Assembly: GCF_037094495.1 (NCBI RefSeq)
Contig: NZ_CP146612.1
Span: forward strand, 1,674,001 to 1,738,000
Direction of reading: 5' to 3'
DNA length: 64,000 nt
Origin: Dehalogenimonas sp. W
Lineage (GTDB): Bacteria; Chloroflexota; Dehalococcoidia; Dehalococcoidales; Dehalococcoidaceae
Within the stretch, counting starts at the first letter, position 1. Each line of letters starts with the position of its first letter. The notes below the pieces were generated by a model. It made no database searches and had not been told where the DNA came from. It was given only the letters and a program-made list of their open reading frames with translations. Of this stretch, positions 1 to 64,000 are shown in pieces. Position numbers and translations under genes: made by a program.

Positions 1-2
1 GT

Positions 3-293
3 ATTGAATATGCCTATTCAGTCATGGAGCGTATCCGGATGGCGGCCTTAACCCAGCAAGACGAAAAACTGCAATTTCCGCTGATCTGCAACATCGCCCG
101 GGAGACCTGGAAGGCCAGGGAATCCAAGGTAACCGAAGCTGAAGAGCCGGGGATGGGCGACGCCGCAAAAAGGGGTATCGCTCTGGAAGCCATGAGCGCT
201 TCCTTGCTGTTAATGGCCGGCGCGGATGTACTTATAATGCGTCACCCTGAAGCCGTAGCGGCGGCCAGGGAATTAATCATTGACCTTGTCTAA
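3..293 (+). CDS. acsD: CODH/ACS complex delta subunit (corrinoid protein small subunit), 3' end
   Basis: This is the C-terminal end of the small subunit of the corrinoid iron-sulfur protein, which with AcsC carries the methyl group between methyl-tetrahydrofolate and acetyl-CoA synthase. The reading frame is open from the window edge and begins IEYAYSVMERIRMAAL, a stretch typical of the family C-terminus, so the ATG at 24 is internal and the gene starts outside the window. About 96 residues are visible, including the helical tail with MAGADVLIMRHPEA. It is followed after 57 bases by acsB on the same strand, the usual acs gene company. Confidence 0.85.
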   Translation: MEYAYSVMERIRMAALTQQDEKLQFPLICNIARETWKARESKVTEAEEPGMGDAAKRGIALEAMSASLLLMAGADVLIMRHPEAVAAARELIIDLV

Positions 294-350
294 GTGCATT
301 CCTGTTGACCTCGTGTGGGAATCAGACGGTCTGAAAGCGAGTGAATTAAA

Positions 351-2552
351 ATGTCCAGAATAATTGCCGCCGGCGCCATCAGGGGCGCATACCGGTTTGT
401 AGAAGAAGCCGAAACTGCCTGGCAACGGATCAACAGTAGTTGCAACGGTTCCGAGTTAATCGGCTTCCCTAACACCGCCTATTATTTGCCGGTAATCTAC
501 GGTGTCATGGGACACAAAGTGGAACAACTGAATGATATGGTTGCGGTGCTGCAGCGCTGCCGTAAGCTTTTGCCGCCGCTTTTAGCTGATGACATGGAAC
601 TAAACTCGTTGCAGCCGGTATTGGATGCCGGAATTGCCGCCCTTTTTGCTGCAGAGATTACTGAGGCTATTGACTATTATGAAAACCCCCAAAGCTACAC
701 CGGAACCGAAACACCAGCGGGCGACAATTTATGGCTGGGCGCAGCAGATGACGTGATTCTCCGCAAACGCGGCGTGGAGTTTGTGGACGGCAGCGTTCCC
801 GGGTTTGCCGCCATATTGGGGGCCGCACCGGATAAGGCTACAGCCACTGAAATTACTGCGGAACTGCAGCAGCGTAATCTCTATGTTTTCTTGAGTGCCG
901 GCGATAAGAATCAGAATTTTGCACAGCAACTGGAGTCTACCGGGCACCAACTCGGTTGGCCGACCCGGCTGGTGCCTTTCGGACCAGGTGCCGCGGCAAC
1001 CGTATTTACCTTTGGTTTTGCGACCCGGGTGGCCTTGTCCTTCGGTAATGTAAAACCGGGAAACGCTAAGGACTTATTTGCTTACACTCAGGAGCGGGTG
1101 CCGGCTTTTGTGATGGCGCTTGGTGAAGTAACCGACAAATGGTATGCCCTGGCAGCCGGTGCCCTGAATTTCGGCTTCCCGGTTATCACCGACAGCAAAA
1201 TACCGGGACTATCGGCAGGCGATCCTCCGACTGAACTGGTGGTCAGCAATGTACCGCACGATAAAATCGTCAGCCGCTCGGTGGACGTTCGCGGTATTAA
1301 AACAGTGATTACCGACGTTCCGGTACCGGTGGCCTACGGTCCGGCCTTTGAAGGCGAAAGGGTCAGGGGTGAAAATATCTATTTAGAATGCGGCGGCGGT
1401 CGCACTGCTATGCTGGAATGGGTTACATCCCGACCCGGCGAGGATATCGTTGACGGTAAGGTATCGGTTATTGGCCCTGAAATAACTGATACGCCGCCGG
1501 GTAGCAAACTACCGCTGGGTATCGTTGTTGAGGTATCCGGACGACAGATGCAGGAAGATTATGAACCTATTCTGGAAAGACAAGTTCACCACCTTATTAA
1601 TTACGCCCAGGGCGTGATGCATATCGGGCAGCGAGATATGGCCTGGTTAAGGGTCAGCAAGGACGCCGTAGCCAAAGGTTTCCGGTTGGAACACATCGGT
1701 TTGCTGTTGCATGCGAAACTTCATCAAGATTTCGGCCGGATATTTGAGAAGCTTCAGGTTAAACTATTCACCTGGGAGACCGATGTAGCTGAATTATTAC
1801 ATCAGGCCAAGGCCGCTTATGCCGCGCGGGACGCCCGGATTGAAGGTATGACCGATGAAACCACCGATATCTTTTATTCTTGTCTTTTATGTCAATCATT
1901 TGCCCCATCCCACGTTTGCGTGATCAGCCCGGAACGAACGGGACTGTGCGGTTCCTATAACTGGATGGACTGCAAGGCATCATTTGAGATAAATCCCACC
2001 GGTCCCAATCAACCGGTGACTAAGGGGGCAACCATTGATGCCCGTCTCGGTCAGTGGCAAGGTGTCAATGATTTCGTCTTTAAAGCCTCACGGGGAAATA
2101 TTGACCACTACAATTTTTACAGCATTATTTCCGACCCGATGACCGCCTGCGGATGTATGGAATGTATCTCCGCAGTTGTGCCGTTGTGCAATGGGGTAAT
2201 GACAGTGAACCGGGAGCATAGCGGCATGACGCCATCCGGAATGAAATTTACCACTCTGGCGGGGACTATCGGTGGAGGTGTCACTACTCCCGGTTTTGTT
2301 GGTCATTCAAAGTACAACATGACACAGCGTAAATTCCTGTCCGCAGAAGGCGGCCTGAAACGTTTGGTTTGGATGCCTAAGGCGTTGAAGGAAGAAATCG
2401 CTGACCGCTTTAATGAACGAGCCGCCGAAATCGGCATTCCCGACCTGCTGAACCGCATCGCCGACGAAACTGTAGGAGTGACCGAGGAAGATATCTTAGA
2501 ATATTTAACTGAAAATAATCATCCGGCTCTAACCTTGGAGCCGCTCATTTAG
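351..2552 (+). CDS. acsB: CO-methylating acetyl-CoA synthase (ACS) catalytic subunit
   Basis: AcsB joins a methyl group, CO and CoA to acetyl-CoA at the Ni-Ni-[4Fe-4S] A-cluster, or runs the reverse cleavage. At 733 residues it matches the 729-residue Moorella enzyme. All six A-cluster cysteines are present: C511, C514, C523, C533 for the [4Fe-4S] part and the C600-G-C602 motif for the distal nickel. Each sits exactly five positions after its Moorella counterpart (506, 509, 518, 528, 595, 597), so the active site looks intact. The start has only a weak ribosome site, but the length fits. acsC follows after 18 bases. The CODH subunit (acsA) is not in the window; Dehalococcoides mccartyi is known to lack it. 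Confidence 0.97.
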   Translation: MSRIIAAGAIRGAYRFVEEAETAWQRINSSCNGSELIGFPNTAYYLPVIYGVMGHKVEQLNDMVAVLQRCRKLLPPLLADDMELNSLQPVLDAGIAALFAAEITEAIDYYENPQSYTGTETPAGDNLWLGAADDVILRKRGVEFVDGSVPGFAAILGAAPDKATATEITAELQQRNLYVFLSAGDKNQNFAQQLESTGHQLGWPTRLVPFGPGAAATVFTFGFATRVALSFGNVKPGNAKDLFAYTQERVPAFVMALGEVTDKWYALAAGALNFGFPVITDSKIPGLSAGDPPTELVVSNVPHDKIVSRSVDVRGIKTVITDVPVPVAYGPAFEGERVRGENIYLECGGGRTAMLEWVTSRPGEDIVDGKVSVIGPEITDTPPGSKLPLGIVVEVSGRQMQEDYEPILERQVHHLINYAQGVMHIGQRDMAWLRVSKDAVAKGFRLEHIGLLLHAKLHQDFGRIFEKLQVKLFTWETDVAELLHQAKAAYAARDARIEGMTDETTDIFYSCLLCQSFAPSHVCVISPERTGLCGSYNWMDCKASFEINPTGPNQPVTKGATIDARLGQWQGVNDFVFKASRGNIDHYNFYSIISDPMTACGCMECISAVVPLCNGVMTVNREHSGMTPSGMKFTTLAGTIGGGVTTPGFVGHSKYNMTQRKFLSAEGGLKRLVWMPKALKEEIADRFNERAAEIGIPDLLNRIADETVGVTEEDILEYLTENNHPALTLEPLI

Positions 2553-2570
2553 GCATAAGGAGATAAATTA

Positions 2571-3929
2571 ATGGGACTTTCTGGAATAGAAATATTTAAA
2601 TTCTTACCTCGGACTAACTGTGGTAAATGCGGCGTACCCACCTGTCTGGCCTTTGCTATGAGCCTGGCGGCCGGAAAAGCGGAATTAACCGCCTGCCCGT
2701 TTGTCACCGAAGAAGCCAGAATTCGTCTGGAAGAGGCCTCGGCGCCGCCCATCAGGCCGGTTACAATTGCGACCGGCGAAAAGCCGCTTCGCATAGGCGG
2801 TGAAACCGTCATGTTCCGTCATGAAAAGCGGTTTGAGAATCCGCCCGGAATTGCAGTTATCATCAGCGATACGATGGAAGAAGCTGAAATACCCCGCCGT
2901 CTGGAGAGTTTTAATCTATTTACCTTCACACGGGTTGGGGCGACGCTGCGCCCGGAACTCACCGCTCTGAAATATGAATCCGGTAATGTGGAGACTTACG
3001 CCGCCCTGGCTGCCCGGGTAAAACAAGAGACTGATGCGGGCATCATTCTGATGTGTCAAGACGTTGCAGCCGTCAAAGCCGCTGCCATGGCTTGCAGAGA
3101 CCGGAAACCCGTTTTGTGCGCCGTCACAACCGCAAATTTTGACGACCTAGCGGGAGTTGCAAAGGAATTAAATCTAACGGTCATCGCCCGCGGCAGCAGT
3201 CTGGATGAATTGGCCGAATTGACCACCAAACTTAATGGTATAGGTATCAAGGATATTATTTTAGATACCGGTACCCGTACTTTGAAGCAGGCGCTGACGG
3301 AACAGGTCGGACTCAGACGACTCGCATTATTGAAAAAACAACGAACTCTGGGTTATCCGACCATCGTCTTCCCGGCCGAAATGACTGATAAACCGCTGCA
3401 GGAAGCCTTAATCGCCTCGGTTCTTATGGCCAAATACGCCGGAATAATTGTGCTGTCAGATTTCCGGGGCGAGACGCTCTTTCCGCTGTTGGTCGCCAGA
3501 TTGAACCTTTATACCGACCCGCAGCGACCGTTGGCTACTTTAGAGGGTATTTATGATATCAACGGACCGGATGAGAACTCGCCTGTAGCCATCACCTGCA
3601 ATTTTTCACTGACCTATTTTATAGTTTCCGGCGAGATTGAAAATACCCGTGTGCCGGCACATCTTTTAATCAAGGATACTGAAGGGCTTTCGGTAATGAC
3701 AGCCTGGGCGGCCGGGAAATTTGGAGCGGACAATATCGCCGGATTTATCAAGAAAAGCGGTATCGCAGACCGCATCAAGCACCGCAAGCTGATTATTCCG
3801 GGATATATAGCCATGGAAAGCGGCGGACTGGAAGAAGAATTACCGGATTGGGAGATATTGGTGGGCCCCAGAGAAGCGGCTCACCTGTTGTCCTATCTTA
3901 AAAATAATTGGGAATCACCTGACGTTTAA
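2571..3929 (+). CDS. acsC: Corrinoid iron-sulfur protein large (gamma) subunit
   Basis: AcsC binds the corrinoid with AcsD and uses a [4Fe-4S] cluster for reductive activation of cob(II)amide. The N-terminal cluster motif is C17-x2-C20-x4-C25-x16-C42 (CGKCGVPTC, then ACP), the same spacing and numbering as in the Moorella protein. The rest is the TIM-barrel and the C-terminal cobamide-contacting region. Length is 452 residues, close to the family norm. A good ribosome site (AAGGAG) lies 8 bases before the ATG. The stop codon overlaps the acsE start in a TAATG junction, implying translational coupling. Confidence 0.96.
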   Translation: MGLSGIEIFKFLPRTNCGKCGVPTCLAFAMSLAAGKAELTACPFVTEEARIRLEEASAPPIRPVTIATGEKPLRIGGETVMFRHEKRFENPPGIAVIISDTMEEAEIPRRLESFNLFTFTRVGATLRPELTALKYESGNVETYAALAARVKQETDAGIILMCQDVAAVKAAAMACRDRKPVLCAVTTANFDDLAGVAKELNLTVIARGSSLDELAELTTKLNGIGIKDIILDTGTRTLKQALTEQVGLRRLALLKKQRTLGYPTIVFPAEMTDKPLQEALIASVLMAKYAGIIVLSDFRGETLFPLLVARLNLYTDPQRPLATLEGIYDINGPDENSPVAITCNFSLTYFIVSGEIENTRVPAHLLIKDTEGLSVMTAWAAGKFGADNIAGFIKKSGIADRIKHRKLIIPGYIAMESGGLEEELPDWEILVGPREAAHLLSYLKNNWESPDV

Positions 3930-4810
3930 TGACTATTCTTATAGCTGAAAATATCAATGTTATGTCCAAAAGTCTGGGGCAGGCGCTCAAGGAACGTCAG
4001 TCTGAACCGGTTCAGTCAATAACTGGTATTGCGGCCAGGGCCGGTATAGATTACCTTGACCTTAATATAGGGCCGGCCAAAAAGACCGGCGCGGACTTAA
4101 TGTCGTGGCTGGTTTCAACGGTACAGGAAGTCACTGACCTGCCGCTCTCCCTGGATACCACCAATGCCGCCGCTATTGAGGCCGGGCTTAAAGCCAGTAA
4201 ACGGCGCGCCCTGGTAAATTCCGTATCCATGCAACCAGAGCGTCTGGAACAGTTATTACCAGTGGTCAGCAAATACGGAGCCGAAATGATTGGTTTGCTG
4301 TGGGGGGCTGAGGGGATGCCGCGGGACGTGAACGAGCGTTGTTTGTTGACGGTTGACCTGGTATACCGCGCTAATGAGGCTGGTATCATCAATGAAGATA
4401 TCTGGATAGACCCGATTGCAACCCCGGTCAGCGGTGAAATCAACCAGCTAAATGCCTGTGTGGAGTTTTTGACAATGCTGCCGGAAATCGCCCCCGGCTG
4501 CAAATCTGTGGTGGGACTATCCAATGTTTCCAACGGCAGCCCAGCCCGACTTCGTCCTATCCTGAATCGCACTTACTTCATCATGTTAGCGCGTTATGGG
4601 CTTCATGCCGCCATCATAGACGCTCTGGATGAAGAATTAATAGCGATTGCTCGGGGACTACGACCGGATATAGTGAACACAGTTCACCGGACAATGGACG
4701 GTGATATGGCGGATCCGGCAATAATTGGTAAACACCTGGCAGATTATGTCAAAACAGTTCGGGTACTTACCGGACAAACGTTGTACTCAGATTCATGGCT
4801 GGAGATATAA
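3929..4810 (+). CDS. acsE: Methyl-THF:corrinoid iron-sulfur protein methyltransferase
   Basis: This enzyme moves the N5-methyl group of methyltetrahydrofolate to the Co(I) corrinoid of AcsC/AcsD. The sequence shows the pterin-binding barrel: YLDLNIGPAK near residue 45, LPLSLDTTN near 70-80 and the GLSNVSNG loop near 195, which match the Asp/Asn pterin-binding positions of known MeTr proteins. It has 293 residues against about 262 in Moorella; the extra length is mainly at the C-terminus. It overlaps acsC by one base and the DUF3786 gene by 16 bases, so it is inside one operon. Confidence 0.93.
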   Translation: MTILIAENINVMSKSLGQALKERQSEPVQSITGIAARAGIDYLDLNIGPAKKTGADLMSWLVSTVQEVTDLPLSLDTTNAAAIEAGLKASKRRALVNSVSMQPERLEQLLPVVSKYGAEMIGLLWGAEGMPRDVNERCLLTVDLVYRANEAGIINEDIWIDPIATPVSGEINQLNACVEFLTMLPEIAPGCKSVVGLSNVSNGSPARLRPILNRTYFIMLARYGLHAAIIDALDEELIAIARGLRPDIVNTVHRTMDGDMADPAIIGKHLADYVKTVRVLTGQTLYSDSWLEI

Positions 4811-5448
4811 ATCCTACGGCCGGTGGTCAACCTACCGGCTTTAAGCTTGCCTACGATGAATCAGCAACGCTCGCATACGATAAACTGTCAGCTGTTGATG
4901 TCGCTGAGATATGTCGCCGTTCAGGTGCCACCAGAGTCGGAGAGTCTTGCCTTTCACTGGATTATATTGGTGAAGCTTACCAGATAGATATTTCCCGTCG
5001 GGTAATCACTGGAAGATCAGTCTTGCCCGAAATTCACGACCAGTTGGTCATGCTGCACTATTTGACCGGCAATAGTCCTCCCAGCCTTCAAACGGAACCG
5101 ATAACCTTCAAGGATTTGCCGGAAGGCCTCATTTATTACCCGACTTATCTTAAAAGGTGCGTGCAACCTTTGATTGAACGCTTTGGCAATAACCTGGATA
5201 ATTTTATTAAAGCCGGCCAAAAGCTGAAGGCTGTAAATATTCCCCGCGGTGATGCCGGAGTCCATCTGCAAGCTCTTCCCCGAATCGGCATAAATATCGT
5301 GCTGTGGCTCGGTGATGATGAATTGCCGGCTGAAGGTACCGTATATTTTTCCAGCGACATTAAAAACTACCTACCAATTGAAGATATCGCTGTTTTGTGC
5401 CAGTCAATCAGCCTTAAAATAGTCGCGGCAGCCGCTACCAACCATTAA
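4795..5448 (+). CDS. DUF3786 domain protein in the acs operon
   Basis: This 217-residue protein has the DUF3786 pattern: an N-terminal LAYDKL segment, a LHYLTGN motif mid-protein, then FKDLPEGLIYYPTY, a PL-x4-FG motif, GDAG, IVLWLGDDELPA and YLPIEDIAVL near the C-terminus. The family has no assigned activity; in anaerobes it commonly occurs beside or fused to Fe-S and CODH/ACS-type genes. Here it overlaps acsE by 16 bases and is the last gene before a hairpin terminator, so a role in assembling or protecting the corrinoid/ACS proteins is a reasonable inference. It has two cysteines outside any cluster motif. Confidence 0.8.
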   Translation: MAGDINPTAGGQPTGFKLAYDESATLAYDKLSAVDVAEICRRSGATRVGESCLSLDYIGEAYQIDISRRVITGRSVLPEIHDQLVMLHYLTGNSPPSLQTEPITFKDLPEGLIYYPTYLKRCVQPLIERFGNNLDNFIKAGQKLKAVNIPRGDAGVHLQALPRIGINIVLWLGDDELPAEGTVYFSSDIKNYLPIEDIAVLCQSISLKIVAAAATNH

Positions 5449-5469
5449 CCAAACGCGGAACACTTCAGC

Positions 5470-5550
5470 TTATTTCCGGCGTTTGAATACGAAGAACAAC
5501 ACCACAATAATAACGATAATGATAATAAATTCAGTCGGTCCCAGACGCAT
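5470..5550 (-). CDS. 26-residue TatA-like single-span membrane microprotein
   Basis: A short ORF encodes an N-terminal MRLGPTEF followed by an uninterrupted run of Ile, Val, Leu and Phe and a basic KRRK tail. The GPTE plus hydrophobic helix resembles the first transmembrane helix of TatA, the pore subunit of the twin-arginine translocase, but the amphipathic helix and tail of TatA are missing. A GAGG ribosome site lies 8 bases upstream of the ATG, and a perfect TATAAT box lies at 5585-5590. It could be a real microprotein or a TatA remnant. Alternatively it is chance, but site spacing and motif together make that less likely. Confidence 0.5.
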   Translation of the reverse strand: MRLGPTEFIIIIVIIVVLFFVFKRRK

Positions 5551-5584
5551 ATCGATTGCCTCACAAGTATTTTCTGCTGGTAAT

Positions 5585-5590
5585 ATTATA
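5585..5590 (-). promoter_or_regulatory. -10 box before the TatA-like micro-ORF
   Basis: On the minus strand this reads TATAAT, 35 bases upstream of the micro-ORF start, just downstream of the rplT terminator hairpin. No clear -35 element is seen. Confidence 0.35.
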
Positions 5591-5595
5591 TAACA

Positions 5596-5635
5596 AATAA
5601 GCCCCGCCGACATAAGCAAGCGAGGCTTATTTTTT
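5596..5635. terminator. Bidirectional hairpin terminator between acs and rplT
   Basis: A 12-base stem with one mismatch (arms 5596-5607 and 5620-5631, AATAAGCC/GGCTTATT at the outer end) and a 12-base loop. It is followed on the plus strand by a run of Ts. It can end the acs operon on the plus strand and, less strongly, the rplT operon on the minus strand. Confidence 0.75.
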
Positions 5636-5648
5636 CTATACAGTCTAA

Positions 5649-5996
5649 CTATTGCTGAGAGGTTTTTACCAACTCGGCAAATGCACCGGGCTGAGTGATA
5701 GCCATATCAGCGAGAATCTTGCGGTTCAGCTCAATACCGGACTTGGAAAGACCGGCAATAAACTGACTGTAAGTCAAGCCGTTCAGACGAGCCGCAGCAT
5801 TAATACGGGCGATCCACAGACGCCGAAAATCACCCTTTTTATCACGCCGATGCGCGAAGGAATAAGCCAAAGCATGAGTCAGGCTTTCTTTTGCACGGCG
5901 AAAATTGTGGTTTCTCTGACCCCGGTGTCCTTTGGTCAGTTCCAGTACTGATTTGTGTCGTTTTTTGGTGGCGACACCACCTTTAATGCGAGCCAT
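5649..5996 (-). CDS. rplT: 50S ribosomal protein L20
   Basis: L20 is an early-assembly protein that binds 23S rRNA. The 115-residue sequence begins [15 protein letters not shown] and contains the family signature [16 protein letters not shown] and [13 protein letters not shown]. Length is normal. It is the last gene of the conserved infC-rpmI-rplT operon, 19 bases after rpmI, with a GGAG ribosome site. Confidence 0.98.
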
Positions 5997-6015
5997 GTTT
6001 TATCTTTCTCCTAAA

Positions 6016-6219
6016 TTAAGGCGTTCCGTATGGTACCAGGCGGCTTAAACGTTGGACGTCCACTTTAGCCACCGGAATCATTTCGTCAAAAAGACGCCGG
6101 GTACGAGCCGACTTATTACGACGTAGATGACTTTTTGGGCCTTTAACACGCATCATTTTCCCATTGCCGGTAAATTTAAAGCGGTTCTGTGCCCCTTTAT
6201 GAGTTTTTAATTTCGGCAT
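6016..6219 (-). CDS. rpmI: 50S ribosomal protein L35
   Basis: This 67-residue basic protein starts MPKLKTHKGAQNRFK and has HLRRNKSARTRR, the L35 signature. It overlaps the end of infC by 23 bases in another frame, so it is translationally coupled within the infC operon. Confidence 0.98.
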   Translation of the reverse strand: MPKLKTHKGAQNRFKFTGNGKMMRVKGPKSHLRRNKSARTRRLFDEMIPVAKVDVQRLSRLVPYGTP

Positions 6220-6763
6220 TATCCGTTTGACCTTCCTTTGTTTTAACTTTATTGGACGGTTTAGGCACCAGCATCAAATGAATCCGTGAGCCTAAAAGAG
6301 TGGGCTGTCCCTCTACGTTGGCGATATCCGAAAGTTCATCCGCAGCGCGCTTTAATATTTTGATTCCCAGTTCTGAATGGGTAATTTCCCGGCCGCGAAA
6401 CATGATGGTTACTTTAACTTTGTCGCCATCCTCAAGTTGTTTGCGAATACTGCGGACTTTGGCTTCATAATCATGAGCGCCGATCTTAGGCCGCAATCTG
6501 ATTTCCTTTAACAGGGAAAGCTTCTGCCCCTTTTTGGCTTCACGTTCCTTTTTGGTTTGTTCGTACCGATATTTGCCGTAATCCATCAGGCGACAAACCG
6601 GTGGAACTGAAGTGGGAGCGACTTCAACTAAATCAACGCTGTTGCGACGGGCCAATTCTTTAGCCTGAGCTACAGTCATCACACCTAACTGCTCGCCTTT
6701 TTCACCGACTACCCGAACCTCGCGGCCCAGAATCTTGTCGTTAACCCGCAGTTCTTTAATTAT
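6197..6763 (-). CDS. infC: Translation initiation factor IF-3 with a non-canonical AUA/AUU start
   Basis: IF-3 proofreads start-codon choice and keeps ribosomal subunits apart. Both domains are present: the N-terminal LRVNDKI and GREVRVVGEKGEQLGVM, the PPVCRLMDYGK linker motif, and the C-terminal KVTIMFRGREITH. No ATG, GTG or TTG precedes the conserved N-terminus. The only start candidates in frame are ATA at 6763-6761 and ATT at 6760-6758, behind an AGGGAGG ribosome site (6780-6774) at 10 or 13 bases. The GTG at 6682 would cut off 27 conserved residues. A rare start of this kind is the known basis of IF-3 autoregulation in E. coli (AUU), so the same control is likely here. Confidence 0.93.
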   Translation of the reverse strand: MIKELRVNDKILGREVRVVGEKGEQLGVMTVAQAKELARRNSVDLVEVAPTSVPPVCRLMDYGKYRYEQTKKEREAKKGQKLSLLKEIRLRPKIGAHDYEAKVRSIRKQLEDGDKVKVTIMFRGREITHSELGIKILKRAADELSDIANVEGQPTLLGSRIHLMLVPKPSNKVKTKEGQTDNAEIKNS

Positions 6764-6803
6764 GTGCTGGCTACCTCCCTGAGAATCATGATACTGAATG
6801 TAG

Positions 6804-6833
6804 AATATAGCATATTTACGATAGCAACTTCAA
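6804..6833 (-). promoter_or_regulatory. Promoter for infC-rpmI-rplT
   Basis: The minus strand has TTGAAG (6833-6828), an 18-base spacer and TATATT (6809-6804), placed just after the thrS stop codon and about 40 bases before the infC start. infC can thus be expressed apart from thrS. Confidence 0.55.
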
Positions 6834-6835
6834 AT

Positions 6836-8584
6836 CTACAAGGGTAAATCATTACGACGCTGCTCAATCAAGTCCTTAATTGTCGCTTTGAACTCTTTAA
6901 TCGTAACCCCGAACCGTTGTTGTCCAGTGCGCAACCTGACCGCCAGAGTGCCTTTTTCAATTTCTTTATCGCCGATAACCAGAATGTAAGGTGTTTTATC
7001 CAGTTGGGCCTGTCGAATCTTCTGGTTCACCGTTTCCGAACGATCATCAACAGTAACCCGGATACCGGATTGTTTCAATTCACTACTGACCTGATTAGCG
7101 TACTCCACATGTCTGTCGGCAATAGGCAGAACCGCCACCTGGGTGGGATGAATCCAAACAGGAAAGGCTCCTGCATAATGTTCAATCAACAAACCGAAAA
7201 AGCGTTCCCAGGAACCTAGTAAAGCCCGGTGAACCATGTAAGGCCGATGCTCCTGCCCGTCCTGTCCGGTATAAACCATGTCAAAGCGTTCCGGCAGGTT
7301 AAAGTCAAACTGAATTGTGGTCATCTGCCATTCACGACCAAGCGAATCCCTGACTTTAATATCAATCTTAGGCCCGTAAAAGGCACCGCCGCCTTCATCA
7401 ACACTATATGCCAGTCCTTGAGCATCCATAACCCGCCTTAAGGCATCTGATGCACGTTGCCACTGTTCCTCTGTTCCAATAGCCTTTTCCGGCCGGGTCG
7501 CCAGGAAAAGCTTTAAGTCTGTGAATCCAAAAACTTTCCACATATCAAAGGAAAAACGCAACACTTCGTTGATTTCATTGTCAATTTGTTCCGGGGTACA
7601 GATAATATGAGCATCATCCTGGGTAAAACCCCTGACACGAAGCAACCCATGTAAAACACCGCTGCGTTCATAGCGGTACACGGTGCCTAGTTCAGCCCAG
7701 CGCAGCGGCAAATCCCGGTACGATCTCATCTGGGATTTATAAAACATAATATGAAACGGACAGTTCATCGGTTTGACATAGTAATCCTGCCCGTCGATAT
7801 CCATCGGGGAGTACATGATATCCCGATAATTTTGCAGGTGACCGGAAGTCTCCCAAAGATTAGACCGTCCAATATGCGGGGTATATAGCAACTCATAACC
7901 ATTATCATAATGGGCACGTCGCCAGAACTCCTCAATAATTGTACGAATGCGCCCGGCTTTGGGGCCATAGATAACCAGACCTCCGCCCACTTCTTCAGGG
8001 GTTACGAAGAGATTCAATTGTTTGTTGATTTTCCGGTGATCCCGAGCTTCGGCTTCTGCTAAGCTGGTCAGATATTCATCAAGTTCTGACCGTGAAGGGA
8101 ATGCCGTACCGTAAATCCGCTGCAACATCGGATTTTTTTCATCACCTCGCCAGTAAGCCCCCGCTATTGACAGCAATTTAAAAGCTTTTACTCTGGCTGT
8201 GTGGGAAACGTGAGGACCCCTGCATAAATCCACAAAATCACCGTTGCGATATACCGTAATCTCTTCGTTATCGGGTAAATCATTTATCAGTTCCAGTTTA
8301 TACGGCTGGCCTGAAAAAAGATTAACTGCATCATGACGACTGAGCGTTTGGCATAAAAATGGTTGGTTCTTTTTGGTGATCTCCACCATTTTGGATTCAA
8401 TTAACTCCAAATCCTCCGGCACCAGCGGACGGGGCAATTCAAAATCATAATAGAAACCGGAATCAATGGCCGGACCTATTCCAAGCCGGGCTCCGGGAAA
8501 TAACTCGGCAACAGCCTGGGCCATGATATGGGCTGCTGAATGTCTGATGATTTCCAATTTAGAAACTTCGTTTTCGCTTGTCAC
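6836..8584 (-). CDS. thrS: Threonyl-tRNA synthetase, no TGS domain
   Basis: The class II synthetase charges tRNA-Thr. The 582-residue protein starts directly with the editing domain (IIRHSAAHIMAQAVAELFP, HxxxH near residues 15-19). It continues with the catalytic core: motif 2 around YRYERSG, the zinc cysteine in MNCPFHIM, and motif 3 in HRALLGSWERFFG, followed by an anticodon-binding domain. The N-terminal TGS domain of longer ThrRS is missing. The start is GTG with GAGG 8 bases upstream. It lies directly upstream of infC, as in many bacteria, and has its own promoter at 8651-8679. Confidence 0.97.
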   Translation of the reverse strand: MTSENEVSKLEIIRHSAAHIMAQAVAELFPGARLGIGPAIDSGFYYDFELPRPLVPEDLELIESKMVEITKKNQPFLCQTLSRHDAVNLFSGQPYKLELINDLPDNEEITVYRNGDFVDLCRGPHVSHTARVKAFKLLSIAGAYWRGDEKNPMLQRIYGTAFPSRSELDEYLTSLAEAEARDHRKINKQLNLFVTPEEVGGGLVIYGPKAGRIRTIIEEFWRRAHYDNGYELLYTPHIGRSNLWETSGHLQNYRDIMYSPMDIDGQDYYVKPMNCPFHIMFYKSQMRSYRDLPLRWAELGTVYRYERSGVLHGLLRVRGFTQDDAHIICTPEQIDNEINEVLRFSFDMWKVFGFTDLKLFLATRPEKAIGTEEQWQRASDALRRVMDAQGLAYSVDEGGGAFYGPKIDIKVRDSLGREWQMTTIQFDFNLPERFDMVYTGQDGQEHRPYMVHRALLGSWERFFGLLIEHYAGAFPVWIHPTQVAVLPIADRHVEYANQVSSELKQSGIRVTVDDRSETVNQKIRQAQLDKTPYILVIGDKEIEKGTLAVRLRTGQQRFGVTIKEFKATIKDLIEQRRNDLPL

Positions 8585-8604
8585 AATTACAACCTCATGG
8601 AATA

Positions 8605-8639
8605 GCTGAGCCCCTCATATTTGCGATGAGAGGCTCAGC
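8605..8639 (-). promoter_or_regulatory. thrS: Stable hairpin in the thrS mRNA leader
   Basis: A 14-base stem with one mismatch (arms 8605-8618 and 8626-8639) and a 7-base loop sits almost at the predicted mRNA 5' end. No U-run follows and no T-box sequence is seen, so it is probably not a simple terminator. A role in mRNA stability or translation control of thrS is possible. Confidence 0.5.
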
Positions 8640-8650
8640 GCGTTTAACGC

Positions 8651-8679
8651 ATTATAACTTGCCCTAATATAGGGCGCAA
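8651..8679 (-). promoter_or_regulatory. Promoter of thrS with a palindrome in the spacer
   Basis: The minus strand reads TTGCGC (8679-8674), a 17-base spacer and TATAAT (8656-8651). A perfect GCCCTA-ata-TAGGGC inverted repeat (8661-8675) lies in the spacer and covers one base past it. A second short inverted repeat (GCGTT-AACGC, 8640-8650) covers the expected start point. Both could be operator sites. Confidence 0.65.
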
Positions 8680-8681
8680 GG

Positions 8682-9923
8682 CTACGCCAAAGCACCCAAT
8701 GCCAAAGCAATCATGACGGCGGCCATCACGATACCAAGGTTAATAACGACTAATAAGGTTATCCATTGCCCGCTGGTAAGCTTTTTGACAACCGCCTTAA
8801 AAAGCGCTTCTTCAGCTTTGCTCAGGGCTTCCTGAGCCGCCAATCTGGCGGCATCGGCGACGTCCTGCGCCCGTTGCGCCGCCTGATCGGCGTGGGCTTG
8901 GGCCGCCTTGGAGATTTCAGCAGCGGCCGTCCGGGCGGATTGTCCGGCGCTTTCAGCACGTTTAATCATATCCTGCAATACGCCTAATGCGGCATGAATT
9001 GCATCGTCACCAGATTTATCAGCGGCCTTGGCTGATGTAATGGCGCTTTCTGCAGTAGTCTGGCCTTTTACAGCAACAGCCATAGCAGCCTTGCCGGCCT
9101 CTTCCACTTTACCGGCAATGGCATCAGAAGCTTTGGCGGCAGACTCAACGGCGTCAGCACCGACTCTTTCTGCATATTCAGTCTTACGGGCAACTTCTTC
9201 AGCAATATGATAAGCCTGGCTGGCGGCCAGTTTAGCTTGTCGGCCAGCTTCATCCGAGTGTCTGGCAGTTTCATTTGATGGATCGTTTCTGGCTGCTTCA
9301 GCGGCAGCAGCAGCTGTTTGGGCTGCTTTGTCAGCAATTCTAGATGCTTCGGCGGCTTTGGCGACAATTTCTTCCAGTGCCTCTTTTGCCGCCAATGCCA
9401 TTTCCTGAAGCTTGAGTGCATTCTCTTCAGCTGCTTTGGAAAGCGCCATTGAAGCTTCACGAGCCGCCATGGAAACTTCTTCAGCTTTTGACGAGGCTTC
9501 TTCAGCCGCATATTTGGCAGCGCGTGCTACTTCCTCTGCCCGCCGGGCAGCTTCCTCAGCGCGTGCCAAGGCTTCATCGGCAATTCTTGAGGCTTCCTCG
9601 GCTTTATGAGAGGCTTCGCTTGATGCGTGGTCAGCATCCTCAGCTTTGTGAGCTGCATCTTCTGCCGCCAGTTTGGCCTCGGCAGCAGCGTGGGCTGCTG
9701 CCCGAGTGGCCGATTCAGCAGCGTCTTCCCCAGCCTTACGGGCTTCTTCAGCTCGTTTTTCAGCAACCAGCGAAGCTCTTGTCGCGGCCTCAGCCGAAGT
9801 TCCTGCACTTTTAGCTGCCTGTTCAGCCTTCTTGGCGGCTTCAGCCGCAGCCCTGATATTGGCATCCATTTCATCCAATATCTGAGGGAGGGGTTTCACC
9901 AGAATATTGGGTTCAGCAACCAT
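8682..9923 (-). CDS. Alanine-rich coiled-coil protein with C-terminal membrane anchor
   Basis: The 413-residue protein is almost entirely Ala, Glu, Lys, Asp, Arg and Ser in seven-residue repeats of the type AEEAxxxA, predicting one very long coiled coil or amphipathic helix. It ends with a hydrophobic segment of about 25 residues after KKLTSGQWI, so the rod is probably membrane-tethered by its tail. No enzyme motif is visible; the composition resembles TolA domain II or LEA/apolipoprotein-like proteins. The chosen ATG has an ideal AAGGAGGT site 5 bases away; the frame stays open another 30 codons to a TTG at 10013 without a ribosome site. It has its own promoter and a long leader. Function unknown. 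Confidence 0.8.
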   Translation of the reverse strand: MVAEPNILVKPLPQILDEMDANIRAAAEAAKKAEQAAKSAGTSAEAATRASLVAEKRAEEARKAGEDAAESATRAAAHAAAEAKLAAEDAAHKAEDADHASSEASHKAEEASRIADEALARAEEAARRAEEVARAAKYAAEEASSKAEEVSMAAREASMALSKAAEENALKLQEMALAAKEALEEIVAKAAEASRIADKAAQTAAAAAEAARNDPSNETARHSDEAGRQAKLAASQAYHIAEEVARKTEYAERVGADAVESAAKASDAIAGKVEEAGKAAMAVAVKGQTTAESAITSAKAADKSGDDAIHAALGVLQDMIKRAESAGQSARTAAAEISKAAQAHADQAAQRAQDVADAARLAAQEALSKAEEALFKAVVKKLTSGQWITLLVVINLGIVMAAVMIALALGALA

Positions 9924-10079
9924 AAGTACCTCCTTATTGGTATATCTACAAGCAGGAGTCTTCTCCGGCTCATAACCACCAATGAACGCTCTCACTTTTT
10001 CCAGCTTGAACAACGCGCTATCTTGTACGCCTACTGGAGTTACCAGAGACGGGCAGACCGGAGGGTACTTTGGTTTACT
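9924..10079 (-). ncRNA. Candidate structured 5' leader (possible riboswitch-like element)
   Basis: Between the mapped-by-eye promoter and the start codon lies a leader of about 156 bases with several self-complementary parts. The 5' arm AAGTACCCTCC (10070-10060) can pair over 10 base pairs with one bulge to the ribosome site GGAGGTACTT (9933-9924), closing the whole leader and hiding the site. Inside are a hairpin at 10034-10046, AUUGGU/ACCAAU (9983-9978 with 9941-9936), a GGAG-AAGA-CUCC hairpin (9951-9970) and UACAAG/CUUGUA (10027-10022 with 9952-9947), the last crossing the AUUGGU helix as a pseudoknot. It matches no riboswitch consensus I recognise. Confidence 0.45.
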
Positions 10080-10085
10080 CTGATT

Positions 10086-10114
10086 AGTGTAGTCTACCGG
10101 AACATGGTAGTCAA
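10086..10114 (-). promoter_or_regulatory. Strong promoter of the coiled-coil gene
   Basis: The minus strand has TTGACT (10114-10109), exactly 17 bases, then TACACT (10091-10086). The predicted start point is near 10079, well upstream of the gene. Confidence 0.65.
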
Positions 10115-10134
10115 TAACCTTTTACCTAATAATG

Positions 10135-10167
10135 AAAAAATATGGCGTATTTTACGCCATATTTTTT
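10135..10167. terminator. Perfect bidirectional terminator
   Basis: The sequence ATATGGCGTA (10140-10149) pairs with TACGCCATAT (10153-10162) across a 3-base loop, flanked by A- and T-runs on both sides. It ends the ferredoxin operon on the minus strand and insulates the coiled-coil gene promoter. Confidence 0.9.
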
Positions 10168-10186
10168 TTCAAAAACGGAGCGGAAT

Positions 10187-10900
10187 TTATGCTTCAGCCA
10201 GAACTTTACCCTGGACGCCTACTGTTATCTCCTTAACCTCTACTTTGATTCCGGAGGTTTGTACAGCTTGTTTGACCAGATGGGTCAACCCGCCGCAACA
10301 CGGCACTTCCATGCGAAGAATGGTAATACTGGCCGGTTGAGCCTGCTGCAGAATCTGGGCCATTTTATGAAGATACGGCTCAAATTCATCCAATTTAGGG
10401 CAAGCGATCAGCAATACTTTTCCAGACAGAAAGTCCCGATGAAAATCAGGGTAAGCGAATGGAACACAATCAGCAGCCAATAAAATATCGGCGTTTTTCA
10501 AAAATGGAGCATGCGGCGGCACCAGCGTCAACTGTACCGGCCAGTTATTGAGCGAGGAATGCTGACTTTCCTTGTTACCGGTATGGGGGGGTGAGCTTTC
10601 GCCAAACGACATCAATCTGGCTGATGGACACCCCAAGGGAATAGCGCGCGGTTTTTCAGCCGCCGCAACATGGCGCATCGCTGCTATTTCATCAAACTCC
10701 GGGGCTTCTCTCTCTTCTATGGTGATGGCGTCCATGGGACACTCACCCAAACACGCGCCCAGACCATCGCAAAAAGTATCACTGACCAATCTGGCTTTAC
10801 CGTCGATTATCTGAATAGCTCCTTCAGCACATGACGGCACACATTCACCGCAACCATTGCACTTGTCTTCATCAAAGCAAACGATTTTTCTAATAGACAT
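10187..10900 (-). CDS. Two-[4Fe-4S] ferredoxin-type iron-sulfur protein
   Basis: The N-terminal 60 residues hold two ferredoxin motifs, CNGCGECVPSC and CDGLGACLGEC, followed by P-rich linker sequence and a C-terminal half with conserved-looking CPKLDEF and VPCCGGL cysteines. The protein probably passes electrons or senses redox state in the cytoplasm; no catalytic domain is recognised. It overlaps the zinc-ribbon gene upstream by 11 bases, and both lie behind a CRP/FNR-type promoter at 11176-11217. A CRP/FNR-family regulator lies next to the pair, an arrangement known for similar hydroxylamine/redox-linked ferredoxins in anaerobes. Confidence 0.8.
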   Translation of the reverse strand: MSIRKIVCFDEDKCNGCGECVPSCAEGAIQIIDGKARLVSDTFCDGLGACLGECPMDAITIEEREAPEFDEIAAMRHVAAAEKPRAIPLGCPSARLMSFGESSPPHTGNKESQHSSLNNWPVQLTLVPPHAPFLKNADILLAADCVPFAYPDFHRDFLSGKVLLIACPKLDEFEPYLHKMAQILQQAQPASITILRMEVPCCGGLTHLVKQAVQTSGIKVEVKEITVGVQGKVLAEA

Positions 10901-11147
10901 CTTTGTCTCCTCCCGACCTGGTCAATTCATTTAATCTTTGCCAGCGCTCTTCACCCAAACATTGGCGGGCAGACGAACACCATTCAATGCACGAAGGTTG
11001 GGACTCCCTGACAACCATGGTGCCACACCTCTGGCAACGGGCTTTGGATTCATCCGAAAATATTTCAACTTCAGCCCGACAATGAGGACAGCGGTGTAAC
11101 TCCACCCGCAGTTTACGAAAATCCTGTCCCGGACATCTGTTTTCCAT
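10890..11147 (-). CDS. Small cysteine-rich zinc-ribbon-like protein
   Basis: This 85-residue protein has a CPHC...CQRC zinc-ribbon (residues about 20-42) and further cysteines in SCIEWCSSARQC. Such proteins are found next to ferredoxins and HD-domain genes in anaerobes; the function is not known. The ATG has AAGGG upstream, and the gene is the first in an operon with the downstream two-cluster ferredoxin. Confidence 0.75.
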   Translation of the reverse strand: MENRCPGQDFRKLRVELHRCPHCRAEVEIFSDESKARCQRCGTMVVRESQPSCIEWCSSARQCLGEERWQRLNELTRSGGDKDVY

Positions 11148-11175
11148 GACAACCCTTTTATGAAGCTTTACTGCT

Positions 11176-11217
11176 ATTATAAAGCGTGATCAGGGTCGGG
11201 AATATGATTTATATCAA
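11176..11217 (-). promoter_or_regulatory. Class II CRP/FNR-type promoter
   Basis: The minus strand has TTGATATAAATCAT (11217-11204), which matches nine of the ten defined FNR box bases, and TATAAT at 11181-11176. The box is centred at -41.5 relative to the predicted start, the exact spacing of class II FNR/CRP activation. It drives the 11147-10187 operon. Confidence 0.75.
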
Positions 11218-11220
11218 CTT

Positions 11221-11244
11221 GAAAACAAAGCCTGAAATCAGGCT
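11221..11244 (-). terminator. Terminator of the CRP/FNR-family gene
   Basis: AGCCTGA/TCAGGCT (11244-11238 with 11235-11229) with a two-base loop is followed by TTGTTTTC. The stop codon of the gene lies inside the stem. Confidence 0.7.
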
Positions 11245-11921
11245 ATATCGGGAGGACCTTCGGCCAACAAGCGCAACTTCACATCATCTTTAATAATAAC
11301 AAGTCCGCGTCGAGAAGAAATAATACCACCTTCCTTGAGGCGACTGAGAAATCTAACCGTAGTTTCTAATGTCGTACCTGACATATCTGCCAAGTCCTGC
11401 CGGGTAAAGGGTAATTCAGAGCCTATTTTGGAAAATAACCGCTCCAGCGTCCGGGCCAGGCGTTGTTCAACCCGCTCACCGGCCATGTCGTGCAAGCGGC
11501 TTTGGGCCTCCCGTAATCTAGCACTTAATATGGCTACCATAGCCATTGCCACCGCTGGATTTCGTTCAATAAAATTATTAAATGTTTTTCGGGAAATCGT
11601 CAGAACTTCCGTCCCGGCAACGGCCTGACAACTGGCAGGATACGGTTTATTTTCCAGAACCGCTACCTCGCCAAATATATCTCCAGGACTAAAAAAAGCC
11701 ACTACCGTCTCCCGCCCCAAGGAGCCGTGCTTCATCACTTTAACCCGGCCCTCGGTCAGCAAATAAAAGAATTCCGGCGGATCGCCTTCCCAGAACAGGT
11801 ATTCACCGGCTTCGTATTTTTTAACTTCGGATTTGGAAACGATTTCAGTCAGGTCCGTTTCTTTTGACGATGAAAATAGATATGCCCGGCGCAAAGACGC
11901 AACTGCTGAAGGTATATCCAT
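11238..11921 (-). CDS. CRP/FNR family transcriptional regulator
   Basis: Residues 20-120 form a cyclic-nucleotide-type beta roll (GEYLFWEGDPPEFFYLLTEG, GDIFGEVAVLENKPYPASC). A long dimer helix and a C-terminal HTH follow (FTRQDLADMSGTTLETTVRFL). The cAMP-contacting Arg-Ser pair of E. coli CRP is replaced by Pro-Ala-Ser, and the N-terminal cysteine cluster of FNR is absent, so the signal is unknown. In the recognition helix the Glu and Arg of FNR/CRP are kept, while FNR Ser212 is Val; this fits a TTGA-type target. It shares one base with the QueG-like gene upstream and sits beside a promoter with such a target. Confidence 0.93.
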   Translation of the reverse strand: MDIPSAVASLRRAYLFSSSKETDLTEIVSKSEVKKYEAGEYLFWEGDPPEFFYLLTEGRVKVMKHGSLGRETVVAFFSPGDIFGEVAVLENKPYPASCQAVAGTEVLTISRKTFNNFIERNPAVAMAMVAILSARLREAQSRLHDMAGERVEQRLARTLERLFSKIGSELPFTRQDLADMSGTTLETTVRFLSRLKEGGIISSRRGLVIIKDDVKLRLLAEGPPDIA

Positions 11922-12853
11922 TATTGATTCTCCCGACGGTTATCCAACAGTAACCGCAAATTCCGAGGCAAAATGTCGTAATAATCCCCCAGGTGAAACC
12001 GTTCCAATTTCATGCGGGTATCCTCAAGTAACTGTCCGAGTGGTACCGCAGACAAGATGGCCTGAGTTTCAATTTCTGAAAACTCCGCCCCAATTGAAGC
12101 CTGCTCCAAATAATCCACGTTCATTGGACAAGTCAGTTGGCAAATACGGCATCCGATGATTGAATTATGCCACCGAGAGTCTACCCATTCCGGAAAATCA
12201 TAAGGTTCTTTGCTTAATAGAGACAGGCATCGCGACACATCAAAACAGTCCGGCTGCAGGCAACCGGTGGGACAATTATTTAAACAAGCCTGACAATGGC
12301 GGCATTTTCCACTAACAATATGATCCTGCCATAGGTCACCAGCAACCGGCATGTCGGAATAAAAAGCGGCCAGGCGAAAAAAACTACCCATTCCTGGTAT
12401 ATACCCCATATTGTTCAGCCCATTTTCCAATAGGCCAGCGTGACTGGCGATCAATTTTGTAGGTAGATTGGCTTCAAACAGTCGGTAGCCACCAGCCATT
12501 ATCACCTCATTGATGATACTGGAAAATATTTTTAAATCCCGCTGATAATCAGTTGACAGCGGCGGGGCGTCTACCTGGTGACGTCTTCCCTGAAAACCAA
12601 ATTCAAGTTTTACCGGAGGGACCGGAGCGGCCACCGTGATAACAGACCCGCCGAGTCTTAATTTTTCCGGAGGTTTGAAATTAAAAACATGTCGACTGAG
12701 ATGCGGTGATGACTTCCAGACAGAACGCTGAGTATAACCCTGGTATTCAACTTCCAAAGCCGACATGTGCCCGACAGATGTTACACATGCCCGATATCCT
12801 TTTGTAAGCAGTTGTTGAATGACCGCTGATGCTGTCTCTGATAATTCCAACAT
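11921..12853 (-). CDS. QueG-like double [4Fe-4S] cluster protein
   Basis: The C-terminal half carries the double-cluster pattern of epoxyqueuosine reductase and reductive dehalogenases: CRHCQACLNNCPTGC, VSRCLSLLS and GCRICQLTCP. The middle part LPTKLIASHAGLLENGLNNM aligns with the QueG LPLKAxAxxAGLGWIGKN region, but key residues are changed and the N-terminal 90 residues are divergent. At 310 residues it is a cytoplasmic corrinoid/Fe-S protein candidate without Tat signal or HEAT repeats; true QueG activity is doubtful. Translation probably starts at an ATG six bases after a TAAAAT -10 box, without a ribosome site. It is coupled by one base to the CRP/FNR regulator. Confidence 0.72.
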   Translation of the reverse strand: MLELSETASAVIQQLLTKGYRACVTSVGHMSALEVEYQGYTQRSVWKSSPHLSRHVFNFKPPEKLRLGGSVITVAAPVPPVKLEFGFQGRRHQVDAPPLSTDYQRDLKIFSSIINEVIMAGGYRLFEANLPTKLIASHAGLLENGLNNMGYIPGMGSFFRLAAFYSDMPVAGDLWQDHIVSGKCRHCQACLNNCPTGCLQPDCFDVSRCLSLLSKEPYDFPEWVDSRWHNSIIGCRICQLTCPMNVDYLEQASIGAEFSEIETQAILSAVPLGQLLEDTRMKLERFHLGDYYDILPRNLRLLLDNRRENQ

Positions 12854-12859
12854 ATACCC

Positions 12860-12865
12860 ATTTTA
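12860..12865 (-). promoter_or_regulatory. -10 box of a leaderless transcript (QueG-like gene)
   Basis: TAAAAT on the minus strand ends six bases before the ATG at 12853, so the mRNA would start at or next to the start codon. The -35 region is weak. Confidence 0.45.
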
Positions 12866-12971
12866 GCAGCAATTCTTTAAAGAGAAATAATCGCCGTGCG
12901 GAAAAGGAAAAAGCAGCGTAATTTCAATGAATGAAATGTCAGTAAAAGTCAATTTTAGACGAAATTAATAA

Positions 12972-13053
12972 TGGGGAAGCGGGGACTTGAACCCCGACGT
13001 CTTGCGACACATGATCCTAAGTCATGCCCGTCTGCCAATTCCGGCACTCCCCC
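12972..13053 (-). tRNA. tRNA-Leu (anticodon TAG)
   Basis: An 82-base class II tRNA with GGGGGAG acceptor arm, TAG in the loop CTTAGGA, a variable arm and GGTTCAAGTCC in the T arm. CCA is not encoded. Confidence 0.95.
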
Positions 13054-13095
13054 AAGACGGTTTATTCTAGCATATGACTGAAAAACCGTCACCGG

Positions 13096-13124
13096 TTGAC
13101 AAAAACCGCGAGCGTAGACATACT
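13096..13124 (+). promoter_or_regulatory. Promoter inside the longest zinc-ribbon ORF
   Basis: TTGACA (13096-13101), a 17-base spacer and CATACT (13119-13124). The start point would be at 13131, exactly on a GTG codon, arguing for a leaderless start of the zinc-ribbon gene. Confidence 0.5.
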
Positions 13125-13130
13125 TTTGTG

Positions 13131-13505
13131 GTGATTTTACTATTCGGCAATAAAAACTACGGCGAACATCTGGGTTATATCGTGACCAGATGTCAGCATT
13201 GTCAATCAGATAGAGTTTTCAGCGTTTCTCAGCGCCGGCAACGTCTGACCGTATATTTTATCCCTACGGTTCAATATCGGGTTAAACAATACATGACCTG
13301 TCAGGGGTGCGGGCGTCATTTTGAAATAGCCGATGCTCTTAAGCCTCAAATAGCGGAACGTTTGATGACTGAGTCACAGTTGAAAAAAGTCGTTCAGGAA
13401 ATGACGGTTGGAGCCAACGTCATGGTTCCTTTGTGTCAATCCTGTTCCCAACCCGTTGGGCGGGGCATGCGTTATTGCCCCAGTTGCGGCACGGCCTTAC
13501 AATGA
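13131..13505 (+). CDS. Zinc-ribbon protein
   Basis: A small protein with a CQHC...CQGC zinc ribbon in a context (FGNKNYGEHLGYI, then VYFIPTVQYRVKQYMTC) typical of the zinc_ribbon_15 family, and a second CQSC...CPSC pair at the C-terminus. Function unknown. The ORF can be extended to an ATG at 13074, but that start has no ribosome site. The extra residues do not look like the family, and a promoter lies inside them; GTG at 13128 or 13131 is preferred. The stop is 4 bases before yggS, so the two are co-transcribed. Confidence 0.72.
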   Translation: MILLFGNKNYGEHLGYIVTRCQHCQSDRVFSVSQRRQRLTVYFIPTVQYRVKQYMTCQGCGRHFEIADALKPQIAERLMTESQLKKVVQEMTVGANVMVPLCQSCSQPVGRGMRYCPSCGTALQ

Positions 13506-13509
13506 TTTC

Positions 13510-14187
13510 ATGTACGATCAAATAACCCAAAACGTCAGGCGATTACTGGGAGAAATTCCACCGTACGTCACTGTGGTGGCGGCGGCTAAAACCCGCACCC
13601 CTGATGAAATACGAGCTGCAATTGATGGCGGAGTGTCCATCATCGGTGAAAACTATGTCCAGGAAGCCGCCAGAACCAAAATTGAGCTTGGGAACAGCGA
13701 CCGACTTGGTGCTGAAGCAACTTTGCATTATATAGGCCATCTGCAGCTTAACAAGGTAAAAAAAGCGGTTGAAATATTTGATGTAATAGAAACCGTGGAT
13801 ACAAAGCGACTAGCTGATGAATTAAATGCCCAGGCAAAGCGAATAAATAAAGTATTGCCAGTGCTGATTGAAATTAATATCGCGGGTGAGCCTCAAAAAG
13901 CCGGGGTTATGCCGGATCAACTACCTGAGTTAGCCCTTTATCTGGATTCCTTGCCCAATCTTAGGCTACAGGGACTGATGACTATGGGCCCTCGACTGGA
14001 AGAATCAGGCCTGAGGAAATACTTCGCTGAGACCAAACGCCTCTTAGGAAGCATTGGGCAACTAGGACTGCCAAATTCAGACTTGCTTTATTTGTCCATG
14101 GGGATGAGTAATTCTTACCGCATCGCCATTGAAGAAGGGGCGAATCTAATTCGCCTGGGAACGGCAATTTTTGGCGAACGGGCTTAG
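13510..14187 (+). CDS. YggS family PLP-binding protein (PLP homeostasis)
   Basis: The YggS/PROSC family binds pyridoxal phosphate on a TIM barrel and balances vitamin B6 and amino acid pools. Visible are the PLP lysine in VVAAAKTRT, the IGENYVQEA motif, HYIGHLQLNK, and the phosphate-binding LSMGMSNSYRIAIEEGANLIR near the C-terminus (cited in parts). The 225-residue length matches the family when translation starts at the ATG at 13510; a longer frame from 13408 only overlaps the previous gene. The stop overlaps that of the convergent HAD gene. Confidence 0.93.
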   Translation: MYDQITQNVRRLLGEIPPYVTVVAAAKTRTPDEIRAAIDGGVSIIGENYVQEAARTKIELGNSDRLGAEATLHYIGHLQLNKVKKAVEIFDVIETVDTKRLADELNAQAKRINKVLPVLIEINIAGEPQKAGVMPDQLPELALYLDSLPNLRLQGLMTMGPRLEESGLRKYFAETKRLLGSIGQLGLPNSDLLYLSMGMSNSYRIAIEEGANLIRLGTAIFGERA

Positions 14188-14828
14188 GCCAGAGATTTTA
14201 ATCCAGTTACAATATCCCGTAAATCTTCAAACGAGGTATGGGGCAAATTTTCTCTTCGATAAAAATCAAGTAGTGATTCTGTTGCAAAAGCATGAGCGGC
14301 CAAACGAGATGCCGGCACATCCGAAGGTCCGTTACCGGCATAGTAAACCTTGTAGCCCTGTTCAATAAACTGTCGGGTATATGATTCCTTAAACTGGCTG
14401 AGAACTTCTTCCCCATGGTGATTATAATAACGCGCATCCATGCCTCGCGGCGTAAAAACAGTTTTGGCTGCGATAATTTTAATGTGACTGAAACCGTTGT
14501 TCCCCAGTAAAGTCTTGATATAAAAATCCAGTCCGTTGGAAACCACAGTCATCGTTATGTCTTGTTTGGCACAAAAATCCACCAACTCAGTTAAACCAGG
14601 CCGGATCCGGCCTTCTTCACGCACCAGGTTTTCCAGGGTCTCCCGATTTTGCTTAACGAAAGCGAAAGCCCGATTATTAAAATCTCCAACCGAAATTATG
14701 CCCTGCTGATAGTCCCTAAGGACAGCGCGCCAATCGCCTTCAGCGTAGCGTTCTAAAATCAAAAAACTGATATCTCCTTCGGTAATGGTACCGTCAAAGT
14801 CACATTGTAAAAGTGTCTTGTTTGTCAA
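14184..14828 (-). CDS. MtnX-like HAD-IB phosphatase
   Basis: The HAD motif I is QCDFDGTIT (catalytic Asp pair at residues 10 and 12), motif II is VVSNG and motif III/IV is YAGNGPSDVPAS. The size (214 residues) and sequence resemble MtnX, which dephosphorylates HK-MTPenyl-1-P in methionine salvage, and phosphoserine phosphatase-like relatives. No other methionine salvage gene is nearby, so the substrate is open. It overlaps def by 4 bases. Confidence 0.82.
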   Translation of the reverse strand: MTNKTLLQCDFDGTITEGDISFLILERYAEGDWRAVLRDYQQGIISVGDFNNRAFAFVKQNRETLENLVREEGRIRPGLTELVDFCAKQDITMTVVSNGLDFYIKTLLGNNGFSHIKIIAAKTVFTPRGMDARYYNHHGEEVLSQFKESYTRQFIEQGYKVYYAGNGPSDVPASRLAAHAFATESLLDFYRRENLPHTSFEDLRDIVTGLKSLA

Positions 14829-15358
14829 TTTGCCTGAGGGTCCTTTCCTATGGTTTCAGTCATAGTTTCTAAGTCATCCACTTCAGCCGGAATCTCTTTT
14901 TTATGAAGTTTGGACGGCGACTCCACCCGGTCAATAAACAACATTCCGTTAAGGTGGTCAATTTCATGCTCCAGTGCCTGTCCTAAAAGCTCTCTTCCTC
15001 TGACACGAATCGGCTTCCCTTTACAATCAACACCTTTGACAATCACCGAAACCGATCGGGTTACTTCTGCCGACAAACCAGGGACGCTTAGACAGCCTTC
15101 TTCAACTTCCCGTTCTCCAACCCTTTTTACGATTTCAGGGTTGATAATGGCAAAAGGCACTTCCTCCGGCATACCAATGACAATACACCTAAGCGACACG
15201 CCGACTTGAGGCGCTGCCAAACCGCAACCGCTGTTGGCCTGCATGGTCTCGATCATATCGTCAACCAATTTTTTAATACTCTGGTCAACTACCGGCACTT
15301 TTTTGGCTTTTTGCCTCAAAACCGGATCGGGATGAAAGTGAAGTACTCTTAAAGCCAT
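14825..15358 (-). CDS. def: Peptide deformylase
   Basis: The metalloenzyme removes the N-formyl group from nascent proteins. All three motifs are present: GCGLAAPQVG, EGCLSVPG (metal Cys) and QALEHEIDHLNG (two metal His and catalytic Glu). At 177 residues it is a normal-length bacterial enzyme. It has its own promoter at 15391-15419 and is coupled to the HAD phosphatase gene. Confidence 0.97.
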   Translation of the reverse strand: MALRVLHFHPDPVLRQKAKKVPVVDQSIKKLVDDMIETMQANSGCGLAAPQVGVSLRCIVIGMPEEVPFAIINPEIVKRVGEREVEEGCLSVPGLSAEVTRSVSVIVKGVDCKGKPIRVRGRELLGQALEHEIDHLNGMLFIDRVESPSKLHKKEIPAEVDDLETMTETIGKDPQAN

Positions 15359-15390
15359 GAATCAATACTCGCGTTAAATCTTTATGTCAT

Positions 15391-15419
15391 ATTATATACG
15401 AAGTGTAATTTTCGGACAA
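15391..15419 (-). promoter_or_regulatory. Promoter of def
   Basis: The minus strand has TTGTCC (15419-15414), a 17-base spacer and TATAAT (15396-15391). Confidence 0.65.
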
Positions 15420-15469
15420 ATACCTTGCGGAAAAATTAGCTTTATGCTAACATCTTTGGGCTTTCTCAG

Positions 15470-15546
15470 CGGGGTGTAGCGCAGCCTGGTAGCGCACCTG
15501 AATGGGGTTCAGGTGGTCGACGGTTCAAATCCGTCCACCCCGACCA
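15470..15546 (+). tRNA. tRNA-Pro (anticodon GGG)
   Basis: A 77-base cloverleaf with CGGGGTG/CACCCCG acceptor arm, anticodon loop ATGGGGT and encoded CCA. The last bases lie near the end of the convergent ABC gene. Confidence 0.95.
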
Positions 15547-15563
15547 ATTTTTTTTTAAAGCCT

Positions 15564-16529
15564 TTAAACCCTTGTACAAGCCACAAAATGTCCGGGGTCA
15601 ATCTCTCTTAAAACGGGTTTAACGCAGTCACATTCTCCCTCCAGCGCCCTATCGCACCGGGGCATGAACGCACAGCAACTTTCGGAGTCTACGGTTACGG
15701 TTTCCAGCGGTATAACCGACCTTTCGCGAAATCTGTTCTGAGGATCCGGGGTTGGTATCGCAGCGATTAGATTGATCGTATATGGATGTTTTGGCGAACA
15801 TATCACTTCCCTAGCCGGCCCATATTCAACGACACGACCGAGATACATGACAGCTACCTGCCTGCAAAAATATCCGGCAGTAGCGATATCATGTGTAATA
15901 TACAAAAAGCCCAGATTATGGTTATTTTGGAGTTCCGCAAATAGCGACAATATTTCGGCCCGGCTGGACGCGTCAATCATAGACACCGGTTCATCTGCCA
16001 CAATGTAATCTGGTTTGAGCAATAACGCACGGGCAATGGCCACTCTCTGCCTTTGCCCCCCGGATAACAAATGGGTATATTTGGTAACGAATTGCCGTGC
16101 CGGATTAAGCTTAACTTCGGCCAAAGCAGACTCTATAGCCGAATTTCTTTCGCCGGAATTACCCAGATGGTGAATGATCAGGGGTTCCTCTAATATCTGC
16201 CCGATGTTCATAAACGGATCTAAAGCGGCAAACGGGTCCTGGAAAATCCCCTGAACTTTTCGACGAAAGTGACCGAGCTTATTTTCTGAAGTAAATGTAA
16301 TATCATATCCCAAATACGAAATAGTGCCGGAGGTAGGCTTTTGCAATCTGAGCGCTATCCTCGCCAGTGTCGTCTTGCCGGAACCGGATTCACCCACAAT
16401 ACCAAGAGTTTCCCCCTGGTTTAGACGAAGAGACACATCATCTACCGCACGGACAACATCTACCCGAAACATGTGCTTCCGGGACTGAAACTCCATTGTA
16501 ATATTTTTCAGCTCCAGGGCGGCGGTCAT
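15564..16529 (-). CDS. Peptide ABC transporter ATP-binding protein (DppF/OppF type)
   Basis: This ATPase powers import of di- or oligopeptides, or nickel-like ligands in related systems. Motifs: Walker A GESGSGKTT, Q-loop IFQDPFAALDP, signature LSGGQRQRVAIARAL, Walker B IVADEPVSM, H-loop ITHD, and the family C-terminal extension with CxxxMPRCDRALEGEC. Walker B is followed by SMID rather than SALD. The start is the ATG at 16529, in an ATGA overlap with the preceding ATPase gene. It is the last gene of a transporter operon whose upstream end is lost. Confidence 0.92.
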   Translation of the reverse strand: MTAALELKNITMEFQSRKHMFRVDVVRAVDDVSLRLNQGETLGIVGESGSGKTTLARIALRLQKPTSGTISYLGYDITFTSENKLGHFRRKVQGIFQDPFAALDPFMNIGQILEEPLIIHHLGNSGERNSAIESALAEVKLNPARQFVTKYTHLLSGGQRQRVAIARALLLKPDYIVADEPVSMIDASSRAEILSLFAELQNNHNLGFLYITHDIATAGYFCRQVAVMYLGRVVEYGPAREVICSPKHPYTINLIAAIPTPDPQNRFRERSVIPLETVTVDSESCCAFMPRCDRALEGECDCVKPVLREIDPGHFVACTRV

Positions 16530-17482
16530 TCGGCCTCCAATTGTCCGCACCTGATTTGTCTGCCGTCAGCAAAACGCTTGATAACCGGATGAACAACACA
16601 ACTTTCATCTGCCATGGGACACCTTGGCCGGAAGTAACAGCCGTCAGGCAACTGAATCATTCTGGGCGGCGTGCCAGATATAAACTCCGGCCTATCCGTA
16701 CTGCCTAATCTGGGGATGCTTGCTAATAGTTTCCTGGTATAAGGATGACGGGGATCCAGCAGGATTTGTTCAGCGGTTCCCATCTCCACAAATTCGCCGG
16801 CGTACATCACCGCAATGTTATCTGCCAAATCTGAGGCTAATGCAAGATCGTGTGTGATGAACAGTCCGGCCAATTTAAAATCCGACTTCAATTTTTTCAA
16901 CAAGTTCATAATCTGAGCCTGAATGATTACATCCAGTGCCGACGTCGGTTCATCAAGAATTACCAGACGTGGTGAGCAGGACAAGGCCATAGCGATCATG
17001 ATCCGCTGCTTCATGCCGCCGGAGAGCTCGTGCGGGTACCGGCGGGCGGTTTCGGGCGGCAGTCGCACCAGTTTTAACAAGTCAATCACTCTGGCATCAG
17101 CAGCGGCCTTGCCAGTCCCACCGCCCAGTAAGATTGGCTCCGCAATCTGGTCCCCAACCCGTCTGACCGGGTGAAGCGAATCCAGAGCACCCTGGAAAAC
17201 CATTGACATTTTTTGCCAGCGCACCTGTCGGCGGAATTCATTGACGGATAGTTTTAGACAATCAATACCATCTAAAATAATGCGCCCGGTGGGCAATTCC
17301 GCGTTATTCGGTAGCAAACGCATCATCCCGAGTGATAATGAACTTTTACCAGCACCGGATTCTCCGACCACGGCCAGTGTTTTCCCTGCCTCAATAGTAA
17401 AGGAAACCCCGCCGACCGCCTGCAACACTCCTTCGCCGGTGCGGTAACTAATGTTCAAATTTGACACTTCAAGTAGCGGCAT
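16526..17482 (-). CDS. Peptide ABC transporter ATP-binding protein (DppD/OppD type)
   Basis: The second ATPase of the transporter has Walker A GESGAGKSS, Q-loop MVFQGALDSLHPV, signature LSGGMKQRIMIAMAL, Walker B LVILDEPTSALD, ITHDLAL, and the C-terminal FRPRCPMADESC zinc/Fe-like motif common to OppD/DppD. All ATPase residues look intact. It overlaps the permease gene upstream by 14 bases. Confidence 0.92.
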   Translation of the reverse strand: MPLLEVSNLNISYRTGEGVLQAVGGVSFTIEAGKTLAVVGESGAGKSSLSLGMMRLLPNNAELPTGRIILDGIDCLKLSVNEFRRQVRWQKMSMVFQGALDSLHPVRRVGDQIAEPILLGGGTGKAAADARVIDLLKLVRLPPETARRYPHELSGGMKQRIMIAMALSCSPRLVILDEPTSALDVIIQAQIMNLLKKLKSDFKLAGLFITHDLALASDLADNIAVMYAGEFVEMGTAEQILLDPRHPYTRKLLASIPRLGSTDRPEFISGTPPRMIQLPDGCYFRPRCPMADESCVVHPVIKRFADGRQIRCGQLEAE

Positions 17483-18902
17483 GTTTTCTCAACTTAGGAT
17501 TAACTACCGGTTCAAAACCAAGGGATAATAGCACAAAGGTAGCGGCGGCAAATACCACTAAAAGACCGGGTGGTAAAACCCACCACCAATAACCAACATA
17601 GACCGCTCCAGTGGAAAACCCACTTTCCAGTATCTGACCCCAGGTTGGAATAGATGGATCACCCAGACCCAGGAAAGACAACCCAGCTTCAGCCAGTATC
17701 GCCCCCGGAGTAGCAAATATCATCTGAGCCAGAACAAACGGCCCTATTTGGAATAATACATGACGAAACATGATACGTGACGGACTAGCGCCTAAGGCTC
17801 GAGTGGCTTCTACCAGTTGTGAAGCGCTCTGGTGTAAAACCATGCTGCGGACAATAATCGTAAGCCCCGGCCAGCCGAACACTACAAGTACCAGCATGAC
17901 CAGCCAGAGCTTTTGACCAAAAATGAAAGCTAAAAATATCAGAATTGGCAATAACGGAATGTTGGCCAGCACATCACACAACCTTTGAATAAGGGTATCG
18001 GTCCTTCCGCCGACATACCCGGAGATAATGCCGGTGGTTGTGCCAATGACGGTAATAAATACACTGGTTACTACCCCAATAAGCAGTGCTACTGGGAACC
18101 CAAACAGCAAACCGGTGGCTAGATCACGACCGGTAGAATCTGTACCCATTAAACCGTACACCGTCCCACCGATGGTGAAGCTGACTTCACCGATGTAATC
18201 ATCCTCTCCTGTAGTCAGTACCGTCAGGTCTATGACGTATTCACCGACCAGCGGCTTAAACCCGCCGGTCCCGTCAGGTTCACCAAATAATATCCGATCT
18301 ACCTGACCTTCAACCTGTGCCAGACTCAATCCAATGCCGTACTCGTTGTTGATAAAGTCTCGAACATTGTAAGCGACACTCCGGTCACCGGAAAGGTATA
18401 CCCGATACGCAGTGTCTGCATAACGTACGTATGGCGAAACTTCACCCGGTGCCGGCCCTGGTACCACATGGCGCAAGAGCAAGACTTCACTGTTATCAGG
18501 CCTGATAATGGAAAGTGACATGACCGGCGGCTGACTTTCATAATTCACGTTATTGATGGTAAATGAAGTAAAGGTTGGAAAATTCTCAAAGCTGTAATCA
18601 TAACGAAAACGGTACACCAGATATCTAGCACTGCCATCTATGACAACATTGCCCGGATTATCCGCCGTAAACACTTTGTGCACTACCTGGTCGTCGCTGG
18701 AAAAAGCATTGCTCCAGGCCGGCGGGACGCTTTGAGGATAGTCCGCCCAGTAGGCCGGGTTGTTCCAGATACGGGTGCCAAAATCCAAGGGATATGTCAG
18801 TACAACATAAAAAGATATTATAATCATAAAGGCTAGAAAACCAGCGCCGATACGTCCAACCCAACTGGATAAAAGTGCTTTGAGTATATCCTTTGCATTC
18901 AT
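17469..18902 (-). CDS. Peptide ABC transporter permease (DppC type) with a large external insert
   Basis: The C-terminal 230 residues are a DppC-type permease with the GTDSTGRDLATGLLFG entry and an EAA loop (VEATRALGASPSRIMFRHVL). Between the first membrane helix (residues about 17-40) and this core lies a region of about 200 residues, rich in beta-type sequence and predicted outside the membrane. That makes the protein 477 residues against about 300 for ordinary DppC. Such extended permeases occur in archaea and some Chloroflexota. It is coupled to the second permease gene, which ends at the next base. Confidence 0.88.
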   Translation of the reverse strand: MNAKDILKALLSSWVGRIGAGFLAFMIIISFYVVLTYPLDFGTRIWNNPAYWADYPQSVPPAWSNAFSSDDQVVHKVFTADNPGNVVIDGSARYLVYRFRYDYSFENFPTFTSFTINNVNYESQPPVMSLSIIRPDNSEVLLLRHVVPGPAPGEVSPYVRYADTAYRVYLSGDRSVAYNVRDFINNEYGIGLSLAQVEGQVDRILFGEPDGTGGFKPLVGEYVIDLTVLTTGEDDYIGEVSFTIGGTVYGLMGTDSTGRDLATGLLFGFPVALLIGVVTSVFITVIGTTTGIISGYVGGRTDTLIQRLCDVLANIPLLPILIFLAFIFGQKLWLVMLVLVVFGWPGLTIIVRSMVLHQSASQLVEATRALGASPSRIMFRHVLFQIGPFVLAQMIFATPGAILAEAGLSFLGLGDPSIPTWGQILESGFSTGAVYVGYWWWVLPPGLLVVFAAATFVLLSLGFEPVVNPKLRKHAAT

Positions 18903-19955
18903 TTAGGCGTACCTAATCCTGGGATCCAGCCAGATGTATAAAATTTCTAATACAAACCTGGCGACCAGATAAATCAGGGTAAATACAAAAGTCAGAGCCA
19001 CGATTACAGTTTCATCGGCAGCAATAATGGCGTCATAATAGAGCCGACCCATACCCGGCCAGTTAAATACTGTTTCCGTCAAAATCGCACCACCCAACGA
19101 ACCGGCCAGACCCAGTATCAGGCTGGTTATAATAGGAGGCGCGGCGGCTCTTAATATATAACGCCGCTCCAAGATGTTTTCCGGCAAACCCTTGGCCCGG
19201 CCCACAGTAACAAAGGGCTCTTGGGCGGTATTCAAAACCATAGTGCGTACGGAATATGCCCAGGAACCGAAGGAAACCAGGACCAGAGTTATGACGGGTA
19301 AAGCAGCGTGCCACAAGGTGTCACCAACTCTGGCGATAATACCATCGGGGGAAGGGGCTGATACCATACCGCCATAGGGAAATATGCCCCATTCAAAAGC
19401 AAATATCAGCACCATAAAAATCCCGACCCACCAGGCCGGCAAAGCATATGAAACAGCCAATACCAGACAACTGAAACGGTCCAGTCGGGACCCTGCTCTG
19501 GAAGCCAGACGGGGACCGATGATCAAGCCTAAAATGGCAGTAATAACCGATGCAGTAGTAATGAGTAATACCGTATTGCTCAAACGTTCAGCCAGCAAAT
19601 CAACTACACGGGAACTGCCTTCGGTACTACGGAGCGTACGGGCTTCGCCAAGATCAAAGGTAACAACCCTGCGAACAGTGTCCGGCAAACGGTAATACCA
19701 AGGTTTATCAAGGCTATAAAATGCTTCTAGTTGTAATCTGCGCTCTGCGACCGCCTGTTCCAGCAGCAACGGATCCCGAATCGTCTGCGCCAGCCCGATG
19801 CGGACGGCCCTGACTTCCTCGTTAACGGTAGCCTGCAGCATCCGATCAGAAAATCCGGTAGCGCCCAGTGAAACCACAACCATCACCAGGACCACCAACA
19901 GGACCCCGAATAAAGTGAGCCCTCGGCCGAGGAGCTTCCAGATGACAGGCGACAT
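18903..19955 (-). CDS. Peptide ABC transporter permease (DppB type)
   Basis: A 350-residue integral membrane protein with an N-terminal anchor helix, an external loop and five further helices. The EAA-type loop TVGRAKGLPENILERRYILR and the end of family-typical ETVFNWPGMGRLYYDAI are visible. It pairs with the DppC-type permease. A GGAG ribosome site sits unusually close to the ATG. The upstream gene in the operon is only a remnant, so expression of the operon is uncertain. Confidence 0.9.
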   Translation of the reverse strand: MSPVIWKLLGRGLTLFGVLLVVLVMVVVSLGATGFSDRMLQATVNEEVRAVRIGLAQTIRDPLLLEQAVAERRLQLEAFYSLDKPWYYRLPDTVRRVVTFDLGEARTLRSTEGSSRVVDLLAERLSNTVLLITTASVITAILGLIIGPRLASRAGSRLDRFSCLVLAVSYALPAWWVGIFMVLIFAFEWGIFPYGGMVSAPSPDGIIARVGDTLWHAALPVITLVLVSFGSWAYSVRTMVLNTAQEPFVTVGRAKGLPENILERRYILRAAAPPIITSLILGLAGSLGGAILTETVFNWPGMGRLYYDAIIAADETVIVALTFVFTLIYLVARFVLEILYIWLDPRIRYA

Positions 19956-19975
19956 GCTCCTGCGTTACCCCGTGC

Positions 19976-20302
19976 CTATTTCTTGGCCCCGGAGCCTTTC
20001 AGAATTAGGAAGACCAAACCGCCGCCGACAACTATAGCTACCGGAATAATTATAAAAATCGGAGATAAACCGCCGCTGCTGTTGTTATCGCCCATATCAT
20101 CCGGCTTAATAATTCCGCCTGTAGCCAGGTCTAAATCAACCCGTCGTTCGGTTACCAGTGATACCGTTTCTCCATAAGCCAACAAATGTAATTGATAGAT
20201 GCTGGGCGACAACCCCTGAGTATCGCTGGCACTTAGCGAATTTTCCGGCACAGCGTCGCTGGGAGGTACGGAGATATTATCTATGCCGGAATCGGAATTC
20301 AC
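19976..20302 (-). pseudogene. 3' remnant of a membrane-anchored gene, probably the transporter's substrate-binding protein
   Basis: About 100 residues end with a serine/glycine-rich stretch (NNSSGGLSPIF), one strong transmembrane helix and the tail LKGSGAKK, the type of C-terminal anchor seen on extracytoplasmic binding proteins. There is no ribosome site at the GTG at 20302, and 13 codons further upstream the frame closes inside sequence belonging to the ABC ATPase of the opposite strand. Position at the head of the dpp operon suggests that this was the binding-protein gene, now lacking its first 80 percent or so. The identity is inferred from context only. Confidence 0.6.
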
Positions 20303-20993
20303 TCGTAAAATTCGCTGGAAGAAGCTTGCCTGGGTACCTCAAAATACCAAAGGCTCGCTGGACCCGAGATATTCCATCAATGATCATTTTGAAGAATTAT
20401 TTCAAATTCACAACGTACCAGATGCCCTTCACAATACGGCTGAACTGTTAGACAGTGTTGGTCTCAGCTCAAGCATCCGATGGTCAATCCCGGATAGACT
20501 GAGCGGCGGAGAAATCCAGCGATCTTGTATCGCTTTAGCCCTGGCATTAAGTCCTTCATTACTAATATTGGATGAGCCGACGTCAGCCTTAGACCCAAGC
20601 TTAAAGGGACAAATTATTGCTTTGCTGGGAACATTGAAAACACAGCGAGACGCGTCATATCTATTCATTACACACGATATTCACCAGGCAATTTCGCTAT
20701 GCGAAGAGTTCATTGTACTCTATGCCGGGCACATAATGGAACAAGGCAGTCGTGAATCCGTTTTTAATAATCCGATCCATCCATATACTAAAAAACTGCT
20801 GGAATGCGTTTCCTTCAATATCGCAAGTGCGCCGCCGAAATATATAACAGGCGAACCGCCGCGACTTGGTGACCTGCCACCTGGATGCCCTTTTTGGCCC
20901 AGATGTGAAAAAGCTGACGCAGAATGTAAGGCATCTTTACCATTGCTTGAAGACAAGGGGAGCGGTCACTACGCGGCTTGCTTTAAGTCTTAA
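20283..20993 (+). pseudogene. 5'-truncated peptide ABC transporter ATPase
   Basis: Family similarity begins abruptly at SEFTRKIRWKKLAWVPQ, the segment just before the Q-loop. It continues with LSGGEIQRSCIALAL, Walker B LLILDEPTSALD, ITHDIHQA and the C-terminal zinc-like motif FWPRCEKADAEC. The first 80-100 residues with Walker A are missing, and only a few codons from the neighbouring remnant precede it. Without Walker A it cannot bind ATP normally. It resembles the DppD-type gene of the same window but is not a copy of it. It ends 4 bases from the convergent moeA stop. Confidence 0.85.
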
Positions 20994-20997
20994 GGAT

Positions 20998-22212
20998 TTA
21001 ACGAGCAAAAAGGCGAACAATGACTTTTTCGCCTTTTTCCAGAATATCCACGTTTTGGGGAATGTCCAGATAACCGTCAGCGTCCGCGGTTGCAGTAATG
21101 GCACCGGATTCCTTAAACAATGGTATAGCTTTTCCGTTTTCAACTTTGACTGGCAAAAATTGGCGACGCCCAACGGCGCCGGGCACACTTTGGCTCAGGC
21201 CAGCTTCGATTATCCGCCCTTCATCGTGCGGTAACCCGGCCATTTTCCTAACCGCCGGGGCCAGCAACAAATAGGCGTTAATCAAACAGGAGGTTGGATA
21301 CCCGGGCATTCCGAGCACCGGTTTACCCCTGACAACGGCAAACATAGTCGGTTTCCCTGGTTTTATCTGGATGCCGTGGAACAAGACTTTGCCAAGTTTT
21401 TCCAATATACCGAACATTAAATCACGTTCACCGACTGAAGAACCGCCAGAAATAACCACCATGTCGGCATCTAAAGACTTCTCAATGGCGGCCTGGAGAC
21501 GGTCAGGCTTATCTTCTGCAATAGGCATTTTTTCAGGTTTGCCTCCGCTTTGACGGATGACCGCGGCGATTGTATGTGAATTTATATCGTAAATCTGTCC
21601 AGCTCTCAACTCTGAGTCAAAAGCAGCGATTTCCTCGCCGGTAGGCATAACGGCCACTCTTGGTTTAGTTAGGACCGTGGCTCGTGACAAGCCCTGGGAG
21701 GCCAGAACTCCAATCTTGCCAGCATCAAAAACAGTACCTTGAGCCAGGACGCGCTCGCCTTTTTTAATATCTTCCCCGACCCGACCGATATTGGCCCCGG
21801 GATACACGGCTTTAAATACCTTGACAACATCACCGGATTTTTCGGTTTCCTCCACCATGACTACAGCATCGGCACCGTCCGGCATAGGAGCCCCTGTCGC
21901 TATCTGAATAGCTTCGCCCGCTTTCAAATTTAATGAAGGAGAATCTCCGGCAAAAACATGGCCAACAATTGTTAATTGACGCGGATCCCGTCGTCCTGCA
22001 CCAAAGGTATCAGTGGCGATAACCGCATAACCGTCCATGGCTGCCCGGTTGAAAGGAGGAATTGACATCGCGGCATAAAGGTCCTCCGCCAAAACACGCC
22101 CGGCCAGATCATCCAAGTCAACAGACTCATTCGTGTTAATTACCATGGTTTCGGCTAGTACCGTTTGAAGCGCCGAATCAAAATCCAGCAATTGGCCGAA
22201 AGGCTTCATCAA
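20998..22212 (-). CDS. moeA: Molybdopterin molybdotransferase
   Basis: MoeA inserts molybdate into adenylylated molybdopterin. The 404 residues show the family order: PFNRAAMDGYAV near residue 45, ATGAPMPDGADAVVMVEETE, the GEEIAAF and YDINSHTIA stretch, SGGSSVGERDLM and GKPVLGMPGYPTSCLINAY. Length is normal. It overlaps moaB by 4 bases, forming a molybdenum cofactor pair; formate dehydrogenase-like or other Mo enzymes would be the users, but none lies in the window. Confidence 0.96.
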   Translation of the reverse strand: MMKPFGQLLDFDSALQTVLAETMVINTNESVDLDDLAGRVLAEDLYAAMSIPPFNRAAMDGYAVIATDTFGAGRRDPRQLTIVGHVFAGDSPSLNLKAGEAIQIATGAPMPDGADAVVMVEETEKSGDVVKVFKAVYPGANIGRVGEDIKKGERVLAQGTVFDAGKIGVLASQGLSRATVLTKPRVAVMPTGEEIAAFDSELRAGQIYDINSHTIAAVIRQSGGKPEKMPIAEDKPDRLQAAIEKSLDADMVVISGGSSVGERDLMFGILEKLGKVLFHGIQIKPGKPTMFAVVRGKPVLGMPGYPTSCLINAYLLLAPAVRKMAGLPHDEGRIIEAGLSQSVPGAVGRRQFLPVKVENGKAIPLFKESGAITATADADGYLDIPQNVDILEKGEKVIVRLFAR

Positions 22213-22712
22213 CGGCCAGCCTCACGAACCATATGTCCGGCTTCCGGTAAAATTATCTTTTCCATCGCTAATCTGACAGCGTTCAGCGAGCCGGGCAGGC
22301 ACAGCACCACCTTTTCCCCAATAACGCCACCGATTGCCCGGCTCATAATTGAAGGACTGCCGATGGTTTCCCATGTTAAAAGCCGGAAAAGTTCGCCAAA
22401 CCCCGGCATAAATTTGTCCAGCAGCGGGGATACCGTTTCCACAGTCAAATCACGATGAGATAATCCAGTACCACCGCTGAATACTACAATCTGAACATCA
22501 GGGTCTTTTAGCATTTCCCGAAGGGCTGTTGTAATGGCTGAAGCGTCGTTTTTAAGAAGACGGTAACAGGAGACCAAATGACCGTTGTCCTTCAATGTCC
22601 CGGCCATAAAACGGCCCGATTCATCGGTATCTTCAGTTCTTGAATCTGACACGGTAATCAGACCAAAGGCGACTGAGACCGGAGAATGTTCCTTATGATC
22701 AATATGCCCCAT
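22209..22712 (-). CDS. moaB: Molybdenum cofactor biosynthesis protein MoaB/MogA type
   Basis: This molybdopterin adenylyltransferase-type protein has LITVSDSR at the N-terminus, the substrate motif VFSGGTGLSHRDLTVE and the GSLNAVRLAMEKIILPE end. The ATG at 22712 is chosen because a promoter (22722-22751) ends nine bases upstream. The longer frame to 22751 would start inside its -35 box. The transcript would be leaderless or nearly so. About 167 residues, normal for the family. Confidence 0.92.
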   Translation of the reverse strand: MGHIDHKEHSPVSVAFGLITVSDSRTEDTDESGRFMAGTLKDNGHLVSCYRLLKNDASAITTALREMLKDPDVQIVVFSGGTGLSHRDLTVETVSPLLDKFMPGFGELFRLLTWETIGSPSIMSRAIGGVIGEKVVLCLPGSLNAVRLAMEKIILPEAGHMVREAGR

Positions 22713-22721
22713 ATAAAAGCC

Positions 22722-22751
22722 ATTATAAGTCCCTGATGCCAGGATTGGCAA
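22722..22751 (-). promoter_or_regulatory. Promoter of moaB-moeA, near-leaderless
   Basis: The minus strand has TTGCCA (22751-22746), an 18-base spacer and TATAAT (22727-22722), nine bases before the ATG. No ribosome site fits between. Confidence 0.6.
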
Positions 22752-22800
22752 AAATCAAGCCGGAATAACCCCCACCCCTGATTTCAAGATAAATATCTGT

Positions 22801-23883
22801 CTATCTGAAGCCGGCGGTAGCTTGATATTGCAGTAACTTCTCCAGTTTTTCCGGGTGGCTGCTCTTCAATAGTGCTTCATCCTTAGCTACCAGGTTCTTT
22901 CGCATCAAGTCTGCTAAGGATTGATCAAGTGTCATCATACCGTCCTTACCGGAGAGTTGGATGACGTTGGTCAGTTCGTGGGTCTTCTGCTCGCGGATTA
23001 AATTCCTGACGGCCGGAGTGGCCGTCATGACTTCAAAAGCCGGAACACGCCCTTTTGCGTTCAGTCTGGGAACCAGTGTCTGGACCAGAACAGCTTCAAG
23101 AACCTGGCTGAACTGCAGGCGTATTTGTTGTTGTTGAGACGGCGGGAAAATATCAATAACGCGGTCAACTGTCTGAGCGGCATCCGTAGTATGGAGTGTC
23201 CCCACAACAAGATGTCCGGTTTCAGCCGCAGAGATAGCCGTGGAAATAGTTTCCAAATCACGCATTTCACCGACGACGATGACATCCGGGTCATGCCGCA
23301 AAGCATGTTTCAGCGCCACCGCGAAGGCTTTGGTATCATCTCCCAGGTCCCGCTGAGCAATCAGGCATTTCTTGTTTGAGTGCAGATACTCAATGGGGTC
23401 CTCAATGGTAATGACATTACGCGCAGCATTCTGATTAAGATAATCCACCATCGCGGCCATGGTAGTTGATTTACCTGACCCGGTTGGGCCGCAGACCAGA
23501 ATCATGCCGCGGGGTTTCATAATCAAATTTTTACAGATAGCCGGCACCCCAAGTTTTTCCATGGACAACACCTGGAACGGCACTTGCCGAAACGCCATTG
23601 ACAAAGAGCCACGTTGCCTCATCACACTGACCCTAAACCTGGCGAGACCGGCGATGCCATAAGCGAAATCCAATTCTTTTTCGTTTAAAAAAGTCTCTTT
23701 TTGCTCCGGCTTGGCTATCTCGTCCAAAATTAGTTCCAAATCACCGGTTTTGAGATTGGGATACTGTTCCAAAATCAACAACTCACCGTCAACCCGGATT
23801 ACAGGCGGACTGGGAACCCGCAGGTGAAGATCAGACCCTCCCTGCTCCACCAACAAGCGCAACCATTCATCAATTTGGGACAT
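22801..23883 (-). CDS. pilT: Type IV pilus retraction ATPase PilT
   Basis: PilT is the hexameric motor that disassembles pili and drives twitching. The 360 residues contain Walker A GPTGSGKSTT, the Asp box (VITIEDPIEYLH), Walker B VIVVGEMRDLET and the His box GHLVVGTLHTTDA, in the right order after the PAS-like N-terminal domain. No pilin or pilB lies nearby. A small HTH gene sits 23 bases upstream on the same strand. Confidence 0.95.
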   Translation of the reverse strand: MSQIDEWLRLLVEQGGSDLHLRVPSPPVIRVDGELLILEQYPNLKTGDLELILDEIAKPEQKETFLNEKELDFAYGIAGLARFRVSVMRQRGSLSMAFRQVPFQVLSMEKLGVPAICKNLIMKPRGMILVCGPTGSGKSTTMAAMVDYLNQNAARNVITIEDPIEYLHSNKKCLIAQRDLGDDTKAFAVALKHALRHDPDVIVVGEMRDLETISTAISAAETGHLVVGTLHTTDAAQTVDRVIDIFPPSQQQQIRLQFSQVLEAVLVQTLVPRLNAKGRVPAFEVMTATPAVRNLIREQKTHELTNVIQLSGKDGMMTLDQSLADLMRKNLVAKDEALLKSSHPEKLEKLLQYQATAGFR

Positions 23884-23906
23884 CTTTAATTTATCCTTTT
23901 CGGTAT

Positions 23907-24119
23907 TTAATCGGCCGGCTCATCAACCCTATTAGCTTCAGCTTTTAGCTGCTCAACTTCTTGCTCCGTGAACAGTCTCCAGCCCCGGCGATCGCGGGCA
24001 ACGCTTTCACCAAGTAGATCACTCTTTAACCAGCGAAACAATGTCGTACGGCTGATTCCGGCCATTTCGCAAACCTCGGCGGTCCGGTAATATTTAGTTC
24101 CTTTTAATATCAATGTCAT
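23907..24119 (-). CDS. Small MerR/excisionase-like HTH protein
   Basis: About 70 residues with YYRTAEVCEMAGISRTTLFRWLKSDLL, a winged-helix DNA-binding motif of the MerR/Xis type, followed by RRGWRLFTEQEVEQLKAE. It probably binds DNA without a separate sensor domain. The ATG at 24119 has AAGG upstream; a TTG start at 24128 is possible. A weak promoter (TTTACC, 17 bases, TAAAGT at 24153-24158) lies before it. It probably forms an operon with pilT, perhaps its regulator. Confidence 0.78.
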   Translation of the reverse strand: MTLILKGTKYYRTAEVCEMAGISRTTLFRWLKSDLLGESVARDRRGWRLFTEQEVEQLKAEANRVDEPAD

Positions 24120-24380
24120 TAGCTTCAACCTTGTATGGCTATATTCAGATATACTTTAGCGCATTCTGACTTGATGGTAAATGGGTAAAAAGTAAGGGTT
24201 GATGACAAACTTTAGTAATGGCTGCATTTACAATACCGCCACAAATATCATCCCTAAACTGCGTACTACGGAAATCAAAAGTACCTTCGTACCATACAAA
24301 AGATTGTGCCTGTAAATTTATGTCCATAGTTTTGCCCCACTGAAATTAAAAATAAATGGCTCACAATCAGGACAATGAGA

Positions 24381-24386
24381 TATAAT
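24381..24386 (+). promoter_or_regulatory. -10 box of a leaderless transcript (M20 peptidase gene)
   Basis: TATAAT ends six bases before the ATG at 24393. An ATG at 24375 in the same frame lies upstream of the box and cannot be in the mRNA. The -35 region is not consensus. Confidence 0.5.
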
Positions 24387-24392
24387 TACGAT

Positions 24393-25580
24393 ATGCAGAT
24401 AAGTTTACTCGAACAAAAACAGGCTCTGATATCCAGCGTCGACCGTCAGGCACCAAGACTGAAAGAAATTGCTTTACTAATCCACGCCAACCCCGAACTC
24501 GGATTTCAGGAAAAGCAGGCGGCCGACTGGATAATTGAGTATCTCCAATCAAACGTCTTCAATGTTGAACGCAACATCGCCGGATTAAAAACGGCCTTCC
24601 GGGCTACCTATGGCAGCGGGAAACCAGTGGTGGCTTTTCTGGGTGAGTATGATGCCCTGCCGGACGTCGGTCACGCCTGCGGGCATAATCTAATCGCTAC
24701 TGCCGGTGCCGGTGCCGCTGTTGCCGCCAAACAACTGGCGGACACCTGCGACGGACAGATACAATTTATTGGCACACCTGCGGAAGAGCTTTTCGGCGGT
24801 AAAATCATCATGGCGCAACAAGGCGTCTTTGACAACATTGACGCCGCCTTAATGGTTCATCCAGAGTCTGGGCCCAACGTGGCGACGGCCCGTGCTTTAG
24901 CCTGCGTCACGCTTTATGTAGAATACTTCGGCAAGGAAGCTCACGCCGCAGCCGAACCCGCCGAAGGGATCAATGCGCTGGATGCCATGACGATCGCTTA
25001 CTCAGCGGTTAGTGCTTTGAGACAGCATATCAGACCGACAGCACGGGTCCACGGCATCATCACCGACGGCGGCCATGCCGCTAATGTAGTCCCCGGGTAC
25101 ACTGCTGGAAGTTTTCTGGTAAGAGCTGGCGATATGGAATATCTGGATAGCCTTAAGGTCCGCGTACTGGACTGCTTTCGAGCCGGCTCGCTCGCAACCG
25201 GTGCCGAACTGAAATACCGATGGGATCCCCTTGCCTATGAACCGTTGCTTAACAACCCGACGCTTGCCGGTTTATTTACCGCTAATGTAGAGACACTGGG
25301 TCGTGAAATAATGCTGGAAGACAGCAATCAGTCGTTTGGCAGTACCGATATGGGCAATGTCAGCCGAGTGGTACCGGGATTGCATGGTTTTATTTCCATA
25401 GCGCCGACCGGAGTTATCGGACATACCCGTGAGTTTGCTGCGGCTGCCGCGTCCCCTGAAGGATTATCGGGCATGCTGGATGCAGCCAAGGCGCTGGCAA
25501 TGACAACTGCTGACCTGTTTGTTAATCCGGATACCTTGAAGCGAGTTAAGGAAGATTTCATGATGGGAATCAATTCCTGA
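24393..25580 (+). CDS. M20 family metallopeptidase/amidohydrolase
   Basis: This is a zinc aminoacylase/carboxypeptidase-type hydrolase of the AbgB/HipO-like M20D group. Motifs: FLGEYDALPDVGHACGHN (metal Asp/Cys/His), GTPAEELFGGK (catalytic Glu), HPES and the dimerisation domain with FFGKEAHAA-type sequence, and a C-terminal STDMGNVS metal site. About 395 residues. The natural substrate, e.g. an N-acyl amino acid or aminobenzoyl-glutamate, cannot be told. It has a leaderless-type start; the activase gene begins immediately after its stop codon. Confidence 0.88.
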   Translation: MQISLLEQKQALISSVDRQAPRLKEIALLIHANPELGFQEKQAADWIIEYLQSNVFNVERNIAGLKTAFRATYGSGKPVVAFLGEYDALPDVGHACGHNLIATAGAGAAVAAKQLADTCDGQIQFIGTPAEELFGGKIIMAQQGVFDNIDAALMVHPESGPNVATARALACVTLYVEYFGKEAHAAAEPAEGINALDAMTIAYSAVSALRQHIRPTARVHGIITDGGHAANVVPGYTAGSFLVRAGDMEYLDSLKVRVLDCFRAGSLATGAELKYRWDPLAYEPLLNNPTLAGLFTANVETLGREIMLEDSNQSFGSTDMGNVSRVVPGLHGFISIAPTGVIGHTREFAAAAASPEGLSGMLDAAKALAMTTADLFVNPDTLKRVKEDFMMGINS

Positions 25581-26372
25581 ATGGGTTTCTTCTTAGGCAT
25601 TGATGCCGGGTCAATCAGCACCAAAGCCGCCGTTCTGGACGACAATGATAATGTCATACTTACATGCCAAATACCCACAGGAGGCGACCCACTGGCTGCG
25701 GCTTGCCAACTTCGGACAACGGTTAATCATGCTATTGGCGAAACCCCGGAAAAACTTGCGGTTACCGGCAGCGCCCGGGAATTGGTAGGAACAAAACTTG
25801 GCGCTTCTATCATTAAAAACGAAATAACCTGCCAGGCTTTGGCTGCTGAATATTTTTTACCGGGTGTCCGGACGGTAATAGAAATGGGCGGGCAAGACTC
25901 TAAATTGATCATTGTCAGCGGCGGTTTGGTTCAGGATTTTGCCATGAACACCGTCTGCGCCGCCGGCACCGGGTCCTTCCTGGAACATCAGGCCAGCCGT
26001 CTGGGTTTGTCCATTGAGGCGTTCGCCGAAATCGGCAACAATCCCCAGGAGCCGGTAAATATTACCGGCCGATGCACCGTATTTGCTGAATCGGATATGA
26101 TACACGCTCAGCAATCAGGCGCTTCAACCAGCAGTATCATCTATGGATTATGTTTAGCGTTGGTGCGGAACTTCCTGAGTGACACCAGACGGATTAATCG
26201 TCTGGTGTCACCTATCATGTTTCAAGGCGGCGTCGCCCGTAATCAGGCCATGGTACGGGCTTTTGAAAAAACTTTTGACCAAAAATTGCATATTCCCGAC
26301 GGCCCTGAAATGACCGGCGCAATCGGCGCGGCCTTGATACAAAAGCGTCAATTAGCGCATAATATAAGGTAG
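25581..26372 (+). CDS. Acyl-CoA dehydratase activase (HgdC/BadG family ATPase)
   Basis: These [4Fe-4S] ASKHA ATPases inject a high-energy electron into 2-hydroxyacyl-CoA dehydratases or benzoyl-CoA reductases. The 263 residues show [16 protein letters not shown] (phosphate 1), [10 protein letters not shown], the cluster cysteine in [16 protein letters not shown], the second in [13 protein letters not shown] and the adenosine motif [11 protein letters not shown]. Everything needed is there, but no dehydratase gene is in the window, so the partner is elsewhere. It follows the peptidase gene with no gap. Confidence 0.9.
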
Positions 26373-26419
26373 GCGAGAGCAGAAAGTCGGGAATATTTTT
26401 TCACAAAGGACGGGAATTT

Positions 26420-27445
26420 ATGCGAATTGCGGTAGACGCATCAGGCGGTGATTATGCTCCTTATGAAATTGTAAAAGGTGCTATCAAGGCCGCTCAAGAG
26501 CTAAAAGATAAAGGTGTAGAAATTATTCTGGTCGGCAAAAGGCCGGTATTGCATGTTCAGGCCGGTAAACATCTAAAGAAATTGAACCTGTCCATCGTCC
26601 ACGCGCCTCAGAATATTGAATTCACCGAACATCCGGTTGAAGCGCTGAAAAATAAGCCAAAATCGTCTATCGCGGTAGGCACCATGATGGTGAAAGAAGG
26701 CCTGGCTGACGCATTTGTGTCCGCGGGCTCCACCGGAGCGGTATTATGTGCCGCCTATCTGTTGCTAGGTAAAATAGATGGGATTGAACGTCCGGCATTG
26801 GGCAGTATTATCAAACTAGTGCCTCACGCCCCTTCCCTCTTGCTTGATGCCGGTGCCAATTCCGACTGCCGCCCAATTCATCTGGCTGAATTCGCCCGTT
26901 TGGGCAATATTTATGCCAAATACGTGATGGGAATTGAAACACCAAGGGTTGGGCTTATGAGCAACGGCTCGGAAGAAACCAAAGGTAATAAACTCGTGGT
27001 TGAAACCCACCAATTACTCAAAAAAATGCCTAATATCAGATTTATCGGTAATATTGAAGGCCATGACCTGGTACGTGATACTGCCGATGTGATTGTGGTT
27101 GACGGTTATACCGGAAATATATTAATTAAGGCTTTTGAAGGACTGGGGGATTCTATTATTAAGATCAGACAAGTTGGCCAGGCAGTGACTTCCGCATCTC
27201 ACCTGAGGGGAAGGGAACTGCTGGTTGATGTTGGGATCGGTCACATGGCCAAAAGTATGGACTTTCGCGAATACGGTGGTGCCTGCCTTCTAGGCGTCAA
27301 AGGCACCGTCATTGTGTCTCACGGCCGTTCTCGGGCTAAGGCCATAAAAAACGCAATACTAACTGCCAAAAGAACCGTGGAACAACGGATTCCCGAATTG
27401 ATTGCTGAGGAGGTAAAAGAACATGCCAGCTCCATCACAGTATGA
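26420..27445 (+). CDS. plsX: Phosphate acyltransferase PlsX
   Basis: PlsX makes acyl-phosphate from acyl-ACP for phospholipid synthesis at the membrane surface. Visible are [14 protein letters not shown] at the start, [54 protein letters not shown] and [17 protein letters not shown]. The 341 residues fit the family. AAAGGA precedes the ATG. The end overlaps trxB by 23 bases. Confidence 0.96.
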
Positions 27446-28355
27446 TGTAATTATTATCGGCGGTGGCCCAGCCGGACTTACCGCCGGCCTATATACTGGC
27501 CGAGCCAAGCTCAAAACTGCCATTATTGAAGGCAGTGCAATTGGCGGGCGAATGGCCGAGGCTTGGGAGATAGAAAATTACCCCGGTATCGTTGAACCGA
27601 TAAACGGTTACGACCTGACTCAGAAAATGCATGAACAGACTATTAAGTTCGGTGTAGAACACATTCAGACCGGCGTTACCGGGATTGATCTGGCTGACGG
27701 TCATAAAATTGTTAAGACGGCCTTGGGTGACTACGCGGCAAGAGCGTTAATTATCGCCGGCGGGTCCGAGCGACGCAAGCTCGGCGTCCCAGGTGAAAAG
27801 GAACTGGCGGGACGCGGGGTTTCTTTTTGCGCGACCTGTGACGGCCCCTTTTTTCGTAACAAAATAGTAGCTGTTATCGGGGGCGGGAACGGCGCTCTGA
27901 ACGAAGCTATACACCTGACTCATTTCGCAGAGAAGATCTATATTATTCACCGCCGCGACAAATTACGAGCCACCCCCGTTCTTCAGGAAAAAGCGAAAGC
28001 CGACAACAAAATTGAATTCCTTTGGAATACTGATGTCACAGCTATTGAAGGTGACGGCACCGTGGAACGCCTGAAACTGAAAAATGTATTAAACGGTAAA
28101 GAAACTATCCTGCCGGTAGGCGGCGTATTTGTAGCCGTCGGCCTGATTCCCAATACGGATTACCTTAAAGGGGTAGTTGAACTCAACAAAGTTGGCGCTG
28201 TAATCACCAATGAAAATATGGAAACCAATATTCCGGGAGTGTACGCCGCCGGTGATGTCAGGGCAAACTCGGTACGGCAGGTTGTAACGGCAGCCGGTGA
28301 CGGCGCCACGGCTGCATCTAATGCCCAGGACTACCTGTCCGGAATTAAAGTTTAA
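27423..28355 (+). CDS. trxB: Thioredoxin-disulfide reductase
   Basis: This NADPH-dependent flavoprotein reduces thioredoxin. FAD motif [19 protein letters not shown], redox-active CATCDG (Cys pair near residues 136-139), NAD(P) motif [15 protein letters not shown] and C-terminal GVYAAGDV are present. The second nucleotide motif has GNGA and HRRDKLRA. About 310 residues, normal. GAGGAGG precedes the ATG, inside the end of plsX. Confidence 0.94.
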
Positions 28356-28369
28356 GGAACAACAACTAG

Positions 28370-28822
28370 ATGAAAGTTATTTTTTTAAAAGACGTACCGA
28401 ATATCGGTAAAACCGGTCAAATCAAAGAAGTGCCGGACGGTTATGCCAGGAATTTCTTGTTAAAATCCGGTTTTGCCGCGCCGGCGACAAAAGAAGCAAC
28501 CGCCCATATCCAATCACAAATTGAAGCCGAGCGCAAAAAACAAGCAAATTTAGAAGCTGAACTGGCCGCTACTGCTGAATTGCTGGAAAAGCTGACAGTT
28601 GAAGTTGCAGGTAAGACAGGGGCCGGTGAAAAGCTATACGGCTCAATCACTACCACGGAAATAGCTGCTGCGGTCAAAGCCGCCAGCGGCTATGCCCTAG
28701 ATAAAAGGAAGATTGAGATTGACGAACCAATCAGGCAGCTTGGCGTTTATCCGGTTACGGTACGGCTGTCGGCTTCCTTGACTCCGGTGATCAAGGTTAA
28801 AGTCGTCGCAAAAGGGAGTTAG
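28370..28822 (+). CDS. rplI: 50S ribosomal protein L9
   Basis: The N-terminal domain [20 protein letters not shown] and GYARNFLL are the L9 signature; a long connecting helix ([17 protein letters not shown]) and the C-terminal rRNA-binding domain follow. 150 residues. It sits in the conserved rplI-dnaB order. Confidence 0.97.
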
Positions 28823-28825
28823 GTT

Positions 28826-30184
28826 TTGGTGGAAAACCGGCTGCCACCCCATGATATTGCCGCTGAAGAAGCGGTTAATGGCTCGTTGCTGATAGACGGC
28901 AAGGTGATTTATGAGCTGGTCACCTTCCTAAAACCACAGGATTTTTATTCTGATTCCGGGAAATTTGTATATGAAGCCGCATTATCGCTTTTTCAGCGGG
29001 GAGCGGGCATTAACCAAGTCACTATTGCCCAGGAATTAGGGCGACTACAGAAACTTGAAGCCATCGGCGGCGCGGCTTATTTGTCGCACCTCATAAGCAC
29101 CGTACCAACATCGCTGGATGCCGAACATTACGCCCGTATTGTTTATAATCTTGCAGTATCTCGGTTATTGATTACCGCCGGTACTCAAATTACTAATATC
29201 GGCTATACCGCCAGCCCAGAGCCTTCGGCCGCTATCGCCAATGCGGAATCACTGCTATTTAATTTACGCAATGAGCGTACATCGCTTGATTTCGTACACA
29301 TCAAGAACATTCTCAGTAAATATCTGGAACCTCCTCCAGACCGGGAGCAACTGGAAACGGTCCCCACAGGATTTCATGGACTGAATGACTATATAGGTGG
29401 AATGAACCGGGGCGATTTGATTATTGTCGCGGGTCGCCCCAGTATGGGTAAAACGTCTTTCGGCCTGAATATCGCCCGAAACGCCGCAGTAGATCATCAT
29501 GCCTGCACAGCTATTTTCAGCTTGGAAATGTCAGCCGAATCTCTGGTTCAACGTTTGGTCTCCTCGGAATCCGGCATTAACACCCGATATTTCCAACCTG
29601 GTCTTTCAACGCCCGACGAAGAAAACAAAATCATGCACGCCATTGGCAACTTGTCGGAGGCCCCGGTTTACATTGACGACAGCCCACAACTCAGAATTTC
29701 CGAAATTCGCGCTAAAGCACGTCGTCTTAATTTTGAAAACAAACTTGACCTGATAATCGTAGATTATCTGCAATTGTTACAAGGTGAATCCAGTAATGGC
29801 CGGGATAACAGAGTTCAGGAGATAAGTTATATTTCGCGCGCTCTCAAAGGTATTGCCCGGGAACTTAACGTACCGATTATCGCCTTGTCGCAGTTGTCCC
29901 GCGCCGTTGAAGGTCGTCCTTCGCACCTGCCACAACTCTCTGACCTGCGGGAAAGCGGTTCAATTGAACAAGATGCCGACATCGTAATTTTTATTTATCG
30001 GGAAGAGGTATATTATAAGCCTGAGGAATGGGCTGCTCAATTCCCGGACAAAGAGTACCCCAGTGAACTGGCTGATATTATTATTGCCAAGCATCGCAAC
30101 GGCCCAATCGGCACCGTTAAGGTGCGGTTCCGTCATGCGCTGACTAAATTTGAAAACCTCCAAAGCGTTGCTGAGATTGGCTGA
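28826..30184 (+). CDS. dnaB: Replicative DNA helicase DnaB
   Basis: The hexameric fork helicase has the N-terminal domain (PPHDIAAEEAVNGSLLID), linker helix and RecA-type core. Motifs are Walker A AGRPSMGKTSF, SLEMSAESLVQRL, Walker B LIIVDYLQLL, QLSRAVEGR and the arginine-finger region SDLRESGSIEQDADIVIF. No intein is present. The start is TTG behind GGGAG, followed at once by a GTG alternative. It shares one base with the DnaD-like gene downstream. Confidence 0.96.
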   Translation: MVENRLPPHDIAAEEAVNGSLLIDGKVIYELVTFLKPQDFYSDSGKFVYEAALSLFQRGAGINQVTIAQELGRLQKLEAIGGAAYLSHLISTVPTSLDAEHYARIVYNLAVSRLLITAGTQITNIGYTASPEPSAAIANAESLLFNLRNERTSLDFVHIKNILSKYLEPPPDREQLETVPTGFHGLNDYIGGMNRGDLIIVAGRPSMGKTSFGLNIARNAAVDHHACTAIFSLEMSAESLVQRLVSSESGINTRYFQPGLSTPDEENKIMHAIGNLSEAPVYIDDSPQLRISEIRAKARRLNFENKLDLIIVDYLQLLQGESSNGRDNRVQEISYISRALKGIARELNVPIIALSQLSRAVEGRPSHLPQLSDLRESGSIEQDADIVIFIYREEVYYKPEEWAAQFPDKEYPSELADIIIAKHRNGPIGTVKVRFRHALTKFENLQSVAEIG

Positions 30185-30861
30185 TGAACCAGGTCTTTGA
30201 CGGATATTCCGAAAGTTTTGACTATAGCGGCATTCCCAAGCCGTTTTTCAGCCGGGTGATGCCCATAATTAATGATCTTGATGAACTAAAAACAACGTTG
30301 ATTTTTTTCAAGCTGTTTTTTGCTAAAAAAGGCCAACCCAGATTCGTTACAGACTTGGAGCTAGTCGCGGAAGCTCAAGGCCAATTGGACCAGGATCAGA
30401 TACGGAAAGCGATGAACCTGGCCGGTCAGCACAATCACATAATTGAGCTTAATGGTGTTAACGGCGCAAAAACGTATTTTTTGAACGATGCTTCGGGTCG
30501 GAAATCAGTCGCTCTTATAAAACAAGGTGAAATACAAGTCCCAGAGGTTGTTCCGGCAATACCGGTTACACCGCCAATAGAAACACCTAATATATTTTCA
30601 TTATATGAACAAAATATCGGCCTTATTACACCGATAATTGCCGATGAACTTAGATCAGCTATGGATAATTATCCGGAAACCTGGATCCGGGATGCTATTT
30701 CAGAAGCATCTGAATTGAATAAGCGTAGTTGGCGTTATATTAGTAAAATACTGGATAATTGGGCGACACAAGGTGAAAGAAATGGAACACATCAGCGAGA
30801 TATTCAAAAAGGCCCCGACAAATATGTCAAAGGACGCTATGGCAAATTTGTCCAACGATAG
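30184..30861 (+). CDS. DnaD-like primosomal protein
   Basis: The C-terminal part, ENIGLITPIIADELRSAMDNYPETWIRDAISEA and SWRYISKILDNW (cited in parts), is the DnaD/DnaB-like DDBH2 domain that binds DNA in Gram-positive primosomes. The N-terminal 90 residues are a winged-helix-like domain. At 225 residues it matches the usual length. It lies between dnaB and the helicase loader gene and overlaps the latter by 80 bases, supporting a role in helicase loading. Confidence 0.85.
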   Translation: MNQVFDGYSESFDYSGIPKPFFSRVMPIINDLDELKTTLIFFKLFFAKKGQPRFVTDLELVAEAQGQLDQDQIRKAMNLAGQHNHIIELNGVNGAKTYFLNDASGRKSVALIKQGEIQVPEVVPAIPVTPPIETPNIFSLYEQNIGLITPIIADELRSAMDNYPETWIRDAISEASELNKRSWRYISKILDNWATQGERNGTHQRDIQKGPDKYVKGRYGKFVQR

Positions 30862-32194
30862 ATTTGAACAACGTTCCGATATGAAACCCGAGTGCCCTAA
30901 ATGTCTGGGAGCACGCTTTGTGTATCCCAAGACTCCGAGTGGCAAAATCGATTATTCCAGAAGCGTGCCATGTACCTGTGTCGCCGGCACCACAGACATG
31001 ATGTTAAAGAAACAGCGTTTATTGGATTATTCCCGACTGGGAACGCTAAGGGAACTAAATTTTGACAATTTATTACCCGAAGGCCGACATGGGGACCTCC
31101 AACAAAAAACGAGTTATATGTCTGCCGTGGAAGCTGCCCGAATCTTTACCGGGGAACCTAAAGGTTTACTGGTTTTTACTGGTCCTTCCGGCTCAGGCAA
31201 AACACATGTGTTGGCTGCGATAGTTAACGAGTTAATTGCCAGTGGTAAAACTGTCGTTTACCGTTCCGCTCCCGATATGATGGATGAATTAAGAGCCGGT
31301 TTTTCCCAAGGCGCTGAGTATGCCTATGCCGACTTGTTTGAGCGTTTAAAGACCATCCCTATTCTAGTGTTGGATGATTTTGGAGTCCAGAACGATTCTC
31401 CCTGGGTTCGCGAAAAATTAGAACAACTATTAACTTACCGCAATCATCAGGAATTACCCACTGTAATTGCCACAGGTGTACCTTTTGAAGTTCTAGATGA
31501 ACGGGTCAAAAACAGGATTAACAATGCTCATCAGACAGCGATGTTCAGCCTCGGCAGCAACGATATCTCCGGACGTGATTGGGCTGAAGGTCTGGAATTA
31601 CAAAAACGCATGACATTTGCCTCATTTGACCGTGAGCGTCTTAACCTTCCGTTGGAGGAACAGGAAAACCTTAATCGCGCCTACAAGGTAGCTTATGATT
31701 TCGCACGAGCCCCTGACGGCTGGTTGATTCTACAGGGCGTCACCGGTTGCGGTAAAACGCACTTGGCGTCCTCAATCGTGAATTACCGTTATCAATCTAA
31801 TCTGCCAGCTTTGTTCACGGTCGTGCCGGAGTTTCTGGATCATTTAAGGTCAACTTTTACACCGGACAGCCGCGTTTCCTATGATGAAATATTCGACAGG
31901 GTTAAGACTACGCCATTTTTAGTACTTGATGATTTTGGAGAACACGCTTCCACTCCCTGGGCTCAGGAAAAATTGTATCAGGTCATTAGCTACCGCTACA
32001 ACGCTCAATTACCAACAGTGATTACCACCCGTTCGTCGCTTGATGAAATTGAACCGGCTATCAGTTCCCGTTTCATTGATCATCAATTCAGCATGGTTTT
32101 TAATATCACCGCCCCCGATTACCGAGGTGATACCAGCAGGGGGAAAAAGGCCCATTCAAGAGCCGGTAATAAGACATACTATCCTAAGAAATAA
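30782..32194 (+). CDS. DnaC/DnaI-type helicase loader with two fused AAA+ domains
   Basis: The protein (470 residues from the ATG at 30782, AAGGTG site upstream) has an N-terminal zinc-binding region (CPKC, CTC) as in DnaI, then two complete DnaC-type ATPase domains. Domain 1 has Walker A GPSGSGKTH near residue 137 and Walker B ILVLDDFG near 200; domain 2 has GVTGCGKTH near 325 and FLVLDDFG near 385. Only domain 2 keeps a clear SRF arginine motif near 432; the matching site in domain 1 reads KNRINN. Ordinary DnaC/DnaI has one such domain and 245-310 residues. Gene order dnaB-dnaD-this supports helicase loading. Confidence 0.9.
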   Translation: MEHISEIFKKAPTNMSKDAMANLSNDRFEQRSDMKPECPKCLGARFVYPKTPSGKIDYSRSVPCTCVAGTTDMMLKKQRLLDYSRLGTLRELNFDNLLPEGRHGDLQQKTSYMSAVEAARIFTGEPKGLLVFTGPSGSGKTHVLAAIVNELIASGKTVVYRSAPDMMDELRAGFSQGAEYAYADLFERLKTIPILVLDDFGVQNDSPWVREKLEQLLTYRNHQELPTVIATGVPFEVLDERVKNRINNAHQTAMFSLGSNDISGRDWAEGLELQKRMTFASFDRERLNLPLEEQENLNRAYKVAYDFARAPDGWLILQGVTGCGKTHLASSIVNYRYQSNLPALFTVVPEFLDHLRSTFTPDSRVSYDEIFDRVKTTPFLVLDDFGEHASTPWAQEKLYQVISYRYNAQLPTVITTRSSLDEIEPAISSRFIDHQFSMVFNITAPDYRGDTSRGKKAHSRAGNKTYYPKK

Positions 32195-32252
32195 ACTTTG
32201 TGCTTACTACACCATGTTATCGGGCTTTTTTCGTTTCTATTTTGGGTCAACG

Positions 32253-32258
32253 TATAAT
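32253..32258 (+). promoter_or_regulatory. -10 box before mfd
   Basis: TATAAT ends 13 bases before the mfd ATG, giving a leader of about 7 bases with no ribosome site. The -35 is weak (TTCGTT at 17 bases). Confidence 0.45.
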
Positions 32259-32271
32259 ATCCTAACAAATT

Positions 32272-35200
32272 ATGACACCTAAACTTAAAAAACTATTCTA
32301 CTTTCTTCGCAACGACACCTCTTACCTGCAACTGATTAATCAAGCGAAATCCGGAGCAATGGATTTAAGCTGTTCAACCATTGAATCCGCCCGTTCTTAT
32401 GTAATCAGTTCTATTTGCGACGAACTCAAAAGACCTTGCATCGTAATTACACACAATTCAGAACGGGCAAAACAGCTAACGGAGCAGTTATCACTATATT
32501 TTGCTGAGAGTGCCATCTTGCTTTACCCGTACCCCGAACTTTTGCCTTATCAAAGAGCGGCAACCGACCGCACAACACAAATGGATACGATTCTGGCATT
32601 GGCTAGAATAACCGGACTTAACAACAACATACCACAGATATCAGTCATTGCACTGGAAAGTCTGTTGCAACATGTCCCAGCACGAGATGACTTTGTTGCC
32701 GTCTGGAACACATTAGTCTCAGGGACTGAAATTAGCCCGATGGTACTGACCGGCCAGCTGGTTGCCGCCGGTTATCGGCAAGATGTATTAGCTGAGGTAC
32801 CAGGAAGCTTCAGTCGTCGAGGCGGCATAATTGATATATTTTCACCGACCGAAGATTATCCTTTTCGCCTGGAATTCTTCGGAGACACCATTGAAAGCAT
32901 CCGACTCTTTGACCCCGGCACCCAACGCTCCATCAGGACCCTTGACTGTGTAGAGCTTAGCCCGGCTTCTTTGTTAATAACACCACGACACTGGGGACAA
33001 GATTGTCTTAATGGTCTTGAAAATACGGTGTACGAAGAATTATTGGAAGAAGTGGATAAATTGAATGCCGGGGGCCGACCGGAAACATCCGGTTTCTGGC
33101 AGCCTTATGTTAATAAATCGTCTTTAATTGATTATGTCCCGACTGACACAATCGTGTTTATTGATGACCCTGAACTGGTTGCACGATCTTGGGAGTCATA
33201 CCATGAAGAAGCCGAACAATTACGAATAGAAAAAGAAACACAGCGGCATTTACCCACCGATTATCCGATACCGTATCTATATTGGCAACATCTGCACAAA
33301 TCATTCAATAGTCGACTCACTATTGAATTACGGTCATGGGGCGGGTCATCTAACAGCAGCATTGAACTACCATTTGCCGGTGCATCCAGTTACTCCGGAC
33401 GCTTACCCGCTTTTTTTGAAAAACTCCCGGAATTACTTGAACAACAGAAAACAGTAATTATTCTGAGTTACCAATCTGAAAGGCTTCAGGAATTACTGAA
33501 GGAAAAAGCCATACCTTTTAAAGTAGCCGAAGAATTTAGCACCGATTTCCTTAAAAGCCTGACCATAATCCACAGTCTTTCGGACTCAGGTTGGGTGCTG
33601 ATGGGTGAAATTTTTCTATTCACCGATCTTGAGCTTTTCGGTTTTATAAAGACAAGAAGGCAAAGTCACCGTCGTTCCAATATAAAAGGATTGGTACTGT
33701 CCGAACTCAACCCGGGCGACTTTGTGGTGCATATCGATCATGGCATTGCCCAGTTTAAAGAAATCATTAATAAGCAGGCCGGTGGAACCAATAGAGATTA
33801 CCTCCTGCTGGAATATGCCGCTGGTGACCGATTGTACGTTCCAACCGACCAGATAGAGCGCGTAGGCCGTTATATCGGCACCGACGGCGAGTCCCCAGTT
33901 TTAAATAGATTGGGCACTCTTGAATGGACTCGTAGCAAAGAAAAAGCTCAAAAAGCGGCTGAGGAGATGGCCGAAGAGTTGGTTGAACTTTACGCCAACA
34001 GACAGCTTGTCAGTGGATATGCATATTCACCTGATACCATCTGGCAGCGGGAACTTGAAGGTTCATTCCCTTACGTAGAAACACCGGACCAGATCCGAGC
34101 ACTTGATGACATTAAGACTGATATGGAAAAACCACAGCCAATGGACCGCCTGATTCTAGGCGATGTGGGCTATGGTAAGACTGAGGTAGCATTACGGGCA
34201 GCGTTTAAGGCAGTCATGGACGGACGCCAAGTTGCTATTTTGGTACCGACGACGGTTTTGGCCCAACAACATTATGTCACCTTTAAAAACCGGCTGGCAG
34301 CTTTTCCCCTAAAACTTGAATCACTTAGCCGCTTCCGCTCCGAAAGCGAGCAATGCCGAATAATTGACGATTTGGCCTGCGGTGTGGTGGATATCGTGAT
34401 CGGTACCCATCGGTTGCTGCAATCCGATGTAAGATTTAACAATTTAGGACTCGTGATCATTGACGAAGAACAACGATTCGGAGTGATGCACAAAGAATTT
34501 CTGAAAAAATTACGTCAAGAAGTTGATGTACTTACCCTATCAGCGACTCCCATCCCACGAACACTTCAGTTATCCCTGACCGGTGTCCGAGATATGAGCA
34601 TTATTGAAACACCTCCGCAGGAGAGACTGCCGGTTAAAACCATTGTCGCCGCCTGGGATGATAATATCGTCCGAGAGGCCATTCTAAGAGAACTAGAGCG
34701 CGGAGGCCAGGTGTTCTTTGTTCATAACCGGGTAGCCAGCATTTATCATATTGCGGCGAAGCTGCAAAAACTGGTACCGGAAGCATCATTCACTGTCGGC
34801 CACGGCCAGATGCCGGAACACGAATTGGAAATGGTGATGTCCCGCTTTACTGAGGGAACCGAAAACGTCCTCGTTTGTACAACTATAATTGAAAGCGGCG
34901 TGGATGTTCCTAATGCCAATACCATTATCATTAATCACGCAGACCGATTCGGATTGACCCAACTTTATCAACTGCGGGGGCGTGTTGGTCGGGGTACCAA
35001 CCTCGCTTATTCCTACCTATTATATGAGAAAGATAAACGTCTAACGGAAACTTCGTTGAAACGACTAAAAACCATCTATGAGGCAGCTGAATTAGGCGCT
35101 GGTTACAGCATCGCGATGAAAGACCTGGAAATACGGGGTGCGGGCACGTTGCTGGGAACCAGGCAGAGCGGTCAGATAAGCGCTGTGGGCTTTAACCTCT

Positions 35201-35700
35201 ATACCGAAATGCTAAGTGAAGCTGTTGAAAAACAGCAGAAAAAGCACAAACAACCGATTGAATCCAACACACGCCGGCTTACCCCTCCGTCGGTGGATTT
35301 ACCAATTGTTGCCTATATTCCAGAAACATATATAGCCAATACCCAATTAAGACTCAGGCTGTATCAACGATTGACAGCAATCAATAATACCAGTGATTTA
35401 ACTGAAATGGAAAATGAACTTTCTGACCGTTTCGGACCTATCCCTTCTGAAACCGCCGATGTTTTGTTTTTAATCAGGTTGCGGATATTTGGTGTAAAAA
35501 TTGGAATCAAGTCCTTCAGTACAGCGAACGACGAAATTATCATCAGTTTTCACCCTGGCCTTCAACCGGATTTTAATAGGCTTCGCCCTCTGAAATCTGG
35601 AATATCGCTTTCGCCGACCAAAATAAGGATCAAATATCAAGAACCAGGCGTCAACTGGCGCCAATTGCTGGAAGAAATAACCTGGCGCCTGGCGAAATAA
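32272..35700 (+). CDS. mfd: Transcription-repair coupling factor Mfd
   Basis: Mfd removes stalled RNA polymerase and recruits UvrA. The 1142 residues contain the UvrB-homology module (PYPELLPYQRAATD, GSFSRRGGIIDIFSP), the RNA polymerase-interacting domain (LNPGDFVVHIDHGIAQF) and the RecG-like translocase. The translocase has Walker A GDVGYGKTEVALRAAF, the DEEQRFGV box, SATPIPRT and the TRG-type QLRGRVGRG; domain 7 is at the end. Length is usual. A short hairpin follows at 35701-35729. Confidence 0.97.
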   Translation: MTPKLKKLFYFLRNDTSYLQLINQAKSGAMDLSCSTIESARSYVISSICDELKRPCIVITHNSERAKQLTEQLSLYFAESAILLYPYPELLPYQRAATDRTTQMDTILALARITGLNNNIPQISVIALESLLQHVPARDDFVAVWNTLVSGTEISPMVLTGQLVAAGYRQDVLAEVPGSFSRRGGIIDIFSPTEDYPFRLEFFGDTIESIRLFDPGTQRSIRTLDCVELSPASLLITPRHWGQDCLNGLENTVYEELLEEVDKLNAGGRPETSGFWQPYVNKSSLIDYVPTDTIVFIDDPELVARSWESYHEEAEQLRIEKETQRHLPTDYPIPYLYWQHLHKSFNSRLTIELRSWGGSSNSSIELPFAGASSYSGRLPAFFEKLPELLEQQKTVIILSYQSERLQELLKEKAIPFKVAEEFSTDFLKSLTIIHSLSDSGWVLMGEIFLFTDLELFGFIKTRRQSHRRSNIKGLVLSELNPGDFVVHIDHGIAQFKEIINKQAGGTNRDYLLLEYAAGDRLYVPTDQIERVGRYIGTDGESPVLNRLGTLEWTRSKEKAQKAAEEMAEELVELYANRQLVSGYAYSPDTIWQRELEGSFPYVETPDQIRALDDIKTDMEKPQPMDRLILGDVGYGKTEVALRAAFKAVMDGRQVAILVPTTVLAQQHYVTFKNRLAAFPLKLESLSRFRSESEQCRIIDDLACGVVDIVIGTHRLLQSDVRFNNLGLVIIDEEQRFGVMHKEFLKKLRQEVDVLTLSATPIPRTLQLSLTGVRDMSIIETPPQERLPVKTIVAAWDDNIVREAILRELERGGQVFFVHNRVASIYHIAAKLQKLVPEASFTVGHGQMPEHELEMVMSRFTEGTENVLVCTTIIESGVDVPNANTIIINHADRFGLTQLYQLRGRVGRGTNLAYSYLLYEKDKRLTETSLKRLKTIYEAAELGAGYSIAMKDLEIRGAGTLLGTRQSGQISAVGFNLYTEMLSEAVEKQQKKHKQPIESNTRRLTPPSVDLPIVAYIPETYIANTQLRLRLYQRLTAINNTSDLTEMENELSDRFGPIPSETADVLFLIRLRIFGVKIGIKSFSTANDEIIISFHPGLQPDFNRLRPLKSGISLSPTKIRIKYQEPGVNWRQLLEEITWRLAK

Positions 35701-35729
35701 AAAGCAGGGTGAATATATCACCCCGCTTT
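35701..35729 (+). terminator. Hairpin after mfd
   Basis: AAAGCAGGGTGA pairs with TCACCCCGCTTT around a 5-base loop with one mismatch. The T-run is short, so termination may be partial. Confidence 0.6.
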
Positions 35730-35752
35730 ACCGTATACCTAAAATGCAGAAA

Positions 35753-35828
35753 TGGTGGGCTCGGCAGGTTTCGAACCTGCGACCAAGCGGTTATGAGCCG
35801 CCCGCTCTAACCACTGAGCTACGAGCCC
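35753..35828 (-). tRNA. tRNA-Ile2 (anticodon CAT, to be modified to lysidine)
   Basis: A 76-base tRNA with encoded CCA and anticodon loop CTCATAA. The sequence GCTCAGTGGTTAGAGC followed by the CATAACCGCTTGGTCGC part follows E. coli ileX closely and differs from elongator and initiator tRNA-Met. It is therefore read as the AUA-decoding tRNA-Ile; tRNA-Met is the alternative. Confidence 0.8.
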
Positions 35829-35837
35829 GATGGACAA

Positions 35838-36506
35838 TTAAAGATACTGCTCGTCCTCGGGAATCTCGTCTTCGTTTTCAGTAATTTCCGGCTTCCTGCG
35901 CTCAAAGCGGCTTTCTTTCTTTTCACCCTTGGGCTTGAACACGGGCGGATAGTCAAACTCCGGTTTGTCATCTTCCCAAACTTCGGTTACCGGATTCCAC
36001 TTGCGTTTTCTTTCCTCCGGATCAAAGGCAGCGGCCATTTTCTCCTGTTCAATAGCGGCTTTATACATTTCTCGCTCTTTTGGATCAGCCGAAGTTGACT
36101 TAGCCGCCCAATTAGCATAGTCACGAACTGCAGTTTCCTTGGTACGTTCTTCGTCGGCTTCCTTTTCCTTACGAGCTACTTCTTCTTTTGCCCACTCAAC
36201 CCAAGCTTCGGGACCTTTACCGCACGCCTGCTGCCTTTCCTCCCGCCATTTCGCAAGCGGGTCTGGATTTTTAATCTTGTCATCTTCAATTTTTCGTTCA
36301 GACAGCCACATTTTTTCAGCAGCTTTATCTTTAGCATGGAGATAATGATCGGCTGGGGTTGCAGTCACATGGGAAAACGCGGATATTATACGGTCACACT
36401 CAGCTTTACAAGTCGGGCATTCGGTGACGGCATCGCACTCGCTAAATGGTCGTCGCAACTCAAAGGTATTGCGGCATACGGGACAGATATATTCATAAAT
36501 CGGCAT
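35838..36506 (-). CDS. FmdB-type zinc-ribbon protein with long charged tail
   Basis: The first 45 residues are an FmdB/CxxC_CxxC regulator-type zinc ribbon (MPIYEYICPVCRNTFEL, then TECPTCKAECDR). The remaining 175 are highly charged, rich in Glu, Lys and Arg, and probably helical then disordered. FmdB-like ribbons were first linked to formamidase regulation, but most are of unknown function. A good GGAGG site precedes the ATG. Its length is much greater than the usual 70-110 residues of FmdB-like proteins. Confidence 0.82.
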   Translation of the reverse strand: MPIYEYICPVCRNTFELRRPFSECDAVTECPTCKAECDRIISAFSHVTATPADHYLHAKDKAAEKMWLSERKIEDDKIKNPDPLAKWREERQQACGKGPEAWVEWAKEEVARKEKEADEERTKETAVRDYANWAAKSTSADPKEREMYKAAIEQEKMAAAFDPEERKRKWNPVTEVWEDDKPEFDYPPVFKPKGEKKESRFERRKPEITENEDEIPEDEQYL

Positions 36507-36608
36507 TTTTTCTTACCTCCGTTAAGTTATGTTTAGCGTTAAAATTGTAACACTATCAGACAGGTTTCATCAAGCTGTTGCGCGTACAATCAATAAAATA
36601 CCTCATCA

Positions 36609-36637
36609 TTGCGGGCTCCACTGTCATCGCCTATAAT
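36609..36637 (+). promoter_or_regulatory. Promoter of lysS-serS
   Basis: TTGCGG (36609-36614), 17 bases, TATAAT (36632-36637), followed by a 30-base leader with an AGAGAG ribosome site. Confidence 0.65.
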
Positions 36638-36672
36638 TATCATACAGCAAACCTATTTGGAAAGAGAGTAGT

Positions 36673-38157
36673 ATGGCCTCAAGACACGAAAGAATTACTC
36701 AAGACCGACAGGACAAGCTTGATCGCTTGAGGCAAGCAGGCATTAATCCATATCCAAATTCATTTCACAGAACACACACCAACCTTCAGGCAATTAATGA
36801 TCTCAAATTTGCAGAAGATTGCGGCACTCAGCCACCGGTGGTTACCGTAAGCGGGCGAGTGATATCACGGCGTGATATGGGTAAATTAAGTTTTATTGAC
36901 CTACGTGATGGTGACAGTAAAATACAGCTATTTTGTAGCCTGAAAAATCTAGATGAAACCAGCATCTTAATACTGAGTTCTCTTGATATAGGGGATACCA
37001 TTGGTGCCACCGGCGTGTTGATGCGAACCCGTGCCGGAGAAGCCTCCGTTAGCGTGACTCAGCTCCTGATGTTAACCAAATCTCTGCAGCCTTTGCCGGA
37101 AAAATGGCATGGGCTGCAGGATACTGAGAAGAGGCATCGCCAAAGGTATCTAGACATGATTGCCAACCCGGAAGTTAAGGATACTTTCCGGCGGCGATCT
37201 CAGATTATTTCCGAAATCCGCCGTTATTTGGATTCTCACGGCTATACTGAAGTGGAAACCCCTGTACTCCAGTCTCTAGCCTGCGGGGCATCCGCCCGGC
37301 CGTTCCTTACTCACCACAACGCCTTACAGCAGGATATGTACCTGCGTATCGCCTTGGAACTTTATTTAAAAAGACTTATTGTCGGCGGATTTGACGGTGT
37401 TTATGAAATCGGTAGGATCTTCCGCAACGAAGGTATTTCCCTTAAACATAACCCCGAGTTCACCATGCTGGAGTGTTACAAAGCCTATGCAGACTACCAG
37501 GATATGATGACAGTAGTTGAGGAAATGGTTTCCGGGATTGTCAGTGTTATCACAGGTGGGCTTACGGTGGAACACGGGGACGTTACCCTCAATTTTAAAT
37601 CACCCTGGCCGCGAGTAGATTTCCGCAGCGCTTTATTGGAACACTCCGGGGTTGACTTTCTGGATTATTCGGATGCTGAGTCTTTGCGAGCTAGGATGAA
37701 AGAACTCGGCCTGGAAGCAGATGAAGCAAAGGACAAGGGTAAATTGATTGACGAATTACACTCCCACTTTGTTGAACCTCATCTGGTGCAACCGTGTTTT
37801 CTGGTTGATTACCCTATAGAAATGTCGCCGCTGGCTAAGACCAAACCTGGCGAACCACGTATAGTGGAACGCTTTGAGGCTTTTGCCGGTGGAATGGAAA
37901 TAGCAAATGCTTTTTCCGAGTTGAACGACCCATTGGAACAGGAACACCGTTTTTCGGCCCAGCTGGAAAAGGGATCCTGTGCGCCGCAGGTTGACGATAC
38001 GGAAACCATTGATGAAGACTTCCTTACTGCGCTGGAATACGGTATGCCGCCCACGGGTGGGCTTGGTGTTGGTATTGACCGTTTGATAATGTTGTTGACC
38101 GGACACCGTTCCATCCGGGAGGTCATCTTGTTTCCGACTCTCAAGGATAAGGAGTAG
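36673..38157 (+). CDS. lysS: Lysyl-tRNA synthetase, class II
   Basis: The 494-residue enzyme has the OB-fold anticodon domain (VTVSGRVISRRDMGKLSFIDLRD) and the class II core. Motif 1 is around VETPVLQ, motif 2 is FRNEGISLKHNPEFTMLECY, and motif 3 is GLGVGIDRLIMLLT. All expected catalytic residues look normal. serS follows six bases after the stop, so the two synthetases share the promoter. Confidence 0.97.
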   Translation: MASRHERITQDRQDKLDRLRQAGINPYPNSFHRTHTNLQAINDLKFAEDCGTQPPVVTVSGRVISRRDMGKLSFIDLRDGDSKIQLFCSLKNLDETSILILSSLDIGDTIGATGVLMRTRAGEASVSVTQLLMLTKSLQPLPEKWHGLQDTEKRHRQRYLDMIANPEVKDTFRRRSQIISEIRRYLDSHGYTEVETPVLQSLACGASARPFLTHHNALQQDMYLRIALELYLKRLIVGGFDGVYEIGRIFRNEGISLKHNPEFTMLECYKAYADYQDMMTVVEEMVSGIVSVITGGLTVEHGDVTLNFKSPWPRVDFRSALLEHSGVDFLDYSDAESLRARMKELGLEADEAKDKGKLIDELHSHFVEPHLVQPCFLVDYPIEMSPLAKTKPGEPRIVERFEAFAGGMEIANAFSELNDPLEQEHRFSAQLEKGSCAPQVDDTETIDEDFLTALEYGMPPTGGLGVGIDRLIMLLTGHRSIREVILFPTLKDKE

Positions 38158-38163
38158 CTTGAA

Positions 38164-39408
38164 ATGCTTGATTTAAAATATATTCGGGAAAATCCTGATA
38201 TCGTACGTCGTGCCGTTGCCGACCGCCAAACACAGGCTCCAATTGACGAAGTTATTGAGGCCGACAACGCCCGAAGGGCAACCACACAGGTGCTGGACGA
38301 ACTCCGACGTCAACGAAAAGAAATGTCCCAGACTCGCCCGACAGATCCGGAGCCCGGTAGAATCCTGCGAGAAAAAATTGCCGCTTCGGAAGAAGAACTG
38401 CGTAATATTGAAAAACGGTTACATGATTTTTTATTGCAGATTCCCAACATTCCTCAGGAAAGCGTTCCCTATGGCACCAGCGAAGCCGACAATGTTATTT
38501 TAAGATATTACGGGGAGGCAGCGAAATATGAATTTGACCCTAGACCCCATTGGGAACTGGGAGAACAATTAGGAATCATTGATTTTGAACGTGGTGTCAA
38601 ATTATCCGGCTCCCGTTTTTATGTACTTAAAAAGTCCGGTGCCCGATTGCAGCGAGCCCTAATCTCGTTTTTCCTTGACTTGCATACCAGAAAACACGGC
38701 TATAGTGAGATGTATCTCCCGTTCATGGTTAAAAAGGAGGCGTTAATTGGGTCGGGCAATTTACCAAAGTTCGCTGATAATCTTTACCATGATGCGGTTG
38801 ACGACTTGTGGATGGTACCGACTGCTGAAGTCCCCCTAACCAATTTGCACCGGGATGAAATTATTGCCAACGAACAATTACCGATCAACTACTGCGCTTA
38901 TACTGCCTGTTTCCGCCGCGAAAAGATGAGCGCCGGCAAGGACACCCGCGGCATTAAACGCGGTCATCAGTTTGACAAAGTGGAGCTGTATAAGTTTACC
39001 AGCCCGGAAACATCCAATGACGAACTTGAAAGGCTTCTTGAGGATGCCGAGGATATTGTCCGAGCACTTCAGTTGCCATACCGAATCGTTCAGTTATGCA
39101 CCGCAGATATCGGCTTTGCTTCAAGCAAAAGCTATGATATTGAGATTTGGTCACCGGGTGTAAACGAGTGGCTTGAAGTCAGCTCCTGTTCCAACTGTTG
39201 GGATTTCCAGGGACGTCGGGCTAATATACGTTATAGGCGGGACAATAACGGTAAAGTAGATTTCGTTCATACACTTAACGGTTCTGGATTAGCATTGCCG
39301 CGAGTACTGATCGCCGTATTAGAAAATTATCAGCAAGCAGATGGGACAGTGATGGTACCAGAAGTATTGAGACCATTCATGGGAATTGACTTTATAAAGG
39401 CTGAATAA
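38164..39408 (+). CDS. serS: Seryl-tRNA synthetase
   Basis: The N-terminal coiled-coil tRNA-binding arm (residues 1-110) precedes a class II core. Visible are motif 2 CFRREKMSAGKDTRGIKRGHQFDKVE, the serine-binding TAEVPLTN and motif 3 NGSGLALPRVLIAVLENYQ (cited in parts). At 414 residues the length is ordinary. AGGAG lies 9 bases before the ATG. The tRNA-Ser genes are at 49.1-49.4 kb. Confidence 0.97.
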   Translation: MLDLKYIRENPDIVRRAVADRQTQAPIDEVIEADNARRATTQVLDELRRQRKEMSQTRPTDPEPGRILREKIAASEEELRNIEKRLHDFLLQIPNIPQESVPYGTSEADNVILRYYGEAAKYEFDPRPHWELGEQLGIIDFERGVKLSGSRFYVLKKSGARLQRALISFFLDLHTRKHGYSEMYLPFMVKKEALIGSGNLPKFADNLYHDAVDDLWMVPTAEVPLTNLHRDEIIANEQLPINYCAYTACFRREKMSAGKDTRGIKRGHQFDKVELYKFTSPETSNDELERLLEDAEDIVRALQLPYRIVQLCTADIGFASSKSYDIEIWSPGVNEWLEVSSCSNCWDFQGRRANIRYRRDNNGKVDFVHTLNGSGLALPRVLIAVLENYQQADGTVMVPEVLRPFMGIDFIKAE

Positions 39409-39422
39409 AATTAAAGATAAAT

Positions 39423-39497
39423 TGGAGCGGGCGACGAGGCTCGAACTCGCGACAACCTGCTTGGAAGGCAGGCACTCTACCACTGAGTTACACCCGC
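39423..39497 (-). tRNA. tRNA-Gly (anticodon TCC)
   Basis: A 75-base cloverleaf with GCGGGTG acceptor arm, anticodon TCC in the loop CTTCCAA, T arm GAGTTCGAGCC and encoded CCA. It is convergent with serS. Confidence 0.95.
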
Positions 39498-39560
39498 AGC
39501 AAGACAACCAATGTAATTCTAAACCGAGGCCAGATGTGGTGTCAAAGCCGGGTGATTATA

Positions 39561-41030
39561 TCAAAGTTTGGCTTTAATTGCTTTCAGGTTATTCTTGAAT
39601 CCGGGCAACAATTTCAAACCAAGTCTAACAAATAAATTCCCAGCCATCCTATCCACGTAAGCCATATCACCCAAGCGTTTCAACACCCCTTCGGCAAAAG
39701 TAGGGTAAGCGTGGCTGACTGAGTGTAGAAAATGCAATGGTTTGCCGGTGGCTTTCAACAATTGCATCTCATGCGCTAATTCTTCGGCCCTTTCACCCCA
39801 GATATGAACGCCGATAATCTTGCCGTTAGTACGGCAAATGATCTTGGCCATTCCGTAATCCTGACGTTCCATCTTGGCTCGGCGCAAATTCCGATAGTCA
39901 TACCGGTATATTTTGATGCGCTTGCCGAATCGAGCAGCAGCCTCTTCTTCGGTCAATCCGGCTCTGGCCAGGGGTGGCTCAGTAAAAATCACGGAAACCA
40001 TATGTTCAAAGTTCTGTCGGGTTTTGAACACAGGTACGATGGCGTTATTAGCTGCCGCCAGTGACTGCTTTTCAACCATGGAAGCGTTCTGGCTCAAACC
40101 GGTGACATCCCCACAAGCAAATATATTAGGTTGAGTAGTCTGTAAATGACGGTTAACCGTGATCCCCTTACCGGTATATTCTACGCCCGCCTTTTCCAGA
40201 TTGAGACCTTCAATGTTCGGCGTTCGGCCGATAGTCATTAATACAGCGTCGCTTACAATGTCTCGCAGGGTACCATCGCTGTCAGTAATGGTTATCCGTA
40301 CTTGGCTCTCATGTTGTTGAAGTTCCTTCACCTTACAACCGGTTATAATTTTTAATCCCAGCTTTTTGACATGATCCACCAAACATTGCACTATCTCCCG
40401 ATCTTCCCGAAACAGAATTGAATCAGCAACTTCCAAAATAGTTACTTCCTGCCCCAACAGCCGAAGTGCCAACCCAAGTTCAACACCTGCAGGCCCACCG
40501 CCGATAACCACCATAGTGGCAGGAAGTGTTTTCAGTCTAAAAAGACTTTCCACATCCAAGCATCCGGGAATATCAGTTCCTGGAATGCCAATACTGGCTG
40601 GGCGACTACCTGTGGCGATAATAAAGCGATCGGCAGAATATTTTCTGGAACCTACTAATACGTGGTGTCTATCAATAAATTGAGCTGAACCAAAAGCCGT
40701 GTTAATGCCGATTGCGTTGAAGCTTTCAGGCGTGTCAATGGAATTCACATCGGCAATGACACGGTTGATATACGGAAAAACTCCATCAGCATTGTAGTGG
40801 TCAAGTTGGTAGGTTAAACCGTAGTCCTTGGCTCTCTGCAACACATTTGCCATCACTCCTGAACGAATCAGGGATTTTGTAGGCATACAGGTTTTCAATG
40901 TACAACTACCACCGATGCGTTCTTTTTCTACCAGCAAGACTCGTTTACCCAAGCCTGCGGCAAAACTGGCAGTAGCCAACCCGCCGATACCGGCGCCGAT
41001 AACAATTAAATCGTACTCAAAACGAGCCAA
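39561..41030 (-). CDS. FAD/NAD-dependent disulfide oxidoreductase (Lpd/MerA-like)
   Basis: This class I pyridine nucleotide-disulfide oxidoreductase has FAD motif VIGAGIGGLATASFAAGLGK, redox-active GGSCTLKTCMPTKSL (Cys pair with four residues between), NAD motif VIGGGPAGVELGLALRLLG, FACGDVTGLSQNA and the dimerisation end SHAYPTFAEGVLK. The catalytic His of lipoamide dehydrogenase (HPT) is replaced by Tyr-Pro-Thr, so dihydrolipoyl activity is uncertain; the HSVSH just before could supply one. No 2-oxoacid dehydrogenase E2 is nearby. It starts with TTG behind GGAG. The substrate is unknown. Confidence 0.82.
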   Translation of the reverse strand: MARFEYDLIVIGAGIGGLATASFAAGLGKRVLLVEKERIGGSCTLKTCMPTKSLIRSGVMANVLQRAKDYGLTYQLDHYNADGVFPYINRVIADVNSIDTPESFNAIGINTAFGSAQFIDRHHVLVGSRKYSADRFIIATGSRPASIGIPGTDIPGCLDVESLFRLKTLPATMVVIGGGPAGVELGLALRLLGQEVTILEVADSILFREDREIVQCLVDHVKKLGLKIITGCKVKELQQHESQVRITITDSDGTLRDIVSDAVLMTIGRTPNIEGLNLEKAGVEYTGKGITVNRHLQTTQPNIFACGDVTGLSQNASMVEKQSLAAANNAIVPVFKTRQNFEHMVSVIFTEPPLARAGLTEEEAAARFGKRIKIYRYDYRNLRRAKMERQDYGMAKIICRTNGKIIGVHIWGERAEELAHEMQLLKATGKPLHFLHSVSHAYPTFAEGVLKRLGDMAYVDRMAGNLFVRLGLKLLPGFKNNLKAIKAKL

Positions 41031-41365
41031 CTATGTGTCCATCTCCAGTAAATGTAATTTTAAAGTAATTTGCAGAATTTGAACTCCGCAGACATTTTAT
41101 CTTGCCGGTTATGGGAACCAGTATCGCAGCGTACTGTCGACAACAAAGTGTTAAATTATACCGACTTTTCAATAACATTGACTTCAACGCTTACGCCATC
41201 ATAATTTTCAAACACCGTAAATTGTTTAAGGCTTTTGTCCAAAGAGGAAGACCAGCTTGTATAGCAGGGGCAAATTAGAATAAAAAGAGTCAGCTCTTAG
41301 TTCTGACCACCCAAATAAAGACCACTGTGTCTGCAGTCACAATCTATCTCCCGTTATTAACCCGA
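41031..41365. other. Intergenic region between the disulfide oxidoreductase and tRNA-Pro
   Basis: About 335 bases without an intact gene. On the minus strand a TATAAT (41160-41155) could be the -10 of the oxidoreductase gene. Upstream of it are two short minus-strand frames: one starts with GTG at 41340 behind GGGAG and stops at 41290, and the next (to 41156) encodes a protein-like stretch with DKSLKQFTVFENYDGV. This may be a frame-shifted small gene. Confidence 0.3.
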
Positions 41366-41442
41366 TGGTCGGGGTGAGAGGACTCGAACCTCCGGCCTCA
41401 GCGTCCCAAACGCTGCGCGCTAACCAACTGCGCTACACCCCG
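41366..41442 (-). tRNA. tRNA-Pro (anticodon TGG)
   Basis: A 77-base cloverleaf, acceptor CGGGGTG/CACCCCG, anticodon TGG in TTTGGGA, CCA encoded. It lies 40 bases after the last gene of the por-hnd operon on the same strand. Confidence 0.95.
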
Positions 41443-41482
41443 TTACTTAAATGGGTATACCCTCAAAAGCGCCTTGACTGAT

Positions 41483-42214
41483 TTAATGGCGGCAATCTGG
41501 ACAGTAGTCAAATTCGCTAATGGACAGATGAGCTTTTTCAGCCATGTATTGCAACTGTTTAACCGGGGCGTAATGAGTACCGCAGGACGAGCATTCTTTC
41601 ATCGGAAAATCCGCCTTACTGTTCGGCCAAGTAATCGTCCTGCAATCAGCCGAGTCAGTCAAAGTAATAGCGCTGGTCGGACAAATATAAGCGCAAGAAC
41701 CACAAGCAATACAAGCCGTTTCATCGTCGTAAAAAGGTAAGGCAACTTCTCGTTTGGTTCCCCTGTTAACCAGGCTAATGGCATTTACCCCAACTACATC
41801 AGAACAAACCCGAGTACAAAGACCACAAAGAATACATTTATCGCCGTTATTCCCTTCCATATCTGAAAACCGGGACTCGGTAACATCATAACGTTCCGCC
41901 AAAGCAAGTATTTCTTCAGATGTCGGGGTTCGGGCTAATAACAGTTCAATGACTATCTGGCGGACCTTGGTAACTCGCTCTGAATCAGTTGTGACGCTGA
42001 GCCCTTCTTCTACCGGATACAAACACGCTGTAACCAGGCGCTTGCGTCCGCGTCTTTCTACTTCAACCAGACAAATCCGGCAGGCGCCGTAATCATGAAC
42101 CGCTTCGGAATGACACAGGGTAGGAATGTTAATTCCAGCTTTTTGTGCCACGGCAAGGACAGTATCACAGGGTTGTGCCTGAAATACACGGCCGTTTATT
42201 GTTAACTTTACCAT
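41483..42214 (-). CDS. NuoG/HndD-like iron-sulfur subunit without a hydrogenase domain
   Basis: The N-terminal 80 residues are a plant-type [2Fe-2S] domain (LCHSEAVHDYGACRICLVEV, TACL). Two [4Fe-4S] motifs follow (CILCGLCTRVC, CIACGSCAYICP), and a C-terminal CSSCG...CPDC pair probably holds zinc or another cluster. It matches the electron-wire half of NADH-dependent [FeFe] hydrogenase large subunits and NuoG, but ends before any H-cluster or molybdopterin domain. With HndA and HndC upstream it would form a three-subunit diaphorase. ATG 42214 starts the domain correctly; GGAGG is about 13 bases away. Confidence 0.87.
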   Translation of the reverse strand: MVKLTINGRVFQAQPCDTVLAVAQKAGINIPTLCHSEAVHDYGACRICLVEVERRGRKRLVTACLYPVEEGLSVTTDSERVTKVRQIVIELLLARTPTSEEILALAERYDVTESRFSDMEGNNGDKCILCGLCTRVCSDVVGVNAISLVNRGTKREVALPFYDDETACIACGSCAYICPTSAITLTDSADCRTITWPNSKADFPMKECSSCGTHYAPVKQLQYMAEKAHLSISEFDYCPDCRH

Positions 42215-42219
42215 GCTGA

Positions 42220-44097
42220 TTATTTCACCTCCACGGCATCCAGGCGGCAAACATCATAACAGGCACCGCACTTGGTACATTTAGTTTGATCCAGAATAAC
42301 CGGTTGTTTTTTGCCCTGGGAAGTAATCGCATTGACCGGGCAAGCTTTAACACACAAATTACAGCCTGTACAATTACCGTCAATAATATTGTAGGTAATC
42401 AACGGTTTACAGACGCCGGCGGGACACCTTTTATCCTTAATATGAGCTTCATATTCATTTTGAAAATGGCGAAGTGTAGACAACACAGGATTGCCTGCGG
42501 AGCCACCGAGACCGCATAAAGCTCCCATCGTTAAAGCTTCCGACAAATCAGTCAAGGTTTCAATATCCCCTTCCTGCCCATCACCGGCAATAATCCGGTC
42601 CAGAATTTGCCGCATCCGCTTTAGCCCTTCCCTGCAGGGTACGCATTTGCCACAGGATTCACCTTCTAAAAAGCTTAAGAAATATCGGGCGATATCCACC
42701 ATACAATTGTCTTCATCCATAACGATCATGGCACCCGAACCCATCATTGAGCCGGCCTTGGAAAGTTCATCAAAGTCTACATTCAAGTCAAGCTTATCTT
42801 CCGGCAAACATCCCCCTGAAGGACCGCCGGTCTGTACCGCCTTAAATTTCTTGCCGTTTGGAATCCCTCCTCCGATATCGTAAATAATTTCTCTAAGGGT
42901 AATCCCCATAGGCACTTCAATCAGCCCTGTATTGTTCACCTTACCAACCAACGAAAAAATCTTGGTTCCTTTACTGTTGGCGGTGCCAATTTCATAAAAC
43001 CAATCAGCGCCTTTGTTGATAATCAACGGCACGTTTGCCAGGGTTTCTACATTATTCAATACCGTTGGATGATCCCACAAACCTTTTTCAGATGTGTGAA
43101 CGTATTTGGCTCGAGGTTCACCAACTCGACCTTCCACCGAGGCCATTAAAGCAGTTGATTCACCACAGACAAAAGCACCGCCGCCCTGACTTATTTTGAC
43201 ATCAAAACTGAACTCTGAGCCAAGAATGGCTTCGCCCAGCAACCCGGCGCTTTTGGCCTGCTTAATGGCAAGTTCAGCATTTTGTAAAGCAACCGGATAT
43301 TCATGGCGAATATAGATATACCCCTCATGAGCACCGACAGCATAGGCAGCGATCAACATGCCCTCAATGATGGAATGCGGGTTGCCTTCCATTAATGACC
43401 GATCCATAAAGGCACCGGGGTCACCCTCATCACAATTGCATATGACATATTTCAGAGCATCATCAACTTCACGAGTGCTTTGCCACTTCGCGCCGGTGGC
43501 AAAACCACCACCTCCGCGACCTCTAAGCCCTGAGTGTCTAATTTCGTCAATGACATCGTCAGCCGTCATCTCAAAAAGCGCCTTAGACAGAGCCGCATAA
43601 CCCCCAATCGCTATATAGTCATCAAGACTGGTAGGATCAATATAACCGTTGGCGCCGAAGACCAGCCTCATTTGCTTTTTATAAAAAGGTACATCATGTT
43701 CACAAGTGATCTTGTCAGTGCTACCGGGTGCAGAATACAAGAGCCGTTCAATTACATTATTCCGGCTGATAGTCTCAGTAACTATCTCCGCAACGTCTCC
43801 AAATTTGACTCGTTGATACAGGGTATTCTCCGGCCTAATAACCACCAAAGGACCTCGTTCACAAAAACCATGGCAGCCGGTAGTCTTTACGGTTACCTGT
43901 AATTCCATGCCCTGAGATTTAATTTCATCACGGAACGCCTGGGCCAGTTTTGACGCACCATAAGCCAGACACCCGGTGCCGCAGCAAACGGTGATTACCC
44001 GTTGACTGGCCTGCGTGTTGAAATTCAATCCGTCCCGATGGTCTTCAAGCTCTTTTTTAGAATTAAGCCGAATGTTCTTAGTTTGTATTAAGGCCAT
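42220..44097 (-). CDS. NuoF/HndC-type NAD(P)H-binding flavoprotein subunit
   Basis: In order, the 625 residues show: a thioredoxin-like [2Fe-2S] domain (CCGTGCLAYGASK, CHGFCERGP), the FMN/NADH fold with RGRGGGGFATGAKW and VICNCDEGDPGAFMDR, the N3 cluster ESCGKCVPCREG, and two C-terminal ferredoxin clusters (CTGCNLCVKACP, CTKCGACYDVC). This is the layout of HndC/HydB of bifurcating enzymes. It takes or gives electrons at NAD(P)H. One base separates it from the HndA gene; both probably work with the Por subunits upstream. Confidence 0.93.
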   Translation of the reverse strand: MALIQTKNIRLNSKKELEDHRDGLNFNTQASQRVITVCCGTGCLAYGASKLAQAFRDEIKSQGMELQVTVKTTGCHGFCERGPLVVIRPENTLYQRVKFGDVAEIVTETISRNNVIERLLYSAPGSTDKITCEHDVPFYKKQMRLVFGANGYIDPTSLDDYIAIGGYAALSKALFEMTADDVIDEIRHSGLRGRGGGGFATGAKWQSTREVDDALKYVICNCDEGDPGAFMDRSLMEGNPHSIIEGMLIAAYAVGAHEGYIYIRHEYPVALQNAELAIKQAKSAGLLGEAILGSEFSFDVKISQGGGAFVCGESTALMASVEGRVGEPRAKYVHTSEKGLWDHPTVLNNVETLANVPLIINKGADWFYEIGTANSKGTKIFSLVGKVNNTGLIEVPMGITLREIIYDIGGGIPNGKKFKAVQTGGPSGGCLPEDKLDLNVDFDELSKAGSMMGSGAMIVMDEDNCMVDIARYFLSFLEGESCGKCVPCREGLKRMRQILDRIIAGDGQEGDIETLTDLSEALTMGALCGLGGSAGNPVLSTLRHFQNEYEAHIKDKRCPAGVCKPLITYNIIDGNCTGCNLCVKACPVNAITSQGKKQPVILDQTKCTKCGACYDVCRLDAVEVK

Positions 44098-44098
44098 A

Positions 44099-44569
44099 CT
44101 ATTTACAGCTTTCCAAAATGGATTTTACCTTATCTGTATTTACCTGACCGACATATTCATTATCCACAACAACCACCGGGCCGAGTGCGCAGGCACCGAC
44201 GCAATTTACTGTTTCCAGGGTGAATTTCATGTCTGTTGAAGTTTCTCCGGCACACAAGCATAAATCTGTCTCAAGTTTATCTAATACTTTTTCGGCACCG
44301 CGGACATGGCACGCAGTACCCATGCAAACATGAATGCTATGCCGTCCCCGAGGTTTCAAACTGAAGGCCTTAAAAAATGTAACTACGCTATAAACTCTGC
44401 TCAACGGCACATCAAGACATTCACTGATAGTTACTAAAGCCTCTTTAGGCAAATAATTAAGCTCGGTTTGCACGTCCTGAAGAATAGCCACCAGCATACT
44501 GGCGTCATTATTATGTTTTGCCAACACCTTGTTGACGGTTGCTTCGTTAAGATTTACAGTTATCGTCAT
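44099..44569 (-). CDS. NuoE/HndA-type [2Fe-2S] subunit
   Basis: The 156-residue protein is a thioredoxin-like ferredoxin. It has the four-cysteine pattern CMGTACHVRGA ... TVNCVGACALGPVVVV and the N-terminal helices with LVAILQDVQTELNYLP and LSRVYSVVTFFKAF. It is the usual partner of NuoF/HndC. The start overlaps the end of porB by 4 bases, tying this module to pyruvate oxidoreductase. Confidence 0.93.
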   Translation of the reverse strand: MTITVNLNEATVNKVLAKHNNDASMLVAILQDVQTELNYLPKEALVTISECLDVPLSRVYSVVTFFKAFSLKPRGRHSIHVCMGTACHVRGAEKVLDKLETDLCLCAGETSTDMKFTLETVNCVGACALGPVVVVDNEYVGQVNTDKVKSILESCK

Positions 44570-45486
44570 TTAGCTTTCTCCACTAAATTCTCATATTCTT
44601 CCACAACACGAGCTTCAATTTGGGCAAGAGTTTCCGGTTTTAGATGTCGGAACCGACGTTGTAATTTAGTGTACTCCTGTAAAGACTTAAGTTTTTGAGG
44701 CTCCATGCTCATCTTGTATCGGCCGTTCTCAACTTCATAAAGAGGAAAAACTCCGGTTTCCACTGCTAAACGGCCCAACAGTATGGAAATATCGGTATCA
44801 CATCTCCAACCGGTGGGGCAAACCGACATAATTTGGATATATGCCGGCCCCTTAACAGCCAATCCTTTTTTCACTTTTTCAATCAGGTCAAAAGGGTAAC
44901 TGGGGCAAGCGGTGGCAACGTATGGTATCCCATGGGCAACGGCAATCTCCGGCATATTTTTTTTCCATGACAGCTGCCCGGCATGAACCTTGCCAGCCGG
45001 AGAGGTGGTGGTTGCCGCTCCAAAGGGCGTAGCGGATGAACGTTGTATCCCTGTATTCATGTAGGCTTCATTGTCGAAGCAAAGGTACAAGAAATTGTGT
45101 CCTCGCTCCATAGCACCGGATAGCGCCTGCAAACCAATGTCCAGGGTTGCACCGTCACCGGCAATTGCAACCACATTGATATCTTCCTGAGGCAGTGTTC
45201 CTTTACGCATCTGGGCTTTTAGTCCAGCCTCAATACCCGAAGCTACCGCAGCGCTATTTTCAAAAAGTGTATGTATCCACGGCAATTGCCAGGACGTATA
45301 AGGGTACTGGGAAGCCACGATTTCCATACAACCTGTAGCATTAACAACGATTGTATTGGGCCCAAAAGCCTTGGCGGCCAGCCTGACCGCGAGTGCTTCT
45401 CCACAACCGATACAAGCTCGGTGGCCGGGCGCAAACGGCTCTTCTTTTGAGACCAGTCGGGAGGCATAAATATTCAGATTTTGCAT
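44566..45486 (-). CDS. porB: Pyruvate:ferredoxin oxidoreductase beta subunit
   Basis: The TPP-binding subunit has HRACIGCGEALAVR and ATGCMEIV (cluster cysteines), the TPP motif VAIAGDGATLDIGLQAL followed by FDNEAYMNTGIQRS, and a C-terminal CPTGWRC cysteine motif. With PorA it decarboxylates pyruvate to acetyl-CoA or carries out the reverse. The family also includes 2-oxoisovalerate enzymes, but the TPFGAATT stretch and gene set favour pyruvate. It shares one base with porA. Confidence 0.93.
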   Translation of the reverse strand: MQNLNIYASRLVSKEEPFAPGHRACIGCGEALAVRLAAKAFGPNTIVVNATGCMEIVASQYPYTSWQLPWIHTLFENSAAVASGIEAGLKAQMRKGTLPQEDINVVAIAGDGATLDIGLQALSGAMERGHNFLYLCFDNEAYMNTGIQRSSATPFGAATTTSPAGKVHAGQLSWKKNMPEIAVAHGIPYVATACPSYPFDLIEKVKKGLAVKGPAYIQIMSVCPTGWRCDTDISILLGRLAVETGVFPLYEVENGRYKMSMEPQKLKSLQEYTKLQRRFRHLKPETLAQIEARVVEEYENLVEKAK

Positions 45487-46661
45487 TATTCCCTCACCCC
45501 GATCATCTCATATTCTTTATCGGTGCCTGATGCGGCTATCCGCATTCCATCGGTTATCAATTGTTCAAAACCATCTACCGTAATATCACGTCCACCCAAA
45601 CCCCCAATGAAACTGACCACAGCGGGTTTATCGGCTTCGTTGTACAAAGCGGCCTTCAGCTCCGAAGCAACCGGACCGCCCGGACCACCGGAGGAAATAC
45701 TTCGATCAAGTACCAGCAGTGTCTTAACGCCTTTAACTGCTGCCCTGAATTCTTCAAACGGAAACGGTCTCCACAGGCGGAGCCGAATCAACCCAATATC
45801 AACACCTTTGGCCCTGAGACTATCCACCGCTGACATGGCGGTTTCCGAAAAACTGCCCATAGTAAAAAGCAAGGTTTTGGCACCTTCACATTTATAACAT
45901 TCAACTGGATGATAAGAGCGACCAAATTTTTGGGCATATTCATCCCAGACCTGTATTATGGTTTTCTTGACCCCGGACATTGCCTGTTCCTGAGCCCATT
46001 TTGCTTCAGTAAAGACCACCGGCGGGGCAAAATCACCCATGGCTACAGGTTTGGAAGGATGTAATGTTAAAGGACTGTGAATGGGGGGTAAAAACTCACA
46101 AACATCTGATTCTTCAGGCATCTCAATGGGTTCAATCACATGAGAAAGATGAAAACCATCCAGATGCACCATTATCGGTAACAGCACGTTGTGGTCTTCG
46201 GCAATCTTAAAGGCGCAGATGATTTGATCAACTACTTCCTGGCCGTTCTCAGTAAAGACCTGAATCCAGCCGGTATCCCTGACCGCCATAGCATCGGAAT
46301 GGTCCCCCCACACCGATAAAGGCGATGATAAGGCGCGGTTAGCGACAGCCATGACAATAGGCAAACGCATGCCGGAAGCTACATACAAAACCTCGTGCAT
46401 TAGCTCCAACCCTTGTCCGGCAGTAGCTGTAAAAGTTCTTGCACCGGCTGCCGATGATCCCAAACAGGCACTCAGCGCAGAATGTTCTGATTCAACGGGT
46501 ACGTATTCGGCATCCAGTTCGCCTTCGGCGACAAGCTCCGCTAGATGCTCAACGATGTGAGTCTGCGGCGTGATAGGATAGGCAGCAATTACATCTGCAT
46601 TAGCCAGTTTTACCGCATCGGCCAGCGCTATTGATACTTCAATTCCAATTCGTCTACCCAT
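45486..46661 (-). CDS. porA: Pyruvate:ferredoxin oxidoreductase alpha subunit
   Basis: About 391 residues from MGRRIGIEVSIALADAVK. AAYPITPQTHIVEHLAELV and VPVESEHSALSACLGSSAAGARTFTATAGQGL (cited in parts) form the pyrimidine-binding domain, and a SSGGPGGPVASEL stretch is near the end. The ATG at 46661 overlaps the porD stop as TAATG; a longer frame to 46706 would run into porD. Together with PorB, PorC and PorD it makes the four-subunit archaeal/Dehalococcoides-type enzyme. Confidence 0.94.
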   Translation of the reverse strand: MGRRIGIEVSIALADAVKLANADVIAAYPITPQTHIVEHLAELVAEGELDAEYVPVESEHSALSACLGSSAAGARTFTATAGQGLELMHEVLYVASGMRLPIVMAVANRALSSPLSVWGDHSDAMAVRDTGWIQVFTENGQEVVDQIICAFKIAEDHNVLLPIMVHLDGFHLSHVIEPIEMPEESDVCEFLPPIHSPLTLHPSKPVAMGDFAPPVVFTEAKWAQEQAMSGVKKTIIQVWDEYAQKFGRSYHPVECYKCEGAKTLLFTMGSFSETAMSAVDSLRAKGVDIGLIRLRLWRPFPFEEFRAAVKGVKTLLVLDRSISSGGPGGPVASELKAALYNEADKPAVVSFIGGLGGRDITVDGFEQLITDGMRIAASGTDKEYEMIGVRE

Positions 46662-46966
46662 TACTTTTCGGTCTCCTCCCGCATGGTTATTACCCGGGTA
46701 GGACACTCATAAGCACAAATTCCGCAGCCTTTGCAATAGAAAAAATCAGCCTCAAAAAAGCCTTTCTGGTTCTGATGAATACAGCCTTCCGGACAAAATA
46801 TATAGCAGATTCCGCACTTGATGCAGCGTGAAAAATCGTATGAGGGTTGCTGAGAGCGCCAATCCCCGGTTTTATATACCGCAGCACTGCCAGGTTCGGT
46901 AACGGCAGCACCAATTTCAATGTCTTTCCAGGTCAATTCATGTTCTTGTTTAGCCACCAGTTTCAA
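46661..46966 (-). CDS. porD: Pyruvate:ferredoxin oxidoreductase delta subunit (2[4Fe-4S])
   Basis: The 101-residue protein has two ferredoxin motifs, CIKCGICYIFCPEGC and CKGCGICAYECP. It carries electrons from the TPP site to soluble ferredoxin or, here, perhaps to the Hnd-like subunits. It overlaps porC by 17 bases and porA by one. Confidence 0.94.
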   Translation of the reverse strand: MKLVAKQEHELTWKDIEIGAAVTEPGSAAVYKTGDWRSQQPSYDFSRCIKCGICYIFCPEGCIHQNQKGFFEADFFYCKGCGICAYECPTRVITMREETEK

Positions 46967-47525
46967 GCTCCTTTACCCGGGTCTCTTCAAAAGCCCGCTT
47001 CATGGCCTTGAGATTTTTCGCAGCAATCTTGCCAAACCGGTGATTCACCGGATCAGTCATAGATTCCAGATCTATGATCCCCAGAGCCTTGATTAAGGCC
47101 CCAAGCATGGTGGTATTGACGATGGGCACACCCAGTTCTTCCCGAGCGATAAGATTGGCGTCAATAACCGCAACACGCCAATGCTTGGATAATTCGGGAA
47201 ATGAGTCCAGTGGCTTTGTGGTATTGATAACGATAGTCCCACCCTGTTTGAGACCGGAAGTTACCCTGGCAATTTCAATAAGACTGGGGTCCAGAACAAT
47301 AACGGCGTCCGGATTGGTGATGCCCGCCCGATTACGAATTGGATTACTTGCGTTGATCCGATTGAAAGCCATGACCGGCGCCCCGCGCCGTTCCGGGCCA
47401 AAACTGGGGAATCCCTGAGCGTATTTGCCTTCGGAAATTGCCGCCTGAGCCACCAGTTCCGCCGATGTGACGGCCCCTTGGCCACCGCGACCGTGCCACC
47501 TGAGTTCAGCAAGTTCGCTTTTAAT
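46950..47525 (-). CDS. porC: Pyruvate:ferredoxin oxidoreductase gamma subunit, ATT start
   Basis: PorC holds the CoA-contacting domain. Reading back from the central part (YAQGFPSFGPERRGAPV), the frame contains the whole conserved N-terminus ELRWHGRGGQGAVTSAE, but no ATG, GTG or TTG before it. The first possible start is ATT at 47525-47523, five bases after GGGAGGGG, giving 191 residues, the family length. The GTG at 47453 would remove the conserved glycine loop. The gene begins 31 bases after tRNA-Arg with no terminator between, so the tRNA and operon probably share one transcript. Confidence 0.88.
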   Translation of the reverse strand: MKSELAELRWHGRGGQGAVTSAELVAQAAISEGKYAQGFPSFGPERRGAPVMAFNRINASNPIRNRAGITNPDAVIVLDPSLIEIARVTSGLKQGGTIVINTTKPLDSFPELSKHWRVAVIDANLIAREELGVPIVNTTMLGALIKALGIIDLESMTDPVNHRFGKIAAKNLKAMKRAFEETRVKELETGG

Positions 47526-47556
47526 AGTAGCCCCTCCCTGATTAAATTTGTAATAC

Positions 47557-47629
47557 TGCCCCTGGAGCGACTCGAACGCTCGCTCCCAGCTTCGGAGGCT
47601 GGTGCTCTATCCACCTGAGCTACAGGGGC
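47557..47629 (-). tRNA. tRNA-Arg (anticodon CCG)
   Basis: A 73-base cloverleaf with GCCCCTG/CAGGGGC acceptor, anticodon CCG in CTCCGAA and T arm GCGTTCGAGTC. CCA is not encoded. It is the first element of the por-hnd transcription unit. Confidence 0.95.
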
Positions 47630-47645
47630 AAATAGGTGAGTATAC

Positions 47646-47675
47646 ATTCTATCTTATAGAACGTATTTTTGACAA
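47646..47675 (-). promoter_or_regulatory. Promoter of tRNA-Arg and the por-hnd operon
   Basis: The minus strand has TTGTCA (47675-47670), an 18-base spacer and TAGAAT (47651-47646), about 10 bases before the expected tRNA precursor start. Confidence 0.6.
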
Positions 47676-47685
47676 GAAATCAGCT

Positions 47686-48966
47686 TTAATGTGGCAGATG
47701 TGGTGAAGAAGGAGCTTCACTCGCGGCTTTTTTAAACAGCGGCTTCAAGAGTGAAGGCGCGATTAATGTGGTAACCAAACTCACAGCTACGGCAACACCA
47801 AATATATCCCGACTGATGGCACCAACGAGCAATCCGGCACCCGCAACTATCAGTCCTACTTCACCCCGAGGCACCATCCCCATACCGATTATCATACTGC
47901 CTTTATGGTCACACTTGGCGATATAGCGTGCCGGTATATAACAACCAACAACTTTACCAAACACCGCAAGCACGATAATAATTGACGCTGGAATAATGAC
48001 AGCTCCGATAGCCCCAAGATCAACCTGCATACCAAGATAGGCAAAAAAGAACGGCGCCATGAACAGCATTATAGGCCGCGTTTGATGAATAATATCCTCA
48101 CGTTCGGCGGTGGCAGCAAACATCAAACCGGCAACATAGGCACCAACTACCGGATGCAACCCCACCAAAGTAACCCCGTAAGATATCAGTACACCAATAA
48201 CCAGGGCGGTAATCGGCATTAAACCAGAGTCTTTGAATGGAGCCAGTAAAAACCGGGAAATATACTTGTGCCCAAAGTATCCGATGAATAAAATCCCCAG
48301 CCAAACCGCAAAGCCAATCAAACCGGTAACAATAGCCGCTCCGGTTGAAAGCTCACCGGTCTTCGCCATAGTAATCACCACTGACAGAATTACCAAACCA
48401 AGAATGTCGTCAATAACCGCAGCCACGAGAATAATGGTGCCCTCTCGGGTACCAAGCTTACCCATGTCCATCAGGATACGTACGGTGATACCTATGCTTG
48501 TAGCTGTCAGCACCGCACCGGTAAACAACCAACCGACAGTACCGATTTCCGGAAAAAAGTACATCGCGGCACCATAGCCCAAAATAAACGGAACGATAAC
48601 ACCACCAATTGCAATCAATGCGCCGGAAAAAGCATTTTTAACAAAAGCCCGGACATCAGTTTCCAAACCAGCCACAAACAAAAGTGCAATAACAGCAATT
48701 TCGGACACGATCTGTAGGGGGTTGAAATTTTCAACCTCCAGCCCACCTTCAGCAAAATGACCGCTGATGGTGGCAAAATTAAGAATCACCGGATCGTTGA
48801 ATAAACTTCCTAGCAAGAACGGCGAAATAATAATGCCGGCGGCTAATTCTCCGATTACCGCAGGTTGCTTGAAGTATCTTTCCGCAATTTCACCACCCAA
48901 ACGGGCAGCTAATAATACCAAGCCGAAAGTCAGTATCAGTTTAAAATATATAAGGTCAGTTTCCAT
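47686..48966 (-). CDS. CPA2-family cation:proton antiporter
   Basis: A 426-residue integral membrane protein with about 12-13 helices and no TrkA-N or other cytoplasmic domain. The unwound-helix signatures LAAGIIISPFLLG, TATSIGITVRILMDMG and the AAVIDDILGLVILS double-Asp motif (probable ion site) place it with NapA/GerN-type Na+/H+ antiporters. It would export Na+ or take up protons for pH control. The start lies 10 bases after a TAAAGT box without a ribosome site. The gene ends 57 bases before tRNA-Arg on the same strand, so it may read into it. Confidence 0.9.
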   Translation of the reverse strand: METDLIYFKLILTFGLVLLAARLGGEIAERYFKQPAVIGELAAGIIISPFLLGSLFNDPVILNFATISGHFAEGGLEVENFNPLQIVSEIAVIALLFVAGLETDVRAFVKNAFSGALIAIGGVIVPFILGYGAAMYFFPEIGTVGWLFTGAVLTATSIGITVRILMDMGKLGTREGTIILVAAVIDDILGLVILSVVITMAKTGELSTGAAIVTGLIGFAVWLGILFIGYFGHKYISRFLLAPFKDSGLMPITALVIGVLISYGVTLVGLHPVVGAYVAGLMFAATAEREDIIHQTRPIMLFMAPFFFAYLGMQVDLGAIGAVIIPASIIIVLAVFGKVVGCYIPARYIAKCDHKGSMIIGMGMVPRGEVGLIVAGAGLLVGAISRDIFGVAVAVSLVTTLIAPSLLKPLFKKAASEAPSSPHLPH

Positions 48967-48976
48967 ATGGAGAGTA

Positions 48977-49006
48977 ACTTTAACAGATAATCAAAAATTC
49001 TTCCAA
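48977..49006 (-). promoter_or_regulatory. Promoter of the antiporter gene, short leader
   Basis: The minus strand has TTGGAA (49006-49001), 18 bases and TAAAGT (48982-48977), with the ATG ten bases further on and no ribosome site. Confidence 0.4.
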
Positions 49007-49079
49007 TGCCGCATCAACCGAATTATTTGTCGTGTGACGGGGTTTCACATTAACGGCCTGTTCAGGTAAAATAGCCGCC

Positions 49080-49167
49080 GGAGAGGTGTCCGAGTGGTTG
49101 ATGGTGTCGCTCTCGAAAAGCGATCTCCGGTAACGGAGCGTGGGTTCGAATCCCACCCTCTCCGCCA
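49080..49167 (+). tRNA. tRNA-Ser (anticodon CGA)
   Basis: An 88-base class II tRNA with GGAGAGG/CCTCTCC acceptor, anticodon CGA in CTCGAAA, a long variable arm (CTCCGGTAACGGAG) and encoded CCA. Confidence 0.95.
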
Positions 49168-49263
49168 TTCATACTATAAGCCTTGAAGCGATTACTGTTA
49201 GCTTGACTAAGGACGCCGTTTTTTATATCATTGTCGGGCTTTACCAGGTGGGACGACTCATGC

Positions 49264-49353
<90 letters not shown>

Positions 49354-49374
49354 CCTAAACAACACTCTAGAATT

Positions 49375-49408
49375 AAAAAGCGGGACGAAATTTCGTCCCG
49401 CTTTTTTT
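49375..49408. terminator. Perfect bidirectional terminator
   Basis: A 16-base perfect stem (AAAAAGCGGGACGAAA with its complement) with T-runs on both strands. It ends the tRNA-Ser unit on plus and the nuclease-family gene on minus. Confidence 0.92.
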
Positions 49409-49423
49409 CACCTTTAAGTCTTT

Positions 49424-49990
49424 TTAAGACTTCCGTTTATCAAAGTCTTCCAGATCCAAATTGTTCTCAATAAAGTCCCGGAAAGCGCTCATTTTGTTGA
49501 TTTCATCTTCACTGGCCTTTTTGCGCCGTTCGGTAACATCGGCGGCGCCATCCAGCCCGTCCAGTACCTCCTGCCCTTCACTTTCCCGGTCAAGGACAAT
49601 TCCAGCCTTATCAAGGACTGACTCATCCGCATATATTGGAACATCCACGCGGACGGCCAATGCCAGAGCATCTGAGGGCCGGGAATCTATTTCCACCTGG
49701 TTTTCACCGATGTTCAGTAAAATCTTCGCATAAAAAGTGTCGTTCTTCAGGTCACTGACAATAACGTGATCCACGGTTGCCCCAAGTACTTCAATGGCAG
49801 TCGCCAGCAGATCATGCGTCATCGGACGCTGCACCTGAATACCTTCCTGCAATCTGATGGCGATGGCCTGAGCTTCGGCAGAGCCGATCCAGATCGGCAG
49901 ATAACGCAGAGTGTTCTTTTCTTTCAGCATGACCACCCGCTGATAATTCACCAAACTGACCCGGATACTCTCAATGGTCATTTCTATCAT
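49424..49990 (-). CDS. Bifunctional nuclease family protein (DUF151)
   Basis: The first 130 residues match the BFN/DUF151 domain: LKEKNTLRYLPIWIGSAEAQAIA, MTHDLLATAIEVLGA and SRPSDALALAVRVDVPIYA (cited in parts). The C-terminal 55 residues are charged, with a UVR-like DEINKMSAFRDFIENNL. Plant and mycobacterial relatives have RNase/DNase or stress-related activity; the bacterial role is unclear. It has a near-consensus promoter (50033-50061) and a GGGAGG site 12 bases before the ATG. Confidence 0.88.
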   Translation of the reverse strand: MIEMTIESIRVSLVNYQRVVMLKEKNTLRYLPIWIGSAEAQAIAIRLQEGIQVQRPMTHDLLATAIEVLGATVDHVIVSDLKNDTFYAKILLNIGENQVEIDSRPSDALALAVRVDVPIYADESVLDKAGIVLDRESEGQEVLDGLDGAADVTERRKKASEDEINKMSAFRDFIENNLDLEDFDKRKS

Positions 49991-50032
49991 TATATAAAAG
50001 GGCCTCCCTGCAACAGACTTGAAGACGTTTCA

Positions 50033-50061
50033 ATTCTACATTTATACCCAAGAGGTGTCAA
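50033..50061 (-). promoter_or_regulatory. Promoter of the nuclease-family gene
   Basis: The minus strand has consensus TTGACA (50061-50056), 17 bases and TAGAAT (50038-50033). Confidence 0.72.
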
Positions 50062-50203
50062 TGAACATTTCCGTACGAATTCATGGTAGAATTAACGCAA
50101 GGTGTCCGCATAACAACTGGATTTTACGGTTGAAAAAGCAAGTCAACACTATCCCCCCTGCTTGGCTGCCTTTTGCTAAGATATTTATCCGTGACAGGGG
50201 ACT

Positions 50204-50231
50204 TTAACAAGGCGGTTTTTTGTAGTAGAAT
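50204..50231 (+). promoter_or_regulatory. Probable promoter of ppsA
   Basis: TTAACA (50204-50209), 16 bases, TAGAAT (50226-50231), with about 85 bases of leader to a good GGAAGGAG ribosome site. The rest of the 333-base gap 49991-50323 holds only this and the divergent promoter. Confidence 0.5.
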
Positions 50232-50323
50232 ATCTAGCCTTTGTCGGCACGGCACCCGGTTATCACAACAACTTTACCAGTGACCCAATAAACATTTAGC
50301 TATCGGGAAGGAGACAACCACGG

Positions 50324-52588
50324 ATGCAGAAAACCCCGGAGGCGATTGTCTGGTTTGAACAGGTATCTAAAAATGATATCCCCGTTGTTGGCGGAAAGGG
50401 TGCCAACCTGGGTGAAATGACCTCAGCCAAGATTCCAGTACCCCCGGGCTTTATCGTTACCGCTAATGCATATTACGAATTCATTCATGAATCGGGTCTA
50501 CAAGACCGGATTAAGGCATCACTGAAAGGTCTTGACGTTGAAGATTCTAAAGCTCTGTCCGCTGCCGCCAACGAAGCCAAACAACTAATAATGAACACTC
50601 CCATGCCTCCTGTGCTGGCGGAAAAGATTCGAGAGTCATACAAATCCATGGGCGAAGGCCTAGTCGCAGTGCGTTCCTCAGCTACCGCGGAAGATCTGCC
50701 GGAAGCCTCCTTCGCGGGCCAGCAAAGCACCTATCTGAATATTGAAGGTGCCGATGCCGTAGTCAAGGCGGTCCAGAAGTGCTGGGCTTCGCTTTTTGAA
50801 CCCCGGGCTGTTTACTACCGTAACGAGCAAAATTTCGACCATTTCCAGGTCGGTATCGCAGTGCCGGTGCAACGCATGGTGCAGTCGGTCACTTCCGGCG
50901 TCATATTCACTATTGAGCCAATCACCAGTGACGCTTCCAAAATCGTGATTGAAGTGATTTATGGTTTGGGCGAAGGCCTCGTATCCGGCGAAATCACCCC
51001 CGATCTGTTTATCGTTGATAAAGCGGGTCCGACCATCATTTCCCGCCGCATCAGCCGCCAGTCCCGCCGCTTGATCCGCAACACCACCGGCGTTGAAAAT
51101 GAAGTAGAAGGCGCCAATTACTGGCAATCAGTCCCGCCGTCAAAGCAGGAACTCCAAAAAATGTCGGATGAAGAAGTTCTCAAACTGGCTGAACTGGCCA
51201 TTCATATTGAGAAACATTACGGATCTCCGCAGGACATTGAATGGGCTCAGGAAAACGGAGATATTTTCATCGTCCAATCCCGTCCAGTAACCGCGTTAAA
51301 AGAGAGTTCCGAGGTAGAGCCGGAAATAAAGCAGCCTATTATCCTGGCCGGCGCTGCCGCTTCACCAGGTCTGGCTTCCGGGCCGGTTAAAATTATCCTG
51401 GATCCCAATGAGATTAACCGCGTGCTCAGCGGCGATATACTGGTAGCCGAAATGACCACCCCTGATTTTGTCCCGGCGATGAAAAGAGCAGCGGCCATCG
51501 TCACCAACCGTGGTGGGCGTACCTCCCACGCGGCCATCGTCAGCCGTGAATTAGGCATCCCGTGCGTTGTCGGCACCGGCGAAGCTACTTCGCTTTTAAA
51601 AGAAGGTCAAATCATCACCGTTGACGGTGCTCATGGCAAGGTATATAACGGCAAGGTTACCCGCCGGGTTCAGACTTCTTCGGTGGTCAGTCTGATGCGA
51701 GACGCCATCGTTACCAAAACCAAAGTATATGTCAATCTGGCTCAACCCGAACTGGCTGATCAGGTCGCGGCGCGCAATGTTGACGGCGTCGGGCTGCTTC
51801 GGGCTGAATTTATCGTCAGTGCTATTGGTAAACATCCCAATTTCATGATTGAACAAGGCCGTCAGGAAGAATTCATTCAGAAACTCTACGACGGTATTTT
51901 GCCCTTCGCCAAAGCTTTCAGCCCGCGGCCGGTGGTCTACCGTACGACCGACTTCAAGACTAACGAATATCGGGAACTGGAAGGCGGTGATAAATACGAA
52001 CTGCCGGAAGAAAATCCGATGCTCGGCTACCGCGGCGCTTCCCGCTACATCACAGATATTGAAAGCTTCAAAATGGAGATTGAGGCTATCAAGCGGGTTC
52101 GTAAAGATTACCCCAATCTTTGGGTGATGATTCCCTTCGTCCGGACGGTTGATGAGATCAAGCGCACCATCGCTATTTTGGAAGAAGAAGGCTTAAAACG
52201 CGGCCCTGACTTTAAGGTCTGGATGATGACCGAAATTCCCGCTAATATCTTCCTGATGGATAAGTTTATTGACGCCGGCATTGACGGCATTTCCATTGGC
52301 TCCAATGACCTCACCCAGTTGGTTTTGGGCATTGACCGTGATTCAGAAAAACTCCAGGAAACCTTTGACGAACGCAACGAAGCCGTCATGGCAGCTCTGG
52401 AAATCGCCGTTACCACCGCTAAGAGAAGGGGCATCACCGCCTCCATCTGCGGACAGGCACCGTCGGTCTACCCCGAGCTGACTGAGAAACTGGTATCCTG
52501 GGGTATTACCTCGGTTTCCGTCTCTCCCGATATGATCGGCACCACCCGTGAGATAATCGCAAAGGCAGAAGCCAAGCAAAAGAAATAA
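50324..52588 (+). CDS. ppsA: Phosphoenolpyruvate synthase
   Basis: PpsA converts pyruvate and ATP to PEP, AMP and phosphate, feeding acetyl-CoA-derived pyruvate into gluconeogenesis. The 754 residues hold the nucleotide-binding domain (GGKGANLGEM, VRSSATAEDLPEASFAGQQ), the swivelling phospho-histidine domain (GGRTSHAAIVSRELGIPCVVG, in parts) and the PEP barrel (IGSNDLTQLVLGIDRD, CGQAPS). All active residues are present; the Cys in the last motif is the usual general acid. A perfect hairpin terminator follows. Confidence 0.96.
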   Translation: MQKTPEAIVWFEQVSKNDIPVVGGKGANLGEMTSAKIPVPPGFIVTANAYYEFIHESGLQDRIKASLKGLDVEDSKALSAAANEAKQLIMNTPMPPVLAEKIRESYKSMGEGLVAVRSSATAEDLPEASFAGQQSTYLNIEGADAVVKAVQKCWASLFEPRAVYYRNEQNFDHFQVGIAVPVQRMVQSVTSGVIFTIEPITSDASKIVIEVIYGLGEGLVSGEITPDLFIVDKAGPTIISRRISRQSRRLIRNTTGVENEVEGANYWQSVPPSKQELQKMSDEEVLKLAELAIHIEKHYGSPQDIEWAQENGDIFIVQSRPVTALKESSEVEPEIKQPIILAGAAASPGLASGPVKIILDPNEINRVLSGDILVAEMTTPDFVPAMKRAAAIVTNRGGRTSHAAIVSRELGIPCVVGTGEATSLLKEGQIITVDGAHGKVYNGKVTRRVQTSSVVSLMRDAIVTKTKVYVNLAQPELADQVAARNVDGVGLLRAEFIVSAIGKHPNFMIEQGRQEEFIQKLYDGILPFAKAFSPRPVVYRTTDFKTNEYRELEGGDKYELPEENPMLGYRGASRYITDIESFKMEIEAIKRVRKDYPNLWVMIPFVRTVDEIKRTIAILEEEGLKRGPDFKVWMMTEIPANIFLMDKFIDAGIDGISIGSNDLTQLVLGIDRDSEKLQETFDERNEAVMAALEIAVTTAKRRGITASICGQAPSVYPELTEKLVSWGITSVSVSPDMIGTTREIIAKAEAKQKK

Positions 52589-52590
52589 GA

Positions 52591-52635
52591 CAGAACCGGG
52601 CTGCTTCACATTTACAGCCCGGTTCTGCGTCTTTT
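52591..52635 (+). terminator. Terminator after ppsA
   Basis: CAGAACCGGGCTG (52591-52603) pairs perfectly with CAGCCCGGTTCTG (52615-52627) and is followed by CGTCTTTT. Confidence 0.88.
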
Positions 52636-52722
52636 AAGTAAGCTCTGCTCACTGGAGTTCAGCCAGCGGGAGTGATTTCGCTTTTTATTAAAATACATTG
52701 GGAGAGCCTTTAGCTGTTCAGC

Positions 52723-52752
52723 TTAACATTCCTTCCTGCCCTTCGCTATAAT
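52723..52752 (+). promoter_or_regulatory. Promoter of dgt-dnaG-rpoD
   Basis: TTAACA (52723-52728), 18 bases, TATAAT (52747-52752); the leader to the dgt ATG is about 60 bases. Confidence 0.62.
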
Positions 52753-52817
52753 GTCACGAAGGTGGCCGCACTTTTTCCCTCTCACCGCCGGTGCATCCCG
52801 GAGAATGTCGTTACAGA

Positions 52818-53852
52818 ATGAAAACACCCGAAAACATACGTCACTTTCTTGAACAGCGTGAGAAGCAGTGGCTATCGCCATTCGCCACGCTTTCGGCCGA
52901 AAGCCGAGGACGCCGAAGTGAAGAACCCCAAAGCGATATACGGACTGAGTTTCAGCGTGACCGTGACCGCATCATCCACTCCAAGGCTTTCCGGCGGCTC
53001 AAACATAAAACCCAGGTCTTCATCGCGCCCAGCGGCGACCATTTCGTCACTCGGCTGACCCACACGCTGGAGGTGTCCCAACTAGCCCGAACTATCGCGC
53101 GAGCTTTACGGCTCAATGAGGACTTGGCCGAAGCCATCAGCCTGGGCCATGATCTGGGCCATACTCCCTTCGGTCACGTTGGTGAAGAAGTTCTGGCTGA
53201 CCTGTACCCCGGCGGCTTTCGCCACAACGAGCAAAGTCTGAGAGTGATAGATTTTCTGGAGAAGAACGGGCAAGGGTTAAACCTGACGTGGGAAGTCCGC
53301 GACGGCATTCTCAACCATTCCAAGGCTCGCGAAGATATTTTATCCAATGCCGCCGGCCGTCCGGCCACGCCGGAGGGCGAAATCTGCCGGCTGGCTGACG
53401 CACTGGCTTATGTCAATCACGATATCGCTGATGCCATCCGGGGTAATTTGATCAAGGAAGAAGATCTGCCGACCAGCGCCACGACGGTTCTGGGAACCAG
53501 GCACTCTGCCCGGATAAACACCATGGTTAGTGATGTCATTGCCTTTTCCTGGGGTGTTTCCGGAGAAGCCCCGGAGGCGCCGGCAGTTATCGGTATGAGT
53601 GACAACGTTCTTGAAGCCACCAATACTTTGCGGGAATTTATGTTTGAGCGGGTGTACAGCCGCCAGGATGAGGAAGCCGACGGTGCCAGAAACATCCTCA
53701 GAGCGATGTACTCCTTTCTGCTTAATTTTCCCCACCGCATGCCGGATGAATATATTTACGAAGACGATCCGGAACGCGGCGTGGTGGATTATATCGCCGG
53801 GATGACCGACCTTTTTGCCTCCAGTATGGCTATGGCGTTCGGGTTAATATAA
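52818..53852 (+). CDS. dgt: Deoxyguanosinetriphosphate triphosphohydrolase-like protein
   Basis: This HD-superfamily dNTPase cleaves dNTP to nucleoside and triphosphate. Visible are the N-terminal SRGRRSEE and DIRTEFQRDRDRIIHSKAFRRLKHKTQVF (in parts), the HD motif LGHDLGHTPFGHVGE, FRHNEQSLRV and DALAYVNHDIADAI. The ATG at 52818 starts at the family N-terminus; GTG at 52791 has no ribosome site. About 344 residues. It stands first in an operon with dnaG (one base gap) and rpoD, an order common in Firmicutes and Chloroflexota. Confidence 0.93.
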   Translation: MKTPENIRHFLEQREKQWLSPFATLSAESRGRRSEEPQSDIRTEFQRDRDRIIHSKAFRRLKHKTQVFIAPSGDHFVTRLTHTLEVSQLARTIARALRLNEDLAEAISLGHDLGHTPFGHVGEEVLADLYPGGFRHNEQSLRVIDFLEKNGQGLNLTWEVRDGILNHSKAREDILSNAAGRPATPEGEICRLADALAYVNHDIADAIRGNLIKEEDLPTSATTVLGTRHSARINTMVSDVIAFSWGVSGEAPEAPAVIGMSDNVLEATNTLREFMFERVYSRQDEEADGARNILRAMYSFLLNFPHRMPDEYIYEDDPERGVVDYIAGMTDLFASSMAMAFGLI

Positions 53853-53853
53853 G

Positions 53854-55617
53854 ATGGATACAGTCTCAGAAATTAAATCACGCTCAGATATTGCGGAGTT
53901 CATCGGCCAGTATACTAAGCTGACACGTTCCGGCAAAACTCTGAAAGGCCTGTGCCCGTTCCATTCAGAAAAACACGGCAGTTTCTTCGTATATCCGGAG
54001 CAGCAGACCTGGCACTGCTTCGGCTCCTGCGGGACCGGTGGCGATATATTTTCTTTTATCATGAAAAAAGAAGGGCTGTCCTTCGGTGAAGCGGTGGAGC
54101 GCCTGGCCGACAAATACGGCGTCGCTTTGAAAGCTTTTGCGCCGGCATCGCCGGAGCGGGAACAACATGATGAACTGTTGCGGGTAAACGCCGCTGCGGC
54201 GCAATATTACCATGACCTGCTGCTGTACTCAGACACGGCGGTCAAAGCGCGGCAATATCTAGAGTCCCGCGGTATCAACCAGAAATCAATAGACGATTTC
54301 CAGTTAGGCTATGCCCTTCCCGGCTGGCAATCTCTGAAGGATCATCTCAACGGACAGGAATACCAGGACGACCTTTTATTGGAAGCCGGGTTGCTGGGCA
54401 GTGCCGACAGCGGCCGCACTTATGACCGCTTCCGGGATCAGTTAATGATCCCCATCTGTGATATCAAGGGCCGGATTACCGGTTTTGGGGCGCGCGTGCT
54501 GAACGATTCTGTGCCGAAATATCTCAACTCTCCGGAAACACCGGTATTCTCCAAAAGCTCCACCCTGTTCGGCATCAACCTGGCTGCTTCAGCCATTCGC
54601 CAGGTTGACCGCGCCATCATCGTGGAAGGATATTTTGACGTCATTGTCAGCCATCAGGCCGGGTTTACCAATACCGTCGCCAGCATGGGCACCGCGGTCA
54701 CGGAAAAACAGATAAATATCCTGCGCAAAATATCCCGCAACCTTATTCTGGCGCTGGATGCCGACTCAGCCGGTGAAGAAGCCATGACCCGCTGTATCCC
54801 GCATGAAAATATCCTGGGCCAGGAGATCAAGGTCGCCGTGGCCCCGCCGGGTAATGACCCCGATGATGTTATCCGCCGTGACCCGGAAGCCTGGAAAGCT
54901 GTCCTTGATCAGGCCGGACCGCTGACGGAGTTCGTGTTCAAACGCTCTTCAGCCGATTACAATCTGACGACTGCTGCCGGTAAGTCAGAGCTGACTAAAT
55001 ATTTATTGCCGGTGATATCGGTTATCAATGACCCCGTCCGCCGGGGCCACTACCTGACCGAACTGGCCCGGATGGTCGGCGTGGATACCGCTGAACTACA
55101 ATTCAGTCTGAACCGGCTGAAACCGACCGCCGTGTCGGCGGCTAAAGGGAATGCCGGAAGCGCGGAGCCGCCGGTAACTGCCGCTGCGGTAGAGGATTAC
55201 CTGCTGGCCATCTGGCTGCGGCACCCTGAACTGGCCGAGGTGTGTCAGTCAGTAAAGCCGGCGTACTTCAGCACCGCAGAAAACCGGGAAATTTTTATTC
55301 AGCTTCGGGAGACAGCCGACCTGGCAGCAGCCAGAGCGGCTTTAGACCAATTATGCGCCGCCCGATTTGACCGCCTGCTGGAGCTGCCGGAACCGGCATC
55401 AAAATTAACCGAGCGGCTGGCCGAATGCGCCCTGCGCCTGGAGGAAAAGTATTTAAAAGCCACTTCGGCTAGAATTAAAGAAGCAATAAATACCGCCGCC
55501 GGTGACGATTCCGAGGCGGAAATCAATAAGTATCATGAACAAAGCCTGGTCATCAATGACCGGCTGGCAGAAATATTCAGACAGAAAAACGAACTGCACC
55601 ACAGTTCCGGGAGGTAA
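53854..55617 (+). CDS. dnaG: DNA primase
   Basis: DnaG has the zinc-binding domain, though the family CHC2 motif reads CPFHSEKHGSF followed by CFGSCGTGGDIFSF, so the usual first Cys-His pair and the second Cys pair remain. The TOPRIM catalytic core follows (IIVEGYFDVIVSHQAG, LALDADSAGEEA), and then a C-terminal helicase-interaction domain that is shorter than in E. coli. Total 587 residues. No clear ribosome site; translation is probably coupled to dgt, whose stop is one base upstream. Confidence 0.96.
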   Translation: MDTVSEIKSRSDIAEFIGQYTKLTRSGKTLKGLCPFHSEKHGSFFVYPEQQTWHCFGSCGTGGDIFSFIMKKEGLSFGEAVERLADKYGVALKAFAPASPEREQHDELLRVNAAAAQYYHDLLLYSDTAVKARQYLESRGINQKSIDDFQLGYALPGWQSLKDHLNGQEYQDDLLLEAGLLGSADSGRTYDRFRDQLMIPICDIKGRITGFGARVLNDSVPKYLNSPETPVFSKSSTLFGINLAASAIRQVDRAIIVEGYFDVIVSHQAGFTNTVASMGTAVTEKQINILRKISRNLILALDADSAGEEAMTRCIPHENILGQEIKVAVAPPGNDPDDVIRRDPEAWKAVLDQAGPLTEFVFKRSSADYNLTTAAGKSELTKYLLPVISVINDPVRRGHYLTELARMVGVDTAELQFSLNRLKPTAVSAAKGNAGSAEPPVTAAAVEDYLLAIWLRHPELAEVCQSVKPAYFSTAENREIFIQLRETADLAAARAALDQLCAARFDRLLELPEPASKLTERLAECALRLEEKYLKATSARIKEAINTAAGDDSEAEINKYHEQSLVINDRLAEIFRQKNELHHSSGR

Positions 55618-55620
55618 TAT

Positions 55621-57144
<1,524 letters not shown>

Positions 57145-57152
57145 CGACCAGC

Positions 57153-57183
57153 ACCGGGCGGCCCACAAGCCGCCCGGTTTTTT
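57153..57183 (+). terminator. Terminator after rpoD
   Basis: ACCGGGCGGC (57153-57162) pairs with GCCGCCCGGT (57169-57178), loop of 6, then TTTTTT. Confidence 0.92.
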
Positions 57184-57233
57184 ATCTGCATTCGGTCTCA
57201 TTATGCTAAAATCCCCCTGGAGAATTGCCGTTT

Positions 57234-59825
57234 ATGATTCCAGTCCGCCTGAAGCTGAAAAACTTTTTGCCCTACCGGGGGGAGATGCCGCTGTTGACCT
57301 TTGAGGGCATTCACCTGGCCTGCATCTCCGGTGATAACGGGGCCGGTAAAACCTCCATTATTGACGCCATGACCTGGGCGCTGTGGGGCAAATCCCGCCT
57401 GCGCTCCAAGGCCTCCGGCGATGACGACCTGATCACTCAGGGTGAATCCGAAACTGCAGTGACCTTTGACTTCCGGGCCGGTGACGGCCAGGTTTACCGG
57501 GTGGAGCGGCGGCGGACCAAGCCGAAAAGGTCTGCTGGAGCCGGTCACTCTGAACTCAGCCTGTTTCTGGTCAGCGGTGAAGAAGTGACCAATATTTCCG
57601 GCAGCATCTTAAGTGAGACTGCGGCCAAAATAACCAGTCTGCTGCGACTGGATTATGAAACCTTTATCAATTCCGCCTATCTGAGGCAGGGCGAAGCGGA
57701 CCATTTTACCGAACTGACACCCAACAAACGCAAGGAAGTGCTGGGCACTATCCTGAATCTGGATATTTACGAACAGTTGTCGGACAGTGCCAAAGCCAGG
57801 GCCGATCAGGCCGTCGCCGCCAAAAAGATGCTGACCGACAGCATCGGTCTGGAGCAGACCAAACTGGCTCAGGAGCCGGAGATAGAAGCCGCTCTGGCCG
57901 CGGCAACTCAGGATTCTGCCGGTGCCGAAGCTGGCCTGAAGGAAAAACAGGCCGTTCTGGATGAGCTGAAACGCACACGCCAATTGGTGGAGTCTCAGCG
58001 CCAGGCGCTGGGTCAGGCCGAGGCTGGCGTCCGGGAAATCACCGGCGACCTGACCCGCCGGCAGGCCGAACTGGCAGCTAACAGCCAGCGGATAACCCAA
58101 TACCGTCTGGTTATCGCCGAGAAGCCGGCCATTGAAGCCGGATACGCCGGTTTCCAGGCAGCCGTCAAGCGCAATACTGAGTTCAGCCAAAAGCTGATGA
58201 CGCTCCGCCAGTTTGACGGACAGGCCAAAACTCTGGAAGCCGCCGTCAGTGCCGCCCTCAACGATGCCAGGTCCACCCGAGTTCACTGGCAGACCAAGTT
58301 TGATGAACTGGCTGCCCGGGCGGCGGAATTGCCCAAACTTAAAGCCGCCCTTTCCAGTCTGGCCGCTGAGCTGGCGCAACTCGCCGTGAAGGAAAAACAC
58401 CTTGACGGCCTCGCCACTGCCATCCAGCAGCTCAAGACTGAAGACGCCCGGATAGAAGCCGAGACTGCCAGTTTGCGCAAACAACTGGCCGAAAATGACA
58501 GCAAGGCCAAATTACTGGCCGACTCGTCAGAGGCCGCCTGCCCGGTATGTGAAACCGAACTCAGTCAGGACCGGCTGACCACCGTGCTGCATAAATATCA
58601 CAGCGATAAAGCCGCCATTCAGGAGCGTTTGGACAGCCTGTCGGCTTCAGCCCAGGCCAATGAACTGAAGCGCCGCCAACTAACTCAGGAACTGGACGCC
58701 GGAGCCACGCTAAAAGCCGAGAGAACCCGGCTGACCAACCTGGACGCCCGGCTGGGCCGCGATATTGAGGAAGCCGAAAAGGCCGCCGGACGCCTGCCGG
58801 AAGGCGAAAAGCATTTGGCCGACCTCAACCGTAAAATTGAAACCGGTGATTTTGCCCCGGAGGAACGCCGGCGCCTGGCTGAGCTTGAAGCTCAGATTAA
58901 ACAAGTCGGCTATGACACCGAGGAACACCGGCGCACCAGCGAAACACTGGCCGAATTAGAGCCTTTTGACCGGAAACACCGCGAACTGGCCGAAGCGGAA
59001 AAACTGCTGGCCGCCGACGAGCAAGCCCGCTTAGGCATTGAGGCCTCTATCGGTGAACTTAACAAACGCCTGGCCGCCCGGGAGCAGGAAGCCGCCGAAC
59101 TGCGGGCCAAATTAGCCGAACTGCCGGTGGTGGACGACGCGGCGCTGCAAGAGGCGGAACGCCTGGTGGCCGAGCTGAAGCAGCAAGCCACCGCCGCCAC
59201 CCGAACGACCGGGGTGCTCCAGCAAAACCTGGCCCAGTTGCAGGAACTCAAAAAGGATATTGCCGCTAAAACCGCTGAAATCCGCCGCCAGGCCGAAACC
59301 GAGAGCATCTACCGTGATTTAAAAAAATATTTCGGGCGTGACGGCATTCAGGCCGCCTTGATTGACAACGCCATTCCCCGGATGGAGGCTGAGGCAAACC
59401 AGCTCCTGGCCCGGATGACCGATAATCGGATGAGCCTGAAACTGGAACTCCAGCGGCTGACCCGCAAAGGCGAAACCACCGAAACCTTTGACATCAAGGT
59501 CAGCGACGAACTGGGCACCCGTGATTATGACCTCTTCAGCGGCGGCGAGGCTTTCCGCATCAATTTTGCCCTGCGGCTGGCGCTGTCCCGGCTGCTGGCC
59601 GACCGCACCGGCGCGCCCCTGCGGACGCTGATTATTGATGAGGGCTTCGGCACTCAGGACGCCGCCGGCATTGACAAGCTGAAAGAAGCCATCGCCGGGA
59701 TTCAGGACCAGTTTGACTGCATCCTGGTCATCACCCATATTGAGGAGTTCAAGGATGCCTTCCCAGCCCGGATTGAGGTCTGTAAAACCGCGGACGGCAG
59801 TAGTATCCAAGTCAATTATAATTAA
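57234..59825 (+). CDS. sbcC: SbcC/Rad50-type exonuclease ATPase subunit
   Basis: The SMC-like ATPase of the SbcCD nuclease has an N-terminal head with Walker A SGDNGAGKTSIIDAM, two long coiled coils, a zinc hook CPVC (near residue 440) at the apex, and the C-terminal head with the signature FSGGEAFRINFALRLALS and Walker B LIIDEGFGTQD. 863 residues from the ATG at 57234. Its nuclease partner SbcD, usually just upstream, is not next to it: rpoD and a terminator are there. Codons are visibly more GC-rich than in the first 50 kb. Confidence 0.9.
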   Translation: MIPVRLKLKNFLPYRGEMPLLTFEGIHLACISGDNGAGKTSIIDAMTWALWGKSRLRSKASGDDDLITQGESETAVTFDFRAGDGQVYRVERRRTKPKRSAGAGHSELSLFLVSGEEVTNISGSILSETAAKITSLLRLDYETFINSAYLRQGEADHFTELTPNKRKEVLGTILNLDIYEQLSDSAKARADQAVAAKKMLTDSIGLEQTKLAQEPEIEAALAAATQDSAGAEAGLKEKQAVLDELKRTRQLVESQRQALGQAEAGVREITGDLTRRQAELAANSQRITQYRLVIAEKPAIEAGYAGFQAAVKRNTEFSQKLMTLRQFDGQAKTLEAAVSAALNDARSTRVHWQTKFDELAARAAELPKLKAALSSLAAELAQLAVKEKHLDGLATAIQQLKTEDARIEAETASLRKQLAENDSKAKLLADSSEAACPVCETELSQDRLTTVLHKYHSDKAAIQERLDSLSASAQANELKRRQLTQELDAGATLKAERTRLTNLDARLGRDIEEAEKAAGRLPEGEKHLADLNRKIETGDFAPEERRRLAELEAQIKQVGYDTEEHRRTSETLAELEPFDRKHRELAEAEKLLAADEQARLGIEASIGELNKRLAAREQEAAELRAKLAELPVVDDAALQEAERLVAELKQQATAATRTTGVLQQNLAQLQELKKDIAAKTAEIRRQAETESIYRDLKKYFGRDGIQAALIDNAIPRMEAEANQLLARMTDNRMSLKLELQRLTRKGETTETFDIKVSDELGTRDYDLFSGGEAFRINFALRLALSRLLADRTGAPLRTLIIDEGFGTQDAAGIDKLKEAIAGIQDQFDCILVITHIEEFKDAFPARIEVCKTADGSSIQVNYN

Positions 59826-59837
59826 GGGACCGGGTTA

Positions 59838-60386
59838 CTATAAGCCCAGATCGTCGGCGACCGCCTGCATGGCCTCAAGGGACAGCGTAATAAACTCCTC
59901 CAGCGTCAGCCCGATGTCCGCGCAGGTAGCGATCTGCTCGCGGTTGGCCCCGGCGGCAAAGCTCTTCTCCTTGAAGCGTTTCAGGATGGATTTGGCCTGG
60001 ACTACCGCCAGCTTTTTTTCCGGTCGGATCAGCGCCCCGGCCGTGATCAGGCCGGTGACCGGATCGGCACAATATAAGGCCTTGTCCATCAGGGTATTGC
60101 ATGGTTCGCCCAGCATGCCGTGACACAGGATGGCGTGACAGGCAGCGTCGGTTGCGCCCAGTTCTCCGGCCATTTCGGCTGACAGGCGGCCATGGACGGT
60201 CAGGTCGTTATTGCAGCGGTCCAGGTCAATATCATGGAGCAGCCCGGCCAGGCCCCATTCTTCAACGTCCTGGCCGAAGTGCGCGGCCAGCCCCCGCATT
60301 ACCGCCTCCGTCGCCAGCATGTGCTTGATTAAGTTCTGATTGGAAATCTCGCTTTTCACGGCGTCCAGAGCTTGTTGTCTATTCAT
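59838..60386 (-). CDS. HD domain phosphohydrolase
   Basis: The 182-residue protein contains an HD domain with HMLATEAVMRGLA, GLLHDIDLD (HD pair near residue 50) and a later CHAIL-CHG and YCADPVTGLI with the last Asp. Proteins of this group (HDIG type) are putative nucleotide or phosphate ester hydrolases; the substrate is unknown. AAGGAG precedes the ATG. Confidence 0.86.
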   Translation of the reverse strand: MNRQQALDAVKSEISNQNLIKHMLATEAVMRGLAAHFGQDVEEWGLAGLLHDIDLDRCNNDLTVHGRLSAEMAGELGATDAACHAILCHGMLGEPCNTLMDKALYCADPVTGLITAGALIRPEKKLAVVQAKSILKRFKEKSFAAGANREQIATCADIGLTLEEFITLSLEAMQAVADDLGL

Positions 60387-60428
60387 GTGTGTCTCTCCTT
60401 GCGTTATCTTAGTCAGCCGGAAGCGTGA

Positions 60429-60457
60429 TTGTCAAAACTGCGGGTTATTGCTATATT
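60429..60457 (+). promoter_or_regulatory. Leaderless promoter of the lipase gene
   Basis: TTGTCA (60429-60434), 17 bases, TATATT (60452-60457), then seven bases to the ATG at 60465, so transcription should start at or one base before the start codon. Confidence 0.65.
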
Positions 60458-60464
60458 GAACGTC

Positions 60465-61298
60465 ATGTCTCAGATTGAAGGTCTTTTTGATAACGGCTGT
60501 CCGCCCGGCTTGTTTTACCGCGCCCGACTGCCGGAAGCCCCGCCGCGAGGGGTCATTGTGCTGATGCACGGTCTGGCCGAACATTCCGGCCGGTACGACC
60601 ATGTAGTCAACTACCTGTTGGCGCAGGGTTATGCCGTCTGGACTTACGACCAGCGGGGTCACGGCCGCTCGCCCGGGCAGCGTTGTTATGTCAACAGTTT
60701 TGACGACCTGACCGGCGACCTGGCCAAATTCGTGGACAAGGTCAGAGCGGCCCACCCCGGTTTGCCCCTGTTCCTGCTGGGGCACAGTCTGGGGGCGCTT
60801 GAGATTGCCGATTACGCCGCCTCCGGCCCTGCAGGTATCAACGGAGTTGTGCTGTCCGGCCTGCCGCTGAATATTGAACACGGCGTGTCTCACCTGCTGG
60901 TCAAACTGGCCGGCGTGTTCTCCAAAGTGACGCCCCGGCTGGGAGTTCAGAAATTGCCGTCAAATACGCTCAGCCGCGACCAGACCGTTGTTGATGATTA
61001 TGTCAAGGACCCGCTGGTTTACACCGGCAAGATTCCGGCGCGCATGGGCGCGGAGCTTTTCCGCGTTACCCGTTCCATCAAGTCCCGGCTGGCGGACATC
61101 ACCCTGCCGCTGCTGGTGCTTCACGGGGAACACGACCGCATGGCGGATCCGTCCGGCAGCCAGTTGTTATTTGATCAGGCCGCCTCAACCGATAAGGAAT
61201 TGCATATTTTTCCCGGCTGTTACCACGAGATTTTTAATGAGCCCTGCCGGGATACGGTGCTGGGGGTGGTGGGAGAGTGGATGGCGGGACACGGGTAG
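60465..61298 (+). CDS. Monoacylglycerol lipase/lysophospholipase-like alpha/beta hydrolase
   Basis: Motifs: VLMHGLAEHSGRYDHV (oxyanion region), YDQRGHGRSPGQR, the nucleophile elbow LLGHSLGALEIADYAA with catalytic Ser, LHGEHDRMADP (Asp) and CYHEIFNEP (His). No signal peptide. 277 residues from ATG 60465; an in-frame TTG at 60429 is the -35 box itself. This serine hydrolase probably deacylates monoacylglycerol or lysolipids in the cytoplasm. Confidence 0.9.
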   Translation: MSQIEGLFDNGCPPGLFYRARLPEAPPRGVIVLMHGLAEHSGRYDHVVNYLLAQGYAVWTYDQRGHGRSPGQRCYVNSFDDLTGDLAKFVDKVRAAHPGLPLFLLGHSLGALEIADYAASGPAGINGVVLSGLPLNIEHGVSHLLVKLAGVFSKVTPRLGVQKLPSNTLSRDQTVVDDYVKDPLVYTGKIPARMGAELFRVTRSIKSRLADITLPLLVLHGEHDRMADPSGSQLLFDQAASTDKELHIFPGCYHEIFNEPCRDTVLGVVGEWMAGHG

Positions 61299-61338
61299 CT
61301 GTCAGCCGTCAGCAGTCAGGTTTCAGCTTTTGAGTTCA

Positions 61339-61409
61339 CAGTTTACAGTAGGCGGTAAACAGTAACTCCGTGGATTACCCGCTTTTGCGGGTAATGACAA
61401 AAAGAACGG
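61339..61409 (+). repeat. Repeat A copy 1 (71-base core)
   Basis: The core begins CAGTTTACAGTAGGCGG and ends AAAAAGAACGG; it is identical to copy 2 at 61612-61682 and contains two hairpins. Confidence 0.92.
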
Positions 61410-61417
61410 GACCGGGC

Positions 61418-61437
61418 GGGCTAGGCATGCCTAGCCC
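61418..61437. repeat. 20-base perfect palindrome
   Basis: GGGCTAGGCATGCCTAGCCC reads the same on both strands. A degenerate counterpart with GAGGCATGCCCGC follows repeat A copy 2 (about 61690-61710). Confidence 0.8.
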
Positions 61438-61455
61438 CTACGGAAACGCTATAAG

Positions 61456-61504
61456 GCTATTCTTGCAAGATTGCCACGACTGCCGGGGCGGCCTCGCAAA
61501 GACA
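61456..61504 (+). repeat. Repeat B copy 1
   Basis: An element GGCTATTCTTGCAAGATTGC ... GCCTCGCAAAGAC with inverted ends; copy 3 at 61798-61848 is close, and a shorter form with GATTGCTTCGCC is at 61551-61585. The TTGCGAG...GCAAT type of repeat occurs widely in bacterial genomes. Confidence 0.75.
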
Positions 61505-61611
61505 GTGAAATACTACAAATACTACCAATTTCCAATATCTGAATGAGTGTACCGAGATTGCTTCGCCGGAGGCTCGCAAAGACGGTTACGAGCTGTCAGC
61601 TTTTTAGTTTT

Positions 61612-61682
61612 CAGTTTACAGTAGGCGGTAAACAGTAACTCCGTGGATTACCCGCTTTTGCGGGTAATGACAAAAAGAACGG
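61612..61682 (+). repeat. Repeat A copy 2 (71-base core)
   Basis: Identical over 71 bases to copy 1, 273 bases downstream of it. Confidence 0.92.
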
Positions 61683-61797
61683 TACCAGGCGGGCGAGGCA
61701 TGCCCGCTGGGCGGGAAATCCTAAATCCCAAATAACAAATCCTAAACAATATTAAATACCAAAATTACAATGACCAAAACGGGGCACCGGGATCGCA

Positions 61798-61848
61798 GGC
61801 TATTCTTACAAGATTGCCACGGCCGCCAAAGCGGCCTCGCAATGACGG
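61798..61848 (+). repeat. Repeat B copy 3
   Basis: The GGCTATTCTTACAAGATTGC ... CGGCCTCGCAATGACGG element, mostly like copy 1, with a central GGCCGC-CAAA-GCGGCC inverted repeat. Confidence 0.75.
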
Positions 61849-61891
61849 AGGGGGGAAGCGGTCAGCCGTCAGCTTTCAGCTTTTGAGCTTA

Positions 61892-61960
61892 CAGTTTACG
61901 GTAAGCAGCAAACAGTAGCTCCGTGGATTACCCGCTTTCGCGGGTAATGACAGGATACGG
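61892..61960 (+). repeat. Repeat A copy 3 (diverged)
   Basis: Same order as copies 1 and 2 with scattered substitutions, but the hairpin stem ATTACCCGC/GCGGGTAAT is kept exactly and only the loop differs (TTTC). It lies just after the end of uvrA and could act as its transcript end. Confidence 0.85.
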
Positions 61961-61982
61961 GCTGTACTGAGATTTTATGCAG

Positions 61983-64000
<2,018 letters not shown>

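Follow-up and report, generated by a model that had tools for sequence, protein, structure and literature searches.

A candidate structured mRNA leader that buries the ribosome-binding site of a Dehalogenimonas coiled-coil gene

Background

Does the stretch between a promoter and the start codon of a coiled-coil gene in Dehalogenimonas sp. W act as a regulatory RNA, and if so, of what kind? The host genome (G000) is complete, 1.77 Mb, and all positions below refer to the window, the 64,000 nt of this genome that were analysed. The elements of the locus are as follows.

8682-9923, minus strand: coiled-coil gene, the regulated gene of the proposed leader; 413 aa, Ala-rich, with a C-terminal membrane segment and an N-terminal ILVKPLPQILDEMD motif
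9924-10079, minus strand: structured, non-coding 5' leader of the coiled-coil gene (fold z -3.7; stops in orthologues; no Rfam match)
10086-10120, minus strand: promoter AGGTTATTGACTACCATGTTCCGGTAGACTACACT, with -35 TTGACT at 10114-10109 and -10 TACACT at 10091-10086; near-identical in four orthologous loci
about 10134-10169, minus strand: terminator-like hairpin of the intrinsic type at the end of the upstream 4Fe-4S operon, seen in the sequence; its palindrome was picked up as a self-match, too

The coiled-coil gene starts with the ATG at 9923-9921 (minus strand) and is followed on the same strand by thrS, infC, rpmI and rplT. Upstream of thrS, at 8681-8585, we also noted a sequence resembling a promoter, TTGCGC-17-TATAAT, and, before the GTG start, a strong hairpin GCTGAGCC...GGCTCAGC.

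Results and discussion

Distribution of the locus

Orthologues of the coiled-coil gene were found at the same place in three of the seven other Dehalogenimonas genomes, G004, G007 and G005, with protein identities to the G000 protein of 80%, 77% and 68%. The order 4Fe-4S gene, promoter, leader and coiled-coil gene is common to these four. The remaining four genomes have the 4Fe-4S gene, followed neither by a coiled-coil gene nor by a leader; the next gene is infC in G002 and G003 and rpoB-like in G001 and G006 (L094-L097). A wider family of coiled-coil proteins was found in 58 of the 156 Dehalococcoidales genomes searched. Its members (L037-L063 and others) are Ala-rich with an N-terminal K[IL][LM].KPLPQILDEMD and a C-terminal membrane segment, and searches of the protein against Pfam and NCBIfam gave no family.

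Promoter, transcript start and coding status

A first-pass annotation of this DNA had placed a TTGACT-17-TACACT promoter some 156 bases before the ATG. All coordinates of this promoter proved correct, including the 17-base spacer on the minus strand, and the promoter is conserved in four genomes. In the orthologous loci it reads GGTTATTGACTA ... TA-ACT, nearly identical throughout, and the form TTATTGACTA...TAAACT occurs once each in G004, G005 and G007 and at no other site in the eight genomes. From the conserved promoter we infer a transcript start at about 10079, which predicts a leader of 156 nt before the ATG. As the terminator-like hairpin closes the 4Fe-4S operon, the leader should begin from its own promoter. 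Across the four loci the leader is 142-191 nt long, and its sequence diverges while the promoter hardly changes.

Within the promoter spacer there is an inverted repeat CTACC-N7-GGTAG (10110-10094). At the same position G005 has CTATG-N7-CATAG, and partial forms are seen in G004 and G007. The repeat may be an operator; a gene for a Crp-type regulator is located at 11238-11921.

The G000 leader is crossed by an open frame, and a coding segment at 10013-9924 would have spoken against a regulatory RNA. The three orthologues close this frame with in-frame stops 7-13 codons before the ATG, hence the leader is non-coding and the ATG at 9923 is the start. The coding reading of 10013-9924 is ruled out by these stops. 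No conserved upstream peptide was seen in the leaders; a small frame, MNRTFFLSTA, follows a GGAG in the G004 leader (L029, minus strand) and is absent from the other three. The promoter, the terminator-like hairpin and the orthologue stops together give what a translational-control leader should have, namely its own promoter and an untranslated leader.

Folding of the leader and burial of the ribosome site

The minimum-energy fold of 10079-9900 has -60.8 kcal/mol, with a z-score of -3.7 and none of 200 shuffles as good. Among 304 segments sampled across the window the mean fold z is -0.45, and 1% are as low as the leader. Two of the helices in this fold had been proposed by eye.

10060-10079, minus strand: P1 5' arm AGUAAACCAAAGUACCCUCC, in the minimum-energy and centroid folds; remade with compensating changes in G004, not conserved in G005 and G007
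9915-9933, minus strand: P1 3' arm, comprising the Shine-Dalgarno (SD) sequence GGAGG, the spacer, the start codon and codons 2-3; SD unpaired probability in the fold 0.002
9978-9983, minus strand: P2 5' arm AUUGGU, in the minimum-energy fold of G000; loose matches in relatives
9936-9941, minus strand: P2 3' arm ACCAAU, just before the SD, in the minimum-energy fold of G000

The pairing of the early leader with the SD is present as it had been described, AAGTACCCTCC (10070-10060) with GGAGGTACTT (9933-9924) on the minus strand and a single bulged C. The predicted closing helix P1 is longer than was claimed, with 18 pairs between 10079-10060 and 9933-9915, and includes the start codon. In the predicted G000 fold P1 therefore buries the SD, the start codon and codons 2-3. 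Only 0.3% of shuffles let the first 30 nt pair this well with the ribosome site. Opening the G000 ribosome-binding site would cost 17.4 kcal/mol, more than for any other of 30 genes sampled in the window (mean 6.0). The AUUGGU/ACCAAU helix, P2, was likewise recovered in the minimum-energy fold of G000; in relatives it has five pairs with another 5' partner (G004), four pairs (G005) or is interrupted (G007). Very probably, the stretch before the coiled-coil gene is a real folded mRNA leader burying the ribosome-binding site.

A pseudoknot between UACAAG (10027-10022) and CUUGUA (9952-9947) had been proposed as well. The letters are present in G000, but the pairing competes with the better supported hairpin P3 described below and nothing in the three relatives corresponds to it, the longest equivalent Watson-Crick match there being 4-5 bases. 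Being found in G000 only, it was rejected as a conserved element.

Elsewhere in the window other strong folds or buried ribosome sites were observed at 58400 (minus), 60558-60580 (plus), 26140 (minus) and 18160 (minus), with no Rfam match.

A hairpin conserved in four species

Compared with shuffles that keep their own SD, the four leaders have fold z-scores of -3.67, -3.11, -4.86 and -2.83. The element that they share is a hairpin upstream of the SD.

9963-9974, minus strand: P3 5' arm UAUGAGCCGGAG; 12 pairs in four orthologues, alifold z -8.7
9947-9958, minus strand: P3 3' arm CUCCUGCUUGUA, from alifold and alignment pairing

The last ~80 bases of the four leaders were aligned by sequence only with MAFFT. 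In this alignment P3 forms a 12-pair hairpin in all four leaders, 91.3% of the cells being paired and 7 of the 12 pairs changed on both sides. This pairing was matched by 0 of 500 shuffles, and shifting the register by 1-3 columns lowers the share of paired cells to 53% or less. Column-shuffled alifold gave z-scores of -8.7 for the P3 region in four sequences, -5.2 for G005/G007 and -3.0 for G000/G004, on a set of four leader sequences that is below what formal covariation statistics need. The covariation check that had been asked of the first-pass helices thus yields pair-preserving changes in the orthologues, chiefly in P3. This hairpin (9974-9947) had been listed merely as one of "two small hairpins", and it is the part of that description which turned out to be the conserved element. 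Compensatory changes accompany P3 in four of four species, the closing helix being kept in just two of them. Judged from these comparisons, the leader is very probably conserved in shape, not in sequence, in the three relatives, and the conservation of P3 is the strongest evidence for a putative function of the leader as an RNA.

Different strands occlude the ribosome site

The helix between the 5' end and the SD holds as a conserved part in G000 and G004, but not in G005 and G007, where a different strand takes its place. In the G000/G004 alignment all 11 pairs of the closing helix are kept and 2 are changed on both sides, a statistic that is weak alone, as it comes from two sequences and 121 of 500 shuffles score as high. 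The duplex of each 5' end with its own ribosome site amounts to -20.9 kcal/mol in G000 and -25.7 in G004. Exchanging the partners weakens these values to -16.7 and -14.0, and no more than 0.2% of shuffled 5' ends pair as strongly as the native ones.

For the 5' ends of G005 and G007, 17-22% of shuffles pair equally well with the ribosome site. In their consensus fold a GAGUGACU/AGUCACUC helix is directly followed by UCCUUC, paired with the SD around P3; the helix next to this internal UCCUUC, GAGUGAC/GUCACUC, is conserved. The SD unpaired probability is 0.037 in G005 and 0.168 in G007. SD occlusion as such is least convincing in G004, where the fold leaves the SD core 60% unpaired and buries only the spacer and the AUG. 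Opening the ribosome-binding site would cost 13.8 kcal/mol in G004, 14.8 in G007 and 6.3 in G005, the last being near the window average. In the predicted ground states of the four leaders the ribosome site is paired; the SD has a low accessibility in three of them (G000, G005 and G007), and in G004 it is the AUG and spacer that pair. The 5' end of G007 would pair well with the G000 ribosome site (-19.8), though not with its own (-11.5); pairing by the 5' end may therefore be the older arrangement, lost in G007.

Database and literature searches

The leader had been said to fit no known riboswitch, and the Rfam search that followed agrees, as no relevant family matched. At the gathering score the window gave no match to a known cis-regulatory family, and at E up to 5 the leader region of all four loci gave five weak hits, all unrelated; the T-box (RF00230), the L20-leader and the riboswitch families were unmatched in the four loci at this limit. 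A covariance model built from P3 and the SD region scored the four known sites at 66-85 bits and the next best site in the genus at 23 bits. No second copy or regulon was found in the Dehalogenimonas genomes, each leader being a single copy in its genome. Against 65 loci with more distant family members the model found nothing convincing (best 17.9 bits), and the leaders of this set have a mean fold z of -0.88, hence little excess folding. Excess folding is also missing from most leaders of paralogues in these four genomes, whose z-scores are -2.9 (L002), -0.9 (L011), -0.2 (L012) and +0.5 (L013). A plasmid collection gave no match. A narrow distribution is the best reading of these results.

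The literature search returned no description of a leader at the coiled-coil gene. Among structured RNA motifs of the lineage only two were found: the rdhA motif, a weak riboswitch candidate that was predicted computationally, for the most part in the sister genus Dehalococcoides, ahead of reductive dehalogenase genes (PMC11109978), and a Moco riboswitch noted in Dehalogenimonas upstream of moaA/moaC (PMC13390414). Like our leader, the rdhA motif is a structured RNA that precedes a gene and was found by computation; it is set apart by its description, which ties it to reductive dehalogenases and not to a coiled-coil gene in Dehalogenimonas.

Possible mechanism and alternative explanations

Promoter conservation, non-coding nature, excess folding, P3 covariation and occlusion of the ribosome-binding site were established computationally; the transcript start, the switching and any trigger are what we infer. 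RNA polymerase would start at about 10079, and the leader of about 156 nt would fold around the hairpin just upstream of the SD. An upstream strand would pair with the SD and the start codon and so keep the ribosome site shut by default, this strand being the mRNA 5' end in G000 and G004 and the internal UCCUUC in G005 and G007. Something would then open the fold and allow translation of the coiled-coil protein. We consider it reasonably probable that the leader is such a cis-acting translational-control element, with a ribosome site closed by default. Since no aptamer-like core is found in all four leaders and each genome has a single target gene, a protein, perhaps acting autogenously, or a physical cue is more likely than a metabolite as the trigger.

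With 140-190 nt, a paired SD and/or AUG and a conserved SD-adjacent hairpin, the candidate resembles SD-sequestering riboswitches and RNA thermometers; it differs in having no shared aptamer core and a variable occluding strand, and it is known from predicted folds. Autogenous leaders, such as those of ribosomal proteins and the E. coli thrS translational operator, share with it the single target, the structure, the narrow distribution and a conservation of structure above sequence, whereas the target here is an uncharacterised coiled-coil membrane protein and a binding protein is putative.

The leader might instead be a structured 5' UTR that senses no signal and protects the mRNA or sets a low translation rate. 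The missing aptamer-like core in four species, the occluding strand swapped between species and the single copy per genome all agree with this, but an opening cost of 17.4 kcal/mol would burden a gene that needs translation, and paralogue leaders in the same genomes mostly do without excess folding. We regard this as rather unlikely, though the likeliest of the alternatives. About as doubtful, and slightly more so, is a new and fast-evolving class of translational switch in Dehalogenimonas that senses a ligand or a protein, with P3 constant and the occluding strand exchanged. We would be equally hesitant about the form that such an exchange might take, namely the 5' end in one species pair and an internal anti-SD beside an aptamer-like domain in the other.

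A new translational riboswitch for a metabolite or ion seems improbable to us. The layout of an aptamer-sized leader with SD sequestration would suit it, as would the lack of a match to any known class and a 65-nt block (GAGUGACUGGACGC ... GUCACUCCUUC) common to G005 and G007. However, this block is found in those two only, being absent in G000 and G004 even though by protein identity G000 is nearer to G007 than G005 is; there is no copy at any other gene, the target is neither a metabolic enzyme nor a transporter, and the pseudoknot is not conserved. The proposal of a new regulatory RNA stands insofar as the leader has its own promoter, is non-coding, buries the ribosome site and belongs to no Rfam family. 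A metabolite riboswitch is unsupported, because the four leaders have no aptamer-like core in common and each genome has one copy.

Chance, that is an untranslated spacer behind a conserved promoter with coincidental helices, could draw on the few sequences, the frequency of SD-complementary stretches and the open frame crossing the G000 leader. Four independent z-scores of -2.8 or lower and a covarying 12-pair hairpin with a register control make it very improbable, and the alifold and P3 alignment tests have largely refuted it already.

The T-box comes to mind as the tRNA-ligase gene thrS lies downstream and GGUGGGAGCC in G005 recalls stem I. It differs in that Rfam gave no match up to E 5 and the adjacent gene is no amino-acid gene; nor was a T-box bulge pairing with the tRNA NCCA, with a specifier loop, found by the RF00230 model. 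It is extremely improbable that the leader belongs to the control of thrS-infC-rpmI-rplT through binding of ThrRS or L20, which regulate their own synthesis in other bacteria. The coiled-coil gene would then be the first of a transcript in which these genes follow on the same strand, but a promoter (TTGCGC-17-TATAAT) and a leader hairpin seem to belong to thrS itself, G002 and G003 keep infC-rpmI-rplT without coiled-coil gene or leader, and T-box and L20-leader were unmatched at E up to 5.

Conclusions

We regard the translational-control leader of the coiled-coil gene as a solid candidate, new and narrowly distributed, of a familiar kind. If true, it would be an undescribed regulatory leader in the organohalide-respiring genus Dehalogenimonas, located at a gene whose protein family, of uncharacterised function, is widespread in Dehalococcoidales. 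The leader would then also be a small and tractable case of a regulatory RNA in which the ribosome site stays hidden although the strand that covers it has been swapped.
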